Origin: Verrucomicrobiota bacterium
GTDB taxonomy: Bacteria; Verrucomicrobiota; Verrucomicrobiia; Limisphaerales; JAIPKD01
Length of the DNA stretch: 58,806 nt
Assembly: GCA_021733835.1 (NCBI GenBank)
Contig: JAIPKD010000009.1
Location: 1 to 58,806 of the forward strand
Direction: 5' to 3'
This document shows, in pieces, positions 1-58,806 of this stretch; the first letter of the stretch is position 1, and each line of letters opens with the position of its first letter. The position numbers were made by a program, and so were the translations under genes. Below the pieces are notes generated by a model. It was given only the letters and a program-made list of their open reading frames with translations. It ran no database searches and was not told where the DNA came from.

Positions 1-213
1 AATACCTCCTTCTCATCCTTCTCAAGCAGCCACTCTCCTCCCACTACCCTGTTGATGCAGTGGTATACCGCCGCCTCTGCCCTTGCCTTGATCCTCGGTG
101 TCCTCATCTGTTGCGCCTATGGGTTCATTGTCTTATTTAAAAGATATTCACATATACACTCGTCATTGTCAACTTTCTTGATTATACTATTTATCCATAT
201 TGCTAACATTTAA
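1..213 (+). CDS. Possible C-terminal fragment of a membrane-anchored protein (5' end outside window)
   Basis: Frame 1 is open from the first base to a TAA at 211-213 (70 codons). The peptide has a Ser/Pro/Thr-rich start, one hydrophobic stretch of about 20 residues (around ASALALILGVLICCAYGFIV), then a basic KRY and a second hydrophobic end. That would fit the end of a tail-anchored or sorted protein. Frame 2 and the minus-strand frames inspected are interrupted; frame 3 is open but gives a less protein-like translation. No family was recognised, and the fragment could be chance. Confidence 0.3.
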   Translation, partial: NTSFSSFSSSHSPPTTLLMQWYTAASALALILGVLICCAYGFIVLFKRYSHIHSSLSTFLIILFIHIANI

Positions 214-410
214 TATTCATTGACTATGGTGAGCTTATTATTTTTTCAATCGGTCAAGCCGGTTTCAACGAGTAATTCGATGATTACAAAGTTTTAATAT
301 AAGCCGGGATCGGTCGCTTAGTGAAAGGACAACTTATCGGAGATAGTTTGAATCAAATTGCGACGATGCATTCGGCTTTGGGATTTATTCTGGTGGTTTC
401 CGTTCTGCTA

Positions 411-440
411 TTGACAAGTTAGGGTTAGAGTTCAAAATAT
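411..440 (+). promoter_or_regulatory. Candidate sigma-70 promoter of the FGE/cytochrome gene
   Basis: The -35 is a perfect TTGACA at 411-416. The -10 is weak: AAAATA/AAATAT at 434-440 after a 17-18 base spacer. It lies about 80 bases upstream of the GTG at 517. The assignment rests mainly on the -35 box and position. Confidence 0.3.
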
Positions 441-451
441 GGATTATCTTT

Positions 452-469
452 CGACTTATGAATAAGTCG
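452..469. promoter_or_regulatory. Perfect 8-2-8 palindrome, operator candidate
   Basis: CGACTTAT-GA-ATAAGTCG is a perfect inverted repeat just downstream of the candidate -10 and 47 bases before the gene start. Position and symmetry fit a dimeric repressor site. No T run follows, so it is not a terminator. Confidence 0.4.
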
Positions 470-516
470 TATAGTAAGAACGTCAGCTAATTACGGATAA
501 CAGGTATTAGATTGCG

Positions 517-2070
517 GTGACAAAAGTAAAAAAGACAAATCCCATGAAAATGTTTTCAGGAACAAAAAGGACAGCATCAGGTGCAATTGCACTGATGATA
601 GGTTTAGGTGTCGGCGTAAGCGCAATAGCTGCCGATGGAGAATCGACTGATTTTAAAAACTACAAACAAAAAATACCGGGAACAACGGCCGAGTTCGAGA
701 TGGTTCCAATTCCCGGCGGTAAGATAACAATCGGCAGCTTCAAAGATGCACCTAATAGGACGCCCGATGAATTAACGCCCAAGGAAGTTGAGGTCAAACC
801 GTTCTGGATGTCGAAGCATGAGATATCGTGGGCTGAATTTTTGCCTTGGGTCTTTGTTGATTCGAGCGAGGTGTTAAAAGAAGGCAAAGACACTGGGATC
901 GTGGATAATGACGGATACAGTCATCCGACCAAACCTTATGGTTCAGTTTACAGGAACCGCGGTGAAAAAGGTTATCCTGCAATCGGAATGAGTCGGTTGG
1001 CGGCTCAAGCCTATTGCAAATGGTTAAGCTTTAAGACGGGAGTTCGTTATCGGCTTCCGACTGAAGCTGAATGGGAATATGCATGCCGTGCCGGAAGTGA
1101 CACCGCATTTTTCTGGGGAGATGATCCTTCAAAGGCGAACGAGTATGCGTGGTACTTTGACAATGCTGAAGACACCACACATCAGGTCGGGGAACTCAAG
1201 CCCAATAAGTTCGGTTTATACGATATCGCCGGGAATGTTGCCGAATGGTGCAAAAAGGAAGCAGAAGATTCACCGAACGTGGTTCGCGGTGGATCGTGGT
1301 ATCATGAAGTTGAATTCCTGCGTTCGGCGGCTCGCATTCTTCAACCGCCGAATGACGAATGGAATTATCTGGACCCGCAAAGCCCGAAAAGCGTTTGGTG
1401 GCTTTCGGCGGCGGATTTCGTAGGTTTCCGCGTTGTTCGCACCGTTGAAAAAGAACCGATACCCGAGCCGCAGTACAAAGCCGGTGAAGAACCCGCTGAG
1501 GCAGGAGAGGGTAAACCTGTTGCCGAAGGCAAGGATAATGCGGCAGCTACTTACAAGTCGCTTTGCGCCGGGTGCCATGGTACATCGGGCAAGGGCGACA
1601 CACAGCTTGGAAAGATGCTCAAGGCCCGCGACTACACTGATCCGGAGATTCAAGAATCCTTGAATGACGAAGAGATGTTCGACGCCATCAAGAACGGGCT
1701 TGAGGTCGACGGCCGGGATGTCATGCATCCGTACAAAGACGACCTTAATGACGAGCAGATCAACGCTCTTGTGGATTACATGAAATCCTTTGGCGGCGGC
1801 GGCGCCAAGATAGATGCATCGGCGGATTACAAGAGACTTTGCGCCGGATGCCACGGTGAGTCGGGCAAAGGTGACACGCAACTCGGCAAGATGCTCAAGG
1901 CCCGCGATTATTCGAGCGAAGATGTCAAATCCACTCTTAATGACGAAGAGATGTTCGACGCTATTAAGAACGGGCTTAAGGTAAACGGCCGGGATGTCAT
2001 GCATCCGTACAAGGACGAGCTTAATGACGAGCAGATCAATGCGCTTGTTGAATTAATGAAATCATTCTAA
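517..2070 (+). CDS. Secreted FGE-sulfatase-like (SUMF1/EgtB/PvdO) domain fused to two c-type cytochrome domains
   Basis: A 517-residue protein with a signal-like segment (ASGAIALMIGLGVGVSAIAA) near residues 20-40. Residues about 55-315 form a formylglycine-enzyme-like fold (VPIPGGKITIGSF, RLPTEAEWEYACRAG, GLYDIAGNVAEWC, VVRGGSW, GFRVVR). The C-terminus carries two tandem heme c domains, LCAGCHGTSGKGD and LCAGCHGESGKGD (CxxCH), each with a GRDVMHPY segment whose Met is a likely axial ligand. The RGGSW stretch reads YHEVEFLRSAAR and lacks the cysteine pair of true FGE, so sulfatase activation is unlikely. It probably acts as a periplasmic redox protein. The GTG at 517 opens the frame; ATG at 544 is an equally good start with a shorter n-region. 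Neither has a strong ribosome site. Confidence 0.85.
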   Translation: MTKVKKTNPMKMFSGTKRTASGAIALMIGLGVGVSAIAADGESTDFKNYKQKIPGTTAEFEMVPIPGGKITIGSFKDAPNRTPDELTPKEVEVKPFWMSKHEISWAEFLPWVFVDSSEVLKEGKDTGIVDNDGYSHPTKPYGSVYRNRGEKGYPAIGMSRLAAQAYCKWLSFKTGVRYRLPTEAEWEYACRAGSDTAFFWGDDPSKANEYAWYFDNAEDTTHQVGELKPNKFGLYDIAGNVAEWCKKEAEDSPNVVRGGSWYHEVEFLRSAARILQPPNDEWNYLDPQSPKSVWWLSAADFVGFRVVRTVEKEPIPEPQYKAGEEPAEAGEGKPVAEGKDNAAATYKSLCAGCHGTSGKGDTQLGKMLKARDYTDPEIQESLNDEEMFDAIKNGLEVDGRDVMHPYKDDLNDEQINALVDYMKSFGGGGAKIDASADYKRLCAGCHGESGKGDTQLGKMLKARDYSSEDVKSTLNDEEMFDAIKNGLKVNGRDVMHPYKDELNDEQINALVELMKSF

Positions 2071-2183
2071 CAAATCGGTTTATTATCCATCTAATATAAG
2101 CAATGGAGAATAGAATTGAGGAATCACGAGACAGAGTGATTTAACAACCGAGAAACCCTGGAACAAGAAAGAAGAGAAAAGAT

Positions 2184-3455
2184 ATGAAACAATCCAAAGA
2201 AGAGAAAATGAATGTGACGCGCCGGAGTTTTATCAAGAACTCGACGATGGCAGCGGCAGCGGCTACGGCGGCAACTCAGTTTCCGCATGTGATCACAACA
2301 CACGCGGCGCCGGACAGCAAGATACGCGTCGGTCTTATCGGCTGCGGCGGTCGGGGCACCGGAGCGGCGTTAAATGTACAGGACGCGGATGAGAACGTTG
2401 AGATATTCGCCGTTGCGGACCTTTTTGAAGACAAGGCAAAAGCCGGTGCAGAGAAGTTCAATATTCCCGCCGAGCGCTGTTTTTCCGGATGGGATGCATA
2501 CAAGAAAGTGATGGCAATAGACGACATCAGCTATGTGATTCTGGCGACACCGCCGCATTTTCGTCCGATTCAGTTGCCTGCCGCGATCGATGCCGGCAAG
2601 AACGTATTTATGGAGAAGCCCGTGGCGGTTGATGGGCCGGGCATCCGCAAAATCATCGCCGCCGGTGAGGCCGCGAAGAAGAAGGGCCTGGGCATAGTCG
2701 CCGGAACCCAGCGCAGGCATCAAGCCAATTACATTGAGGCGATCAAACGCATTCAAGATGGTGAGATCGGGGATATCCTCGAAACCCGCGCATATTGGAA
2801 TCAGGGCGGTCTTTGGCATAGAGGTAGGGGTGAAGACTGGACAGACATGGAGTATCAGTTACGCAATTGGCTATATTTCACATGGATTTCAGGCGATCAC
2901 ATTGTCGAGCAGCACGTACATAATGTGGACGTATGCAACTGGGTCAAGGGCACGCATCCGATCCGCGCCTATGGAATGGGTGGACGTCAGGTACGCACCG
3001 AGCAGAAGTACGGCATGATTTACGATCACTTCGCAGTTGAGTATGAATACCCTGACGGCACGCGTATGTTCAGCCAATGCCGTCAAATAGACGGCTGCTC
3101 GAACTCCGTTTCGGAGGCGGCGGTCGGCACCAAGGGCGTCAGCAACTGCTGTTCGTACATTGAGGTAAAAGGCGGAGACACCTGGCGTTACCGTGGCCGT
3201 TTCACCAATCCGTATGTCCAGGAACACGCCGATCTCATTGCCAGCATTAGGTCGGGCGAGCCCTTGAATGAAGCCCGGAGAGTTGCCGAGAGCACGATGA
3301 CGGCGATCATGGGGCGTGAATCCTGCTATAGCGGTCAGCGTCTTACATGGGAGGACGCAATTAATTCCGAGATGAAGCTCGGTCCGGACAAGTATGAATT
3401 CGGTCCACTCAAGACCGCCCCGGTACCGATGCCCGGCAAGCATAAATTCGCATAA
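2184..3455 (+). CDS. Tat-exported Gfo/Idh/MocA-family oxidoreductase
   Basis: A 423-residue NAD(P)-dependent sugar-type oxidoreductase. The N-terminus has a twin-arginine signal (TRRSFIKN) followed by an alanine-rich h-region. The Rossmann fingerprint is VGLIGCGGRGTGAALN, and the family EKP motif is present (FMEKPVAVDGPG); the C-terminal alpha/beta domain contains WISGDHIVEQHVHNVDV. Exported enzymes of this kind are very common in PVC bacteria, but the substrate cannot be read from sequence. ATG at 2184 and ATG at 2208 (MNVTRRSF) both have AGAAGAG-type ribosome sites; the second gives a more usual Tat signal. It follows the cytochrome fusion by 113 bases and is closed by a terminator. Confidence 0.9.
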   Translation: MKQSKEEKMNVTRRSFIKNSTMAAAAATAATQFPHVITTHAAPDSKIRVGLIGCGGRGTGAALNVQDADENVEIFAVADLFEDKAKAGAEKFNIPAERCFSGWDAYKKVMAIDDISYVILATPPHFRPIQLPAAIDAGKNVFMEKPVAVDGPGIRKIIAAGEAAKKKGLGIVAGTQRRHQANYIEAIKRIQDGEIGDILETRAYWNQGGLWHRGRGEDWTDMEYQLRNWLYFTWISGDHIVEQHVHNVDVCNWVKGTHPIRAYGMGGRQVRTEQKYGMIYDHFAVEYEYPDGTRMFSQCRQIDGCSNSVSEAAVGTKGVSNCCSYIEVKGGDTWRYRGRFTNPYVQEHADLIASIRSGEPLNEARRVAESTMTAIMGRESCYSGQRLTWEDAINSEMKLGPDKYEFGPLKTAPVPMPGKHKFA

Positions 3456-3482
3456 TACGAAGTAAGGTTTAAAAAAAACTGC

Positions 3483-3510
3483 AAAGGCCGGCCGTTTGTG
3501 GTCGGCCTTT
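3483..3510 (+). terminator. Intrinsic terminator after the Gfo/Idh/MocA gene
   Basis: AAAGGCCGGCC at 3483-3493 pairs with GGTCGGCCTTT at 3500-3510 (11 bp with one G-U), loop GTTTGT, preceded by an A run and ending in a short T run. It lies 27 bases after the stop codon. Confidence 0.75.
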
Positions 3511-3591
3511 TCCATTGAACTTGAACCAATGTTATTTGCATTATATCGCCTTATGAACCAGTCAGGAACGGCCAAACTCACAACTACACCT

Positions 3592-4668
3592 ATGACGCCG
3601 AAGGTTTTTCGAGGAATCACGCGAACACTGTATGTTTTTGGAGCGATACTGCTTTTTTCGTTTCAGTTAAGTGAGAACGACGCATGTGCCGGGAATGATT
3701 CCCGGGGCCCGGTCAAGGAACTGAAGCGGTTTACAAATGCCGACCTACACATGGGCACCATGTTCCAGATAGTAATTTACGCTCCTGATCAGAAAGCGGC
3801 TGATTCTGCATGTGAAAAGGCGTTCCGGCGAGTTAAGGAACTGGACAGGATAATGAGCGATTACTATACGAAAAGTGAGCTCAACAAACTATGCGCCCAA
3901 CCTGTCGGCGAAGCCGTCCATGTAAGCGAAGACATGTTTAATATCCTAGAATTCTCGCAACAGCTTGCCTCGGAAACAGATGGCGCGTTCGATGTCACCA
4001 TCGGCCCGCTTATTCAGCTTTGGCGTGAGTCAAAAAAAACCAAGGCGCTACCGACAACTAATCAGGTTCAGGAGGCAATGGAACGTTCGGGATACGAAAA
4101 GCTCAAACTTAACAAACGAGATCAGACAGTCACTCTCGAGGCGTGCGACATGCGGATCGACCTGGGCGGCATTGCAAAGGGCTACGCAGCCGACGCGGCA
4201 CTGAAGGTTTTGAAGGAACTCGGTTACAATCGGTCGTACGTGGCAGCGGGCGGCGACCTGGCACTCGCTGATCCCCCACCGAACAAGGAAGGATGGGCAA
4301 TCGGCATTCGTTCCATTGACGCCGATACGAGCGAGACAACCAGAACCATACACCTTAAGAATGCGGCTATCTCTACTTCCGGTGATACCGAACAATATGT
4401 TGAGATAGACGGTGTTCGGTATTCCCACATAGTGAATCCAAAAACCGGCATCGGCCTCCGCGAACGAATCGGTGTTACCATCATCGCGCCCAACGCGACT
4501 ATTAGCGACAGTTACGCCACGGCGGTAAGCATCCTCGACCCGGAGAAAGGGATAGAATTTCTCGAGACTCATCCTGACGTAGCCGCACTGATCGTCATGC
4601 TGACTACCGAGGGCAAAAAGGTTATAACCACCGATAATTTCAGGGACTTCATTGAACCGATAAACTGA
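3592..4668 (+). CDS. apbE: FAD:protein FMN transferase (ApbE family)
   Basis: ApbE attaches FMN to Thr/Ser of redox subunits such as Rnf/Nqr or flavin reductases on the outer face of the membrane. Diagnostic segments are MGTMFQIVIYA, AFDVTIGPLIQLWR, IDLGGIAKGYAAD, AAGGDLALADP, SHIVNPKTGIG and the late SDSYATAVSILD. The N-terminus from ATG 3592 is a short basic stretch plus a hydrophobic segment (TLYVFGAILLFSFQL), fitting a signal peptide or anchor. The frame is open further upstream (ATG 3553, 3529, TTG 3496), but the earliest start would lie inside the terminator. No Rnf/Nqr target is encoded in the window. Confidence 0.88.
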   Translation: MTPKVFRGITRTLYVFGAILLFSFQLSENDACAGNDSRGPVKELKRFTNADLHMGTMFQIVIYAPDQKAADSACEKAFRRVKELDRIMSDYYTKSELNKLCAQPVGEAVHVSEDMFNILEFSQQLASETDGAFDVTIGPLIQLWRESKKTKALPTTNQVQEAMERSGYEKLKLNKRDQTVTLEACDMRIDLGGIAKGYAADAALKVLKELGYNRSYVAAGGDLALADPPPNKEGWAIGIRSIDADTSETTRTIHLKNAAISTSGDTEQYVEIDGVRYSHIVNPKTGIGLRERIGVTIIAPNATISDSYATAVSILDPEKGIEFLETHPDVAALIVMLTTEGKKVITTDNFRDFIEPIN

Positions 4669-4679
4669 AGCACCTAATT

Positions 4680-4754
4680 ATGGAACCTTTTACTGTCGAC
4701 AATCCCGGCGTTAGATTTTTTGGACGACGACTGAGAAGGCTAATAAAAAAATGA
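4680..4754 (+). CDS. Possible 24-residue leader peptide overlapping the ABC ATPase start
   Basis: ATG at 4680 opens a 24-codon frame ending RRLRRLIKK, whose TGA (4752-4754) overlaps the next ATG in an ATGA arrangement. Such overlap can couple translation. It may also be a remnant of a lost upstream gene or chance. No clear ribosome site precedes it. Confidence 0.25.
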   Translation: MEPFTVDNPGVRFFGRRLRRLIKK

Positions 4755-5749
4755 GCTTGCTCGAGATTGAGAATCTTCGGATTGAACTCGAGACCGGTCG
4801 TTCGACGATTGCAGATGATATTTCGTTATCGCTGGACGAGGGTGAAACTTTATGTTTGGTCGGCGAAAGCGGGTGTGGCAAGACAGTGACCGCGCTCTCG
4901 ATAGCGCGGCTACTACCTTCGCCGCCGTTTGTTTACGCAGGCGGCAGGATAAACCTGGACGGCCACGATGTACTTACGCTTCCCAAGAACAGGCTCCGCA
5001 AAATCCGCGGCGGCGTGGTTAGTTATATATTTCAAGAACCAGGGTCTTCGCTAAACCCGGTATTTCGGATCGGCAACCAGATAAAGGAGACACTCAAACA
5101 ACACCGGCGCAAGGACGCGTCTAATAAAGAAGTCATACGCCTCTTGAAACAGGTAGGAATACCTGCCCCTGAATCCCGGACCGGAGACTATCCACATCAA
5201 CTCTCCGGGGGGATGCAACAACGTGTAATGATCGCAATGGCCCTGGCGGCACGTCCCAAGTTACTGATCGCCGATGAGCCGACAACCGCGCTTGACGTAA
5301 CCATACAGGCACAAATAATGGAACTATTACAGGCGCTTAAGGAACGTGAAGGCATGAGCATCCTTCTCATTACACATAACCTCGGTTTAGTGGGCGAGAT
5401 TTCAGACCGCGTGGCGGTCATGTACGCGGGACAGATAGTTGAATCCGCATCATTCCACGACATCCTCACATGCCCGGCACATCCCTATACACAGGCGCTT
5501 ATACGTTCCGTTCCGCGTCTTGGCGCATCAGAGAAACGGCTGGCAACCATTCCCGGGAACGTCCCCGATCGTGAACAAAGGCCGTCAGGCTGCAGCTTTC
5601 ATCCACGTTGCCGGTCGGCGCAAACGGTCTGTTCGCAAAAACCGCCGGAACTGACTTCAATTGATCAAAACAGCCAGGTACGCTGTCATTTTTGGGAACA
5701 TGCAAAATCAGGCAACAATCCCAATCCTCGAGTTTACATTTCACAATGA
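4751..5749 (+). CDS. dppD: Peptide/nickel-type ABC transporter ATP-binding protein (DppD/OppD-like)
   Basis: A 332-residue cytoplasmic ATPase of a peptide importer. It has Walker A (GESGCGKT), signature (LSGGMQQR), Walker B (LLIADEPT) and the H-loop (LLITHNLG). The C-terminal oligopeptide-type extension with a cysteine cluster ([16 protein letters not shown]) resembles the Fe-S-binding tail of DppD proteins. An AGAAGG ribosome site lies 11 bases before the ATG. It is followed after 7 bases by the partner ATPase. No permease or binding-protein gene is in the window. Confidence 0.92.
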
Positions 5750-5756
5750 TAAGCTG

Positions 5757-6722
5757 ATGCAAAGACTCCTGAACGTAGAGAACTTGAAGGTGCATTTTCC
5801 GATTAAGCGCGGGGCGTTCGGCGGCATTAAACATCATGTAATGGCAGTCGACGGGGTCAGCCTTCATATCAAGCCGGGAGAGACCGTAGGCCTGGTAGGC
5901 GAGAGCGGATGCGGTAAGAGCACCCTTGGCCAGGCAATCGTCAGACTGATAGAACCCACCGCCGGCACGATCAGGTTCCACGAAAAAGACATCACGCGAA
6001 TCCCGGGGCGCCGATTGCGTAATATACGGCGGCATATTCAGATAATATTCCAGGACCCATTCGCTTCACTGAATCCGAGGATGACCGTTAAGCAGACAAT
6101 TGAAGAAGCACTTCAGATACACAGACTTGCGAGGTCGAAAAGACGGCGGCTCGAGCGTGTAGAGCAACTTTTGGTATCGGTCGGACTGAATCCAACTCAT
6201 GCAACGCGTTATCCTCATGAATTCAGTGGCGGACAACGCCAGCGCATAGGGATAGCCAGGGCGCTGGCGGTTGAACCCCGGCTGATCGTCTGCGACGAAC
6301 CGGTCAGCGCACTCGACGTATCGGTACAGGCGCAGATAATCAACCTGCTGAACGACATCCAAGCGGAGCATAATTTGGCGTACCTTTTCATAGCCCATGA
6401 CCTGGCGGTTGTTGAGCATATAAGTCATCGAATTCTTGTAATGTACCTGGGTCAAATAGTGGAATCCGCCGAGGCGGACATCATACTCCGTAATCCACGG
6501 CACCCATATACCCGGGCACTTATATCCGCCATACCGACAACTGAACCGGAATTAAAACGCCGCCGCATTATTCTTCCCGGTGATGTCCCGTCTCCGATCA
6601 CACCGCCGGCAGGGTGTAGATTCCATCCTCGTTGTCCCGATGCATCCAGCGAGTGTGGAATCGAAGTACCGAGCCTTCGCCAAATCGCCGCCGGGCATTG
6701 GGCCGCATGTCATTTAGCATAA
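5757..6722 (+). CDS. dppF: Peptide/nickel-type ABC transporter ATP-binding protein (DppF/OppF-like)
   Basis: Second ATPase of the heterodimer: Walker A (GESGCGKS), signature (FSGGQRQR), Walker B (LIVCDEPVSALD), H-loop (FIAHDLAV), and a C-terminal cysteine segment (GCRFHPRCPDASSEC). The start is placed at ATG 5757 (MQRLLNVENLKVHFP), which matches the usual beginning of OppF/DppF and gives 321 residues; the frame is open 96 bases further upstream inside the neighbour. The two ATPases would need permeases encoded elsewhere. Confidence 0.92.
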   Translation: MQRLLNVENLKVHFPIKRGAFGGIKHHVMAVDGVSLHIKPGETVGLVGESGCGKSTLGQAIVRLIEPTAGTIRFHEKDITRIPGRRLRNIRRHIQIIFQDPFASLNPRMTVKQTIEEALQIHRLARSKRRRLERVEQLLVSVGLNPTHATRYPHEFSGGQRQRIGIARALAVEPRLIVCDEPVSALDVSVQAQIINLLNDIQAEHNLAYLFIAHDLAVVEHISHRILVMYLGQIVESAEADIILRNPRHPYTRALISAIPTTEPELKRRRIILPGDVPSPITPPAGCRFHPRCPDASSECGIEVPSLRQIAAGHWAACHLA

Positions 6723-6780
6723 CCACGTATCAGCGCATCGAGACTGCTCACTTGGATTCCATAATTAAAGGCTTTTCGTA

Positions 6781-6808
6781 TTGACTGGCAGCATGTATAG
6801 CTTAGGAT
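6781..6808 (+). promoter_or_regulatory. Candidate promoter of ilvC
   Basis: TTGACT (6781-6786), a 16-base spacer, then TAGGAT (6803-6808). Its position about 85 bases before the ilvC start leaves a leader holding a perfect inverted repeat. Confidence 0.45.
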
Positions 6809-6826
6809 GTAGATTAAATGAGGTAA

Positions 6827-6848
6827 TTGTTCGTCCTAAAACGAACAA
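6827..6848. promoter_or_regulatory. Perfect 8-6-8 inverted repeat in the ilvC leader
   Basis: TTGTTCGT-CCTAAA-ACGAACAA is perfectly symmetric and begins about 18 bases after the candidate -10 box. It could be a regulator operator or an RNA stem-loop. No T run follows. Confidence 0.4.
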
Positions 6849-6891
6849 GCTGATTAGTTTATAAATCCATTTTGAATAAGGAAGGAATAAA

Positions 6892-7992
6892 ATGGCAAGG
6901 ATAAATTTTGGAGGAGTTGAAGAAGAGGTTGTAACTCGTAAAGAGTTCCCGATGTCCAAAGTACGGAGGATTCTCAAGAACGAGACGATAGCCATAATCG
7001 GCTATGGCGTTCAAGGACCTGCGCAGTCGCTTAATCTGCGTGACAACGGATTTAACGTTATTATCGGGCAGTCAAAGAAATTCAAAAAGGACTGGGACCG
7101 CGCGCGCAAGGACGGGTGGGTGCCCGGAAAGACTTTGTTTGATATAGAAGAAGCCGTTGAGCGCGGCACGATAATTCAGATGCTGGTTTCCGACGCGGCG
7201 CAACGAGTCATTTGGCCGACAGTGAAGAAGCGCCTTAACCCGGGCGACGCATTGTATTTCTCTCACGGTTTCTCGATTGTATACAAGGATCAGACAAAAG
7301 TCATACCACCGGAAGACGTCGACGTGATCATGGTCGCACCGAAGGGATCGGGCACTTCCGTTCGACGCAATTTCCTGACCGGCGCGGGGATCAACTCGAG
7401 CTTCGCGGTTCACCAAGACGCCACCGGCCATGCCGAAGAGCGATGCATTGCGCTCGGGATAGGCATCGGCTCGGGCTACCTCTTCCCTACTACGTTCGAG
7501 CACGAGGTATTCAGTGACCTCACAGGCGAGCGCGGCGTTCTCATGGGCGCATTGGCGGGGCTCATGGAAGCCCAATACGATGTCCTCAGACAAAACGGAC
7601 ACACCCCCAGCGAGGCATTCAACGAGACTGTCGAGGAACTTACGCAGAGTCTAATCAGGCTTATCGACGAAAACGGCATGGACTGGATGTACGCCAATTG
7701 TTCGGCCACCGCGCAGAGGGGTGCGTTGGACTGGAAGCCTAAGTTCAAGAAAGCCACCCTGCCCGTCTTCAAAGATTTGTACAAGAGCGTCAAATCTGGT
7801 ACGGAGACGCGCCGGGTGCTTAATTCCTGCGGAAAGGCCAACTACCAGGAACAGTTATCCAAGGAACTCAACAAGATTGGAGACTCGGAGATGTGGCAAG
7901 CCGGCAGGGCATGCCGTACATTAAGGCCGAAGACAAAGGGAAAAGAGATCGCAAAAGGAACGAAGGGGGTTAAGGGCCGAGGCGCCAATTAA
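6892..7992 (+). CDS. ilvC: Ketol-acid reductoisomerase
   Basis: Converts acetolactate to dihydroxyisovalerate with NAD(P)H and Mg2+ in branched-chain amino acid synthesis. The Rossmann motif is IIGYGVQGPAQSLNLRDNG. Catalytic-domain segments include VIMVAPKGSGTSVRRNF, SDLTGERGVLMGALAG and ANCSATAQRGALDW. At 366 residues it is longer than the common 330-residue class I enzymes, as seen in the Bacteroidetes-like branch, and ends in a Lys/Gly-rich tail. AAGGAAGG at 6878-6885 is a strong ribosome site 6 bases before the ATG. No other ilv/leu gene is adjacent, and it ends in a bidirectional terminator. Confidence 0.95.
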   Translation: MARINFGGVEEEVVTRKEFPMSKVRRILKNETIAIIGYGVQGPAQSLNLRDNGFNVIIGQSKKFKKDWDRARKDGWVPGKTLFDIEEAVERGTIIQMLVSDAAQRVIWPTVKKRLNPGDALYFSHGFSIVYKDQTKVIPPEDVDVIMVAPKGSGTSVRRNFLTGAGINSSFAVHQDATGHAEERCIALGIGIGSGYLFPTTFEHEVFSDLTGERGVLMGALAGLMEAQYDVLRQNGHTPSEAFNETVEELTQSLIRLIDENGMDWMYANCSATAQRGALDWKPKFKKATLPVFKDLYKSVKSGTETRRVLNSCGKANYQEQLSKELNKIGDSEMWQAGRACRTLRPKTKGKEIAKGTKGVKGRGAN

Positions 7993-8013
7993 CGGAATTA
8001 TTTCACGATCAAC

Positions 8014-8049
8014 AAAAAAGGCGCACCGTTTAAGAGGTGCGCCTTTTTT
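8014..8049. terminator. Bidirectional terminator between ilvC and argC
   Basis: AAAAAAGGCGCACC (8014-8027) pairs perfectly with GGTGCGCCTTTTTT (8036-8049) around an 8-base loop. The T run on + ends ilvC, and the A run becomes the U tail on minus, ending argC. Confidence 0.9.
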
Positions 8050-8089
8050 AATTCCAACCCTGATACACTGCGCGCGGTTGATTAGGATA

Positions 8090-9172
8090 TTATCGGACGA
8101 GTCCGGCTGTTTCTTCGAAACCGCACATGACATTGAAGCACTGCACCGCCTGTCCGCCGGCGCCTTTGACTAGGTTATCGATGGCGCTTACCATGAGCAT
8201 CCGACCGGTACGCGGGTCGACGCGCCAAGCGAATTCTATTACGTTTGTTCCAACTACATTTTTTATCGCCGGCAATGCATCATTCTCGAGTATTCTCACA
8301 AACGGCTCATTTGGGTATGCGGCTTGGAAGGCGGCTCTGAGCTCCTTTTCGAAGTCGACGGCCGAATCCTCTGCGCGCACATCAGTCTCCGGGTTCAGAT
8401 AAAGTGTTGTAAGAATACCACGGTTGACCGGTATCAGGTGAGGCGTAAACTGTGCCACAATTTTAGTGCCGGCGGCAAATGACAGTTCCTGTTCGACCTC
8501 TGAGAGGTGCCTGTGTTTCACGAGGCCGTAGGCCTTGGTGTTTTCATTGCATTCGACGAACATGAATTTTTCGTCCACCTTCCGGCCGGCCCCCGTGATA
8601 CCGCTGAGAGAGTCGGCGATGATACCTTCATTTTTGATCAAGCCGGCGCGCAACAGTGGTATCACAGGTATTAAAATACTCGTAGGATAACAACCGGGCG
8701 ATGCGACGAACCGCGCATTCCGTAGCTCTTCACGTCTCACTTCGGGCATGCCGTAAACGGACTCTTCAAGAAGCCTCGGCGCGGGATGCTCGCGCCCGTA
8801 AAACTCCCTATACACATTCGCATCCTTGAGCCTGAAATCCGCACTGAGATCGATTATCTTAGTATTCAAATCAAGCAACGGCATGGCGATATCCGCCGCA
8901 ACACCGTGTGGGAGTGCGAGGAATGCGACATCCGCCAGTTTGGCGACGAGCTCGGGATTCGGCTCAATAAAATCCAAATCCCGGGCCTGCGGAAAATGCG
9001 TCAATTGCGGAAACACCTCCACAAGTTTCTTTCCGGCATATTTCCTTGAAGTCAGCGCGGTTACTTCGGCATTCGGATGCGACAACAGCAACTTAGTTAA
9101 TTCTTCGCCCGAGTATCCGGACGCGCCGACAATAGCAACAGGTACTTTATCTTTATTGTTCATTTCAGACAT
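8090..9172 (-). CDS. argC: N-acetyl-gamma-glutamyl-phosphate reductase
   Basis: Third step of arginine synthesis: NADPH reduction of N-acetylglutamyl phosphate to the semialdehyde. NADP-binding motif IVGASGYSGEEL near residue 13; catalytic Cys161 in ASPGCYPTS; a conserved His in YGLVKHRHLSEVEQEL. 360 residues, within the usual range for the longer ArgC type. ATG at 9163 (fourth residue) is an alternative start. No other arg gene is adjacent. Confidence 0.94.
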   Translation of the reverse strand: MSEMNNKDKVPVAIVGASGYSGEELTKLLLSHPNAEVTALTSRKYAGKKLVEVFPQLTHFPQARDLDFIEPNPELVAKLADVAFLALPHGVAADIAMPLLDLNTKIIDLSADFRLKDANVYREFYGREHPAPRLLEESVYGMPEVRREELRNARFVASPGCYPTSILIPVIPLLRAGLIKNEGIIADSLSGITGAGRKVDEKFMFVECNENTKAYGLVKHRHLSEVEQELSFAAGTKIVAQFTPHLIPVNRGILTTLYLNPETDVRAEDSAVDFEKELRAAFQAAYPNEPFVRILENDALPAIKNVVGTNVIEFAWRVDPRTGRMLMVSAIDNLVKGAGGQAVQCFNVMCGFEETAGLVR

Positions 9173-9264
9173 ACTTAATTTCGGATTTCAGCAATACGGT
9201 ACAAACCTCACATGGTGAGACACATCCACGCGGGTACGGCATTTAAAACAATGTCGGCACAATA

Positions 9265-9297
9265 CAAAAAGCCCCGCCGGAACAGTTCCGCGGGGCT
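9265..9297 (-). terminator. Intrinsic terminator after rpsI
   Basis: AGCCCCG...CGGAA (9270-9282, one bulged base) pairs with TTCCG-CGGGGCT (9286-9297). The A run on the left is the U tail on the minus strand. It closes the rplM-rpsI operon. Confidence 0.85.
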
Positions 9298-9313
9298 CGA
9301 TAAAGCGTTGTAA

Positions 9314-9715
9314 TTATCGTTTGCTGTACTGGAACCGCTTACGCGCTCCGGGCTGACCGTATTTCTTACGCTCTTTCTTCCGCGGATCACGGGTGAAGAA
9401 ACCGCTTGATTTGAGCAACGGCCTGAAATTCGCATCGACTTCCTGCAGCGCACGGGCGATCCCGAGTCGAACAGCCCCCGCTTGCCCCATCAGGCCACCG
9501 CCTTTGACGTTTATCCGGACGTCAAACTTCGTTTTCGTATCAGTGACGGCAAGTGGTTGCAGTGCAATATTCCGTTGGTCTTCGATTACAAAATAATCAT
9601 CCAGTGGCCGGCCATTGACCGAAAACTTACCTGCGCCCTGCGAAATCCGCACACGCGCCACAGCGTTTTTTCTTCTTCCGGTACCGAGGAATTCCTGAAT
9701 CTGTTCTTCTACCAT
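9314..9715 (-). CDS. rpsI: 30S ribosomal protein S9
   Basis: A 133-residue S9/uS9. [14 protein letters not shown] at the start and the basic tail ending RKRFQYSKR, which reaches the decoding site, are diagnostic; [19 protein letters not shown] is the central signature. It follows rplM after 21 bases, the conserved L13-S9 operon. GGAGAA lies immediately upstream of the start codon. Confidence 0.97.
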
Positions 9716-9736
9716 ATTTCTCCAGTAAAAAATGAG

Positions 9737-10171
9737 TTAAACTAATGCCTCCATCGGCTCCGGCCTCTGTGCTTGGTGCGGATGCTCGGGGCCGCGGTAA
9801 ACCTTCAATTTCGTGAGAAGCCGCCGGCCGAGCCGATTTTTCGGGATCATCCCCTTCACTGCGCGCGCGATAATCCTCTCGGGGAATTTTTGTCTAAGTT
9901 CCGAAACCGATGTATATTTCTCGCCGCCTTTCCAACCGGAATAGGACATATATTGTTTCTGCTGTTCTTTCTTGCCTGAGAGAACAACCTTTTCCGCATT
10001 GATCACGACTACGAAGCTCCCCGTATCCATGTGCGGCGTGTAAGTCGGTTTATCTTTTCCGCGCAATGCATTGGCTACCCGCACGGCCAACTGCCCAAGC
10101 CGTTGTCCGTCGGCATCAATCACGCGCCACTTACGCTTTTCCAAATCAACTTTCGGTAAATAAGTCTTCAT
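9737..10171 (-). CDS. rplM: 50S ribosomal protein L13
   Basis: A 144-residue L13/uL13, first gene of the L13-S9 operon. Family segments are WRVIDADGQRLGQLAVRVANALRGKDKPTY, FVVVINAEKVVLSGKK, YMSYSGWKGG and AVKGMIPKNRLGRRLLTKLKVY. The 265-base upstream gap holds only weak promoter-like sequence on the minus strand. Confidence 0.97.
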   Translation of the reverse strand: MKTYLPKVDLEKRKWRVIDADGQRLGQLAVRVANALRGKDKPTYTPHMDTGSFVVVINAEKVVLSGKKEQQKQYMSYSGWKGGEKYTSVSELRQKFPERIIARAVKGMIPKNRLGRRLLTKLKVYRGPEHPHQAQRPEPMEALV

Positions 10172-10436
10172 TCAACCAAATCAAGATCATAAAGGTTAGC
10201 AAACCCTGAGAGAGAGTCAACATCCAAATCGAATTCATTCTGTCCCGGCTGCACCGGTCGGACTAATCATTACACGAACAGTCGGACTATGCAAGGTTTT
10301 GGATGGAATTTTTGCCGAAAGTATACTTTTAGTCCATCAATACCCCTGCATGTGTCGAATCCGATAATTCAATATACTGTTTATCGTCACTGCATCCGGT
10401 TTTTAATCAAGGAACATTCGAGGCGGCAACACCGGA

Positions 10437-11477
10437 TTATGGATTGTCCGACCCCTCGGGATCGAGGCTTTCGACGCGGTTCTCAAGCTTTCTGATGCGT
10501 TTGATGAGCGCCGGCAGCTGTCTGGAAGCGAGTATCCGGCGCTTCGCATTCCAGTCCGGCTCCGCCGGTGTACCCATCCATTTTTCGCCGTCCGGGATAT
10601 TATTCATCACACCCGATTGCGCGGCGACGATAGCCTTGTTTCCTATCTTCAGATGACCGGACAGCCCCACCTGCCCGGCGAGAGTAACATAATCGCCGAG
10701 CTTGGTGCTACCGGCGATCCCGACCTGCGATACTAATAGACAGTGTTCGCCTATGACAACATTGTGCGCTATCTGTACCATGTTATCGACCTTGGTGCCT
10801 TTACCGATAACGGTTGATCCAATGGCGCCCCTGTCGATTGTCACACCGGCGCCAATTTCCACGCTCTCGCCGATAACGACGTTACCCACTTGCGGCACCT
10901 TCCTATGCTCGCCGTCCGCGAAGACATATCCAAAGCCGTCCGCACCGATGACGGAGCCCGAATGGATTCTTGTGTTTTTACCGATCAGCGTTTTCGGATA
11001 AATGACGACCCGCGGGAATATGTGTACTTCGTCTTCCAGGATACAATTGTTCCCTACGTGGACTGAACCTTCAACCACGCAATTTTTACCGATAACGGCG
11101 CTTTCGTTTATCACGCAATAAGCTCCCACGTGCGCGGACGGATCAACTTGCGCCGTCTTGCTGACGAGGGCAGTCGGGTGAACGCCGGCTTCGAACTCAG
11201 GCTCGGGGAAAAAAATACTCAGCACCTGCGCGAAGGCAACGCGGGCGTTCGGCACCTGTATCAAAACCTTTTTTGAAGTAATATCATCACGGTCGACCAA
11301 CACCGCCGCGGCCGCGCTTTTCTCGGCGAGGCCGAAATATGCGGCATTCTCGGCAAATGTAAGATCCCCTTCCTTTGCCGACGAAGCCGGGGCAAAGCCT
11401 GAGAGCTCAGTTTCCTCGTCTCCGACAACAATGCCACCCAGTTCCTCGGCGATTTCTCCGGCGGTAATTTTCATCAT
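10437..11477 (-). CDS. lpxD: UDP-3-O-acylglucosamine N-acyltransferase
   Basis: Third enzyme of lipid A synthesis, adding the N-linked hydroxyacyl chain to the glucosamine. 346 residues: N-terminal uridine-binding domain, then left-handed beta-helix hexapeptide repeats from about residue 105 to 290 (VIGKNCVVEGSVHVGNNC and similar), with the catalytic-His type motif QIAHNVVIGEH. The C-terminal helix ends LPALIKRIRKLENRVESL. It shows the cell makes an LPS-type outer membrane. It starts 4 bases inside panD, so the two are translationally coupled. Confidence 0.95.
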   Translation of the reverse strand: MMKITAGEIAEELGGIVVGDEETELSGFAPASSAKEGDLTFAENAAYFGLAEKSAAAAVLVDRDDITSKKVLIQVPNARVAFAQVLSIFFPEPEFEAGVHPTALVSKTAQVDPSAHVGAYCVINESAVIGKNCVVEGSVHVGNNCILEDEVHIFPRVVIYPKTLIGKNTRIHSGSVIGADGFGYVFADGEHRKVPQVGNVVIGESVEIGAGVTIDRGAIGSTVIGKGTKVDNMVQIAHNVVIGEHCLLVSQVGIAGSTKLGDYVTLAGQVGLSGHLKIGNKAIVAAQSGVMNNIPDGEKWMGTPAEPDWNAKRRILASRQLPALIKRIRKLENRVESLDPEGSDNP

Positions 11478-11839
11478 TCGATCCCGCTTTGGTCGATTAC
11501 TTTATTATTCTCGCCCATGACGAGCGTCTTCGGCTTCCATTCGGACGCCTCGCTTTGTTCGGCCCAAGTAAAGCTCATCACAATAATAAGGTCACCCACA
11601 CCACCCAAACGCGCAGCGGCACCGTTCAGGACGATATTGCCGGAACCTCGCGCACCCGGTATGGCGTAAGTCTCAAAACGCGCGCCGTTTGCCAGGTTAC
11701 TGCACAGTATTTTTTCATAAGGCAACAGTCCGCACTTATCCATTAAATCAAGGTCTATGGTAAGACTGCCCTGATAATCCAGACTGCTCCCCGTTATTCG
11801 GGCTCTATGTATCTTTGATTTTAAAAGTAACACCTGCAT
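11474..11839 (-). CDS. panD: Aspartate 1-decarboxylase proenzyme
   Basis: Makes beta-alanine for pantothenate and CoA. The 121-residue chain has the self-cleavage site Gly24-Ser25 in DYQGSLTID, whose Ser becomes the pyruvoyl group, plus the family segments YAIPGARGSGNIVLNGAAAR and GDLIIVMSF. AAGGGGTGA is the ribosome site. The overlap with lpxD is unusual, as the pathways are unrelated. Confidence 0.95.
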   Translation of the reverse strand: MQVLLLKSKIHRARITGSSLDYQGSLTIDLDLMDKCGLLPYEKILCSNLANGARFETYAIPGARGSGNIVLNGAAARLGGVGDLIIVMSFTWAEQSEASEWKPKTLVMGENNKVIDQSGIE

Positions 11840-11876
11840 AATCTATTCATCACCCCTTCCGGAAGTGTCAAAATTC

Positions 11877-11904
11877 AATATAAAACCAGAGACTGTCAAA
11901 TCAA
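11877..11904 (-). promoter_or_regulatory. Candidate promoter of panD-lpxD
   Basis: On the minus strand TTGATT, a 16-base spacer, then TATATT; the -10 lies about 38 bases before the panD ATG. Confidence 0.45.
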
Positions 11905-12005
11905 CTCTTTATTGGCGCGTCATCTCCCGCAGATCAGGGTCATTCAATTCTTAATAAGTTCCTGGGGATGTCGTTCTTACAGACATATTGTGAAGCTGTT
12001 GAGCT

Positions 12006-12025
12006 GGATTAAGGGGTACGGATTA
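12006..12025. repeat. 20-base dispersed repeat, copy 1
   Basis: GGATTAAGGGGTACGGATTA matches 57321-57340 at 19 of 20 positions. It is followed by a TCTCGCGAAGGCGCAAAG-type stretch similar to the reverse strand near 58511-58541. Confidence 0.6.
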
Positions 12026-12069
12026 AGGATTATCTCTCGCGAAGGCGCAAAGCGCGCGGAGTTAATAAT

Positions 12070-12098
12070 TTTCATTGCTCCGAGCCGGAGCAATGAAA
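12070..12098. repeat. Perfect 13-bp stem-loop
   Basis: TTTCATTGCTCCG (12070-12082) and CGGAGCAATGAAA (12086-12098) are perfect inverted repeats around a 3-base loop. No T run follows on either side, so it is not a classic terminator. Confidence 0.65.
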
Positions 12099-12297
12099 TA
12101 CCTTATCAATCTCAGCCTTCTGATAAATGTGAGCGAAGCGAACGGGCGATTAGACTTCCTTACCTAACCCCCTAAATTTGATCGACTTAATTGATCGCTT
12201 TTTTAGCCGTGCACCGCAGAGGCGGTGTTTGAAAAAAAAGCCGTTAAAACAGGCTGAGCGGATAAGATTCCGGAACTTTAATTTTCCGGGGTAAGGA

Positions 12298-14268
12298 TTA
12301 TTCCGGAACCTCCGAATGCAATAACGGCGGGATGGGACAATCCAATGAATCGGCTATCGCCCGGAGCATTTCGGACTCGAGTTGCTTGATTTTTTCATCT
12401 GCGGCCACGGTGTATGCGCATGCGTCCAATACCTTTTTGCGCAACGGCGGTGATAAATGAGAAATCTTCTCCAACGCCCTATCTATTTGTGGAAGGTTAC
12501 ACGCCTCATGCTCCAAAAGTCCGTGGAGCCCCGGTTTTTCTCCCAACCGCGAAAAACCGATATTATAGGCCTGTTCGGCCTTTGCATCATCGTTATTCCC
12601 AACCCATGCAAGCCCCGACAACAGGATTCGGCACTCGTCCATTACCGCCTTTATCGAATAGTATTGGATCACCGGCCGCCGCGACTTGATAAAATGCGAA
12701 TCCAGATGTCTGGTCAACAGCCTCTGGAGCGCGTACTCGAATACGTCAATTTGCCGGTCCGATTCGATAATCGCCCGAGTTACTCCGGAAAAGTTCTTAT
12801 ATTGTTCAGGAGACATTTGCCGCAAAGCGGGGATACACAATTCAATCACGGGCAGCCTATACTTGGCGTCGAATCCCGATATCTCTTTTTGAAGTCTTTC
12901 CACTTCCTTCAACATCGGCGGTTCTATCGTCTCGGCAAGCATACGCATCTGCCTGTCACGCGTCTTTTCGTCGTTACTTATTAGAATAGTGTATACAAGA
13001 GCGCACGCGCCGAAAGCCTCCCTTGTCGACACCTCGACCTTCTCGGGCAGGCTTGCCGTCAAGGCCGCGGCAAAAGCGAGCTGATCGATTCCGGGGCCGC
13101 CCACAAGGTTTGTGATGCGATCGGCTTTAACATCCGTGACTGCATCCGGGAAGTTCATTGCTCCGATAATGGGGATACGTTCGAAAGTGCGCGATCGCGC
13201 GGCGCGCCCGCCTCTCTCCTTATCAAATATCGGTTTCTTTTCCGGAAATGAGACTCGCGGAAATTCGCCATTGAACATCGGGTCCAGTTTCCTGATTCGC
13301 GTGACCAGCGACGGATGTGTGGACATCAACGAGAACCAGTTACTTCTAAGACCATTTCCGAAGAACAGGTGACTTGCCTCCTCGGCCATCGGCGATTTCA
13401 GTCGCGAGCCGTGAGTGAGTCCGCCGATCTTCTTTAACGCGCCCGAGAGACCGAGTCCGTTTCTGGTAAATTGCACCGCCGATGCGTCGGCCAGGAATTC
13501 GCGCTGGCGAGATATAGCGCTTTTTATTAATTTCCCGAAAAACACGCCTATCGAGCCGATGATTATTAAGAGCAATCCCAGTAGAGGTAAGGGATTCGCG
13601 CCGCGACGATCGCGCGCGCCGAGTGTGCGATGGGAATGTCCTACGGACATGTAAAGGAGCACCCGCCCAATAAGGGCGATGCAAAGGATACCGTGAAGTA
13701 TTCCCATCAACCTAAGGTTCAACCGCATATCGCCGTTCAGTATATGACTGAACTCATGGGCGATCACCCCTTGAAGCTCGTCCCTGTTAAGCAATTCCAT
13801 ACAGCCGCGCGTAACGCCGATGACGGCGTCACTCGTCGAATTACCGGCAGCGAAGGCGTTTATCCCCTTCTCGTTTTTAAGGAGGAAGACGTCCGGCACG
13901 GGGACACCGGAGGCGATCGACATCTCCTCGACCACATTGAGCAGCTTACGCTCATCAGGGTCACTTGTTGACGGATCAATCTTATGCCCTCCCAGACCCG
14001 TTGCTATTATCTTCCCGCCCTGTCGCAATTGAACGAGCTTGAAAAAACTCCCCAGGCCGACCACTACCAGCGTACAGACGACGACCCACAGAAACTGCTC
14101 GGGGTCCCACCAGCGAAAGCCGTTTTCCAAGTTCCCGGCATTGAAGAAAAACGCGGCCTGCACAACCAGATAAACGGCCGCGATAATGATCGTTACCGCT
14201 AGGAAGAAAAAGAATGTCAGCCATTTGGTTCGCGAACGCGCAACCTCCTGGTGCTCGAAAAAATCCAT
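12298..14268 (-). CDS. Membrane M48-family zinc metalloprotease (HtpX/Ste24-like) with long C-terminal region
   Basis: 656 residues, about twice HtpX. Two hydrophobic segments lie near residues 17-42 and 58-78. The zinc site is H171-E-F-S-H175 with Glu257 in SRQREFLADASA as third ligand, and two further membrane segments flank it (about 186-208 and 226-245). Residues about 340-656 are soluble and end in a TerB-like region (LDACAYTVAADEKIKQLE). The family degrades misfolded membrane proteins. It follows lemA by 87 bases; this LemA-M48 pairing recurs in many bacteria. Confidence 0.9.
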   Translation of the reverse strand: MDFFEHQEVARSRTKWLTFFFFLAVTIIIAAVYLVVQAAFFFNAGNLENGFRWWDPEQFLWVVVCTLVVVGLGSFFKLVQLRQGGKIIATGLGGHKIDPSTSDPDERKLLNVVEEMSIASGVPVPDVFLLKNEKGINAFAAGNSTSDAVIGVTRGCMELLNRDELQGVIAHEFSHILNGDMRLNLRLMGILHGILCIALIGRVLLYMSVGHSHRTLGARDRRGANPLPLLGLLLIIIGSIGVFFGKLIKSAISRQREFLADASAVQFTRNGLGLSGALKKIGGLTHGSRLKSPMAEEASHLFFGNGLRSNWFSLMSTHPSLVTRIRKLDPMFNGEFPRVSFPEKKPIFDKERGGRAARSRTFERIPIIGAMNFPDAVTDVKADRITNLVGGPGIDQLAFAAALTASLPEKVEVSTREAFGACALVYTILISNDEKTRDRQMRMLAETIEPPMLKEVERLQKEISGFDAKYRLPVIELCIPALRQMSPEQYKNFSGVTRAIIESDRQIDVFEYALQRLLTRHLDSHFIKSRRPVIQYYSIKAVMDECRILLSGLAWVGNNDDAKAEQAYNIGFSRLGEKPGLHGLLEHEACNLPQIDRALEKISHLSPPLRKKVLDACAYTVAADEKIKQLESEMLRAIADSLDCPIPPLLHSEVPE

Positions 14269-14355
14269 TATCGAATCCCTCCAGTGTTCAATACCACAGA
14301 CTTCATCCGCTCATGCACCGATAATGGCACTGTTCATCCGCGGCCGGTTCATCAT

Positions 14356-14964
14356 TCATGAAAAAGAAACCTCCGGCGCTTGTTTCTCCTCCGGGCTTTC
14401 GACATTGAACAACTCGGCCGGGTTGAAGTTGAACATACCGGCAACCACATTGGACGGAAACTTCTCACGGGCGATATTATAGGTCATTACCGAGTCGTTA
14501 TACGCCTGCCTTGCAAAAGCGACCTTGTTCTCAGTCGAGGTAAGCTCCTCCATCAGGCTTGCCATCGTCTGATTCGCCTTCAAGTCCGGATAAGCCTCGG
14601 CCACGGCGAACAACCTCCCTAGCGCACCGGTCAGCGCCGTTTCAGCGCCTCCGAGCTCCTTCATTGCCGACGTATCGCCGGGCGCCTGTGACGCCTTGGA
14701 ATTCGCGGCATAGGCGGCATTTCGAGCGTTCATAACCGCCTCGAGCGTATTACGTTCATGCTGCATATAACCCTTCGCCGTCTCAACCAGGTTCGGTATC
14801 AAGTCATACCTTCGTTTCAGCTGTACATCGATTTGCGCATACGCATTCTTGAAGCGGTTCCGCAGTCCGATCAGACGGTTGTATATACCTACGGCGAAGA
14901 TGACCAGTAAGACCAGCGCCAGGATAATCAAGCCCAAGACAACAAAGACAATTCCATATGCCAT
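14356..14964 (-). CDS. lemA: LemA family membrane protein
   Basis: 202 residues: an N-terminal membrane helix (residues about 5-28) and the LemA helical domain with YNRLIGLRNRFKNAYAQIDVQLKRRYDLIPNLVE (positions 28-61) and YPDLKANQTM. Its cellular role is not established; genes of this family often precede an M48 protease or TPM-domain protein, as here. AAAGGTGG is a strong ribosome site before the ATG. Confidence 0.93.
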   Translation of the reverse strand: MAYGIVFVVLGLIILALVLLVIFAVGIYNRLIGLRNRFKNAYAQIDVQLKRRYDLIPNLVETAKGYMQHERNTLEAVMNARNAAYAANSKASQAPGDTSAMKELGGAETALTGALGRLFAVAEAYPDLKANQTMASLMEELTSTENKVAFARQAYNDSVMTYNIAREKFPSNVVAGMFNFNPAELFNVESPEEKQAPEVSFS

Positions 14965-15411
14965 ATTTCCACCTTTCTCTTTACGTTATTTTGCCGACAT
15001 TTAATATTGGTACGCGCATTTATTAATAGATTTACTCACTTAGATCAACAAAATAATCCTATGTTGCCGAGACTTTCACTACGGTAGCACGCCATTGTAA
15101 CGACATATACTCATAAACCAAGCATGTTTCGGGTATTTCTAATAATAAGGTATTGGCCTTTGATAATCGGATGGAGACTTAGCGTTCGGGGCCAGGTATC
15201 GAGGTACGACTATACTGAAAGCCAGTCACAGCAGTTTGAATGAGGCTTTGGCACCCGATATTCGGGGATAAAGAACCGGCGCTCGAAGCCGCTGCGGCTG
15301 ATCCTACGGACACAGCCGCTCTCCGTCGGCAGTCTACCTTTTGGGCATTCCGTTAATGGTTTAAAATTATTTGGTTTTCTTCGGGAGCCGCTTGATGTTT
15401 AATCTGTTCCG
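14965..15411. other. Intergenic region with a dispersed repeat
   Basis: 447 bases between lemA (minus) and hisB (plus). The left part is AT-rich and should hold the lemA promoter; the right half carries a repeat at 15207-15325 shared with 57425-57543. No gene was recognised. Confidence 0.6.
15207..15325. repeat. REP-like dispersed hairpin repeat, copy 1
   Basis: About 118 bases aligning with 57425-57543. The right hairpin is GCGGCTG (15294-15300) and CAGCCGC (15313-15319). The left hairpin has diverged to GACT...AGTC where copy 2 has GGCT...AGCC, so one base pair is replaced while pairing is kept. Confidence 0.6.
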
Positions 15412-16074
15412 ATGATCGAACGGAAGGCAAAAAAGGAACGTGTAACGAAAGAAACCCAAATCAGCGTTTCCCTCGACATAGATGGCTCAGGCTCGGGTAA
15501 TATACGTACGGGTATCCCTTTTTTCGATCACATGCTTGAGCTTTTTGCGCGGCACGCGGTAATTGATTTAACGCTAAACTGCGAAGGCGATATTGAAGTG
15601 GACGCACATCACACGGTGGAAGACTGCGGTATTGTGCTTGGTCAGGCTTTTCTTGAGGCCCTCGGCGACAAGAAAGGCATTCGCCGTTACGGCACGGGGT
15701 TCGATCCGAAAAACCCTTTCACCGGCGAAGCTTACGTACCGATGGACGAATGCCTGGCCAGGTGCGTAATAGATTTTTCCGGGCGTTCATACTTTGTTTG
15801 GCGTGGTATGAACGAATTCTCCTATCGCAATATCATGGAAGAAGACAAGTTCGGCGACATGGCGTGCGCGTTTAGGTTCGGCCTAGCCCGAGAGTTTTTT
15901 CAGGGCTTCAGCAGCGACGCGCGTTGCAACCTGCACATGGAGCTTCTTTACGGGGACGAACCCCATCACATCGCTGAATCATTATTCAAGGCCTTTGCCC
16001 GTGCGGTCGATTCCGCCTGCCAAAATGATCCCAGAATCAAAAACCGTATACCGTCGACAAAAGATAAGCTCTGA
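15412..16074 (+). CDS. hisB: Imidazoleglycerol-phosphate dehydratase
   Basis: Sixth step of histidine synthesis. Metal-binding segments FFDHMLELFARHA, DAHHTVEDCGIVLGQA and EPHHIAESLFKAFARA are intact. At 220 residues it is longer than the usual 190-200: about 14 residues (TGFDPKNPFTGEAY) are inserted between IRRYG and VPMDECLARC, and a shorter insertion follows NEFSYRN. It is a stand-alone dehydratase with no phosphatase domain and no neighbouring his genes. No clear ribosome site. Confidence 0.93.
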   Translation: MIERKAKKERVTKETQISVSLDIDGSGSGNIRTGIPFFDHMLELFARHAVIDLTLNCEGDIEVDAHHTVEDCGIVLGQAFLEALGDKKGIRRYGTGFDPKNPFTGEAYVPMDECLARCVIDFSGRSYFVWRGMNEFSYRNIMEEDKFGDMACAFRFGLAREFFQGFSSDARCNLHMELLYGDEPHHIAESLFKAFARAVDSACQNDPRIKNRIPSTKDKL

Positions 16075-16113
16075 ACCAATTGAATAACCGGCGGTTTATC
16101 GTCGTCAAACATC

Positions 16114-16713
16114 ATGCCGATTAAAAACAACAATAACGAGATCGGCGACAGTGAACTGGTCGATTCGGCCAGGCACGGTGATACAGTTGCATTCGGCGAG
16201 TTGATCGGTAGACACTCGGACAAAATATATAATCGGGCGTTCAGCATAATGAGAAATAGAGAGGATGCCCTGGATATATCTCAGGAGGCTTGGATCAAGG
16301 CTTGGCAAAGACTGAGTCAATTCAACGGAAGGTCTTCGTTTTTGACTTGGATAAACAGGATAACGATTAATCTTTGCCTGGACTGCCTGAGACGGAATAA
16401 GAGGTTTAATGCCGAGTCGATGGATCAGATTGACGAAGAATCCGGTGGGGTCGAACGTCAGTTGCCCATTGAAACACCGAATCCGACCAGAAGACTGGAA
16501 CGACACGAGTTGCGCGAGAGGATCGACGAAGCACTGCAGCAGATTTCGCATGAACACAGAACTGTTCTGATCCTTCACGAGTTCGAGGGATTGGAATATA
16601 AGGAAATCGCCGAGGCAATGGAATGCTCAATCGGCACGGTTATGTCGCGATTGTTTTACGCACGAAGGAAAATGGCTGTATTACTTTCAGGACTGCGACA
16701 AGAGGGATATTGA
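16114..16713 (+). CDS. ECF-type RNA polymerase sigma factor
   Basis: 199 residues with sigma region 2 (NRAFSIMRNREDALDISQEAWIKAWQRL) and region 4 (VLILHEFEGLEYKEIAEAMECSIGTVMSRLFYARRKM). It overlaps nothing but is followed after one base by a membrane protein that looks like its anti-sigma factor. It likely directs an extracytoplasmic stress or surface response; the promoter it reads is not evident. Confidence 0.92.
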   Translation: MPIKNNNNEIGDSELVDSARHGDTVAFGELIGRHSDKIYNRAFSIMRNREDALDISQEAWIKAWQRLSQFNGRSSFLTWINRITINLCLDCLRRNKRFNAESMDQIDEESGGVERQLPIETPNPTRRLERHELRERIDEALQQISHEHRTVLILHEFEGLEYKEIAEAMECSIGTVMSRLFYARRKMAVLLSGLRQEGY

Positions 16714-16714
16714 T

Positions 16715-17221
16715 ATGATTGACGAGCGGAAGGAATTGAAAATTCAGGCTTACCTGGACGGTGAACTAACGATATTCGGACGTTACAAGGTCAACCGGCT
16801 ACTCGCACACAACGCGGAGGCCCGGCGTCTCCACGCGGAATTAAACAGTATTCAGGAATTACTGCATCACAACGAGCTTGATCACCCTTTGCCCGAAGAC
16901 AAGGAAAGCTTCCGCACGCGGATCACGCATCAACTGCGGGTTGAAGGCGAAGGTACATCGAGAGTTCCAAATCGAATCCGACCGGTTCTCAAATGGGTGG
17001 CCGCTTCAGCGGCGACGGCATTGATTATTTTTGCCGGGGTCTATTCTTTAATGAGTCCTGAAAACTCGAATCAGACACCCGCACACGTGTTGCTGGGCGG
17101 TGAATCAATAGAACCAGAAGCGGCAAATGCAAGCTTTATCACATTCAAATCCGAATCAGCCAAATTATCTGTTGTATGGGTGGATACAAAGTCATCACCC
17201 GTGGCTTCTCCTATAAACTGA
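16715..17221 (+). CDS. Probable membrane-bound anti-sigma factor
   Basis: 168 residues, one base after the sigma gene. The N-terminal 60 residues resemble the helical sigma-binding domain (IQAYLDGELTIFGRYKVNRLLAHNAEARRLHAEL) but lack the His-Cys-Cys zinc motif of ZAS-type anti-sigmas. One membrane helix lies near residues 90-112 (VLKWVAASAATALIIFAGVY), followed by a periplasmic tail of about 55 residues. Assignment rests on layout and topology. Confidence 0.75.
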   Translation: MIDERKELKIQAYLDGELTIFGRYKVNRLLAHNAEARRLHAELNSIQELLHHNELDHPLPEDKESFRTRITHQLRVEGEGTSRVPNRIRPVLKWVAASAATALIIFAGVYSLMSPENSNQTPAHVLLGGESIEPEAANASFITFKSESAKLSVVWVDTKSSPVASPIN

Positions 17222-17237
17222 TCCTAGAGCCTTTGTT

Positions 17238-17732
17238 ATGAATATAATAAAATCAATGAACGCCTTGTTGATCCTGGTTGTGGCGGTGCTGTTTTCACAG
17301 CACGCCGTCAGTCTCAATGCAGACGAAGCATATGATGTCAATGTCCGTGTACAACTGATATGGGGAACAAACGGTGAAAACCCGTATCCCGACAAGTTGA
17401 AAGAACTCGAGGATAAGCTTAAGGACAAACTCAAGTCCGTATTCAAGTGGAAGAATTACTTCGAGGTATCCAGACACGATATAGGGCTGAAAAAGGATCG
17501 GACGAAGCGGATCAGGATAAGCCGCAAATGCGAATTGGAGCTGACCTTTACCGGTGACTCGAACCTCGAAATAAAGCTGTTCGGCGAAGGAAAATTCGTC
17601 AATAAAGTCCGCCAATCAATCGCTCCCGATGAACACGCAATCATTGCGGGCGACGACAAGAACGACACGGCGTGGTTCATAGCATTCAGCTTTCAACCGC
17701 CGGAAAAGGAGAAAGACAATAAAACTCGTTAG
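17238..17732 (+). CDS. Small secreted protein of unknown function linked to the sigma/anti-sigma pair
   Basis: 164 residues with an N-terminal signal peptide (ALLILVVAVLFSQHAVS). The mature part is rich in Lys, Asp and Glu (KLKELEDKLKDKLKSVFKW) and predicted as beta/alpha mixed. No family was recognised. It starts 16 bases after the anti-sigma stop, so it is probably co-transcribed and could be a periplasmic sensor or a target of the regulon. Confidence 0.75.
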   Translation: MNIIKSMNALLILVVAVLFSQHAVSLNADEAYDVNVRVQLIWGTNGENPYPDKLKELEDKLKDKLKSVFKWKNYFEVSRHDIGLKKDRTKRIRISRKCELELTFTGDSNLEIKLFGEGKFVNKVRQSIAPDEHAIIAGDDKNDTAWFIAFSFQPPEKEKDNKTR

Positions 17733-17742
17733 CGCTCTGAGG

Positions 17743-20019
17743 CTATTCTGAGGTAAGTTTGGCGTTTATCGCATCCATTAACTCAGAAGGCATAAACGGC
17801 TTGGAAATGAAATTACCCGAAGATTGTCCGCCGAACCCCATACCCAACCACTCGGGTGAATACCCGCTACTGTAAAGAATCTTGATCTCAGGCCTATCGA
17901 TTATAATCTTATCGGCCACATCACGCCCCGTCATGTCGTCAGGCAAGACAATATCGGTCAGCAATAAATCAATAGAATTCTCGTACTCTTCAGAAATACT
18001 AAACGCCTCCGCCGCAGTGGAAGCAACCAGAACATTGAACCCCTTACTCTTCAGTAAAGTCGACAGCAACCGCTGCACCGCGATATCATCTTCAACCACC
18101 AGGATAGTCTTCTTAAAGTCAACCTCCTCCGGAGTCACCCCTTCGATCTCAGTAATCGCGCCTTCGTCGTCGGCATAGCATGGAATATAGATTTTCATTG
18201 CCGTACCCACGCCGGCTTCGGTCTCTACATCAACCCAGCCGCGATGTTGTTTTACGATTCCATAGACCATGGACAAGCCCAAGCCGCTGCCTTTACCCAC
18301 ATCCTTTGTTGTAAAGAAAGGCTCAAAAATACGGGTCAGATTCCGGCGTTCGATACCGCACCCCGTGTCCCTGACCTCAATACATGTATATCGGCCTGAT
18401 AAGTTATCCCGGCCCTCGCCTATTTCCTCGCTTGTGTCGGCAACCGGTTCGGAAGCAAGCGGATAAACTGCGACCGTTAATTTCCCGCCGCCGGGTAACA
18501 TGGCATCCCGCGCGTTAAGAACCAGGTTAATTAGAACCTGATTCAATAACTCGGCATCACCCTGCACACGGAAATGGCATTCAGCAGGCTCGAACTTGAG
18601 TTCGATACTTTTGCCCAGTAAATCCCGAAAGCGCTGAAGCGAATTCGAGATCAATGCATTCAAATCCACGGGACGAATTCGGACTATCTGCTTCCTGCCG
18701 AAGGCGAGCAACTGCTTCGTCAAATAAGCGGCGCGCTCGGATGCGATCCGAATATTCTTTGCCGACTCCACAGTCAACTCATTCAGGCCCGGCGTTTCTT
18801 GGATGAGACTGGCATGCCCTTGAATTATCGTTAAAATATTATTGAAATCGTGCGCGATCCCCGCGGCAAGCTGGCCCACCGTTTCCATCTTCTGCGCCTC
18901 ACGTAAATGCACCTCCATATTCAGCCTCTCGGTGATATCCTCCGCGTAGCAGTGAACTACACGGCTCTTGGGAATGGGAAAAAAGGATAAAGATATCGTC
19001 CTATCGCCGATAATGGACTTGATATTCCTCATCTCCTTTTCCGACTTGAGGCTCGATAAAACTATGCTCTTAACGTTCTCCGGCAGAACACCCGACGGAT
19101 CACTGCAATCGACGAGTTCAGCTATCCTTTTCGCTGCAAAGTTGAAATATGTAAGGTCGCCGTCCTTGGAAAACTCGAATACGGGATTCGGATTCTGCGA
19201 AGCGAACGCCGCCAAACGTTCTATCTTCGCCTCTGCTTGCTTTCGATCGGTTATATCGCGTGAAGCGGTCTGCAATCCTATAACCTCTCCATTATCGCTC
19301 TTTATCACCTGGACAAGAGTCTCGATCCATATGTAATCATCGTTCTTGCGCCTGATCCTGCAAGCAATCGGATTCGGGACTTCGCCTCTCAGCGCAATAT
19401 CATGTGACTCGGCTCTCACTTTCGGGATGTCGTCCGGATGAAAAAAATCGTACGGCGAAAGCCCGATCAATTCTTCCGGCTTGTATCCAAGCAATTTATA
19501 GGATGAAGGGCTGACGTAGACATAACAGCCACTCAAGTCATGCAGACATACCAAATCGCTCATGTTCTCCGCAAGCAATCGGAAACTCGCCTCACGCTCA
19601 CGTAGCGCAGTTTCTGCTTTTTCCTTGGCCTCGAAGGCGCGCATGGCCTCGACGGCCGTGTTAATCGACATGGGCAACCGCTCTAATCGCTCCTTCAAAA
19701 CATAATCGCTTGCGCCGAGCCTCATGCATTCCACTGCGGTCTCTTCATTAATCGACCCTGTCACAATAATGAATGGAATATGCGGATAAACGCGCTTCGA
19801 AAGCTTAAGCGCTTCCAATCCATTGATGTCAGGGAGAAAGAAATCAGAAATAACAACATTGGGACGAAAGCCCTTCAACGCACTCTCGAAATCGCTTCTG
19901 TTCGAGACATGCAAATGCTCGAACTCGATATCAGCCGCAGAAAGCTCCTTAACAATTAATTCAGCGTCCGACTGAACATCTTCAAGTAGCAATATTCTTG
20001 TTCTTAAGGCATTGGTCAT
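17743..20019 (-). CDS. Hybrid sensor histidine kinase (REC-PAS-PAS-HisKA-HATPase-REC)
   Basis: 758 residues, no membrane helix, so cytoplasmic. Order: receiver (phospho-Asp59 in VISDFFLPDING), PAS at about 135-260 (SYKLLGYKPEELIGLSPYDFFHPDD), second PAS at about 265-370, H-box AAGIAHDFNNILTIIQGHASL, ATPase N/G boxes (LINLVLNARDAM, DTGCGI, GKGSGLGLSMVYGI), and a C-terminal receiver (LLLTDIVLPDDMTGRD). Such kinases relay phosphate between receivers. A separate response regulator lies 63 bases upstream and is a likely partner. Confidence 0.92.
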   Translation of the reverse strand: MTNALRTRILLLEDVQSDAELIVKELSAADIEFEHLHVSNRSDFESALKGFRPNVVISDFFLPDINGLEALKLSKRVYPHIPFIIVTGSINEETAVECMRLGASDYVLKERLERLPMSINTAVEAMRAFEAKEKAETALREREASFRLLAENMSDLVCLHDLSGCYVYVSPSSYKLLGYKPEELIGLSPYDFFHPDDIPKVRAESHDIALRGEVPNPIACRIRRKNDDYIWIETLVQVIKSDNGEVIGLQTASRDITDRKQAEAKIERLAAFASQNPNPVFEFSKDGDLTYFNFAAKRIAELVDCSDPSGVLPENVKSIVLSSLKSEKEMRNIKSIIGDRTISLSFFPIPKSRVVHCYAEDITERLNMEVHLREAQKMETVGQLAAGIAHDFNNILTIIQGHASLIQETPGLNELTVESAKNIRIASERAAYLTKQLLAFGRKQIVRIRPVDLNALISNSLQRFRDLLGKSIELKFEPAECHFRVQGDAELLNQVLINLVLNARDAMLPGGGKLTVAVYPLASEPVADTSEEIGEGRDNLSGRYTCIEVRDTGCGIERRNLTRIFEPFFTTKDVGKGSGLGLSMVYGIVKQHRGWVDVETEAGVGTAMKIYIPCYADDEGAITEIEGVTPEEVDFKKTILVVEDDIAVQRLLSTLLKSKGFNVLVASTAAEAFSISEEYENSIDLLLTDIVLPDDMTGRDVADKIIIDRPEIKILYSSGYSPEWLGMGFGGQSSGNFISKPFMPSELMDAINAKLTSE

Positions 20020-20082
20020 TCACAACAATATCTAAACAATTAGACCATCCGCGCTCAATATCCGTGTTCCCGACACTGACAT

Positions 20083-20556
20083 TCAATAGTCCTCCAGCGT
20101 TTGATTGCATTTCAACCAATACTCGCCCAGGATTGTGAGTGCATTCATGTATTCCTTAAAGTCCAGTGGTTTGACGACGTAACTGTTGGCACCCAGTGCA
20201 TAGGCGTCACGCACATCCCTTTCTTCTTTTGATGAACTCAAGATAACTACAGGCGTATTCCTTAGCTCATTGTCGCTCTTTAGTGCGCGCAAGACCTGTT
20301 TGCCGTCGATCTTCGGCAGCTTCAAGTCCAAAAAAATCACTTTTGGTCTGCTTACCCGATCCTCACCATTGGGTTTACCATGAGCAAGCATTATATCAAG
20401 CGCCTCCTCCCCGTCCTCGGCCACAACCACCTTGGCGTTCGGCAGCTTTGACCCTAAAACATGTAAAGCCAGCTCCGCATCATTTTCGCTATCCTCGACC
20501 AACAGTATATCGATCGATGCATTGGCTTCCCCGAGTTCTTTCACGTATTGGTGCAT
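20083..20556 (-). CDS. Single-domain response regulator (Rcp1-like)
   Basis: 157 residues, receiver only: acidic pair in LLVEDSENDAEL, phospho-Asp77 in VIFLDLKLPKIDG, the Ser/Thr segment VVILSSSKEERDV and the Lys in YVVKPLDF. No output domain, so it acts by protein-protein phosphorelay. It is first in a two-gene run with the hybrid kinase. Confidence 0.93.
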   Translation of the reverse strand: MHQYVKELGEANASIDILLVEDSENDAELALHVLGSKLPNAKVVVAEDGEEALDIMLAHGKPNGEDRVSRPKVIFLDLKLPKIDGKQVLRALKSDNELRNTPVVILSSSKEERDVRDAYALGANSYVVKPLDFKEYMNALTILGEYWLKCNQTLEDY

Positions 20557-20612
20557 AACTAACTCTATTCACATAATTCCCAAAAACTTCTCTGACCGGA
20601 AAGGTTATATCC

Positions 20613-20640
20613 ACTATATAAAAACTTGGTGGCATGTCAA
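20613..20640 (-). promoter_or_regulatory. Promoter of the response regulator/kinase unit
   Basis: On the minus strand TTGACA (20640-20635), 16-base spacer, TATAGT (20618-20613), about 56 bases before the ATG. The -35 is part of a 9-bp inverted repeat TGTCAAAAA (20635-20643) / TTTTTGACA (20661-20669) that could bind a regulator. Confidence 0.6.
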
Positions 20641-20781
20641 AAAAATATGCACCGTCCAAATTTTTGACATCGTATACGCCGGATTCCAGATTTACCTGTG
20701 TATGACGCTTTACGCCTCGCCTGAATGTCCACGCCCCATGTTCCAATCCCAAATTGCTACCAAATGGATTCCGTCATGGAC

Positions 20782-22602
20782 TCACTTCACATCCACGCTT
20801 TCCACCTCCTTTTCATGATGTTCCTGCAATGATTTAACGCCGTATCCGCGTTCACGCAACGAGCTGATTCCTCGCACAGCCGCCCGTGCACTGCTAAGCG
20901 TGGTCATTATCGGAGTATTCATTTGAATCGCGGTTATCCGTATCTTCACTTCATCCGCACGCGGCGCTTGTCCGGAAGGCGTATTAACTACGATTTGCAC
21001 CTCGTGATTGATAAGAAGGTCGGTAGGATCGGGGCGTCCCTCGTTAACCTTGGAAACCGTTCCGACACTTAGTCCGGCCTTTTCCAGGGTATCAGCCGTC
21101 CCTTTTGTCGAAATAATCTTGAAACCAAGGTTATAGAAGTCACGGGCAATACCGACTATATCCCGCTTATCGGCATCATTCACGCTGATAAACACCGTAC
21201 CCTCGAGAGGCAAGGATACGCCGGCGGCCATTTGCGACTTTGCATAGGCAATCCCGACGTTATAGTCCAATCCCATAACCTCACCCGTAGAGCGCATCTC
21301 CGGCGAGAGCAATATATCCTGTCCATGAAATCGATTGAACGGGAAGACCGACTCCTTGACCGCCCAGTACCGCGGCCATTTTTCGGTCGTGAGCCCCAAT
21401 TCCTTAAGACTCCGGCCGGTCATCACTTTGGCCGCCAGTTTTGCAAGCGGCACTCCGACGGCCTTGCTAACGAAAGGGATCGTCCTAGACGCCCTTGGAT
21501 TGACCTCGAGCACATAGACTGTTCCGTCCTTCACTGCATACTGAACGTTCATTAATCCTGACACACGCAACTCGCGTGCCATAGCGTGCGTATGCCGTCG
21601 AATGGTGTCGATCGCCTCACTGTCCAGCGAATGCGGCGGCAGTACCATCGCGGCGTCGCCCGAGTGTACGCCCGCATACTCGATATGCTCGAGAATACCT
21701 CCTATCACTACCGAGCCCTGCGACGCATCATCATAGTTGCCCGCATCGGATATGGAATCCACGTCCACTTCGATGGCGTCCTCCAGGAATTTATCGATCA
21801 AAACAGGCCGTTCCGGTGAGGCCTCGACCGCGAAGCGCATGTACCGGGCCAACTGTTCATCCGAGTACACAATCTGCATCGCGCGTCCGCCGAGGACAAA
21901 CGACGGTCGAACGAGTACCGGGTATCCCAGGCGCCGCGAAATCTCTATCGCACCCTCTTCACATACGGCAATCCCATTGGGCGGCTGAGGTATATCAAGT
22001 TTGTTCAACATAGCCGCAAATAATTCTCTGTCCTCGGCCACTTCTATCATTTGCGGCGTGGTGCCGATTATATTCACTCCCTCAGCCTGAAGACTAAGCG
22101 CAAGATTCAACGGCGTCTGTCCGCCGAATTGAGCGATAGCGCCCCAACACTCCTCTTTTTCATAGATATTCAGTACATCCTCGAGGGTCAGCGGTTCGAA
22201 ATACAACTTATCGCTCGTGTCGTAATCCGTCGATACCGTCTCGGGATTCGAATTAACCATTATGGTCTCGAACCCTTCCTCCTTCAGCGCAAATGCAGCA
22301 TGAACACAACAATAGTCGAACTCGATCCCCTGCCCTATCCGGTTCGGGCCGCCGCCAATAATCATCACCTTCTTCTTATCCGAACCCCGTACTTCGTCCT
22401 CGCCCCGGTCATAAGTCGAATAATAATACGGCGTGTACGCCTCGAATTCCGCGGCGCACGTGTCGACCAGTCGAAAACAGGGACTCAATCCCGCTCGTCT
22501 TCGCTCGGCGCGGACTTCCCCTTCCTTGCGCCCCGTTAAATATGCGATCTGGCGGTCTGAAAAACCGAGTTCCTTGGCCCTTTTCAGTATTTCAAAATTC
22601 AT
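20782..22602 (-). CDS. carB: Carbamoyl-phosphate synthase large chain, C-terminal half only
   Basis: 606 residues corresponding to roughly the last 57% of a normal 1070-residue CarB. It begins in the oligomerisation domain (FSDRQIAYLTGRKEGEVRAERR, then RLVDTCAAEF), continues with the carbamate-phosphorylating ATP-grasp (IIGGGPNRIGQGIEFDY, VRPSFVLGGRAMQIVY, HIEYAGVHSGDAAM, LEVNPRASRTIPFVSK) and ends with the MGS-like allosteric domain. The carboxyphosphate half and carA are absent here; upstream is an unrelated gene. It reads as a cleanly started split subunit, as in some archaea and Aquifex, rather than a frameshifted remnant. Confidence 0.9.
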   Translation of the reverse strand: MNFEILKRAKELGFSDRQIAYLTGRKEGEVRAERRRAGLSPCFRLVDTCAAEFEAYTPYYYSTYDRGEDEVRGSDKKKVMIIGGGPNRIGQGIEFDYCCVHAAFALKEEGFETIMVNSNPETVSTDYDTSDKLYFEPLTLEDVLNIYEKEECWGAIAQFGGQTPLNLALSLQAEGVNIIGTTPQMIEVAEDRELFAAMLNKLDIPQPPNGIAVCEEGAIEISRRLGYPVLVRPSFVLGGRAMQIVYSDEQLARYMRFAVEASPERPVLIDKFLEDAIEVDVDSISDAGNYDDASQGSVVIGGILEHIEYAGVHSGDAAMVLPPHSLDSEAIDTIRRHTHAMARELRVSGLMNVQYAVKDGTVYVLEVNPRASRTIPFVSKAVGVPLAKLAAKVMTGRSLKELGLTTEKWPRYWAVKESVFPFNRFHGQDILLSPEMRSTGEVMGLDYNVGIAYAKSQMAAGVSLPLEGTVFISVNDADKRDIVGIARDFYNLGFKIISTKGTADTLEKAGLSVGTVSKVNEGRPDPTDLLINHEVQIVVNTPSGQAPRADEVKIRITAIQMNTPIMTTLSSARAAVRGISSLRERGYGVKSLQEHHEKEVESVDVK

Positions 22603-22736
22603 CGTCTGCCTTCATGAACACAGATTGCCTGTGTGCCTGCAATAAAAACCGGATTACCCTAGTCTTGCAAGCGTTTTGATACTATTCAGGCCATGGATAA
22701 AAAAACAACCTGGCAAATAGGCATGGTACTTACCGA

Positions 22737-23540
22737 TCATCCGGATACCGCCGCCGGCCTTCGCCTTCTCCAATACCGCACCAGGACAAAAGCCAAGAGC
22801 CCCGCACCGGCGGCCATGCCATACTCGGCCGGTTCCGGTACGGCAGTAAGCGATACGTTGTCCAACGCAAACTCATCCCTGGAACCTCCCCCGCCCATGT
22901 CTTTGCCCATCCAACGGAGATAAAAATCACCTCCGTCCTCCACGCTAAGCCCGGTAAGCGAGGTCAAACGATCGTTCTTCACAAAACCCTCGCCGTCGTG
23001 CCCCGCGGGCGATGTGTAGGCCAATGAACTCACGGAAGAATAACTCGAGTTATCCGAGGAATACGAAAAATTGAAGCTGTTCGCCCTGTCTTCATCGTTA
23101 TTCACCCAAATCTCATAACCCACACCCAAACCGGTCAATGTCGATCCGGTTTCATTACGAATCTTCAGCGTCAAACTCCCGGATGTCCAATCCGAACCCG
23201 TCGGCTGTATCCCGAACGATCCGGAACCGCCGTTGATGGCGCTGTCGGTAAAACTGTACAAACCCCCGGTATACGCCCCTGCGGTGTCTTCTCCCCTCGC
23301 GAAATCACCGGACGTCGCTGTTCCGCCGAAATCCAGGTCGCCGTCGCTCAAGCCGGAAACCGACCATGTATCCGAATCCAGTTGACCGTCTGTAGGATTG
23401 GACTGGAATCCCGCTCCGGCGTAGCCGGTGAAGTCTATCGTCCCCCCGCCGAAATCCGTTATAACATATTGAGCTTCCGTGTTATCTGGGCACCAAAACA
23501 GGCCCGCCGCCAGTATAAGTATCAACGTTTTGTAATTCAT
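22737..23540 (-). CDS. PEP-CTERM sorting-domain protein
   Basis: 267 residues: signal peptide (LILILAAGLFWCPDNTEA), a Gly/Ser/Asp-rich beta-type body, and at the end VPEPAEYGMAAGAGLLAF followed by RYWRRRRP, the PEP-CTERM signal recognised by exosortase. It is expected to be exported and attached to the cell surface or exopolysaccharide. No exosortase is encoded in the window. Confidence 0.88.
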   Translation of the reverse strand: MNYKTLILILAAGLFWCPDNTEAQYVITDFGGGTIDFTGYAGAGFQSNPTDGQLDSDTWSVSGLSDGDLDFGGTATSGDFARGEDTAGAYTGGLYSFTDSAINGGSGSFGIQPTGSDWTSGSLTLKIRNETGSTLTGLGVGYEIWVNNDEDRANSFNFSYSSDNSSYSSVSSLAYTSPAGHDGEGFVKNDRLTSLTGLSVEDGGDFYLRWMGKDMGGGGSRDEFALDNVSLTAVPEPAEYGMAAGAGLLAFVLVRYWRRRRPAAVSG

Positions 23541-23941
23541 AGCTGTTAACAGTTTAATTTATACATTCCGTTAAACGGCCGAACTCCGTCTCCACCCTCT
23601 GAACTTCACAAATAAACCCGGTTCGCCCGTTGATATTGCAAAGGATAGAGGAAGATTGAATTTGGAGTCAATACTTTGTTTGCTATTTTACGTTATTATA
23701 TTCCTTTTAATGTTTTATGATTATATAATGCATAATCACAAGAGTTCAATATATTGATATATTGATTGACATATATGTGTTTCGTTGAATAATTTCAAGT
23801 TGTTTCAAATTTCACACAAGGTAAAAAAAACAAGGCTGTGTACCGTAAGCGATAAACTAATTGGTCAAGGTATGGCGTAAAGACGGCCGAGAGGAATGGA
23901 TGGTTTGCTTATACCCCCATCTTTCTCGGGACGGATGCTCC
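23541..23941. other. AT-rich divergent intergenic region
   Basis: Separates the PEP-CTERM gene (minus) and plsY (plus). It has a short palindrome CTGTTAACAG (23543-23552) just before the PEP-CTERM ATG and a strong promoter-like pair for plsY. The plsY frame is open back to a TTG at 23861 but is not obviously coding there. Confidence 0.55.
23766..23793 (+). promoter_or_regulatory. Candidate promoter of plsY-gpsA
   Basis: Perfect TTGACA (23766-23771), 16-base spacer, AATAAT (23788-23793), in very AT-rich DNA. Confidence 0.5.
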
Positions 23942-24664
23942 ATGTTCGATCTTGAAATCCTCAAATTCGGCTTGCGTACACACCGCAAACTTCAATACAT
24001 TTCATTTGTGCTGACGGTATATTGCATTCTTCTATTTGTGTCCGGATACATCATCGGTTCGATCCCTACCGGTTATATTGCCGGCAGGCTGAGGGGCGTC
24101 GACTTAAGACATGCCGGCAGCGGGAACATAGGCGCCACGAATGCGTTCCGGGTACTGGGCAAAACCACTGGAACCATCGTACTCCTGATAGACATGCTGA
24201 AAGGCCTGGCCGCCGCATGTTTACCGCCGTTACTGCCTGCATTGGCGGGAGTCTCGATTTCCACGACCGGCTGGTGGATATCCGAGTACGACATGCTCAT
24301 TGGCGGGTTTGCAGGCATTTTAGGGCATATATACACCTTCTGGTTGGGATTCAAGGGCGGCAAAGGGATTGCAACGACGGCGGGGGTTTTCGTTGCATTA
24401 ATGCCTATGTCCCTCATCATTGTACTGGCAATTTGGGGCGTTATTCTGGCTGTCACGCGCTACGTATCGCTTGCGTCCATAGCGGCCGCCGTCAGTCTGC
24501 CGCTTCTTGTATGGTGGTTTAACGGGAGTCCTGCCAAGATACTGGTAACAACAGTGATAAGCCTGGTTGCAATTTGGAAACATAAAGGAAATATAAAACG
24601 TCTCTTACAAGGGAACGAAAACAGGGTGACATTCAAGAGAAAAAAATCGGCCTCGAAATCATGA
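23942..24664 (+). CDS. plsY: Glycerol-3-phosphate acyltransferase PlsY
   Basis: Integral membrane enzyme making lysophosphatidic acid from acyl-phosphate. The three conserved loops are present: GSIPTGYIAGR, GSGNIGATNAFRVLG and GFKGGKGIATTAG, among five or so membrane helices. ATG 23942 gives 240 residues; an earlier TTG at 23861 would add 27 unconvincing residues, and the true start may even be later, near the first helix. It overlaps gpsA by 4 bases. Confidence 0.93.
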   Translation: MFDLEILKFGLRTHRKLQYISFVLTVYCILLFVSGYIIGSIPTGYIAGRLRGVDLRHAGSGNIGATNAFRVLGKTTGTIVLLIDMLKGLAAACLPPLLPALAGVSISTTGWWISEYDMLIGGFAGILGHIYTFWLGFKGGKGIATTAGVFVALMPMSLIIVLAIWGVILAVTRYVSLASIAAAVSLPLLVWWFNGSPAKILVTTVISLVAIWKHKGNIKRLLQGNENRVTFKRKKSASKS

Positions 24665-25650
24665 GAATATCCATAATCGGTGCAGGCGCATGGGGTTCGG
24701 CACTGGGAAGAATCCTTTCCATACCCGAAAACCGGATCACTCTATGGAGCAACGATCCCGGGCAACTGGAAGAAATCGGCAGAACCGGCAGAAACGAGGT
24801 CTTTTTCCCCGGCTACGATCTACCCGGAGATTGGCGGCTCGAACCGGACATACACAAGGCATTGGACGATTGCGAAACAGCCGTTATCGCGGTGCCGTCA
24901 CAGGTGTTTCGCAAGGTAACCAACAATTTCGGCGATTTCGAGGGCACGCTGATCAGTGTTACAAAAGGTATAGAATACGACACGGGCATGACGATGTCCC
25001 AAATCCTTTCGGAGACTGCACCGAATGCCGATGTCTGTACGCTCTCGGGCCCGAGTCTGGCCTTTGAAGTCGCGCGCGGCGTGCCCACGGCGGTCGTCGC
25101 AGCGAGCGAGAATCGGCAAACCGCCGTCGCCGCACAGGAACTCTTCCACCGTCCCACCTTCAGGGTATACACCAGCAACGACATAATCGGCATCGAACTC
25201 GGCGGCGCCCTCAAGAATGTTATCGCGATCGCCGCAGGTTTATGCGACGGCCTCGGTTTCGGCGACAACTCGAAAGCGGCCTTGATCACCCGCGGTATAG
25301 TCGAGATTCAAAGACTCGGCACCGCCTGCGGCGCAAAGGCCGTTACATTCGCCGGGCTGAGCGGGCTAGGCGATCTCACAGTCACCTGCTTCTCGCCGTT
25401 AAGTCGCAATCGGACGCTGGGCGAGAAAATCGGACGCGGTATGTCTCCGGAAGAAGCCGTCGGGTCAATGACGGCGGTTGCCGAGGGGAGTCCGACATCC
25501 AAATCAGCACATCAACTCTCCATTAAGCACGGTGTTGAAACCCCCATTATTTCGGAAGTCTACGCCCTACTATATAAGAATAAATCCGTGAATGAAGCGA
25601 TTAATACTCTCCTGCATCGCGACACAAAAGCCGAGGACCTGGATGAATGA
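24661..25650 (+). CDS. gpsA: Glycerol-3-phosphate dehydrogenase [NAD(P)+]
   Basis: Makes the glycerol-3-phosphate used by PlsY. 329 residues: IIGAGAWGSALGRI at the N-terminus, SVTKGIEYDTGMTMSQIL, LSGPSLAFEVARGVPTAVV, catalytic-Lys segment GALKNVIAIAAGLCDGLGFGDNSKAALITRG and GLSGLGDLTVTCFSPLSRN. The ATGA overlap with plsY couples substrate supply and use. Confidence 0.96.
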   Translation: MRISIIGAGAWGSALGRILSIPENRITLWSNDPGQLEEIGRTGRNEVFFPGYDLPGDWRLEPDIHKALDDCETAVIAVPSQVFRKVTNNFGDFEGTLISVTKGIEYDTGMTMSQILSETAPNADVCTLSGPSLAFEVARGVPTAVVAASENRQTAVAAQELFHRPTFRVYTSNDIIGIELGGALKNVIAIAAGLCDGLGFGDNSKAALITRGIVEIQRLGTACGAKAVTFAGLSGLGDLTVTCFSPLSRNRTLGEKIGRGMSPEEAVGSMTAVAEGSPTSKSAHQLSIKHGVETPIISEVYALLYKNKSVNEAINTLLHRDTKAEDLDE

Positions 25651-25687
25651 GAAACACCTCAATTCCGGGACAACGACTGCGTGGCAT

Positions 25688-25718
25688 AAAAAAAATCAAG
25701 GCCTTTGCCGGCCTTGAT
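25688..25718 (-). terminator. Intrinsic terminator after rpmB
   Basis: ATCAAGGCC (25695-25703) pairs with GGCCTTGAT (25710-25718), loop TTTGCC; the A run at 25688-25695 gives the U tail on the minus strand. Confidence 0.85.
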
Positions 25719-25753
25719 CTAAACTGAACAGACACTCTTCCGAGTGTGTAAAA

Positions 25754-26020
25754 TTAACTATGCGCTTCGGCTTCTTTCTTCCAAGTCCTCTTGGAAGGCT
25801 TAGTAACCAGTCCTTTTTTAATAGCCTTGGCGCTGACGCGGACATACCGCACCCTACCATTTTCGACGGTCCTCACCCGTTGCAGGTTCGGGTAGAATCG
25901 GCGCTTTGTTATAGCCGTAATATGAGTACCGATACCACCCTGCTTCTTGGGCTTACCGCTTCTCCAAATCTTGTTACCCTTAATCGGGCGTTTCCCTGTT
26001 AATTCACAAATCCTAGCCAT
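25754..26020 (-). CDS. rpmB: 50S ribosomal protein L28
   Basis: 88-residue bL28: MARICELTGKRPIKGN start, RRFYPNLQRVRTVENGR centre and VSAKAIKKGLVTKP. Only two N-terminal zinc-type cysteine positions are absent, so it is a non-zinc form. Single gene, own terminator. Confidence 0.96.
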   Translation of the reverse strand: MARICELTGKRPIKGNKIWRSGKPKKQGGIGTHITAITKRRFYPNLQRVRTVENGRVRYVRVSAKAIKKGLVTKPSKRTWKKEAEAHS

Positions 26021-26164
26021 AATTCCAACTCCAAATAAACAAGCCGTTAAAAACTAACCGGATATCGATATCATGCAAGTCTAAACTCCGAAACACCGGC
26101 ATTTCTTATTATTTCCGGCGGGCTCGACCATCAATTCCGTCCACCGCATACGCATGAGTCACAT

Positions 26165-27448
26165 TCACCCTTGCGGGCGATCACTCAATTTATACAGCAT
26201 TTCGCCCGCCCTTTGCACCAATAAAATGCCCTCATCTTCTTTCGAGGCGAATTCTTCGGGATTTATTGTTCTGTAATCCCTATAACCGAGATTAATCCTT
26301 CTACAGACTTCCTCGGGTATACCCGTGGCAAGCGTTACCTTAGCCCGTGGAATCTCGACACCGTCTTCGAACCGTCCGGCACCCTTCAGATGAGTCGAGT
26401 GCGCAAGCACTCCCCAAGGATAATGCTTGAATTCCTCCCACCTATTCAAGAAGAAATCTCTGCAATGATACCCTATTTCCTCGATCAGCCGCCCGTGTGT
26501 CTTACTTATCTCGGTGATATGCGGCGCATAAATGATCAATTCCCCACCCTCCGCCAACACAGGCTCCAGTTTATACATGCACTTGGCGCCCGTCCACAAA
26601 TCGTCGTACATCTCGGGCGCACAGGATACAATTCTGCTAAACGCCTTATCTTTATACTTCACATGCAGTTCCGAAGATAGATCGGCGGCCTCAGACCACG
26701 CGAACTCGGGCGTTCCGGCAAACAGACCGGCGGCCTTCCCTTCATTTACAACAAGCCCGAAACAAAGCTTATCTACATTGATAAGCCTCGCCGCGGTGTC
26801 AACAACACGACGAACCGGCGTATCTTTCTTTCCGATTATCCCGATATTCGTAATCAATGCCCCGAGCCAATGAAAGAAATTAAGAATCCGCGGGCCGGCG
26901 ATCCCCGGAAAGAAATATTTGTTTCCGCCCGAAAAACCGACCACCTCGTGCGGGAAAACAGGGCCGATAACGATCAGTTGATCGTAATCGAAAACCAGTT
27001 TATTCAATTCCACGGGTACTTCCATCTCAAAAAGCCCCCCGGAAATCTCATGTATGTCATCCCTCGATAAAACACCGATCTGCGTCAACGCATCAGGATT
27101 ATCCCATTCATGATTGAAAAACCTCGTATTCCCATAGTCTTTTCTGCGTTCCTGAACGGTTATATCCAGCCGGCGGCATATCTCCTCTTCGGTCATCGGC
27201 CGGTGCGTACCCAACGCAACAAGCACATCCATACGCGAGACGATACCGCCGATGCACTTGCTCAACGCCTTGAAGACCGCGCCGACAGGCGCCGTCCTCG
27301 TACCATCCGGCACTATCAACAATACCCGGCGCCCCTCGAGATTCCGCTCCCCACAAGCCCTGGATACAACATCGAGCACCCAATCCTGCGTCAACGCAGC
27401 ACCCTCCGCCGCCACCTCGGATACCACTCGATCATCGCTATCGCTCAT
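26165..27448 (-). CDS. LarA-like nickel-pincer racemase family protein (DUF2088)
   Basis: 427 residues. LarA enzymes racemise or epimerise 2-hydroxyacids with a nickel-pincer nucleotide. Visible: VPDGTRTAP (48-54), His82 in LGTHRP, and HEVVGFSGGNKYFFPG in which His167 and Lys177 have the same 10-residue spacing as the catalytic His174 and cofactor-linked Lys184 of Lactobacillus LarA. It overlaps by 4 bases the preceding SDR dehydrogenase, suggesting epimerisation of a sugar acid plus oxidation. No cofactor genes (larB, larC, larE) are in the window. Confidence 0.85.
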   Translation of the reverse strand: MSDSDDRVVSEVAAEGAALTQDWVLDVVSRACGERNLEGRRVLLIVPDGTRTAPVGAVFKALSKCIGGIVSRMDVLVALGTHRPMTEEEICRRLDITVQERRKDYGNTRFFNHEWDNPDALTQIGVLSRDDIHEISGGLFEMEVPVELNKLVFDYDQLIVIGPVFPHEVVGFSGGNKYFFPGIAGPRILNFFHWLGALITNIGIIGKKDTPVRRVVDTAARLINVDKLCFGLVVNEGKAAGLFAGTPEFAWSEAADLSSELHVKYKDKAFSRIVSCAPEMYDDLWTGAKCMYKLEPVLAEGGELIIYAPHITEISKTHGRLIEEIGYHCRDFFLNRWEEFKHYPWGVLAHSTHLKGAGRFEDGVEIPRAKVTLATGIPEEVCRRINLGYRDYRTINPEEFASKEDEGILLVQRAGEMLYKLSDRPQG

Positions 27449-28251
27449 ATCGTCTGCGATAAAAACCCGCCATCGACTCGGAGGTCTATGCCGGTTACAA
27501 AGCCACTTGCTTGCTGAGACGCAAGGAACACGGCCGCGCCGACCAGCTCCTGCGACTCGCCAAACCTCGACATGGGGGTATGACCGAGTATCGATTGCGC
27601 CCGCGCGGTTGGCGTACCATCCTCGTTAAATAATAACCTGCGATTCTGTTCCGCCGGGAAGAAGCCGGGAGTGATCGAATTCACGCGCACGCCGGCAGGC
27701 GCCCATTCCCTGGCTAAAAACTTGGTGAGATTCAGCATTGCGGCCTTCGCCGCCGAATACGCCACGACCCGTGAAAGCGGCAAATGCCCCGCCACGCTGG
27801 CTATATTTATTATGCTACCCTTCTTTTCATCGCACATCATCGGGCCGAAGACCTGACAAGGGATCAACGCGCCGCCGATTAGATTCAGGTTATAGTTCTT
27901 ATTCCAGTCCTCGATCGCAACATCCTCGAACGGATGATCCGGGACAACCGTCGCTTTCGGATCATTCCCGCCGGCGGCGTTGACCAATATTGCGGGCGTA
28001 CCGAATAACTCCCGTACTTTGTCCTTAAGGCTTACGACACTCTCTTTTTCAACCACATCGGTCGTAATAAACCGCGCTTCGCCGCCGGCCTCCTTTATAG
28101 AATTCTCGCACGCCGCGCCCTTGTTTTCATTGCGTCCGACCACCGCCACCTTGGCGCCCGCGGCAGCAAGGCCTTTTGCTATAGCGCCGCCGAGCACGCC
28201 GGTGGCGCCGATCACCACCGCTACTTCGTCTTTTAAATTAAAAATATCCAT
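27445..28251 (-). CDS. SDR-family oxidoreductase, likely sugar-acid (D-mannonate type) dehydrogenase
   Basis: 268 residues. NAD(P) motif GATGVLGGAIAKGL, NAAGG, catalytic Ser in INIASVAG, and Tyr/Lys in VVAYSAAKAAML; the C-terminal GFVTGIDLRVDGGF is typical. Overall it resembles the SDR enzymes annotated as D-mannonate/fructuronate oxidoreductases in uronate breakdown, which fits the adjacent LarA-like enzyme. Substrate is inferred, not shown. Confidence 0.85.
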   Translation of the reverse strand: MDIFNLKDEVAVVIGATGVLGGAIAKGLAAAGAKVAVVGRNENKGAACENSIKEAGGEARFITTDVVEKESVVSLKDKVRELFGTPAILVNAAGGNDPKATVVPDHPFEDVAIEDWNKNYNLNLIGGALIPCQVFGPMMCDEKKGSIINIASVAGHLPLSRVVAYSAAKAAMLNLTKFLAREWAPAGVRVNSITPGFFPAEQNRRLLFNEDGTPTARAQSILGHTPMSRFGESQELVGAAVFLASQQASGFVTGIDLRVDGGFLSQTI

Positions 28252-28389
28252 ATCTAATCAACGTATTTTCCAATTGTAATGAAGCTAACAGAATAATCCG
28301 AATAGGGCAAAACATGTTTATGCAGACACTCATAAAAAATCCGAATCTCTTCTGGCTAACACCTGCGCAATTAGTTACTGTCTTGATAC

Positions 28390-29331
28390 ATGGTGTTATT
28401 GCCTAAACCTTATGTAGTATTTACGCACGAGAGTGACCTCGACGGTTTCGTTGCAGGCCACCTATTGCATCGCCTGGCGAAAATGCGGAACGAGGATCAT
28501 GTGCGATTCGAGGCCTATAACTATGAAAACTGGCCGAAACGCCTCCTTAATGAATCCGGCGGCTGGATATGCGACTTAGCCTTCGAACCGCGAATGGATA
28601 AACCGAACTGGCTCGTCGTCGATCACCATCCGCATAAAACAATACCCAAAGCCGTCAGCTTGATCCATGATTCAACAAAATCCGCCAGCCTCCTCGCCTG
28701 CGAGCTATGCAATAAATACGACATTCAAAACAGCGCTCTCGACAGGCTGGTGCATCTAACGAATATCGCCGACCTCTTCCTTGTCGATGACCCCGACTTC
28801 GACATCGCCTGCGACTACGCGAACCTGATCAAGACCTACGGGTTCTGGAATATGCATTCCATTATCAACGGCGAACTCGAACAGCTGCTCGACCACCCGC
28901 TCATCGAGGTCATGTCGACAAAACGCAAGGTCGAAGACCCAATCGGCTTCCAGTGGAGCCTGAAAAATATCATCCCTATTACACCTAACATAGGGTGTGT
29001 GAATCTCGTCGTAGGTAATTCAAACCTCCTTATCCATAAACTACTGCATCATGAGTCGGTTCCTTTCGATACACTCGTTACACTCACCCGAAGAAATCAG
29101 GGATCGGTAGCGGTCAGCCTCCGCAGCAAGAACGGCAAGGCGGCGGACATAGCGAAGAAACTCCACGGCGGCGGGCACCCGAACGCCGCAGGCGCCATCT
29201 TGCCGAGGTTCGTACAGCGGTTGCAAGACGGTATCGATTACCTGCGCAAGACCCTTGATCCTGCGCACCCGACAAATCCTCCGATCGAAAACCTCGAGAC
29301 TATTTTTGAGGAAATCGAATCAAGTAAGTAA
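28390..29331 (+). CDS. DHH/DHHA1-family phosphoesterase
   Basis: 313 residues. Metal-binding motifs HESDLDGFVAGHLLH and VVDHHPHKT (DHH), and the C-terminal DHHA1 glycine loop LHGGGHPNAAGAILP. Related proteins hydrolyse short RNA, pAp or cyclic dinucleotides. It precedes rph and prmA in the same direction, 40 bases before rph, fitting an RNA-related role, but the substrate is open. Confidence 0.85.
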   Translation: MVLLPKPYVVFTHESDLDGFVAGHLLHRLAKMRNEDHVRFEAYNYENWPKRLLNESGGWICDLAFEPRMDKPNWLVVDHHPHKTIPKAVSLIHDSTKSASLLACELCNKYDIQNSALDRLVHLTNIADLFLVDDPDFDIACDYANLIKTYGFWNMHSIINGELEQLLDHPLIEVMSTKRKVEDPIGFQWSLKNIIPITPNIGCVNLVVGNSNLLIHKLLHHESVPFDTLVTLTRRNQGSVAVSLRSKNGKAADIAKKLHGGGHPNAAGAILPRFVQRLQDGIDYLRKTLDPAHPTNPPIENLETIFEEIESSK

Positions 29332-29371
29332 ACTAATTTACTAATTAAAACTACGAATCGATATTGAGTTT

Positions 29372-30136
29372 ATGAATGAGTCAGAACAACCCTTCCGCCA
29401 CGATAAACGCAGGCCCGACCAATTGCGCCCCGTTTATTTTCAGAACGACATCGCACCGCACGCGCTCGGCTCCACCCTTATCCAATGGGGCAACACGAAA
29501 ATCATCTGCGCCGCCTCCGTAGATGAATCGATACCCAGATGGAAGAAAGAACAGGGAATCCCCGGAGGTTGGCTGACCGCCGAATACTCGATGCTCCCGT
29601 ACTCAACGCATCAGCGGAAAACACGTGAAATCAGTCGCGGCAGAATCGAAGGCCGATCGCAAGAGATTCAACGGCTCATCGGCCGATCCCTGCGTACTTG
29701 CGTCGACCTCGAAAAAATCGGACAACGCACGGTCTGGGTAGACTGTGACGTGCTCCAGGCCGACGGCGGCACACGCACCGCCTCCATCACGGGCGCATAC
29801 GTCGCTATTGCAATCGCATTCCAAAAAATGCTGTCCGATAAACTACTCGAGGAAAACCCAATTATCTCCAACATCGCGGGAGTCAGCGTCGGTATCGTGG
29901 ATAAAGAGCCTTTGCTCGACCTATGTTACGCGGAAGACTCCACCGCCGAGGTCGATATGAACCTGGTCATGAACGACAAAGGCCAATTCATTGAACTCCA
30001 GGCATCAGGCGAACAAGCGACCTTCTCTTCCGAAGAACTCGATGCACTGATCACTCTAGGCAAGAAAGGTCTCGATCAATTGTTCAAGGCGCAAAAGACC
30101 GCTATTACCGAAGCTGCCACTTCCCTCGAGCAATGA
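29372..30136 (+). CDS. rph: Ribonuclease PH
   Basis: Phosphorolytic 3'-exonuclease trimming tRNA ends. 254 residues, with the RNase PH signatures GWLTAEYSMLPYSTHQR, GRSQEIQRLIGRSLR, VDCDVLQADGGTRTASITGA and LDLCYAEDSTAEVDMNLVM. It overlaps prmA by 4 bases (ATGA). Confidence 0.95.
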   Translation: MNESEQPFRHDKRRPDQLRPVYFQNDIAPHALGSTLIQWGNTKIICAASVDESIPRWKKEQGIPGGWLTAEYSMLPYSTHQRKTREISRGRIEGRSQEIQRLIGRSLRTCVDLEKIGQRTVWVDCDVLQADGGTRTASITGAYVAIAIAFQKMLSDKLLEENPIISNIAGVSVGIVDKEPLLDLCYAEDSTAEVDMNLVMNDKGQFIELQASGEQATFSSEELDALITLGKKGLDQLFKAQKTAITEAATSLEQ

Positions 30137-31047
30137 CACCGAAAAGTCTGGTACACGTACAAATCACAACGAACCTAATTGCCGAAGACGCCGTTGCCGC
30201 GCTCCTCGAGAAGGCGACTGCGCAGATACCCGTATCAAACACGCCGGAAGGTTCTAACATCACTTTCGTATCGGTTTACCCGCCTGCAAATGCCTTCAAC
30301 GAAAAGAAATTACGGAAGCAACTCAAGGACGAATTACGCATTCTCCAAAGCGCAGGCGTGGACACCTCGCCCTCGAAGATTTCCATCAAAGTACTACCCG
30401 CAACAGACTGGAACCGCGCTTGGAAGAAACATTTTAAATCGTTTGAAATCCAGTCCGAACTCTTAATAAAGCCGAGCTGGAGCCAGCGCAAGCCTCGGAA
30501 GAATCAGAAGCTCATCGTCCTAGACCCCGGCCTCAGTTTCGGGACAGGGCAACATCCCACCACCTGGTACTGCCTATACCAGATGGTCAAACTCTCAAAA
30601 AACAAGGGCTCATTCCTTGACGCCGGCACGGGCACGGGAATTCTCTCCATCGCCGCCGCAAAGCTCGGTTTTTCTCGCATCCACGCATTTGACAACGATC
30701 CAGACTCGACCAGGATCGCCACGCAAAACGCCGCAGACAACGGTGTCGGCGATCTCATCTCGTTTAAAACGAGGGACTTAGATAAATTGAAGCCGGTCGT
30801 CAAACCACAGTTCGATCTCATCTGCGCCAACATCGAGGCAGGTCCGATCATATCAAACGCCGAAGCCTTGGCATCGCGGTTGAAGCCCAAGGGCGCGCTT
30901 ATCGTGGCGGGCGTTCTCACATCACAATTCGACGAGGTCGAATCCAAGTTCATGAAACACGACCTCGAACCGATCGACCACCATATCGACGGCCAATGGC
31001 ACTCGGCCACGTTCATTCACATCGGAGTCACTCCAACGAAGAACTAG
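30133..31047 (+). CDS. prmA: Ribosomal protein L11 methyltransferase
   Basis: 304 residues. N-terminal substrate-recognition domain, then the SAM domain: LDPGLSFGTGQHPTTWYC, FLDAGTGTGILSIAAAKLG and LICANIEAGPI. Trimethylates L11; the N-terminal half is less conserved, so related protein methyltransferase roles cannot be excluded. Its 3' end overlaps the opposite gene by 20 bases. Confidence 0.88.
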   Translation: MTPKSLVHVQITTNLIAEDAVAALLEKATAQIPVSNTPEGSNITFVSVYPPANAFNEKKLRKQLKDELRILQSAGVDTSPSKISIKVLPATDWNRAWKKHFKSFEIQSELLIKPSWSQRKPRKNQKLIVLDPGLSFGTGQHPTTWYCLYQMVKLSKNKGSFLDAGTGTGILSIAAAKLGFSRIHAFDNDPDSTRIATQNAADNGVGDLISFKTRDLDKLKPVVKPQFDLICANIEAGPIISNAEALASRLKPKGALIVAGVLTSQFDEVESKFMKHDLEPIDHHIDGQWHSATFIHIGVTPTKN

Positions 31048-32272
31048 CCTCGGATTCGTCATCGGCGTCCAAGAGGTAAAGGAACACTTCGGACGCATGC
31101 CAGGTATGCGGTGCGGCTAGGCTCTCCGAAACATATCGGTCGGAGACCGGGCGTATCCCCTCGTAGTCGGCCTGGCTGGCGCGCTTTTCCCAGGTAAGCG
31201 GATAATCCCGGTTACTGATTGGACTGCGCTTGAGTCCGTGGAAGTGATCACAGGCCCAGCCCAGGTATGGATAATTGCCGCGGTTATCCGCATCGCCTCC
31301 CGCTACATACGCGTCTTTGTAGTCCATCCAAAACAGCGCCGAGTACGAATCCTCGATCATCGGCGCTACATACGGGTCTCGCAGTCCCAGCGCCGTCAAA
31401 CCATACTTCAGCCACTTGGTCTGATAGACGGGGTGCTCGGAGAAGTCTGTACGCCCTCGGATATATGTCCCATTTTCGCCCTCGGTCTCGAAGCGGCGCG
31501 CTTGTTCGAGAACCCGGGGCACAAGTGGATGGTTTGTATCACTCACCATCGAGACCAAGAATAAGACCTGACCAAGGTTGTCCGCCTCGGTCTCGCCTGC
31601 ATTGTTACGATCGAAAACTTCGTCCAACTCGAGTATCCAGTCTCTAATAACATCGATGTTTCCTGTGGCGCGCAAACACAAGGCCATCATGGCCGCGTCG
31701 CGATACCATGGCTTGGAATACACGAAATAGTTGGGTACCGGTTTGCCGTTGATAACGTTTACTAGAAGCTCCTGATGAAGCACACGCAGCACCTGCGGAT
31801 AACGGTTGTCGCGGAATAACGGCAGGTTAAGTAAATGCCGCGTGCCGTCGACAACACACACGTCGCCGTCTGCATCCTCGATCCAAACCCCTCGCTTGTC
31901 CTCGAATATACGAACCGTCTCGTTATCTGTCGTAGTAATGAATACGCTGTAATCAGGCGGTACGATGCACTCGGACGCCACGGGCCATTTTGCCAATCGT
32001 TTCCCGGTAATCGGCTCCAGCAGCACTCCGTCTTTGTAGAGGAGCTTCGTGCGCGGCCCCATGCCGAACAGGAAGAAATCGACATCCGGCAGTTCCCGCG
32101 TCCCGCCGAACTCCTCACGAAACCTTTCAAGCTCGGCGCGGTAGCCGGCCAACCGTCTCTCGGCAGATGCGGCCGCCTCGGAACCGGAGGAAGCTTCCTT
32201 TGCCGAGACTCCGGAATACGCACAGGCCAGCACGAGAACACCGATTGCGATACATTGATTTTTTTTCTTCAT
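31028..32272 (-). CDS. Exported protein of unknown function, glycoside-hydrolase-like (alpha/alpha barrel?)
   Basis: 414 residues. The signal region contains VLACAYSGVSA, readable as a lipobox (VLAC) or a signal peptidase I site. The middle and C-terminal parts have helical segments with aromatic/acidic residues (YSKPWYRDAAMMALCL, TEADNLGQVLFLVSMV, YPYLGWACDHFHGL), reminiscent of six-hairpin glycosidases. No family was firmly recognised. It converges with prmA and stands alone. Confidence 0.7.
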   Translation of the reverse strand: MKKKNQCIAIGVLVLACAYSGVSAKEASSGSEAAASAERRLAGYRAELERFREEFGGTRELPDVDFFLFGMGPRTKLLYKDGVLLEPITGKRLAKWPVASECIVPPDYSVFITTTDNETVRIFEDKRGVWIEDADGDVCVVDGTRHLLNLPLFRDNRYPQVLRVLHQELLVNVINGKPVPNYFVYSKPWYRDAAMMALCLRATGNIDVIRDWILELDEVFDRNNAGETEADNLGQVLFLVSMVSDTNHPLVPRVLEQARRFETEGENGTYIRGRTDFSEHPVYQTKWLKYGLTALGLRDPYVAPMIEDSYSALFWMDYKDAYVAGGDADNRGNYPYLGWACDHFHGLKRSPISNRDYPLTWEKRASQADYEGIRPVSDRYVSESLAAPHTWHASEVFLYLLDADDESEASSSLE

Positions 32273-32468
32273 AAGTATAACTTCTCCCCGAATTCTAAGA
32301 TAACTGGGTGAGCTGTGAACAGTAGTTTTAAGTTTTAAGTGATTAAGGGCAGAAGGATGGGTTATAGCATATTTAAACGAGCGCTAACGAAAAGCTGAGG
32401 CTCGCGGCGAAGCCACATTGCCTCCAGCGCATGGCATTGGGCCATTCTTTAAATGTTTGGGATAGCCG

Positions 32469-33212
32469 TCAGTCATTTAACCTTGCTGCTTCAGTCGCGA
32501 TGTGTCCAGCTAGCGAAGTAATAAATGTCTTTAAGCTAGTCATTCGGAAAATATTACAAAATTCTCCGGTTTCCGACGCGTTACGCGGAGAGGCTATCAA
32601 GCTCGCAGCTGTATATAGCCGCTCTTTCACAAGTTTCTGGCAAAGCAGGTCATAACGTTCTAGGTAGGACGCCCCTTGAAACTCTTTGAAAATCTCGAAG
32701 TGTGGAGACTCCGATCGAACCGGTGTCCGAGACTTGGGAGCATCTTCGACCAGCATCAACCACCCGACGAACGGTCGCGGTTGGTCGCCAAAGGCGCCTT
32801 CACGATAGGCTGTCCAAAAATCGTGCGCCGTTCCGATGGCTTCTTCGGTTCGGTTGTTGAAATTGTTTCCAAACGATGGGCCGACCTGGCTCTTCAGTTC
32901 GATGGCCGCGATCAACTGGCTGTCTTGAACCACAAGCAAATCCCATAGCTTCGTTGGCCGGAAATAGCCGGGGAGCGTGAGAACGGCACGCTCAAGATAA
33001 ACTTCCGCGTTTGGCAAACCATTGGCTCGAACAATATCGCGAATAAGGGAAATAAACCCATCCATGTTCTTACCTGCCGTAACCCCCGCTCGTTCGCCTT
33101 GATCTGCTTTCCCGGATTCAATCTGTTTCTGTCGGGCTGCCTCACGGTTACCCCAGAAAGCCTTGATCGCCTCCCGTGCTTTCCCTTTAAAATCTACCAG
33201 TTCCAATGCCAT
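32469..33212 (-). CDS. Type II restriction endonuclease, XhoI/PaeR7I family
   Basis: Predicted to cut CTCGAG. Family segments: [80 protein letters not shown]. The Asp in KLWDLLVV with ELK makes a PD-(D/E)XK nuclease site. The start is set at ATG 33212 ([10 protein letters not shown]), matching PaeR7I; the frame is open to GTG 33245, which would overlap the methylase. It follows the methylase stop by 4 bases. Confidence 0.88.
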
Positions 33213-33216
33213 AGGT

Positions 33217-34950
33217 CTATTTCCCGTTTCCTCCGACAGCAGCACGCTCTTTTTCAGATAAATTGTAGAGTGAAAACACAGCCTCGTTGCAGGCTATGGG
33301 GTCGCGCAATTGAGCTGCCTCGATAAGGCGGCGCCGCTGCAAATTGTCCACCAACTCCCATTTCGGCAACCGCAAGCGACGCAGATACTGCGATTGGAAG
33401 CGGAGGTAGCCACCTCGCATTTGTGTTGAGTATGTCGCGATAAACAGTCGGGTTAGGCTGGAAAGCAGAATCGCTTGAAGCGCACGTAAATCCCATTCGT
33501 CGGATGTGATGAAGTAAAGATTGTGGTGAGGATAGAGTTCGCCCGACTCATAGACGATATGTGCCTCCCCTTTAATGTCCGGAATCAGAAGCTTCGGACG
33601 GGCGGCCAACTCCGGCCAAATGCGATCGATCGTCCGATACCACCTTTCGGGAGCCCTTTTTGCACAGTGGCGGCCTGCTATAGCTTGTTTCCTTGCTTCA
33701 AGGTAGCTTCGGAGACGCGGATATTTCTGAAGATCGACTAGCCTGCCATCGTCTGCGAAGGGATTGATCACGCCCAAGCCTCGCCACTTCACTTCACCGC
33801 TTAGAATATCTTTGGTTGTCGCCAGCCGGAGCTTCCGGTCATCTTCAACGTCTAGTGATGCGAATGGCGCGATGAAGCACTTGTCAGCGCCAGTTGCAAC
33901 GCCAATCCCAATCTGACAACCCACGGATTCAATTGACGGGAAATTCGCTTCTATTCTGCGCAACAGGTCGATTTGATCGCCGGATTCCAATATCCACGGT
34001 TCCATTCCTTCCCGCTGCACCATCGCAGGCTTAAAGAAGTTTCGTCCAATGCCTGGATCGTCTTGCTCGATAGCATCAACGATATTGTTGAAAACAGAAC
34101 GGGAAATCTCTGGGCGGTGAACAGTCGCAGTTGGCTTGTTTCCAGAGCGATTAAAAATCGTGATCGCCGGGTAGGCGGTGACTTCTTCGGTGAATGCTGC
34201 GGTTCCGACCATATCCACATAAACGGCAAGGTGATAATCCCGTGACACAAATGAACGCAGCGGGCCACCATAACGGTTTTTCATCCACCGGTCAGAACAG
34301 ATGAATCCAAGCGCACCAGTCGAATTTAGTAGTGAAAGCGAGCGCTCAAAAAATGGAATGTAGAGGTCGGCCCGGTCATACAGAGTTAAATACCTCATTT
34401 TGTATTCGGACAACAATGGCGCCGGAATAAGTTCCTGGCGAACGTAGGGTGGATTGCCTACCACAAAATCGAAGTCAGCCTTGAACGGTTCCAGTAAAAA
34501 ATCACCCTGCGTAAGCCAGGTTTCGGTTAACCGCTGGGCAATATCATTTGGGAGAAATTGGCAAAGTCGCTTCAGCGCCTTAAGCTTAGTTTGCTGAAAT
34601 GTTTCGCGGTGGAGCTCGACGGCACAGATGCATTTCTTCAAGGTCTCGAATGATGGAGTGATCCCGTTTATTACAAGTGATTCGAATAGCCGGTCGATGA
34701 TGTGCAGGAGAAAATCACCTCCACCGAATGCTGGTTCAAGAATGCGGAATTCGTAAAGCGGCTTGCCTGCCTTATAGCCTAGTAAATCAAGGATGAATTC
34801 AACAACTTCTGATTTTGTGTACACAGAACCGTGCGATCTGCATTTATCATCTGTTGAAAGCTGGTCAACCGCACACTCCACATCTTTGCTCACCGCAAAG
34901 GTTAATGTATTTTCTCCTTCGAAAAGTGATAACTGTATGGATTGATTCAC
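33217..34950 (-). CDS. Adenine-specific DNA methyltransferase of the XhoI-like restriction-modification system
   Basis: 577 residues, Eco57I/M.PaeR7I-like. SAM motif [13 protein letters not shown] near residue 75, catalytic NPPY in [15 protein letters not shown] near residue 170; the C-terminal third is a target-recognition region. Expected to make N6-methyladenine in CTCGAG and protect the host. GTG start with a weak ribosome site. Upstream lie two palindromes that may control transcription. Methylase first, nuclease second, in one operon. Confidence 0.9.
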
Positions 34951-34978
34951 CGTTCTTTTTTGCCCAACATTTACTTAC

Positions 34979-34993
34979 TAGGAAAATTTCCTA
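34979..34993. promoter_or_regulatory. Palindrome upstream of the methylase, site 1
   Basis: TAGGAAAATTTCCTA, 7-1-7 perfect. It shares the core AGGAAA...TTTCCT with site 2 and lies 29 bases before the methylase start. Confidence 0.45.
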
Positions 34994-35013
34994 CTATGTT
35001 GATATATATCGAT

Positions 35014-35037
35014 AAACCAGGAAAACTTTCCTGGTTT
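35014..35037. promoter_or_regulatory. Palindrome upstream of the methylase, site 2
   Basis: AAACCAGGAA-AACT-TTCCTGGTTT, perfect 10-bp arms. Between the sites lies GATATATATC (35001-35010), a -10-like element. The right arm recurs at 35491-35500. Confidence 0.45.
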
Positions 35038-35501
35038 GACATAGCATAGTAAAGTGTATGAATCAGTACAGAAGGAGTCAAGACGGTAAAGGCAAATTCT
35101 TCAGGTGGATGGATAACAGGATGCGGCCCAAAGACCGTTCCATCACTGTCAGCGAACACGAGCAAATGCACATGGTTCGAAGCAACGACGAAGTTGAGAA
35201 CCTTCAGACTATACCGCTTCTTTGCCTCGAAAAGCCACGCAGGCCAGCGGCGCCGATCCTGCGCAAATTTGAGCGGGAATTCCCGCTTGTGGCAACGATG
35301 GGTGAGGTGCCAGACACGATTAGGCAGATAATGGCGATTGGCTCTTGGCATGCAAATAACTTAGCACTTCAATTTTCGGTTGGAAAAGGAGCCTTAACGC
35401 TTCTCAGGAGGTTATATTTTCGCACAACATCCCCGCGCTTCATCACTTACTCTGGTCCGACCCGACACGAAGGAGATTAATCATTTCATATTCCTGGTTT
35501 A

Positions 35502-36851
35502 CTATTCCTGAATACAAAACAAATGCTCATCACCACGAATATAAATGCGGTCTTTGTAAAACGCCGGCGTGGTGAACCCGCGTTCGCCGAGCGGATTTTC
35601 AGCGATCACCTCAAACGTGTCGGATATTTGAATCACGCGCATCAAGCCGCTCCTGTCCATGATGTACACGCGGTCACCGACAATGATCGGGGACGAATAG
35701 AATCCCTCATCGAATTCATGCATCCAGTGCGTCTCGCCGCTCTTTGCGTCAAAGCAGTATAGGGAACCGTAACTAGTGCCCATGTACAGATAATCAGCAG
35801 TGGCAACAAGACTCGAAACCTCAGACATTCCCCGTTCAAAGTCCCAGGCAATCGTCGGCGAATCCAGTTCGATGCCGAGTAAAACAGCGTATTCATTCAC
35901 TGCGAACACCATCCCGTTCGCATAGGCCGGGGACGGCACCACTTCTCCCATTATCCCCTCGATGCGCCACAGTTCGGCGCCGGTCTTAGGATCGTGCCCC
36001 ATCACATAAGGATTTGCATTGATGATAACCTCATACCGTGAACCGGTGTTGACGCAGATGGGCGACGACCAACATACCTCCACATCGCGCGATACTTGAT
36101 ACAACTTCCCGCCGGTTTGTTTATTGAATCCGTATAAATACTGTTCATCACCCTGATCCCACTGCACAATGAGCACGGACTGGTACAAGATCAATGACGA
36201 TGCGTGTCCGTAATGGTTATCCGGAAGCCCCAGACTTTTATTCCATATCATATTTCCATCCGGGTCCAGTGCAACCAGATCGCCATTAGCGAACATGGCA
36301 AAGACGGCGGTGCCGTCGGTAGTCAGGGTCGGCGTGGCATAGCCGGTGTTATCGATCACAGACGGTTCTTCATCCGGAGAGTTCGGCAGCCTGGATACAT
36401 CCGTCTGCCAGTGCAGATCGCCGGATTCGGCGTTAATACAATAGATCATGCGGATTTCTTCATCTGCTCCGGACAGGTACACGCGCTCGTCCCAGACCAC
36501 AGGTGAATTGTGACCGGGCAACGGGACCGGTGTTTTCCAGCGGATATTTTTATCTTCCTCGCCGTTCCAATGCAGCGGCGGCGAATCGACAAAGGCGTGA
36601 GCGTTACCGAACGGTCCGCGAAACGCCGGCCAGTTGGCGCGGATTTCTTTCTCAGATGGAAACGCCTGTTCTGCCTGTCCTGAAAGCTGACTCTCTGCCG
36701 TGGTACCGGCAACAAATATGATCAGAAACAAAGCACAGGCTCCGATAAACAGAGCCTTATGTGCTTTGTTCTGAGAACTCCGGAGATTATCATTAACGCC
36801 GAATTCTGGATGGCGATCGCGCATGTCCTGTGGCAGTATAATAGGGAACAA
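35502..36851 (-). CDS. Exported PQQ-like beta-propeller protein, second of two
   Basis: 449 residues. One hydrophobic segment near residues 33-50 (ALFIGACALFLIIFVAG) is a signal or anchor. Repeated propeller blades follow (VYLSGADEEIRMIYCINAESGDLHWQT, MIWNKS, AELWRIEG, YCFDAKSGETHWMHEF), with the opening WPAFRGPFGNAHA typical of PVC outer-membrane-associated PQQ-repeat proteins. True PQQ-dehydrogenase residues are not evident. It follows the paralogue after 2 bases. Confidence 0.88.
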   Translation of the reverse strand: MFPIILPQDMRDRHPEFGVNDNLRSSQNKAHKALFIGACALFLIIFVAGTTAESQLSGQAEQAFPSEKEIRANWPAFRGPFGNAHAFVDSPPLHWNGEEDKNIRWKTPVPLPGHNSPVVWDERVYLSGADEEIRMIYCINAESGDLHWQTDVSRLPNSPDEEPSVIDNTGYATPTLTTDGTAVFAMFANGDLVALDPDGNMIWNKSLGLPDNHYGHASSLILYQSVLIVQWDQGDEQYLYGFNKQTGGKLYQVSRDVEVCWSSPICVNTGSRYEVIINANPYVMGHDPKTGAELWRIEGIMGEVVPSPAYANGMVFAVNEYAVLLGIELDSPTIAWDFERGMSEVSSLVATADYLYMGTSYGSLYCFDAKSGETHWMHEFDEGFYSSPIIVGDRVYIMDRSGLMRVIQISDTFEVIAENPLGERGFTTPAFYKDRIYIRGDEHLFCIQE

Positions 36852-36853
36852 TC

Positions 36854-38215
36854 TTATCGAGCAACTTTAACACACATCATCCGGCTTTGATCCCGTATTA
36901 ATAGTTTGCCATCGGCCAGCGCAATAGGCGCCCAGTTTTGGGTTGGACCTCCAATTCTTGCAGCTATGCCTTCACTGCCAGTCCCTGCCTCTCCGAGCAG
37001 CTCGGAGGAATCAAGCGGCTTGAATCCGGCTGGGTCCGGCTCGATCAGATACAACGTCTTTCTTCCATCCGTAGCCAGAATAAGCCCATCGGCCAAAATC
37101 ATACTGCCTTTATTGAAATCGGGATCGCGTTTTGTTTTCCACATAATCTCACCGTCCATGCTCATACATGTCAGACCGTCGCGCCGGTTATTTGTTCCGT
37201 ACTGAGCATATAAATACCCGTCGTGTAATAACGGCGGCTTTGTCTGATCTCCAAATTCTTCAGTAGTATAAAGTTCTGTCGTGCCGTAGCTGCCATCTTC
37301 TTTTTTTTCGACCTGTATCATCGTTGCACCTAGTTCGTATCCGCCCACAACAAGCACTTTGTTATTGCCGGCATCAACCGCGCTCGGCACCGAAATGTGA
37401 CAATGCCACTTATCGTATTCCCAAAGGATTTCTCCCGTTTGGGGTTCTATTCCAACAACCTTACCCAGAGTTTGCGGTGATTCTCGATTCCCGAACGGAT
37501 TAGTAGATGAAATAACCATTACAATATGGTCTTTCCCATCTATTTTTACAACTGAAGGACTTGCATACGATTCATTACCAAGATTAGGTGTTTTCCATTC
37601 AACATCCCCTGTTAGCTTATTGTAAGCAACCGCACCGGCATCGGGAGCTTGCGATAATACAATAACCAAATCGCCATAAACCAAGGGGCATTGCGTAATC
37701 GCCCATATCGGAAAACTCCCGGGTCCGCGTGATGGCCGTCCTTCTGTCTGTAAGGGTTTTCCGCCGAAATCCGTCCAGATATTGGCATTCCAGACGGGCT
37801 TGTGCGTATTAATGTCAACGCAATACAAGTCGCCGTTCTGTCCACACGAATAAACATAATCGCCATCCACAGTCGGTACACTTCGCGAGCCGGGAAACAT
37901 AACCGACCCAGGCGCATCGTACGAAAAATTCCACAATTCTTTACCGGTGGACAGATCAAGGCAGCGAAGGTTATCGCCGACTTCTTCCTCACGGTCGAGC
38001 AGATAAACCTTACCGTCTTTGGCGACAGGCCCTCCATAACCTCGCCCCACAGCAACCGTCCATATAACTTCCGGTCCTCCTTCAGGCCATGAACGTAGAA
38101 TATCCTTTTGAGGCGATGTGCTATCCCTTTCCGGCCCAAGATACTGCGGCCAGTCTTGGGCAAAAACACTTGTCACGCAAACCAATGCAAGAAGTACAAT
38201 AAACTTATCCTTCAT
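36854..38215 (-). CDS. Secreted PQQ-like beta-propeller protein, first of two
   Basis: 453 residues: signal peptide (FIVLLALVCVTSVFA), opening DWPQYLGPERDSTSP, and eight or so blades with Trp-docking repeats (LRCLDLSTGKELWNFSYD, YCVDINTHKPVWNANIW, VGIEPQTGEILWEY). Such proteins are scaffolds or dehydrogenase-like enzymes in polysaccharide-degrading PVC bacteria; function unknown. It leads an operon with the paralogue. Confidence 0.88.
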   Translation of the reverse strand: MKDKFIVLLALVCVTSVFAQDWPQYLGPERDSTSPQKDILRSWPEGGPEVIWTVAVGRGYGGPVAKDGKVYLLDREEEVGDNLRCLDLSTGKELWNFSYDAPGSVMFPGSRSVPTVDGDYVYSCGQNGDLYCVDINTHKPVWNANIWTDFGGKPLQTEGRPSRGPGSFPIWAITQCPLVYGDLVIVLSQAPDAGAVAYNKLTGDVEWKTPNLGNESYASPSVVKIDGKDHIVMVISSTNPFGNRESPQTLGKVVGIEPQTGEILWEYDKWHCHISVPSAVDAGNNKVLVVGGYELGATMIQVEKKEDGSYGTTELYTTEEFGDQTKPPLLHDGYLYAQYGTNNRRDGLTCMSMDGEIMWKTKRDPDFNKGSMILADGLILATDGRKTLYLIEPDPAGFKPLDSSELLGEAGTGSEGIAARIGGPTQNWAPIALADGKLLIRDQSRMMCVKVAR

Positions 38216-38250
38216 TTTTCTTAATCCTCTCTCTTATTCGACACATTATT

Positions 38251-38273
38251 GTTACACGAATTTTGAGTGTAAC
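38251..38273. promoter_or_regulatory. Inverted repeat upstream of the PQQ-propeller pair
   Basis: GTTACAC (38251-38257) and GTGTAAC (38267-38273), perfect 7-9-7, 36 bases before the ATG; operator candidate. Confidence 0.35.
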
Positions 38274-38484
38274 TGTTTATCCTCTTTCTTTTCCTTAAGA
38301 CGTCTTCTCTATCAAAATGGTTACAAAATACCTTTAACATATAGGGCCAGATACCTTTAGACTGAATCCATCCGGAAAGGTCAGTGTGAATGCCTCACAA
38401 TAACGCGTTTTCTCCACCGGGCCGCCAGCGGTATAACGTATGTGTTCTTTTTCTGACGCGACCTAGAGGCCAAATTTCAGTCCT

Positions 38485-38613
38485 ATGACGGAATCCGAAG
38501 TCAAAGACCTCCTCGCAAAATCCGAAAAAACGGCCGCAACAGGAGAAATCGAGCAATATAAGTTGGGCAGTTTCGGTTGCGACTGGTGGCATAATCAGAC
38601 CAAGTCGGAGTAA
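38485..38613 (+). CDS. Possible 42-residue protein or gene remnant
   Basis: ATG to TAA, 42 codons, encoding a charged helix (TESEVKDLLAKSEKTAATGE) then IEQYKLGSFGCDWWHNQTKSE-like end. Composition is protein-like, but no ribosome site or family was seen. Confidence 0.3.
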   Translation: MTESEVKDLLAKSEKTAATGEIEQYKLGSFGCDWWHNQTKSE

Positions 38614-38645
38614 GCGGTTCGGATTCTCAGCATTCGTAATGGTGA

Positions 38646-40106
38646 TTAATCTGCATTCAATTCTACAACCTCCGGATTTTCGTACACTCGAGACATACGT
38701 CTTGGAAGCATAAACACATCGCCTGCTCGATTGCAGAAGTAAAGGTTCGACTCGGAGGGTCTTCTTCCATGTCCATCGGCCCAGATAGCATAAAAATCAG
38801 GGTGCGCATTAATAGCCGCACGCGCATAAGTATGGTTGCGCCTGCTACTATCAGTGATTTGTTTGAATAGTTTCCACGTATCCCCCTGGTCTTTGCTTAT
38901 CCAGACGACCATTTCGCCTCCTGGATTGTATGGTTGCGGGCCGCTCTCGGTCGGTGCGATAATTCGCCAGGTGCCGTCGCTTTCAACAAACAGACTCCCC
39001 ATGTCATAATTGTTATCGGATGTCGTAATCGGGCAGATATCCCACGTCTCGCCGTCCCAGTGCGCTATAGTCCATGTACGCGGATCATTTTCGGGGCCCG
39101 CCTTATATCCCTTGCTGGTGATATAGAGGATCACCGGCCGGCCGCGGGAGTCAAACCGGATATCCTTCAGATATACTTTCAACCCTTCAGACTCATAATC
39201 TTTCACCAGTGCAGCGTTCACGGTGTTCGTAAGCGGCGGACATAGTATCCGTCCATCTACGCTGTGCCAGCTATTTCCAAAATCGGGTGTTTCAATGTAA
39301 TAGAGATTACTCCGATAATTCAAACCGCCCTGTTTAGGATGATAATTAAACGCCGTCGCAGCCTTGTCTTTCGTCACACCGCTGATCTGGTAATGCCCCC
39401 TTGCTATAGCGGCGAGTTGTTGCCATGCGGACCATTCAACGCCGTTTCTGCTCGTCATAAAGCAGATGGTGCGATCAGACCCCCAACCATACTTGGTAAA
39501 AAAACATACAAATCCCCGCTTCGGCTGATGCCATACCTGTAAATAAGAGAAGTTGGTTATGGAAACCCTTCTGCCGTCTTCGATCCGCGTAGCATGGATT
39601 CGCTCGAACTCGTCGATTTTATATGGTTGTGTACTTCGATGGATAAAGGACGGCCTGCTCGTTCCATGCGAGGTTGAAAAAATCCATATAAACCCTTTGT
39701 CGTCCATCGAGATAACCGGATTATCATGAGCGTCGCCGGTTTTCTTATCCAGTAGGACAGTAGGGCGCGGCACCATATTCTTCTCGTGGTCGTAATAAGA
39801 AACCATATGCAGCAACCGGCGATTATTCTCTTTCGTCGTACCGCCGTAACAGAAAAAGGTTTTCTCGACCTTGTCGCAATAGACCGCAAAAGGCCTATGT
39901 TTGGCGCAATAAGTACCGAGACCGCCGCTGTACTTGTACTTGTAAACATTATCCAGTGGTTGGTTCATGTACCAAATACCGCGATAACCGTCGGCCTTCG
40001 CGTTGATTGCCACAGCGTCTTCCGAAAATGAATTGAACGAATACACCAAAAAGACGGCGTGAAATATCGCGCATAATTTCAGATTCGTTAACAGACTCGT
40101 TCGCAT
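38646..40106 (-). CDS. Secreted BNR_4-type beta-propeller protein (sialidase/lyase-like)
   Basis: 486 residues from ATG 40106 (MRTSLLTNLKLC); the frame is open to 40133. After a signal peptide comes KADGYRGIWYMNQPLDN, GGLGTYCAKHRPFAVY, HDNPVISMDDKGFIWIF and STSHGTSRPSFIHRS, typical of BNR_4 proteins found among polysaccharide-lyase and sialidase-like propellers. Asp-box-like WISKDQGDTW is present. Catalytic residues are not assignable; likely acts on extracellular polysaccharide. Confidence 0.82.
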   Translation of the reverse strand: MRTSLLTNLKLCAIFHAVFLVYSFNSFSEDAVAINAKADGYRGIWYMNQPLDNVYKYKYSGGLGTYCAKHRPFAVYCDKVEKTFFCYGGTTKENNRRLLHMVSYYDHEKNMVPRPTVLLDKKTGDAHDNPVISMDDKGFIWIFSTSHGTSRPSFIHRSTQPYKIDEFERIHATRIEDGRRVSITNFSYLQVWHQPKRGFVCFFTKYGWGSDRTICFMTSRNGVEWSAWQQLAAIARGHYQISGVTKDKAATAFNYHPKQGGLNYRSNLYYIETPDFGNSWHSVDGRILCPPLTNTVNAALVKDYESEGLKVYLKDIRFDSRGRPVILYITSKGYKAGPENDPRTWTIAHWDGETWDICPITTSDNNYDMGSLFVESDGTWRIIAPTESGPQPYNPGGEMVVWISKDQGDTWKLFKQITDSSRRNHTYARAAINAHPDFYAIWADGHGRRPSESNLYFCNRAGDVFMLPRRMSRVYENPEVVELNAD

Positions 40107-40151
40107 AGTTTTTTTATAGACCAGTAAGAGCATCCATTATTCCGCCCTGTT

Positions 40152-41051
40152 TTACTTACATTGGGACTTGTTCAATATGCAGTTATTTGCCGTAACTTGT
40201 TTTTCGATCTGAATCGTGGCGTGTTCTATCCCAAAGTGATCATGCAGGTGCCTTTGCATATTATGAACGCCATGAATCGCCGAGGAATCGTCCTTTATCA
40301 CTAAATGCACGGTTAAAGCAACTTCCGTCGTGCTCAAGGCCCAGACATGAAGGTCGTGGATTTGATCGACATTCTCAAGGCCGATTAAATACTCCTTTAT
40401 GCCGCTCATATCGATACCTTTCGGTACGGCGTCTATAGCGAGTAAGGTCGAGTCTCTAAGCAGATTCCACGTCCCAATTATTATCACCGCAACAATAACA
40501 AGACTTATGACGGGATCCACCCAGAGCCAGCCTTTGATCATAATCAGTACTCCGGCTACGACTACGCCCAGGGACACGACCGCATCGGCGGCCATGTGCA
40601 GGAACGCGCCTCTGATGTTCAAGTCATGTTTTTGACCTGAAACAAACAGCAACGCTGTGATGGAATTAATAACAACTCCGATAGCCGCAACCACGATAAC
40701 AATCATGCCCTCGACGGGTTTCGGATCGAAAAACCTGCCGATCGCTTCCCATGTGATAGCACCAAGCGCGACGAGGAGCATTACCGCGCTGATCAACGAG
40801 GCCATTATCGTGACCTTGCGAAAGCCGTATGTCCTTCTCTCCGTGGCGGCCTTCGCCGCCAACGCGGCCGCGCCCCAAGCAAGCAACAGGCTTATGACGT
40901 CGCTCAGGTTATGCCCGGCATCGGCTATCAGCGCAAGGGACTCCGCCGATATCCCATAGCCGAGTTCGACCAATACAAAAACCACGTTGAGGGCGACACC
41001 TATTGCAAACGCCCGGTTATGACCGGTTATTTCATGTCTATGCTCATGCAT
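40152..41051 (-). CDS. Cation diffusion facilitator (zinc/cobalt/cadmium exporter)
   Basis: 299 residues with six membrane helices and the CDF metal sites in helices II and V: DAGHNLSDVISL and HMAADAVVSLG. The cytoplasmic C-terminal domain has VDQIHDLHVWALST and many His (HGVHNMQRHLHDHFGIEH). The start is set at ATG 41051 (MHEHRHEITGHN), a His-rich beginning usual for CzcD; the frame extends to 41093. Confidence 0.93.
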   Translation of the reverse strand: MHEHRHEITGHNRAFAIGVALNVVFVLVELGYGISAESLALIADAGHNLSDVISLLLAWGAAALAAKAATERRTYGFRKVTIMASLISAVMLLVALGAITWEAIGRFFDPKPVEGMIVIVVAAIGVVINSITALLFVSGQKHDLNIRGAFLHMAADAVVSLGVVVAGVLIMIKGWLWVDPVISLVIVAVIIIGTWNLLRDSTLLAIDAVPKGIDMSGIKEYLIGLENVDQIHDLHVWALSTTEVALTVHLVIKDDSSAIHGVHNMQRHLHDHFGIEHATIQIEKQVTANNCILNKSQCK

Positions 41052-41398
41052 CGTTACGATCGTACTTACCGTTATCTGCCCGGCGCCGAACAAACCTCGC
41101 TAGGCAGGCGATTAACATTAGCATCTCCCGCAACTTGCGGCAATCCCTCCTAATTTCGGCTCAACAATTCTAATTATGGATACCTAGCGCACAGGTGAGC
41201 GGTGCCTGGGGAGGCTTGTAAGGAAACGCCGGCAGGGGTTCGAAAAAAAGTCCAACTTTCTTCTGAAGTCTAAGCGCCTTTTCTCCTTGCCCCCTTAAGC
41301 ATCCGCTACCATTTAATCGAAATCGATCATTATGAGAATCGCTGGTATTATGAGATAAGATATGGCAATTCTCTATGTAATCGTCTATCATTTTCGGC
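41052..41398. other. Intergenic region, no gene recognised
   Basis: 347 bases between the CDF gene (minus) and the M42 peptidase (plus). It has a GCAGGGGTTCGAAA stretch resembling a tRNA T-arm but without pairing partners, and a 15-base match (41347-41361) to 57337-57351. Confidence 0.5.
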
Positions 41399-42469
41399 AT
41401 GCGTGAGAGTTCATTAGAATTTTTGAAAACACTTGTCAATACGCCGAGCCCCTGCGGATACGAAAACCGGGGACAACGCGTGTGGCTGGATTACGCAAAA
41501 CAGTTTGCCGACGAATGTACCGCGGACGCATACGGCAATGTGGTTGCAACATTGAATAAGGGCGGATCGCCGCGTCTGATGTTGGCCGCGCACGCGGACG
41601 AAATAGCAATGGCGGTTAATTATATCGACGACGAGGGATTCATTTATGTCCGGCGCATTGGCGGCGTGGACGCCGCAATAACCAGGACTCATCGTATTAC
41701 GATCCACACCGGCGCGGGCTCGGTCGTCGGCGTAGTCGGCAACGTCGCACCACACCTGAAGAAAGACGACAACAATTCCAAGCCCCCGAAGATTCACGAA
41801 CTGTTTATCGACATAGGCGCAGCCGACAAAAAGGAAGCCGAACAACTGGTCAAGATCGGCGATCCGATAACGCTCAATCAGGAATTCGAGCTTATGCGTA
41901 ACAATATTGCCGTAGGCAGAGCGCTCGACAATAGGATAGGCACTTTCGCAGTAGCGGAGACGCTCCGGCTTCTTCACGAACAGGGCGGTACATTGAATCC
42001 TGAAATATGCGTCGTCTCGAATATCATGGAGGAAATCGGAACATACGGCTCTCGCCAGATCGCATATTCACTAGAGCCGGACGTCGCCCTAGTGATAGAT
42101 GTCACCCACGCCACGGATTGCCCTACAATAGACAAGCGCCAACATGGCGATATACGGCTCGGAAAGGGGCCGACCATTACCCACGGCACATGCAACCATC
42201 CGATCATCGTCAAGAGGCTCGAGCAAATCGCGGAGTCGCTCAATATCGAAATCCAGCATGAAACTATATCGTCTACGAGCGGCACGGACATAGACGCAAT
42301 ATTCTGGACGCGCGGCGGTATTCCCAGCGCATTGGTAAGTATTCCAACCCGGTACATGCACTCGAGCATCGAGATGATCAATCTCAAAGACCTGGAAGAT
42401 ATCCCGGGAATTTTATCCGGCTTTGCCGCTTCCCTGGCCAAGGGAGAGGAATTCAAAGTGACAATCTAA
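41399..42469 (+). CDS. M42-family aminopeptidase (glutamyl aminopeptidase/FrvX-like)
   Basis: 356-residue cytoplasmic dinuclear metallopeptidase that trims peptides. Metal and catalytic motifs: AAHADEIAM (His, Asp), RALDNRIGTF (bridging Asp), NIMEEIGTYGS (Glu-Glu), DVTHATD (Asp) and the late RYMHSSIEM (His). The motif is MEE where QEE is more common. Converges with the AsmA-like gene, 15 bases between stops. Confidence 0.9.
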   Translation: MRESSLEFLKTLVNTPSPCGYENRGQRVWLDYAKQFADECTADAYGNVVATLNKGGSPRLMLAAHADEIAMAVNYIDDEGFIYVRRIGGVDAAITRTHRITIHTGAGSVVGVVGNVAPHLKKDDNNSKPPKIHELFIDIGAADKKEAEQLVKIGDPITLNQEFELMRNNIAVGRALDNRIGTFAVAETLRLLHEQGGTLNPEICVVSNIMEEIGTYGSRQIAYSLEPDVALVIDVTHATDCPTIDKRQHGDIRLGKGPTITHGTCNHPIIVKRLEQIAESLNIEIQHETISSTSGTDIDAIFWTRGGIPSALVSIPTRYMHSSIEMINLKDLEDIPGILSGFAASLAKGEEFKVTI

Positions 42470-42484
42470 AACACCCGGCGCGGT

Positions 42485-43087
42485 TTATCTGAACAACAGT
42501 TTTTCCAACAACAGCTTGTTCAGCAAGACCGCCGTCAGACTCTCGATGGAATCTCCATTGTGGACGGTAAGATTATCAATGCCCGCACTAACTACATAGC
42601 CGTCGGAGGGATTGTCGATGTTCGAAAACCGGACTTTGTCCAAAGAAAGAACAAAGGTCTCGATCCTATCCAACTTGAATCCCCGGATATCTTTGAAATC
42701 CAGTTTCGATGCAAACTCTTTGATGTTCGAATTACCGCTTTCGTCGCGGACTATATTAATCTCTCTGATATCCAGTTTCAGTAACTTTAAGTGTAAGCGA
42801 TCGTCGGATAAGGCTTCTTTGTCATATTCCAGTGTAAATTCGTTGATGTCGATAAACTCGCCGCCGCCGAATTCGGCGTTGTTAAAGATTCGCATTCCGT
42901 GGATTTCAACAAGCGGTCTGGAAGACCCAAGTTTAAACGTCTCAATCTCGACCCTTCGCCCCAAGGCGGTACTCAGACTGTTTTCGGTTATCTTGGTCAG
43001 AATCTGATTTCTGAACAAAAACAAAATAGCCACCACCAGCACGAATCCTATAAATAGATACGCCAGCCAACGCAACACTCTCTTCAT
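42485..43087 (-). CDS. AsmA-like membrane-anchored protein
   Basis: 200 residues. An N-terminal membrane helix (LAYLFIGFVLVVAILFLF) is followed by ALGRRVEIETFKLGSSRPLVEI-type beta sequence and KLDIREINIVRDESGNSNIKEF, the pattern of AsmA/TamB-like N-terminal domains involved in envelope lipid transport. Much shorter than AsmA itself. Function inferred from pattern only. Confidence 0.65.
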   Translation of the reverse strand: MKRVLRWLAYLFIGFVLVVAILFLFRNQILTKITENSLSTALGRRVEIETFKLGSSRPLVEIHGMRIFNNAEFGGGEFIDINEFTLEYDKEALSDDRLHLKLLKLDIREINIVRDESGNSNIKEFASKLDFKDIRGFKLDRIETFVLSLDKVRFSNIDNPSDGYVVSAGIDNLTVHNGDSIESLTAVLLNKLLLEKLLFR

Positions 43088-43403
43088 CTTATAACGCTCC
43101 CGTGGGAATCCTGTTTTCGACTATGAATCTGCATATATTATCCTACTCCAATTCCTCGCTGTTTTGCAAGGATGGCATTCCGATTTCCCTGCAATTCAGA
43201 CACTGAAAGAAGATTACCGATGAATCAAGGTTAATGGAAAAGAGGGCGATAGCCACGTTAGTGATAAAAACTCTGTGTGATACTTGCCGGCATTTTTCTC
43301 GGAACCGTCAACTACTCCGGCCTTCCTTGCATGATGCGTCGACAACGGCATCATCGTCCCCATAGTTATCCAAATCACGGTAAACGACATTGGCGAAACC
43401 CTG
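43088..43403. other. Intergenic region, nothing recognised
   Basis: 316 bases between two minus-strand genes. No hairpin, promoter pair or coding frame stands out. Confidence 0.5.
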
Positions 43404-44885
43404 TCAAGGCGCCACTGATTTCATCAACTTATATCGGCGCCAGGTCCAGCCACGCCAATTTCGCAAGTCATCCGTCAATTCAGCAGTCAGCACATGCAAC
43501 TCATTCTTTACCCGTTCCGTGAATCCGACATCATTTTTCACTTCCGATTTCAACCATTTTAGCGCAGGGATCGCTTCAGGGCCTAATTTCCTCACATAAT
43601 TTAAATCCAAATTTGCGCCGCGGCTGGTGACTTCATAACAGTGCCGGCAATTATACCAGGCAATAAAACCGGAAAAATTGACGAATACGCATCCATACAA
43701 CACAATGACAAGTGTTAGTACGTTCACGTTTACCAACCACGCATTAGACCGCTTCGTAATTATCCGCAGACATATCCATATAAGTCCGAACGCCACCAAC
43801 AGCATCCATATCCCGGCGGCAACGCGTAATCTTGTGAGACTAAACACCTCAACGTACAGGTTAAGCCGCCAACCGGCGGACGCTGTTAGAAAAACATTCT
43901 GCGCAATCCACAGATAAACGAGATTCCTCGCAATCCGGCTCCGCCCGGCTTCCGAGCCGGCACGGAATGTCACCAGCACAAAACCCGCCGCAAGCAATGC
44001 GGTTGCAACCAGCGGATACGCTCCGCGCTGTGCGTATTCGGCATAAGTCATACCCTGCGGCAGCTCAGCCCCCCCCCACAAGTAGCCTATGTCGAGCGCA
44101 TTCTGAATCGCAAATATGGCATTGAAGACAACCAGACCCCATACGATTTTCTGAGTATTAAGGAAGGATTTCTCGACTTGTAGTACCGTATCATTCAGTT
44201 TCGGCGCCTTTAGCGTGCGGCCAATTGGTTGATAACGCATTAATGCCCAACTTAAAACAGCCACAATAAACCACATGAGGACACGGTTGAAATGCAGGAA
44301 TTCAAGTATATTGAAGACCTTTTGAAGCTTACTTCTGCAGGTCTCCAACCAGTTTGCAATCACCGGATTTGCCACAGCGAAAAGACCTATGAAGATAAAA
44401 GCGAGTATTATCACAGGGCCCGATTTCCATAAACTTCTTACAACCATTCCCCAACGCCGGCGTACCTCCGACCTATGACTTATCGCTGATCTAGCATCTA
44501 TGAATATCTGTCGCCAACCGACAAAGACGAATCTAAACCACCGATCACACCAATCATAGACATCCCGTGTCCAACCGCATCGCGAGGTCAACCCCAACGT
44601 AATCAATCCCACAGCGGTCATTATGATTCCAATCGCACCCGGTTGATAAACCAAAGATAGAATCAATCCGGCTGTCCCTAAAATGATCACGGCCCCGTGG
44701 AATGTCTTAATTATTCGCGCCCCCTCATCCAGCCATAAGAGCATTCCAAACAGCAGAACGGCGTATAATCCAAGCGTCCACCCAACCGGCTGACAGTAGA
44801 AAAAAAGGTCTGCCAGGATCACAGCCGCCAAACAAATAACGGTTCCCCGGCCTAAGTAATTCGATGAATGCGAGTTTTCCGTCAC
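43404..44885 (-). CDS. Polytopic membrane protein, DUF4173/DUF4153-like
   Basis: 493 residues with about 11-12 hydrophobic helices. The GMTYAEYAQRGAYPLVATALL and LTRLRVAAGIWMLLVAFGL segments resemble DUF4173 proteins. A cytoplasmic or periplasmic tail of about 90 residues follows (NLDLNYVRKLGPEAIPALKWL). Function unknown. Confidence 0.75.
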   Translation of the reverse strand: MTENSHSSNYLGRGTVICLAAVILADLFFYCQPVGWTLGLYAVLLFGMLLWLDEGARIIKTFHGAVIILGTAGLILSLVYQPGAIGIIMTAVGLITLGLTSRCGWTRDVYDWCDRWFRFVFVGWRQIFIDARSAISHRSEVRRRWGMVVRSLWKSGPVIILAFIFIGLFAVANPVIANWLETCRSKLQKVFNILEFLHFNRVLMWFIVAVLSWALMRYQPIGRTLKAPKLNDTVLQVEKSFLNTQKIVWGLVVFNAIFAIQNALDIGYLWGGAELPQGMTYAEYAQRGAYPLVATALLAAGFVLVTFRAGSEAGRSRIARNLVYLWIAQNVFLTASAGWRLNLYVEVFSLTRLRVAAGIWMLLVAFGLIWICLRIITKRSNAWLVNVNVLTLVIVLYGCVFVNFSGFIAWYNCRHCYEVTSRGANLDLNYVRKLGPEAIPALKWLKSEVKNDVGFTERVKNELHVLTAELTDDLRNWRGWTWRRYKLMKSVAP

Positions 44886-44950
44886 ATCAGTTTCCTACTC
44901 CAATTAACAAGATATAAAAATGCCGAAGTATTCGTTTCATTAGGATTACA

Positions 44951-45844
44951 CTACGCACTCCTACTGAGATAAGACATGCTGCCCGCCATTTGCATGGTTT
45001 TATGCCGGCCTGCACCAATATACCTCAGCCATTGTTCTACGCCGTCTATGTCTTCATCCGACGTCGATGTACCGGATGTGATGCCCACTGTATCGCTATC
45101 ATCGAACCACTCCGCACTTAACTCGTTTTTGCTCATCACATGAAAGACACGGTTACAATGCGTCCTGCATAAGCTCGCCAGCTCACGTGTATTATTACTG
45201 TTCATGCCTCCCACAACCACTATAGCATCCGACATCTTCGCCAACTCGACGGCCACACGCCGTCGCTCTTTCGTGAACCGGCAAATCGTATCCACAAACC
45301 GTACCTCGCTCTCCGGAAACCGGTTCCGGATGATCCTCAAAAACCGCGTAGCCCTCTCCAACGGACATGTGGTCTGCGCAACAACGCCAATCCGCTTATG
45401 CGGTTTAATTTTCCATACATCATCAACCGCTCCTACAACATCGAATTCTTCCAAATCCCCCGTCACACCGCGTACCTCGACATGCCTGCGCTTTCCGATT
45501 ATTACCGGATGAAAGCCATGCCCAACAAGTCGCTTCACCACACGATGCAAACGTTCGACCAACGGACATGTCCCGTCCACAAAATCCACTTCATTCATCC
45601 TCAGGTTCGATTTCAAACTCGACGACACACCATGGGCGCTGATCATCACTTCATTCCCATTTATCTCGGTCAATGAATCGACAACCTCCACGCCGGCCTT
45701 TTGCAGTCTTCCGATAACAGCCTCATTGTGGACCAGCTGTCCTAAAACGGAAACCCGGCCGGTGGCAGCTCTCGCCAACGCCATATCAATCGCTCGTCTG
45801 ACTCCGAAGCACATTCCAATACTAGTCGCACGTAGAATTCTCAT
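44951..45844 (-). CDS. ispH: 4-hydroxy-3-methylbut-2-enyl diphosphate reductase
   Basis: Last step of the MEP isoprenoid pathway. 297 residues with the three cluster ligands Cys12 (IGMCFGVRRA), Cys93 (VDGTCPLVE) and Cys188 (VDTICRFTKERR), catalytic Glu123 in HVEVRGVTGD, His71 in SAHGVSS and GGMNSNNTREL. The RFTKER segment after Cys188 is more divergent than usual, as is SGTSTSDE for the usual GASTP. Confidence 0.92.
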   Translation of the reverse strand: MRILRATSIGMCFGVRRAIDMALARAATGRVSVLGQLVHNEAVIGRLQKAGVEVVDSLTEINGNEVMISAHGVSSSLKSNLRMNEVDFVDGTCPLVERLHRVVKRLVGHGFHPVIIGKRRHVEVRGVTGDLEEFDVVGAVDDVWKIKPHKRIGVVAQTTCPLERATRFLRIIRNRFPESEVRFVDTICRFTKERRRVAVELAKMSDAIVVVGGMNSNNTRELASLCRTHCNRVFHVMSKNELSAEWFDDSDTVGITSGTSTSDEDIDGVEQWLRYIGAGRHKTMQMAGSMSYLSRSA

Positions 45845-45933
45845 CGCTCAACCACCTTCCAAAACCGCATTTACTTTGTATTGCAAAGTATATGACCGAA
45901 TCTAGCAGGTGATGTTCAAATGAAAAGTGTTTT

Positions 45934-46245
45934 CTACGGCTTTTTCTTGGTGAACTCGACTATCTGGTCGAGCAGCTCAACATACCTCCTAAACGCCTGC
46001 TCACCCTCGGACGTCAACGAATACATTGTCCTGGCTTTGCGTCCGCCCATCTCCTTTTCAACACAAATATATCCCGCCTCTTGAAGCGTCTTGATATGCA
46101 TACTGAGGTTGCCGTCGGTCATTTGGAGCAAATTCCGAATCTCAGTAAACGACAAGGTCTTGGACGCGGCCAATACCGACATAATTACAAGGCGCCCCTT
46201 TTCGTGAATAATTCGATCAAGTTGACGAAAAGGCTCGGGATTCAC
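45934..46245 (-). CDS. Winged-helix transcriptional regulator
   Basis: 103 residues, one winged helix-turn-helix of the MarR/ArsR-like type used in membrane-protein-linked regulators: RLVIMSVLAASKTLSFTEIRNLL, MTDGNLSMHIKTLQEAGYI, then a basic wing KEMGGRKARTMYSLT. It overlaps the preceding membrane gene by 4 bases, so the two act together. No ligand cysteines. Confidence 0.87.
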   Translation of the reverse strand: MNPEPFRQLDRIIHEKGRLVIMSVLAASKTLSFTEIRNLLQMTDGNLSMHIKTLQEAGYICVEKEMGGRKARTMYSLTSEGEQAFRRYVELLDQIVEFTKKKP

Positions 46246-46868
46246 ATTCCATTCCTCTCACGCTTTGAATAGAAAAGATAAACGGCGTACATCAATTGAA
46301 TCCCTCCAAATACCGCGCCCATGATCAAATGCGCGAACTTGAGAGGCGGAACAGTATCAAACCAGACAAGCGCGCACCCAAACGCCAGGCCTGCGATAAT
46401 GAAGATCATACCGAGCAGCTTTATCCCGCGCGGCATAAAAAAACCGGCTGCATGCATGGCGCAACCATATAGAACCATCCAGGCGGCCGGCAGCTTCCAC
46501 ACTTCCAGTGGATCGACGTAATCCGGCGCAAAGGTCAACAATCCCGCGCCTAATCCCGTAATCAGCGCCGGTGCCGCAGCGGAGGTCACACGCCGTGTGG
46601 GCGGCGACCAAAACGGCTCCTTATCCCGCAACGCCTCTCTTCGCGCCATCAGGTATGACAAAACAGCGGAGGCAATTCCAACTATCAACCAGTATCCGCA
46701 AAAGCGCCGGTTGCTATCCAGCTCGAGCGACCAACCGATAATTCCACCGGCAAGCCCCAGGATGCCGATCACGAACATGACGGGCGTCATTGCGTGTCTA
46801 TATATAGTTGAACGCTCCATGAGCGTCCTGATAACCTTTAAATTTTCAGCGGCCCAATTTGGATCCAT
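46242..46868 (-). CDS. Membrane protein of unknown function paired with the regulator
   Basis: 208 residues from ATG 46868 (MDPNWAAENL); the frame extends to 46937. Five to six hydrophobic helices. Such proteins commonly pair with a winged-helix gene in PVC and planctomycete genomes, but no function is known. It lies 77 bases after the hydrogenase operon and could be co-transcribed. Confidence 0.7.
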   Translation of the reverse strand: MDPNWAAENLKVIRTLMERSTIYRHAMTPVMFVIGILGLAGGIIGWSLELDSNRRFCGYWLIVGIASAVLSYLMARREALRDKEPFWSPPTRRVTSAAAPALITGLGAGLLTFAPDYVDPLEVWKLPAAWMVLYGCAMHAAGFFMPRGIKLLGMIFIIAGLAFGCALVWFDTVPPLKFAHLIMGAVFGGIQLMYAVYLFYSKRERNGM

Positions 46869-46945
46869 GACAAACCCTCTAATATTATACGTTATCCGAT
46901 CTTCGGTTATGGTTGGAAACCTTTTATGAGAACACAAAAACCTAC

Positions 46946-47482
46946 CTACACCACTTCGCTCTTCGTATATTTCACTGTACCGTCGACTTCTTCCAAATCC
47001 TCCGGGTGATACCGTGGTATGGGGAATTCATCTTGTTTGACGTGTATATCCACAACCTTCTTCTCAACCAACCCGAGCACAAGCGCAACACCAAAAACTA
47101 TCGCCTCCGGCCGCGGCGGGCAACCGGGTATGTAATAATCGACCGGAACTACCTTCTCAACAGGCCCGAGCACGCTGTACGTATCATGCCAAATACCGCC
47201 GCCGCCGGCGCATGAACCTATTGCAAAAACGAGCTTCGGCGACGGCATTGCATCATACGCCCGCCTCAAAGCAATCTCGGTGGCGCGCATGGCGGGCCCC
47301 TGACAAAGCATCACATCGGCGTGCCTCGGAGACCCCACCAGTTTAATACCAAACCGTTCCGCATCATACCACGGCGTCAACGCATTCAACACCTCGATAT
47401 CGCACCCGTTACATCCGCCGCTGTTGGCGTGGTACACCCACAGCGACCGCGGAAACATTTTTCGGCACAGTTCCTTAAGCAT
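46946..47482 (-). CDS. Group 4 [NiFe] hydrogenase small subunit (NuoB/HycG/EchC-like)
   Basis: 178 residues. Carries the proximal 4Fe-4S cluster: Cys24 and Cys27 (GGCNGCDIEV), Cys91 (IGSCAGGGG), Cys121 (IPGCPPRPEAI). The GGCNGCDIEVL form is the hydrogenase type, not the CCxxE type of complex I. Last gene of the hydrogenase operon, 5 bases after the ferredoxin subunit. Confidence 0.93.
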   Translation of the reverse strand: MLKELCRKMFPRSLWVYHANSGGCNGCDIEVLNALTPWYDAERFGIKLVGSPRHADVMLCQGPAMRATEIALRRAYDAMPSPKLVFAIGSCAGGGGIWHDTYSVLGPVEKVVPVDYYIPGCPPRPEAIVFGVALVLGLVEKKVVDIHVKQDEFPIPRYHPEDLEEVDGTVKYTKSEVV

Positions 47483-47487
47483 AACGC

Positions 47488-48012
47488 CTAGTCCAGTTCT
47501 ATATCTATATCATCCACCGTTTTTTCTTCGTTCAGGAACGGCTTCGAACGGAACACCCACCGTTCGTTCATCAAATCATCTATCCTATACCCCTTTAATT
47601 TCAACTCTTCCAGCGGCGTAGGCGATGTAAAACACCGTCCACACCTTTGGCATGTCCCCATAAACAACTCGAGCGTCTGCCCGACATCGCTGATCTCGTC
47701 CGTGGCGGTCTCGAACTCGTTACTCATGGTAATCGCATTCTCGGGACACAAGTCCGCGCAACGGCCGCAATACGTGCATCTGCGCCCCAGGTACTTCAGA
47801 ATCCGTACCTCCTGACAAACATCCTCAACCAGAATCTCCCGGGCGGGACAATTGTTTGCGCATCCGGCACAACCGACACAGCGTTCGACATCGAATATGG
47901 GCCTGCCACGGAACGCTTTAGGCACTGTCGCAGGCTCAAAAGGATACGGCAATGTCACGCGTCCCGCCCGCAGGCAGATCAGAACCTCTTTTATCTTTGC
48001 AGCTAAGGACAT
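47488..48012 (-). CDS. Group 4 hydrogenase ferredoxin-like subunit (NuoI/HycF-like)
   Basis: 174 residues, two 4Fe-4S motifs: Cys45-48-51-55 (CVGCAGCANNCP) and Cys79-82-85-89 (CTYCGRCADLCP). A third group Cys121-124-127 (CQRCGRCF) follows and could bind a further metal. Wires the small subunit to an electron donor. Confidence 0.92.
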   Translation of the reverse strand: MSLAAKIKEVLICLRAGRVTLPYPFEPATVPKAFRGRPIFDVERCVGCAGCANNCPAREILVEDVCQEVRILKYLGRRCTYCGRCADLCPENAITMSNEFETATDEISDVGQTLELFMGTCQRCGRCFTSPTPLEELKLKGYRIDDLMNERWVFRSKPFLNEEKTVDDIDIELD

Positions 48013-48021
48013 AATTGATCC

Positions 48022-48945
48022 TTAATAACCAAGCGCAGCTAAAACCAGCGCGCCGAAAGAAACCGCCACCATGACCAGGAAATACCGCACCGCCTGATCT
48101 ATCCTATATCGCGCATGAGAAGCGGCCAGAACCGTCACCAACACTACCAACACCGCCACCTTCAGCCAGAACAGAAGCCAGCCCAGAGGAAACATCAGCT
48201 CGTTACCCCACGGCACAAACAACGCCACGAACACGCCGCTGTACACTACAAGCCTGCACATCTGCGCGTACTTGAACAGCGCTAATTTCGGCCCCGAGTA
48301 CTCCATTAACGCCCCCTCCATTATCTCCGTCTCCGCCTCGGCGATATCAAACGGCACCCTCTTGACATACGCCTGGAAGGCGGCCAATACCATCAATAAC
48401 ATTATCAATCCGGCGTAACTAAACGTAACATCGCCGAAAACGACACCGCTGAAAACAGGCTCCAACCTCATCGATCCACCATTCACCGCCGCAACCAACA
48501 ATGCGATTATCAGCAACGGTTCGAGTGTAATCAGCATCATTACTTCCCTGCTTACGCCGAGCATCGAGTATGTGGTACCGGACGCTATACCCGCGAGGAC
48601 GCCGACCACCGCGCCCAACGCAAGCAAGTACACCAGCAGTATCACATCACCGCCGCTGAAAGGAATACCCACGCCCATCGGGATTAACCACGCAATGCAC
48701 AATACCGACGCAAGCCCAAGCGCGGCCGCCAGGCGCTGGAACACCGGCGATTCGCCGACCTCTATATCCTCTTTACCGAGAAGCTTCAAAATATCATAGT
48801 ACGCCTGCCGAATCGGCGGGCCCTGACGCGATTGGATTCTCGCCGTCAGTTTACGCACAATACCCTCGCACAACGGCGCCAATGCCAGCAATAATACTGT
48901 ATTCACCAATCCCCGAAAAACCGATGTCAGCAAATCATACCACAT
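48022..48945 (-). CDS. Group 4 hydrogenase membrane subunit (NuoH/HycD/EchB-like)
   Basis: 307 residues, about eight helices. Family segments RIQSRQGPPIRQAYYDILKLL near the N-terminus and VPFDIAEAETEIMEGALMEYSG, with acidic residues that connect the cluster arm to ion pumping. 15 bases after the large subunit. Confidence 0.94.
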   Translation of the reverse strand: MWYDLLTSVFRGLVNTVLLLALAPLCEGIVRKLTARIQSRQGPPIRQAYYDILKLLGKEDIEVGESPVFQRLAAALGLASVLCIAWLIPMGVGIPFSGGDVILLVYLLALGAVVGVLAGIASGTTYSMLGVSREVMMLITLEPLLIIALLVAAVNGGSMRLEPVFSGVVFGDVTFSYAGLIMLLMVLAAFQAYVKRVPFDIAEAETEIMEGALMEYSGPKLALFKYAQMCRLVVYSGVFVALFVPWGNELMFPLGWLLFWLKVAVLVVLVTVLAASHARYRIDQAVRYFLVMVAVSFGALVLAALGY

Positions 48946-48960
48946 AATCTCCGTCTTATT

Positions 48961-50643
48961 CTACTTATCCTTCCTTCTCACCAGCGACTCCAGCTCTCTA
49001 CCCGAATAAACTCGATGTGAACACGAACGGATATCTATCGTCTCGACCCTGTCCGTACACGAAAAACATGGATCAATGCTGCCCAGAGTAAGTGTCATAT
49101 CCGACAATGTCTGATCCTTGATCATATACGGAATGCCCTGCAGGTTCTGGTAAGTAGGCGCTCGAACACGCCAGCGCCTGGGTTTATTGTCTTCACCCGT
49201 AATAACAAAATGATGCGCCTCGCCGCGGGGCGCTTCGACCGATGAAATACCCGTTCGCGCAGACGGTAATTCATCAGTTATTTCCGCCGCGATCGGCCCG
49301 TCCGGCATCTTACTCAAGCACTGTCGGATAATACGAATGGACTCGAACACCTCAAGCGCGCGCACCAGTATCCTCGCCCATACGTCACAGCTCTCCCTGA
49401 CTATTACATCGAACTCGACTTCATCATACGCCGCATAAGGGTGATCCCTGCGCGCATCGATACAGATTCCGGAAGCCCGCGCCACAGGACCCAGCAGGCC
49501 CATGCGCTTGACCAAGCCGGGACTCGCCACACCCACATCACGCGTCCTGCGCTGAATATTCTTGTCCTTCGACACTGCGGCAACCACCCCTCGCCATTCG
49601 TCCTCGAGGTTATCGATCACGCGACGTAATCCCGTGCAAGCGTCTTCATCCAGATTCCATCTCACGCCGCCGATAACGCATAGTGCGTACGTCTTCCGGT
49701 TACCCGTGATTTTCTCGGCGATACGCATTACCGGTTCCCTAATCCTGAAGCTCTGCATGAAAAGGGTATCGAATCCGGCTATATGGCAGGCCAGGCCGAC
49801 CCACAATAAATGGCTATGCAACCGTTCCACCTCCAGCATTATGGTGCGAATATACTCGGCGCGTTTTGTCGGACTCAACGCCGCGGCCTCCTCTACCGCT
49901 TGAGCATATGCTACATTGTGAACGCATCCGCAGATGCCGCAAATACGCTCGGCCATCATCGGTATCTCGTTATATGTCAGCACCGACTCGGCGAGTTTCT
50001 CGATGCCACGATGCGCCATGAACCCGCGATACTCGCACCCGGCAATCCGTTCACCCTCGACGTACAGCCGGAAATGCGCCGGTTCGTCCAGAGTCGGATG
50101 GAATGGGCCGAAGGGCACGGCAACACATCCTTCCGGCAAACGCTCGAATTCATACTCACGCCCGCTATGGAAATTCTCGGGCACATGGTTCCACGGCACG
50201 TCCTTCCTGAGCGGATGCTCACCGTCGGGCCATCCATCCGGGAGAATCAGCCTTTTCGGAAACGGATGCCCCGCCGCGCGCACACCAACCAGATCATAGA
50301 ACTCGCGTTCGGACCAGTTTGCCGCTGGAATCCGATCCGATATGCTGTCCACTTCCGGCGCCGTTCCATCAACATACGTAATAACACTGCAAAACAGGTT
50401 TTTCCCGTCAAAAGCGAAATTATGCGCCACCTGGTACTTACCCGAATACGGCGTGTCATCAGCGCCGATGCCGACCGCATACCGCGCACTCATCGTATCG
50501 AACAGGAATACGCATACATTCCGGAGAACCGCCGGCTTGACGTATAAATACAACCGTTCATCGGAAGTCATATCCACCCGGCTGATTCCATCACCGAATC
50601 TTTCCTGTAACCTGTTCAATAAATGCAATATGAACATCCTCAA
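48961..50643 (-). CDS. Group 4 [NiFe] hydrogenase large subunit, NuoC-NuoD fusion (HycE-like)
   Basis: 560 residues: a NuoC-like N-terminal domain (about 1-160, EREFYDLVGV, HPLRKDVPW) fused to the catalytic NuoD-like part. Both nickel motifs are intact: Cys235 and Cys238 in RICGICGCVH, Cys526 and Cys529 in DPCFSCTDR. A 28-residue tail after Arg532 fits the piece removed by the maturation protease. So it is a true hydrogenase, not a complex I subunit. Confidence 0.95.
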   Translation of the reverse strand: MRMFILHLLNRLQERFGDGISRVDMTSDERLYLYVKPAVLRNVCVFLFDTMSARYAVGIGADDTPYSGKYQVAHNFAFDGKNLFCSVITYVDGTAPEVDSISDRIPAANWSEREFYDLVGVRAAGHPFPKRLILPDGWPDGEHPLRKDVPWNHVPENFHSGREYEFERLPEGCVAVPFGPFHPTLDEPAHFRLYVEGERIAGCEYRGFMAHRGIEKLAESVLTYNEIPMMAERICGICGCVHNVAYAQAVEEAAALSPTKRAEYIRTIMLEVERLHSHLLWVGLACHIAGFDTLFMQSFRIREPVMRIAEKITGNRKTYALCVIGGVRWNLDEDACTGLRRVIDNLEDEWRGVVAAVSKDKNIQRRTRDVGVASPGLVKRMGLLGPVARASGICIDARRDHPYAAYDEVEFDVIVRESCDVWARILVRALEVFESIRIIRQCLSKMPDGPIAAEITDELPSARTGISSVEAPRGEAHHFVITGEDNKPRRWRVRAPTYQNLQGIPYMIKDQTLSDMTLTLGSIDPCFSCTDRVETIDIRSCSHRVYSGRELESLVRRKDK

Positions 50644-52628
50644 TCCGTCTCCGTCTTCTCGGCAACCACGCCGGCCCGCCCCCTTGCCGCTGTGTCCGTC
50701 TCTGAGCCTAATGCGTACATATCATCAGACTCCCTATTAAGCCGTGTGTTACCTTTACATTTAAAAAGCGCCTTCAACTCGCCGTAGTAGCCGTGCGCAT
50801 TATATCTGAAATCTTCGGCGTCCCATGCATAACCGCACAACCAGGGGCTCGCCGGCCTTCGCTGGGCGCCGCCCGCACGAAGGAGCCAGCAGCAAAACAG
50901 CACCAGCGCACCCAGAACAACAAGCAACCCGATCGGCGCGAATACCGCCTTCGCCCCCAGCGCCTCGACGCCGCGCCATAATCCACCCTCCACCGGCGCG
51001 CCGTCTGTCAGACTCAACAGCATACCCTGCGCATCCCGTCCCAGCGCATAATGGAACCGACTGAATACCACCACCGGAAAAATCCCCAGAAGAACGCAGA
51101 CAAGCGCCGGCAACACCTGCGCAACTTTCATTTTCCAATCCAAAACCTTCCGGCTCCCCTCGGACACAGATTCAATGACATGCCTCCCCGCCCGCGACAT
51201 AAAGCTCGCGCCGAAAAATTTCACAAACGACGCCAGTGTAAGCGCGCTCGTAAATACCGCCACCGCCGCGCACAACGGTAGGTACGCAGACCATGGGGCC
51301 GCCTGGAACCCGGCGGAGTACAGCCCCCACTTGCTAGCAAATCCGTTGAACAACGGTATCCCCGATATGGAACACGCCCCCACCAGCGCCGTCACACCGC
51401 TCACGGGCATGTACCGCATTAATCCACCCATCTTATTCAAATCCTGAGTATCGGTTACATACAGCAACGAGCCGGCATTCAAAAACAATAGGCTCTTGAA
51501 CACACCGTGATTGATGGTATGGAATAACGCCGCGAAAAGCCCCAGCAACGCCACCTGCCGCGCGCCCGCCGCTGGATTGGACACAAGCGAAAGGCAAATA
51601 CCGAATCCCAGGAGGATGTAACCGATCTGCCCGATACTATGATACGCCAGCAAACGCTTCGTCTGCTCCTGGCCCAACGCCTTGGCGGTGCCCAGCAAAA
51701 GCGTCACCGTACCGATCAACGCAATAACCAAACCCCATGCGCCGGAATGGAAGTCACTCAATGATTCCGCGGGCACCAGCCACAGAAAATATCGCATCAC
51801 TCCATATACACCCGTCTTTATCATTACCCCTGATAAAAGGGCGCTGACAGGCGACGGCGCCGCCGGATGCGCATCCGGCAACCAAATCCCGCCCAAAGGC
51901 CACATACCCATCTTGATCCCGAAACCTATCAGAAATAACACGAACGCCGCCGTTATCACACCCGGGCTTTCCGAAAACAGCGCGGGCATGTTCGACTGCA
52001 ACGAGACGAAGTCGAATCTCATCAATTCCTCGCCCTGCTCAACCACTATGCCCGACGGCGCCAGCAAAAACGCGCCGACCATCGTCACAAAACAGGCCAG
52101 CTGCATCATCCAAAAAAACTTGGCCGCCGCCCGGCGGTTTGCGCGCTTCTCGTTCTCGTATCGCATCAACGCAAAACCAGCCACCGTCATCAATTGCCAG
52201 AATATGAAGAAGAAATACATCGTGTCCGTCGTGGACACTATCCCATAGAGGGCGGCAATAAAGAGGAGCAACCACGAATAATACCGTGCGGGACCGTGCC
52301 GCTCGTAATGTCCAAGGTATTCAATCGAATAAAACGCGCTGCAAATCGAGACAAACGCCGTTAACAAGAGAAACACCGCGCTCAATCCATCCACGTGCAG
52401 CCGCAAGGCGAACCCAAGCGCGCGTGATTTAAGAAAGGAAATCGGTTCTCCACCACCGTTCATTAGGACGTACACCGCCGCAACGAAGACCAGGCACGCC
52501 GAAATCGCCGCCGCCGCAAATGCCAGCCACCCGGACACACGCTTGCTGCGGTTGAACAACGGCATTATCACCGCTGTAACTATGCAGACCAGCATCGCCC
52601 ACATTACGGCATTTTCCGGATTCAACAT
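50640..52628 (-). CDS. Ion-translocating membrane subunit of the hydrogenase (NuoL/HycC/HyfB-like)
   Basis: 662 residues, about 14-16 helices, antiporter-like. Visible are YYSWLLLFIAALYGIVSTTDTMYFFFIFWQL (around 112-142), GMWPLGGIWLPDAHPAAPSPVSALLSGVMIKTG and HTINHGVFKSLLFL with the Lys/His of the proton path. The only such subunit in the operon, so a minimal ion pump like Hyc or Ech. ATGA overlap with the large subunit. Confidence 0.94.
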   Translation of the reverse strand: MLNPENAVMWAMLVCIVTAVIMPLFNRSKRVSGWLAFAAAAISACLVFVAAVYVLMNGGGEPISFLKSRALGFALRLHVDGLSAVFLLLTAFVSICSAFYSIEYLGHYERHGPARYYSWLLLFIAALYGIVSTTDTMYFFFIFWQLMTVAGFALMRYENEKRANRRAAAKFFWMMQLACFVTMVGAFLLAPSGIVVEQGEELMRFDFVSLQSNMPALFSESPGVITAAFVLFLIGFGIKMGMWPLGGIWLPDAHPAAPSPVSALLSGVMIKTGVYGVMRYFLWLVPAESLSDFHSGAWGLVIALIGTVTLLLGTAKALGQEQTKRLLAYHSIGQIGYILLGFGICLSLVSNPAAGARQVALLGLFAALFHTINHGVFKSLLFLNAGSLLYVTDTQDLNKMGGLMRYMPVSGVTALVGACSISGIPLFNGFASKWGLYSAGFQAAPWSAYLPLCAAVAVFTSALTLASFVKFFGASFMSRAGRHVIESVSEGSRKVLDWKMKVAQVLPALVCVLLGIFPVVVFSRFHYALGRDAQGMLLSLTDGAPVEGGLWRGVEALGAKAVFAPIGLLVVLGALVLFCCWLLRAGGAQRRPASPWLCGYAWDAEDFRYNAHGYYGELKALFKCKGNTRLNRESDDMYALGSETDTAARGRAGVVAEKTETD

Positions 52629-53119
52629 ATACTCGATTCCATTCTGTTGACGTTGTTTCCCATAAAAACACGCTTCAGCGTCTCCATCGCATCCCGTACC
52701 GGCTCACTGAGCTGCGACGCATGTCGCGTCCGCCCGCATTTTACGCCGAGCAGCCAGGTCGTAGTCACGCCATTGGACTCGATCCACATCGCCGCCGTAC
52801 CCAGCGAGATTCGATGCGTCGTGACCTGCGGGAACCTGCCGCGTATCTCTTCGCCCGGGAGCAGGACGATATCGCCGGGCGTACCTTCAAAATCGACTGA
52901 ATCAAGGAATACCAAATTGGACCGCGCCATATCACGTAGTTCGGTCAAATACAACTCTAGCCGCACCCCGGGTATTACCACATCTTCAAAGCCGCAATCA
53001 CGAAGGTACTGCGCCATGAGCACACCAAAGCCGTCATCGCCGGCCTCGACATTGCCGAGCCCGACAAAACACGTCCGGCCGCTCAGAATCCTTCGCCAAT
53101 CTCTTAACTCATCCCGCAT
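52622..53119 (-). CDS. [NiFe] hydrogenase maturation endopeptidase (HycI/HybD family)
   Basis: 165 residues. Removes the C-terminal tail of the large subunit after nickel insertion. GLGNVEAGDDGFGVLMAQYL gives the first metal ligand; LVFLDSVDFEG the Asp; TTHRISLGTA the His. Placed inside the operon, 7 bases overlapping the NuoL-like gene. The other maturation genes (hypA-F) are not in the window. Confidence 0.9.
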   Translation of the reverse strand: MRDELRDWRRILSGRTCFVGLGNVEAGDDGFGVLMAQYLRDCGFEDVVIPGVRLELYLTELRDMARSNLVFLDSVDFEGTPGDIVLLPGEEIRGRFPQVTTHRISLGTAAMWIESNGVTTTWLLGVKCGRTRHASQLSEPVRDAMETLKRVFMGNNVNRMESSIC

Positions 53120-53964
53120 TATATATCCTCACCCAGTTGCTTGATTTGCTTGTACGTGAACACCGGCCCGTCCACACACACATACGCAACGCCTATGCAG
53201 CAATGCCCGCACTTACCCACACCGCACTTCATATAACGCTCGAGCGTGGATATTATCTGCGAATCACTGAAACCGAGCGTCTTCAAATCCCTGATCACAA
53301 ACCGGAACATCACCGGCGGCCCGCACACGAACGCCACGGTGTTCTTCGAGGTCAGGTTGACATCGCGTTTCTTGAACAAGCTACCTACCACTCCCACATG
53401 CCCGCTCCATTCCGCATCCGCCTTATCCACCGTCAGATGGCATTCGACGTCCTTTGACTCTTCGTACTCACGCCAAAGCGGCATATACATCAACCCACGC
53501 GGCTCACGCGCGCCGTAAAACACCTTCACATCCCCGAACATCTCGCGATTCGCCAAGGCATACACTATACACGAGCGTAGCGGTATCATCCCTATGCCGC
53601 CGGCGACAAACACGAGATTCATCCCGGCATACGATTCCATCTTGAACCCGTTGCCGTAAGGACCGCGTACGCCGAATACGGCGCCCGGTCCCATCTCATG
53701 CATTGCCGATGTAGCGCTACCGACCTTCCTCACCGTAAAAAACAGCTCGCCCTCGGTCGGACTCGGCGGCAATGACGCTGGGAATTCGCCGTGACCGAAT
53801 ATCGATACCTGCGCGAACTGCCCCGGCTCGAACCTCTCGAGGAAACGCCGCTGCTCGCTTTCGTCGATGAACCGCCAGTAAAACGTCTTAACCTCGTCGA
53901 TCTCATCGACTACCCGCTCCAGCACCGCCGGTTTAGGTTCGTATATATTTTCCGTCACGCTCAT
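53119..53964 (-). CDS. FAD/NAD(P)-binding 2Fe-2S oxidoreductase (hydrogenase gamma/HydG, AsrB-like)
   Basis: 281 residues of the ferredoxin-NADP reductase superfamily. FAD part (FEPGQFAQVSIFG, VGSATSAMHEMGPG, GVRGPYGNGF), NAD(P) part (LVFVAGGIGMIPLRS, VAFVCGPPVMFRFV) and a C-terminal 2Fe-2S motif CGVGKCGHCCIGVAYVC. Such subunits form a pyridine-nucleotide diaphorase with HydB, encoded next to it. Confidence 0.93.
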   Translation of the reverse strand: MSVTENIYEPKPAVLERVVDEIDEVKTFYWRFIDESEQRRFLERFEPGQFAQVSIFGHGEFPASLPPSPTEGELFFTVRKVGSATSAMHEMGPGAVFGVRGPYGNGFKMESYAGMNLVFVAGGIGMIPLRSCIVYALANREMFGDVKVFYGAREPRGLMYMPLWREYEESKDVECHLTVDKADAEWSGHVGVVGSLFKKRDVNLTSKNTVAFVCGPPVMFRFVIRDLKTLGFSDSQIISTLERYMKCGVGKCGHCCIGVAYVCVDGPVFTYKQIKQLGEDI

Positions 53965-53968
53965 TATT

Positions 53969-55033
53969 CTACATTCCAGCTGATGAACGCCTCAATATCT
54001 CCACTACACTCGGCATACCGATGTTGCCGTGACATACATTTTCGCAACGCCCGCATCCCACACAGGCAACGGACAACTCACGCTGCACGAAGTAATGCGC
54101 CAGCTTCCGGAAGAATCGCCGGTTTCTCCTATCGTGAACCGCTTTTCTTGGATTGAATCCGCCGGCCATACGTGTGTAACCGCTCAACGCACAGGAATCC
54201 CAAATACGAACGCGTTCGACCTCACCCGCCGCGCTGCATCTATCGCTTACGGTAAAGCACGTGCAGGCCGGACACACGTATGTGCAGCCGCCGCACTCAA
54301 GGCACCTGTTCCCGATCTCTTCCCAAGTCTGCTCAGACACCCCGCCGCGGCTGACCAACCGCACGGCCGCCGAAAACCAGCTCACCTTCTTCTTAAAAGC
54401 GCGGCGCACCCCGGCAAGTATCTCACGCCGCTTCTCGACATGCGCTGCGTCCGCCTTTTCAAAAATCCGGTGCTCGAACAACTTCTCACCCTTCGCCGAG
54501 CCTGCAACGACCATAAACACCTCACCGAGGTCCATTAGCTGCAAGTCAAAATGCCCGCGCGCAGCCGGCCCGGTATCGGCGCACATGCAAAAACACATCT
54601 CGTCTATGTCGTTCTCGATATCGGTACACACCACATTGACCAAAAACAGGTTGTCGCGGCGGCGCTCGTAGTAAACGTCCTTAAAATCGCGATCCAGATA
54701 GAACCTGTCCAGATGCTGAATCCCAGCAACATCACATGAACGAATCCCGAACACCGCAAGCGGCGTCACATCCGTCTCCGGTTGTACACAGCACCCGCCA
54801 TCGTCGCATTTGATGTTCATCATCCTCTCGATATGCGGTAACACAAAACGCTTGGGCGGATAATACGGATTAGGTAAATGCACCCGAACATCATCCTTGT
54901 TCGCATCGGTAACCAAATCAAAGAACGTATCACGCCCCCTGCCGCGAAACGGCGCTGCCACGTCATAACCCTCGCGCCGGAGGATGTCTATGATCTCCAA
55001 AACCGACTCACGTTGTATTATCCGTGCTCGCAT
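53969..55033 (-). CDS. Iron-sulfur electron-transfer subunit (hydrogenase beta/HydB, AsrA-like)
   Basis: 354 residues. An N-terminal domain with FGIRSCDVAGIQHLDRFYLD and CVQPE, then two 4Fe-4S motifs: CLECGGCTYVCPACTCF and CVGCGRCENVCHGNI. It matches the beta subunit of sulfhydrogenases and anaerobic sulfite reductase A. It links the molybdopterin subunit, the diaphorase and the hydrogenase. It abuts the molybdopterin gene with no gap. Confidence 0.92.
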   Translation of the reverse strand: MRARIIQRESVLEIIDILRREGYDVAAPFRGRGRDTFFDLVTDANKDDVRVHLPNPYYPPKRFVLPHIERMMNIKCDDGGCCVQPETDVTPLAVFGIRSCDVAGIQHLDRFYLDRDFKDVYYERRRDNLFLVNVVCTDIENDIDEMCFCMCADTGPAARGHFDLQLMDLGEVFMVVAGSAKGEKLFEHRIFEKADAAHVEKRREILAGVRRAFKKKVSWFSAAVRLVSRGGVSEQTWEEIGNRCLECGGCTYVCPACTCFTVSDRCSAAGEVERVRIWDSCALSGYTRMAGGFNPRKAVHDRRNRRFFRKLAHYFVQRELSVACVGCGRCENVCHGNIGMPSVVEILRRSSAGM

Positions 55034-57070
55034 TTATTGTAATTTCTCGATTCGAACCAATACCGGATGAAAGCTCTCGCGGTCATCGGAGAACGATTCG
55101 CCCAGAATCGACTTGCCGACTTCGCTGACGAAATACGGCAGGAAAACCGATCCCTGCTTGATCTCGCCGGTTACACGCGCCGTCGTCTGCGCTTTTCCGT
55201 ATGGGGTGCACAACATTACTTTTGCGCCGTCCTTGATACCCACCACCTTCGCATCGGCCGTACTCATCTCGACGAAGCCCTTCGGGTAGTCGAGCAGTAG
55301 AATTCGGTACTCACGCTTTAACGTCTCACTGTGGCGAACAAGGACGTTCTGATTCCAGTAATAAAGAGAATGCCCGAAAATCAGGAGCAGCGGAAACTCG
55401 GGATTCACTTCAATCCGCCGCGCCTTTTCAAGGGCGGTGAAAAACTTAAACCGCCGTTCCGCCGTCGCATCCGAAAACAGTGTCGGTGTTCCCAACGGCT
55501 TTTCGCGTGTGCACGGCCATTGGCGCCCGTAATCACCCTCCAGGTTCCGGTAGTCTATACCGCTATAAGCCGTAACGTTTTCGGCTACTTCGTTCATCAC
55601 GTCCTCAGCGGATGCATAATCCCAGGATTCGCCCATCTTCTGCGCAACCAATGTAATCTGCCGCCACGAGGGAACCTGGCCGTGCGGCGGCTCTTTCACC
55701 TTGTTCGCAAGCTGAACACGCCTATCGGTGCTCGTAAAGGTAACCGTCTCCTCCCCAAACGCGACAAGCGGCAAGACTACATCGGCAAATCGCGCCGAAC
55801 CCGTCGGAAATAAATGTTGCAAAACGACAAATTCAAACTCGTCAAGCGTCCTCTCCGCATCGTAAAAGTACGAAGTCGTTACCGGATCATACCGGCTCAA
55901 CCATAACGCGCGCACCTTGCCGCCGCCCCTGTCCCGCAACACCCGATGCGCGTCCAGGCCGGTCGACCCCGGCGGGCGCGTCACTTCACCTCCGGCTCGC
56001 GCGGCATCACGACCGCTCCCGGAAACATGCCTGTACCCAGGAAGGTAATCGGGCAGCATCCCCATGTCGCAGACTCCCTGTAAATTGTTCTGCTCGCACA
56101 ATGCAAACAACCCGGCGCCTTCCCTCCCCAGGTTCCCTCGCAACAACGCCAGGTTCACAAACGAGCGTATGGTATTTCGCCCCCTGTTCTCAACGCCGGT
56201 CGAATACATGAGAACCGCCTTCGCAGCGCGACCGTACGCCAGCGCAGCGCGTTCGATCAATTCAACCGGTACACCACACTCCAACGACGCGGCGACCAGG
56301 TCGTATTGCCGGACTTCGTGCACAAACTCCTCGTAATTCTCGCAATGCGCCTTGATAAAACCGAGTTCAACCCGACCGCGATCGGTCAACACCTTCGCCA
56401 TGGCATCATAAAGCACACCCTCAGTCCCCGGCTTGATCTGAAGAAAGTAATCAGCATGCTCGGCTATACAATGCCGTCTCGAGTCAACGACTATCAACCC
56501 CGCACCGCCGAGCTTCGCGCGCATCACACGCCCGCCGATGGTGGGCAATTGCCTCGCCAAATCCACGCCGTCGACGAGGATCAATTCGCTCTTCTCGATA
56601 TCACCTATCGAACATGTGGTAGCCGGTACGCCGATCATCTCCAGTAATACGCGCAGGCTGTTGTTACAATATACGCCGGCGCCATGGTCTACGTTGTTGG
56701 TGCCGATCACCTCCCTCGCGAATTTCTGAAGCAAATAACTCTCCTCATTCGAGCATCTGGGTGAATTCAAAAACGCCAACGCATCCGGGCCGTGGACGTC
56801 TCGTATCTTCGTCAGCTTTTCTGCGATAAAACCCAATGCCTCCTCCCACTCGACCTCCTCGAGCTTGCCGTTTTTTCTGATCAACGGCCGCTTCAGCCTC
56901 TCAGGGGACCTGGCGACCTCGTGAATATGCCAGCCGCGTACGCAGATGCGGCCGAGGTTGGAAGGATGCGACATACTCGGATACACCCCTTTGACACTCT
57001 TCCCGTCGGTCTCGAGGTACATTCCACACCCCACACCGCAAAACGTACATGTTGTCAGTTTCTGCGCCAT
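55034..57070 (-). CDS. Molybdopterin oxidoreductase, formate-dehydrogenase-like with altered active site
   Basis: 678 residues, cytoplasmic, no signal. N-terminal 4Fe-4S (Cys8, 11, 15, 43), bis-MGD domains, and the C-terminal cap. The overall pattern is FdhF-like (RCSNEESYLLQKFAREVIGTNNVDH, CEQNNLQGVCDMGMLPDYLPGY). In formate dehydrogenases NNVDH is followed by CARxC(U)H; here it is GAGVYCNNS (Cys135 probable metal ligand, no His). The Arg before GQNN is replaced: ALCEQNN (Cys325-Glu326). Formate is therefore doubtful as substrate. First gene of the operon; no in-frame UGA. Confidence 0.9.
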   Translation of the reverse strand: MAQKLTTCTFCGVGCGMYLETDGKSVKGVYPSMSHPSNLGRICVRGWHIHEVARSPERLKRPLIRKNGKLEEVEWEEALGFIAEKLTKIRDVHGPDALAFLNSPRCSNEESYLLQKFAREVIGTNNVDHGAGVYCNNSLRVLLEMIGVPATTCSIGDIEKSELILVDGVDLARQLPTIGGRVMRAKLGGAGLIVVDSRRHCIAEHADYFLQIKPGTEGVLYDAMAKVLTDRGRVELGFIKAHCENYEEFVHEVRQYDLVAASLECGVPVELIERAALAYGRAAKAVLMYSTGVENRGRNTIRSFVNLALLRGNLGREGAGLFALCEQNNLQGVCDMGMLPDYLPGYRHVSGSGRDAARAGGEVTRPPGSTGLDAHRVLRDRGGGKVRALWLSRYDPVTTSYFYDAERTLDEFEFVVLQHLFPTGSARFADVVLPLVAFGEETVTFTSTDRRVQLANKVKEPPHGQVPSWRQITLVAQKMGESWDYASAEDVMNEVAENVTAYSGIDYRNLEGDYGRQWPCTREKPLGTPTLFSDATAERRFKFFTALEKARRIEVNPEFPLLLIFGHSLYYWNQNVLVRHSETLKREYRILLLDYPKGFVEMSTADAKVVGIKDGAKVMLCTPYGKAQTTARVTGEIKQGSVFLPYFVSEVGKSILGESFSDDRESFHPVLVRIEKLQ

Positions 57071-57320
57071 TTCAATACCGAATCGGAATAGTAAACGGCC
57101 ACCTTAAACTTGCCCCTTACTACATGCTTTCCTAAAATCCAGTTTGTTGGCGTCGGATTCTGAAGAACATCCTTCCGTTTTGAAAGAAAATTTTTGTTCT
57201 TTTTTCAATAAACACGAATCCCTCACAGAAATAACCTCGCCCAACGGCCGATCACCGGCCCGACATAGCAGGTTTTTGCGCTTTCTTCACATAGATACTG
57301 CATCCCTACGCGATTCATTA

Positions 57321-57340
57321 GGATTATGGGGTACGGATTA
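57321..57340. repeat. 20-base dispersed repeat, copy 2
   Basis: GGATTATGGGGTACGGATTA, one mismatch to 12006-12025. The next bases ATTATGAGATAAGAT (57337-57351) also occur at 41347-41361. Confidence 0.6.
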
Positions 57341-57357
57341 TGAGATAAGATCGAGGA

Positions 57358-57415
57358 TTTGCCCCGTCAGGGGCAAAATATTTATAGCCACACCCGCCAC
57401 ACAAATCCATCAGCC
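57358..57415. repeat. GCCCC/GGGGC hairpin repeat, copy 1
   Basis: TTTGCCCC-GTCA-GGGGCAAA hairpin (57358-57377) followed by TATTTATAGCCACACCCG, the same order as at 58553-58615. Confidence 0.75.
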
Positions 57416-57424
57416 CCACCGAAG

Positions 57425-57543
57425 CGCGGCTGTGCTGAAAGCCAGCCGCAGCATTCTCGAAATGCCGTTGCACCCAGTAATCGAATAAAGCCGTGGCGTT
57501 CGAAGCCGCAGCGGCTGATCCTTCGGACACAGCCGCGCTCCGA
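57425..57543. repeat. REP-like dispersed hairpin repeat, copy 2
   Basis: Two hairpins built on the same stem: GCGGCTG (57426-57432) with CAGCCGC (57443-57449), and GCGGCTG (57511-57517) with CAGCCGC (57530-57536). Aligns with 15207-15325. Confidence 0.7.
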
Positions 57544-57807
57544 CAGAATCGGAGCGCCAAGGACAGGCGCCAATTCGTTAGGAACAATTTATTATGATAA
57601 ATGTCGCTGTGTATTAGCTTATTAAGCAGTTTACCACTAGTCATCTTTGGCGCAGACTCCACGGCTCATCGGGAATACATCCAACGCTTCGGGATCAAAC
57701 CAGTCCAGGCATATTTTACACGACGGTAATGCTCCGGTCACAAAACCGTAACATTAATGCCGTATGCTTTTAATGAGTTGAAAACAAAATGAAGAAAGGA
57801 CAAACAC

Positions 57808-58341
57808 ATGACAGCAACAATAAGAAAGAGAAATAACCTGACGCCGAACGGATTCCCACGGGACTTGACCCAGTGGATCAACAAATCTTCCCTGGCCGCA
57901 TTCGCAATTCAGTCGGTTAACGGCCTGTTCGGGGCGAACCAAGAATTCAAACACGCTGATTATGTCGCTGCGCCGTATAATCCGAGAATGATGCTGACGC
58001 TGATAGCTTACGCCTACGCGTCGGGAGTCTACTCGTCCGAGAATATCGAATCGAAAACCGAGACCGATACGATGATCCGCTACCTATGCGCACGAACTCT
58101 CCCGGCTGCTCGTGACATACGAAATTTCCGGCGGGATCACAAAGATGAACTCAGGCATGTCATGACTGCGCTATTCAATAAGGTCTGGAACGCGCGTTAT
58201 CTCATTGATATATCAGATAGAAAGTTCAACAACGAGGCGCGGGCCTGGTTGGACAATGTCCGATTATCGAGGTTCAGCCACGAGGCGGATGAACGCATAA
58301 ACAAGGCCGTTCAAATAGATACGTTCATTTTGGACGAGTAA
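57808..58341 (+). CDS. Stand-alone transposase N-terminal-like protein (IS1182/DUF772 type)
   Basis: 177 residues. The YNPRMMLTLIAYAYASGVYSSENIE, TDTMIRYLCARTLPAARDIRNFRR segments match the DNA-binding N-terminal domain of IS1182-like transposases. No DDE catalytic domain follows: the frame ends at TAA and the next 300 bases are non-coding. It could be a truncated element or a small domesticated protein. No terminal inverted repeats were seen. Confidence 0.75.
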   Translation: MTATIRKRNNLTPNGFPRDLTQWINKSSLAAFAIQSVNGLFGANQEFKHADYVAAPYNPRMMLTLIAYAYASGVYSSENIESKTETDTMIRYLCARTLPAARDIRNFRRDHKDELRHVMTALFNKVWNARYLIDISDRKFNNEARAWLDNVRLSRFSHEADERINKAVQIDTFILDE

Positions 58342-58639
58342 CACACGGATTTATGATCAATCATAATCCCTATTCCTCTTCTCAAATGCGTCTGCAGAAA
58401 GAGGCTGCCACATTAAGACCTCGTAGAGTTAACTTTGTGTATGCCTGACCCCTGGAAAAATCCCGCATGTCAAGCGACCAACGGGAGCGGGCGGTTAATT
58501 AACATTGCCTTCTCTGCGTTTTTCGCGTACTTGGCGAGAGTTTGTTCATGTCTTGCCCCGTCAGGGGCAAATTATTTATAGCCACACCCGTCAAATAAAT
58601 CCATTAAGTCCCTTTAGGGACGTGATATTTCTGTATTCT
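58342..58639. other. Intergenic region with repeats
   Basis: 298 bases. Contains a CGC/GAG-rich stretch (58511-58541) resembling the reverse strand of 12034-12060, and hairpin repeat copy 2 (58553-58621). No gene seen. Confidence 0.55.
58553..58621. repeat. GCCCC/GGGGC hairpin repeat, copy 2, with second hairpin
   Basis: TTGCCCC-GTCA-GGGGCAA (58553-58570), then TATTTATAGCCACACCCG, then a second hairpin GTCCC-TTTA-GGGAC (58608-58621). The second hairpin is absent from copy 1. Confidence 0.75.
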
Positions 58640-58806
58640 CTACGGCACAACAGCACGGTAGAACCTTCGGTCATTCCCCGACGCAGAAGGATCGACAAAT
58701 ATCGTCTTGGCATTTGTAGCCGTGAGATTCGTGATCGTCGTCCATCTATTCAAATCCGGTCCGGCCTGTATTTCGTACTCACGCCCTGCCTGTGCATTAA
58801 GACTCA
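58640..58806 (-). CDS. C-terminal end of a secreted protein (5' part outside window)
   Basis: 55 codons to a TAG (complement of CTA at 58640-58642). The peptide contains GREYEIQAGPDLNRWTTITN, FVDPSASGND and ends RRFYRAVVP, the C-terminal pattern (xYEIQxSxDLxxWxxLxN ... RFYRAVxP) typical of large exported proteins in PVC bacteria. The gene continues beyond the right edge. Confidence 0.75.
   Translation of the reverse strand, partial: SLNAQAGREYEIQAGPDLNRWTTITNLTATNAKTIFVDPSASGNDRRFYRAVVP

Follow-up and report, generated by a model that had tools for sequence, protein, structure and literature searches.

Positions 46946-57070 of the window, i.e. the whole 58,806-nucleotide stretch of the Verrucomicrobiota contig JAIPKD010000009.1 (assembly GCA_021733835.1), carry nine open reading frames on the minus strand, which are tightly packed, as the earlier note had described, with intergenic gaps along the transcript of 0, 4, -1, -7, -4, 15, 9 and 5 bases. 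Pfam and NCBIfam models assign genes 1-5 to a formate dehydrogenase (FDH) alpha subunit, ShyB/HydB/AsrA, ShyC/HydG/AsrB, a HycI protease and a HyfB-type antiporter, and genes 6-9 to a NuoCD-type large subunit, NuoH, HycF/HyfH and NuoB (Table 1). The membrane-protein and ArsR-like genes flanking the cluster downstream have no match at the other loci, and are thus placed outside the operon. A search for the same gene order elsewhere, which the earlier note had suggested, recovered the nine-gene order at 17 of 20 further Verrucomicrobiota loci, and no fewer than 15 Acidobacteriota loci have the same gene core; dozens of genomes have the same order, with large-subunit identities of 47-71%. Since the order recurs in two phyla, a chance adjacency or a one-off cluster is excluded, and the parts belong together. 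The carrier loci were collected by a class search with the large subunit; a phylum search with the FDH-like subunit returned canonical FDHs only, its sampling having missed the carriers. HydB relatives were also sought in viral contigs, where none was found.

Table 1. Positions of the nine genes and of their ligand and active-site motifs in the window
Feature	Positions	Strand	Evidence
Formate-dehydrogenase-like subunit, 678 aa	55034..57070	-	TIGR01591; AF2 model fold; lost catalytic residues
[4Fe-4S] motif C8-x2-C11-x3-C15-x27-C43 of the FDH-like subunit, kept	56942..57049	-	alignment of 36 members
Lost Sec/Cys-His pair, Tyr134-Cys135	56666..56671	-	Y/H/G/W and C/S/G/R/other in the family
Lost active-site Arg (Arg333 of E. 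coli FdhF), Cys325	56096..56098	-	relatives have T, A, N, P or V
HydB/AsrA-type Fe-S subunit (sulfhydrogenase beta)	53969..55033	-	best PDB match 9nez_B, E 1e-38; fold match TM 0.78
HydB [4Fe-4S] cysteine motifs, C244 to C334	54032..54304	-	conserved cysteines
HydG/AsrB-type FAD, NAD(P)H, [2Fe-2S] subunit (sulfhydrogenase gamma)	53119..53964	-	best PDB match 9nez_C, 2.5e-53; Pfam NAD_binding_1, DHODB_Fe-S_bind
HydG [2Fe-2S] ligands C247, C252, C255, C263	53176..53226	-	invariant in members of the same type as the operon; conserved in the family
HycI-type hydrogenase maturation protease	52622..53119	-	TIGR00072, 64.3 bits, above cut-off
HyfB/HycC-type antiporter-like membrane subunit (putative ion pump)	50640..52628	-	Pfam/NCBIfam; pump lysines
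[NiFe] hydrogenase large subunit, NuoC-NuoD fusion (HycE type)	48961..50643	-	425 bits to E. coli HycE 7z0s_E
Ni-Fe ligand motif C235-x2-C238, large subunit	49930..49941	-	family alignment
Ni-Fe ligand motif C526-x2-C529, large subunit, followed by C-terminal extension for the protease	49057..49068	-	family alignment
NuoH/HycD-type membrane anchor	48022..48945	-	E-channel glutamates kept
HycF/HyfH-type 2x[4Fe-4S] subunit, tail C121-x2-C124-x2-C127	47488..48012	-	NCBIfam; conserved residues
NuoB/HycG-type small subunit, one [4Fe-4S]	46946..47482	-	Pfam; conserved residues

The large subunit, which is accompanied in the operon by the NuoB-, NuoI-, NuoH- and NuoL-type partners of group 4 [NiFe] hydrogenases, has both CxxC pairs of Ni-Fe ligands in every family member; the NuoD paralogues of the host are without these ligands. 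The Fe-S cysteines of HydB, HydG, HycF and HycG are also kept across the family, and the earlier assignment to a group 4 hydrogenase with intact Ni and Fe-S ligands holds, as does that of a maturation protease of its own; a protease of the HycI type was found at 5 of the 14 complete Acidobacteriota loci. When placed in a tree, as had also been proposed, the large subunits formed a supported clade (UFBoot/SH-aLRT 99/88) sister to HycE/HyfG, which falls outside the clade of E. coli HycE and the Azospirillum/Rhodovastum HyfG and is not assigned to group 4a in this tree of few reference groups. In the HyfB-type subunit, which is duplicated in several relatives, the pump lysines K239, K271, K378 and K433 are invariant in 43 family copies; the Glu of TMH5 is replaced by Gln in 39 of them, and pumping may therefore differ from that of complex I.

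The HydB and HydG products together carry the Fe-S, FAD and NAD(P) motifs of the sulfhydrogenase/AsrAB diaphorase and have their best PDB matches in the beta and gamma chains of soluble hydrogenase I (SHI) from Pyrococcus furiosus, in agreement with the diaphorase recognised earlier; 16 cysteines of HydB are invariant in members of the same type as this operon. HydG is the only one of the nine products with a flavin-type domain, and no bifurcating flavoprotein, be it of the HydBC/NuoF-type FMN, NfnB/GltD or Etf type, was found among the nine genes. Flavoproteins of the HydG kind contain one FAD and are non-bifurcating in sulfhydrogenase. The flavin-based bifurcation that had been entertained for the locus is thus unsupported, as the operon encodes no flavoprotein of a bifurcating type.

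The first gene had been described as that of a molybdopterin enzyme, of which the fold can be retained and the catalytic residues cannot. The subunit scores 524 bits against TIGR01591, under the cut-off of 666, and 116.6 bits against the NuoG profile TIGR01973 (cut-off 470), and its AF2 model (pLDDT 85.5) matches E. coli FdhF with a TM of 0.88-0.89. Its cluster cysteines C8, C11 and C15 are invariant in 36 members, and C43 is nearly so. On the other hand, the catalytic trio Sec/Cys-His-Arg is absent from all 36 FDH-like proteins of the family, whereas in the same alignments it is present in about two dozen canonical FDHs. Read-through at a selenocysteine codon was rejected, as there is no TGA at the site and the codon encodes Tyr134. 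Alignment of Cys135 with the Sec position, which arises from a gap in the phmmer alignment to B. subtilis YjgC, was also discarded, the relatives having C, S, G, R or other residues there. Judged by these residues, the subunit is catalytically dead and no longer oxidises formate.

Molybdenum cofactor synthesis requires MoaA, MoaC and MoeA. In family searches of 35 carrier genomes, MoaC, MoeA and MoaA-C were jointly missing from the same 17, and the pathway genes were present in the other 18; HypD, a hydrogenase maturation protein, was found in 33. The genome of GCA_021733835.1 is one of the 17, being 92% complete yet without MoaC, MoeA and MoaA-C, and a family search revealed no other FDH-like Mo enzyme in it, the only other match being NuoG-like. 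Most of the carriers are metagenome bins, in which the absence of a gene may stem from incomplete assembly; this is unlikely to be the cause here, since three pathway genes are missing in concert. The FDH-like subunit is probably without a molybdenum or tungsten cofactor. With the trio lost in every member and the pathway missing from half of the carriers, the host included, the molybdopterin substrate that had been postulated for the complex is not supported.

How these parts work together can be read in several ways. It is extremely unlikely that the operon encodes a formate-linked complex, whose Mo subunit would oxidise formate and pass electrons to H2 and, via HydB/HydG, to NAD(P)H, perhaps with flavin-based bifurcation: TIGR01591 is indeed the top family match, the fold is that of FdhF and the hydrogenase adjoins HycE, but these likenesses are set against the loss of all three catalytic residues that canonical FDHs keep, the 17 carriers without the cofactor pathway, and a single flavoprotein of a non-bifurcating type. 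A formate hydrogenlyase is rejected on the same grounds of active site and cofactor pathway. A Mo or W enzyme with an altered pocket, acting on another substrate and coupled to H2 and NAD(P)H, is unlikely as well. Several loop motifs adjoining the active site are still similar (NNLQG.CDMG, GEE.VTFTS and RQWPC), and Mo enzymes without a protein ligand to the metal exist, as exemplified by arsenite oxidase, by analogy with which the pocket could in principle still bind the cofactor, which half of the carriers are able to make. However, close relatives differ in their pocket residues (C/S/G/R; T/N/A/C), and these are alike whether or not the carrier has the pathway, which is missing in the host genome.

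The lower conservation of the FDH-like subunit compared with HydB or HycE might point to a decaying relic without any role, which we consider very unlikely, as the gene is full length and without stops, has 161 of 678 residues invariant across 21 members, keeps the four cluster cysteines nearly always, and is found at every locus whose contig spans its place. Doubtful, too, is a separation into modules, in which HydB/HydG and the FDH relic would form a soluble NAD(P)H oxidoreductase (e.g. with ferredoxin or polysulfide) that is simply co-expressed with a ferredoxin-using hydrogenase of the formate hydrogenlyase (FHL) kind. HydB and HydG could act on their own, and their homologues serve several enzymes (SHI, SHII and AsrAB); nevertheless, no HycB/HyfA-type four-cluster ferredoxin subunit, the usual feeder of HycF, was found among the nine genes and HydB stands in its place, the gene order is kept across two phyla, and HycF retains Arg122.

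We consider it probable that the operon encodes one ion-coupled NAD(P)H/H2 oxidoreductase of the complex I type, in which a cofactor-free FDH relic takes a NuoG-like role; the product is unlikely to be a formate hydrogenlyase or a bifurcating enzyme. A single conserved operon joins the group 4 [NiFe] hydrogenase, the HydB/HydG module and the FDH-like protein, which makes one complex likely, and to this extent the earlier note is supported; assembly into that complex, NAD(P)H as its partner, the ion coupling and the direction are inferred. Electrons would pass from NAD(P)H to the FAD and [2Fe-2S] cluster of HydG, then via the [4Fe-4S] clusters of HydB to HycF and HycG, and finally to the [NiFe] site of HycE, while ions would be moved by HycD and HyfB. 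Between HydB and HycF, the FDH-like subunit is proposed to serve as a NuoG-like scaffold or as a wire with its single [4Fe-4S] cluster, which is also what NuoG, a protein of that fold family, does in complex I. At low H2, NADPH may drive both the release of H2 and the pumping of ions, and the process could also run backwards; alternatively, NADH may drive H2 release at the expense of the ion gradient.

On balance, we lean towards the view that a NuoG-like subunit arose a second time, independently, in Verrucomicrobiota and Acidobacteriota. In an FHL-type complex, an NAD(P)H module would have replaced the ferredoxin subunit, and the FDH would have lost catalysis and molybdenum but stayed on for structure or wiring; the result would be a [NiFe] hydrogenase that is linked to NAD(P)H, translocates ions and reached the complex I architecture by another route. 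If so, these operons represent a natural replay of the gain of the NADH arm by complex I, with an FDH frozen into a scaffold between the nicotinamide module and the membrane hydrogenase, and offer an experimental system for why a dead subunit is kept. They would encode an energy-coupled NAD(P)H-H2 enzyme with no need of ferredoxin or bifurcation; such Verrucomicrobiota and Acidobacteriota operons would be misassigned when read as formate hydrogenlyase, and formate use would have been wrongly inferred for many metagenome bins.

Among the known systems, E. coli formate hydrogenlyase-1 (HycBCDEFG-FdhF, group 4a; PDB 7z0s/7z0t, PMC9474812) has the same hydrogenase and membrane core and the FdhF fold, the HycD E-channel and HycF Arg122, which contacts FdhF in E. 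coli, being common to both. It differs in having HycB and an active FdhF, where the operon has HydB and HydG, a dead FDH site and a large-subunit clade of its own; furthermore, the operon's HyfB has lysines in TMH7 and TMH12 in place of Leu208 and Glu391 of E. coli HycC, and N-side residues that HycC lacks. HydB and HydG share fold and cofactor motifs with P. furiosus SHI (sulfhydrogenase, group 3b; PDB 9nez/9nf0). The beta and gamma subunits of SHI pass NADPH electrons to the [NiFe] site; however, its hydrogenase is the soluble HydAD, whereas that of the operon belongs to group 4, is membrane-bound and resembles complex I. QrcB and ActB are of the same fold family as the FDH-like subunit and function, with no formate chemistry, as parts of other redox complexes. 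The same holds for StnC, with a NuoG-like domain (PMC10482914); these three have other partners, and none is part of a [NiFe] hydrogenase.

No account of this cluster with a lost catalytic site emerged from the literature search, and a similar gene set has been known since 2019 from the 'enigmatic' group 4 hydrogenase cluster of Saganbacteria RX5A (Matheus Carnevali 2019, PMC6349859), where, in the parts of that paper available to us, one region is described as holding group 4 [NiFe] genes, antiporter-like genes, an unclassifiable molybdopterin oxidoreductase, asrA and asrB, for which its authors propose an oxidoreductase module. That cluster, likened here by its description, also has cooF and is described as Mrp-like, and those parts make no mention of the catalytic residues or the cofactor pathway. 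In Thermococcus (PMC8965080), an FDH-type subunit accompanies a group 4 hydrogenase and an antiporter in Fdh2-Mfh2-Mnh2, and an NAD(P)-binding subunit in the NADP-dependent Fdh3, both as in the operon; these FDHs, in contrast, are active and keep Cys-His-Arg (Cys133-His134-Arg324 in Fdh3). The likeness to NuoG (Nqo3) and the N-module of complex I is functional only: in both cases an FDH-fold subunit without formate chemistry keeps its N-terminal [4Fe-4S] cluster, and an NAD(P)H module and this subunit are arranged, putatively so in the operon's product, on NuoB/CD/I/H/L-type subunits, whereas the operon's subunit is by sequence an FDH rather than a NuoG (524 against 117 bits), NuoE and NuoF are absent from the operon, and the output would be H2, not quinol.

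Nine ORFs, separated in transcript order by 0, 4, -1, -7, -4, 15, 9 and 5 bases, form the operon, and the packing and family assignments described in the earlier note proved accurate (see table). The source genome bin (G000) is 2.84 Mb and 92% complete, and the window is its contig C36. The two genes beyond HycG were matched in none of the relatives' operon loci, and are therefore probably local neighbours.

Features of the operon and other features in the window
Feature	Position	Strand	Assignment or description
Operon	46946-57070	minus	nine genes, read from 57070 down
Gene 1		minus	FDH-like; formate dehydrogenase alpha TIGR01591, 524 bits, below its 666-bit cut-off
Gene 2		minus	ShyB/HydB/AsrA family
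Gene 3		minus	ShyC/HydG/AsrB family
Gene 4		minus	HycI protease
Gene 5		minus	HyfB-type antiporter
Gene 6		minus	NuoC-NuoD fusion, HycE type
Gene 7		minus	NuoH/HycD
Gene 8		minus	HycF/HyfH
Gene 9		minus	NuoB/HycG
Membrane protein	46242-46937	minus	multi-spanning, no Pfam match; 8 bases after HycG
Regulator	45934-46245	minus	ArsR-like; beyond the membrane-protein gene
Direct repeat	57359-57410, 58553-58604		upstream of operon; 52 bases, 92% identical, 1194 bases apart; GCCCC/GGGGC hairpin
Fusion protein	517-2070		FGE-sulfatase domain with cytochrome c domains

Among 384 sampled genomes of the class, 20 besides the source genome encode the large subunit at 62-71% identity, and 17 of these loci have the full order FdhF-like, HydB, HydG, HycI, HyfB (one or two copies), HycE, HycD, HycF, HycG; the remaining three are cut by a contig end, devoid of HyfB, or without adjoining HycF and HycG. 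A search of 396 Acidobacteriota genomes detected the large subunit in about 18, at 47-65% identity, and the same core order was seen in 14 complete loci (HycI being detected in five) as well as in the Acidobacteria locus L010, which brings this core order to at least 15 Acidobacteriota loci. In 'Candidatus Saccharicenans' the operon lies on a contig terminating within HycE. Since the order is conserved and adjacent genes overlap or nearly abut in the relatives too, the parts evolve as a unit; the nine-gene unit is real and conserved. Several relatives (L121, L122, L126, L131 and L132) carry a tandem duplicate of HyfB with all pump lysines in both copies, which could alter the ion stoichiometry, and a variant Acidobacteriota branch (L182, L183 and L184) has an extra antiporter-like gene between HycF and HycG.

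The best solved relative of the large subunit is E. coli HycE (425 bits, against 229 for MbhL). Every member of the family has both CxxC pairs, in agreement with the intact Ni ligands noted earlier, and in the tree, whose branches are long and whose deeper joins should not be over-read, the family forms its own supported clade (99/88) beside that of E. coli HycE and HyfG-type sequences. HypD is encoded by 33 of the 35 genomes carrying the family (carriers), therefore the [NiFe] centre can be matured. One E. coli record, L190 (NZ_CP146656.1, 'plasmid unnamed3' of strain MS 145-7), is a 32.8 kb circle with the hyp-hyc-asc-hydN region; it is a piece excised from the chromosome or else an artefact of assembly. 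In the membrane arm, HycD retains all five E-channel glutamates of E. coli HycD (Glu130, Glu138, Glu199, Glu201 and Glu203; PMC9474812). HyfB retains the pump lysines and also has a TMH7 lysine, N-side Ser and Lys, and a TMH12 lysine, whereas E. coli HycC has Leu208, Ala230 and Gln285, and Glu391, respectively; its TMH5 Glu is replaced by Gln in 39 of 43 copies. Two more NuoB/NuoC/NuoD-type sets, without Ni ligands, lie on contigs C77 and C99 of the source genome (L002, L003 and L189), and C99 also has a NuoG-like match; the genome therefore encodes complex I-type enzymes alongside the hydrogenase.

HydB resembles the beta subunit of P. furiosus SHI in sequence (E 1e-38) and in predicted fold (TM 0.78, from a model of modest confidence, mean pLDDT 75), and its 16 cysteines are invariant in the 21 window-type members. 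HydG resembles SHI gamma (E 2.5e-53), with conserved nucleotide-binding and [2Fe-2S] motifs. No HycB-type subunit of formate hydrogenlyase was found among the nine genes, and HydB occupies the position where HycF would need electron input.

The first gene product is modelled well (mean pLDDT 85.5, pTM 0.89) in the fold of E. coli FdhF (TM 0.88-0.89). The catalytic residues of active formate dehydrogenases (FDHs) are Sec/Cys-His and Arg (Cys133-His134-Arg324 in T. onnurineus Fdh3), a set shared by enzymes ranging from that of E. coli to that of D. gigas (PMC8965080). At the Sec/Cys position, 20 of 21 window-type members have Tyr and the Acidobacteriota type has Gly, Trp, Thr or Ala; the Arg is replaced by Thr, Ala, Asn, Cys, Pro or Val. 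Canonical FDHs of other genomes, co-aligned at 33-36% identity to the family, almost always keep C/U-H and R, the lone departure (L109) being poorly aligned at both sites and perhaps another molybdoenzyme type. Of 110 FDH-invariant columns, the window type retains 66 and the Acidobacteriota type 40. The four N-terminal cluster cysteines are nearly always retained; in L182 the first cluster motif is altered to CPFCPCGCG.

MoaC, MoeA and the C-terminal domain of MoaA go missing together: 17 of the 35 carriers lack all three, namely 13 of the 19 Verrucomicrobiota (the source genome among them) and 4 of the 16 Acidobacteriota, and the other 18 have the complete trio. Among 14 control genomes, the searches recovered the trio in 11. 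Such a concerted absence is not the pattern of random assembly gaps. No other FDH-like enzyme was found in the source genome, the sole further match being NuoG-like. As the altered site is of the same kind in carriers with and without the pathway, the simplest reading of these sequences is that the subunit would work without molybdenum cofactor in all carriers. The lost residues and the missing pathway both speak against the molybdopterin substrate suggested in the earlier note.

The nine products most likely form one complex, which is probably neither a formate hydrogenlyase nor a molybdoenzyme. Electrons would pass from NAD(P)H through the FAD of HydG, its [2Fe-2S] cluster, the HydB clusters, HycF and HycG to [NiFe], while HycD and HyfB would move ions. 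By textbook values, NADPH has a potential near -370 mV and H2, at a pressure of about 10 Pa, one near -300 mV. For each H2 made at this pressure, NADPH could then yield energy equivalent to roughly one proton; NADH would require help from the ion gradient, and high H2 could reverse the flow. In E. coli formate hydrogenlyase, FdhF contacts HycB and HycF, with HycF Arg122 facing FdhF; because this Arg is conserved in the operon's HycF, along with a Cys-rich tail, the FDH relic is by analogy probably located near HydB and HycF, where its cluster may either carry electrons or merely hold the fold.

The association of these genes has a precedent. In Saganbacteria RX5A, Matheus Carnevali et al. 2019 (PMC6349859) describe a region in which group 4 hydrogenase genes lie with antiporter-like subunits, cooF, asrA and asrB; it also encodes a molybdopterin oxidoreductase, assigned to the FDHs by HMMs and not by phylogeny. 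The region resembles the operon in its described gene content and may be related to it. The 'fdhF, hyf operon' of a peatland acidobacterial bin, termed formate hydrogenlyase (PMC6018796), may be a further member. In the open-access literature, we found no report of the loss of the active site, of the absent cofactor pathway or of the operon's conservation in Verrucomicrobiota and Acidobacteriota. NuoG, QrcB and ActB belong to the same fold family as the FDH-like subunit and lack formate chemistry, as does StnC with its NuoG-like domain (PMC10482914); such reuse of the FDH fold therefore occurs.
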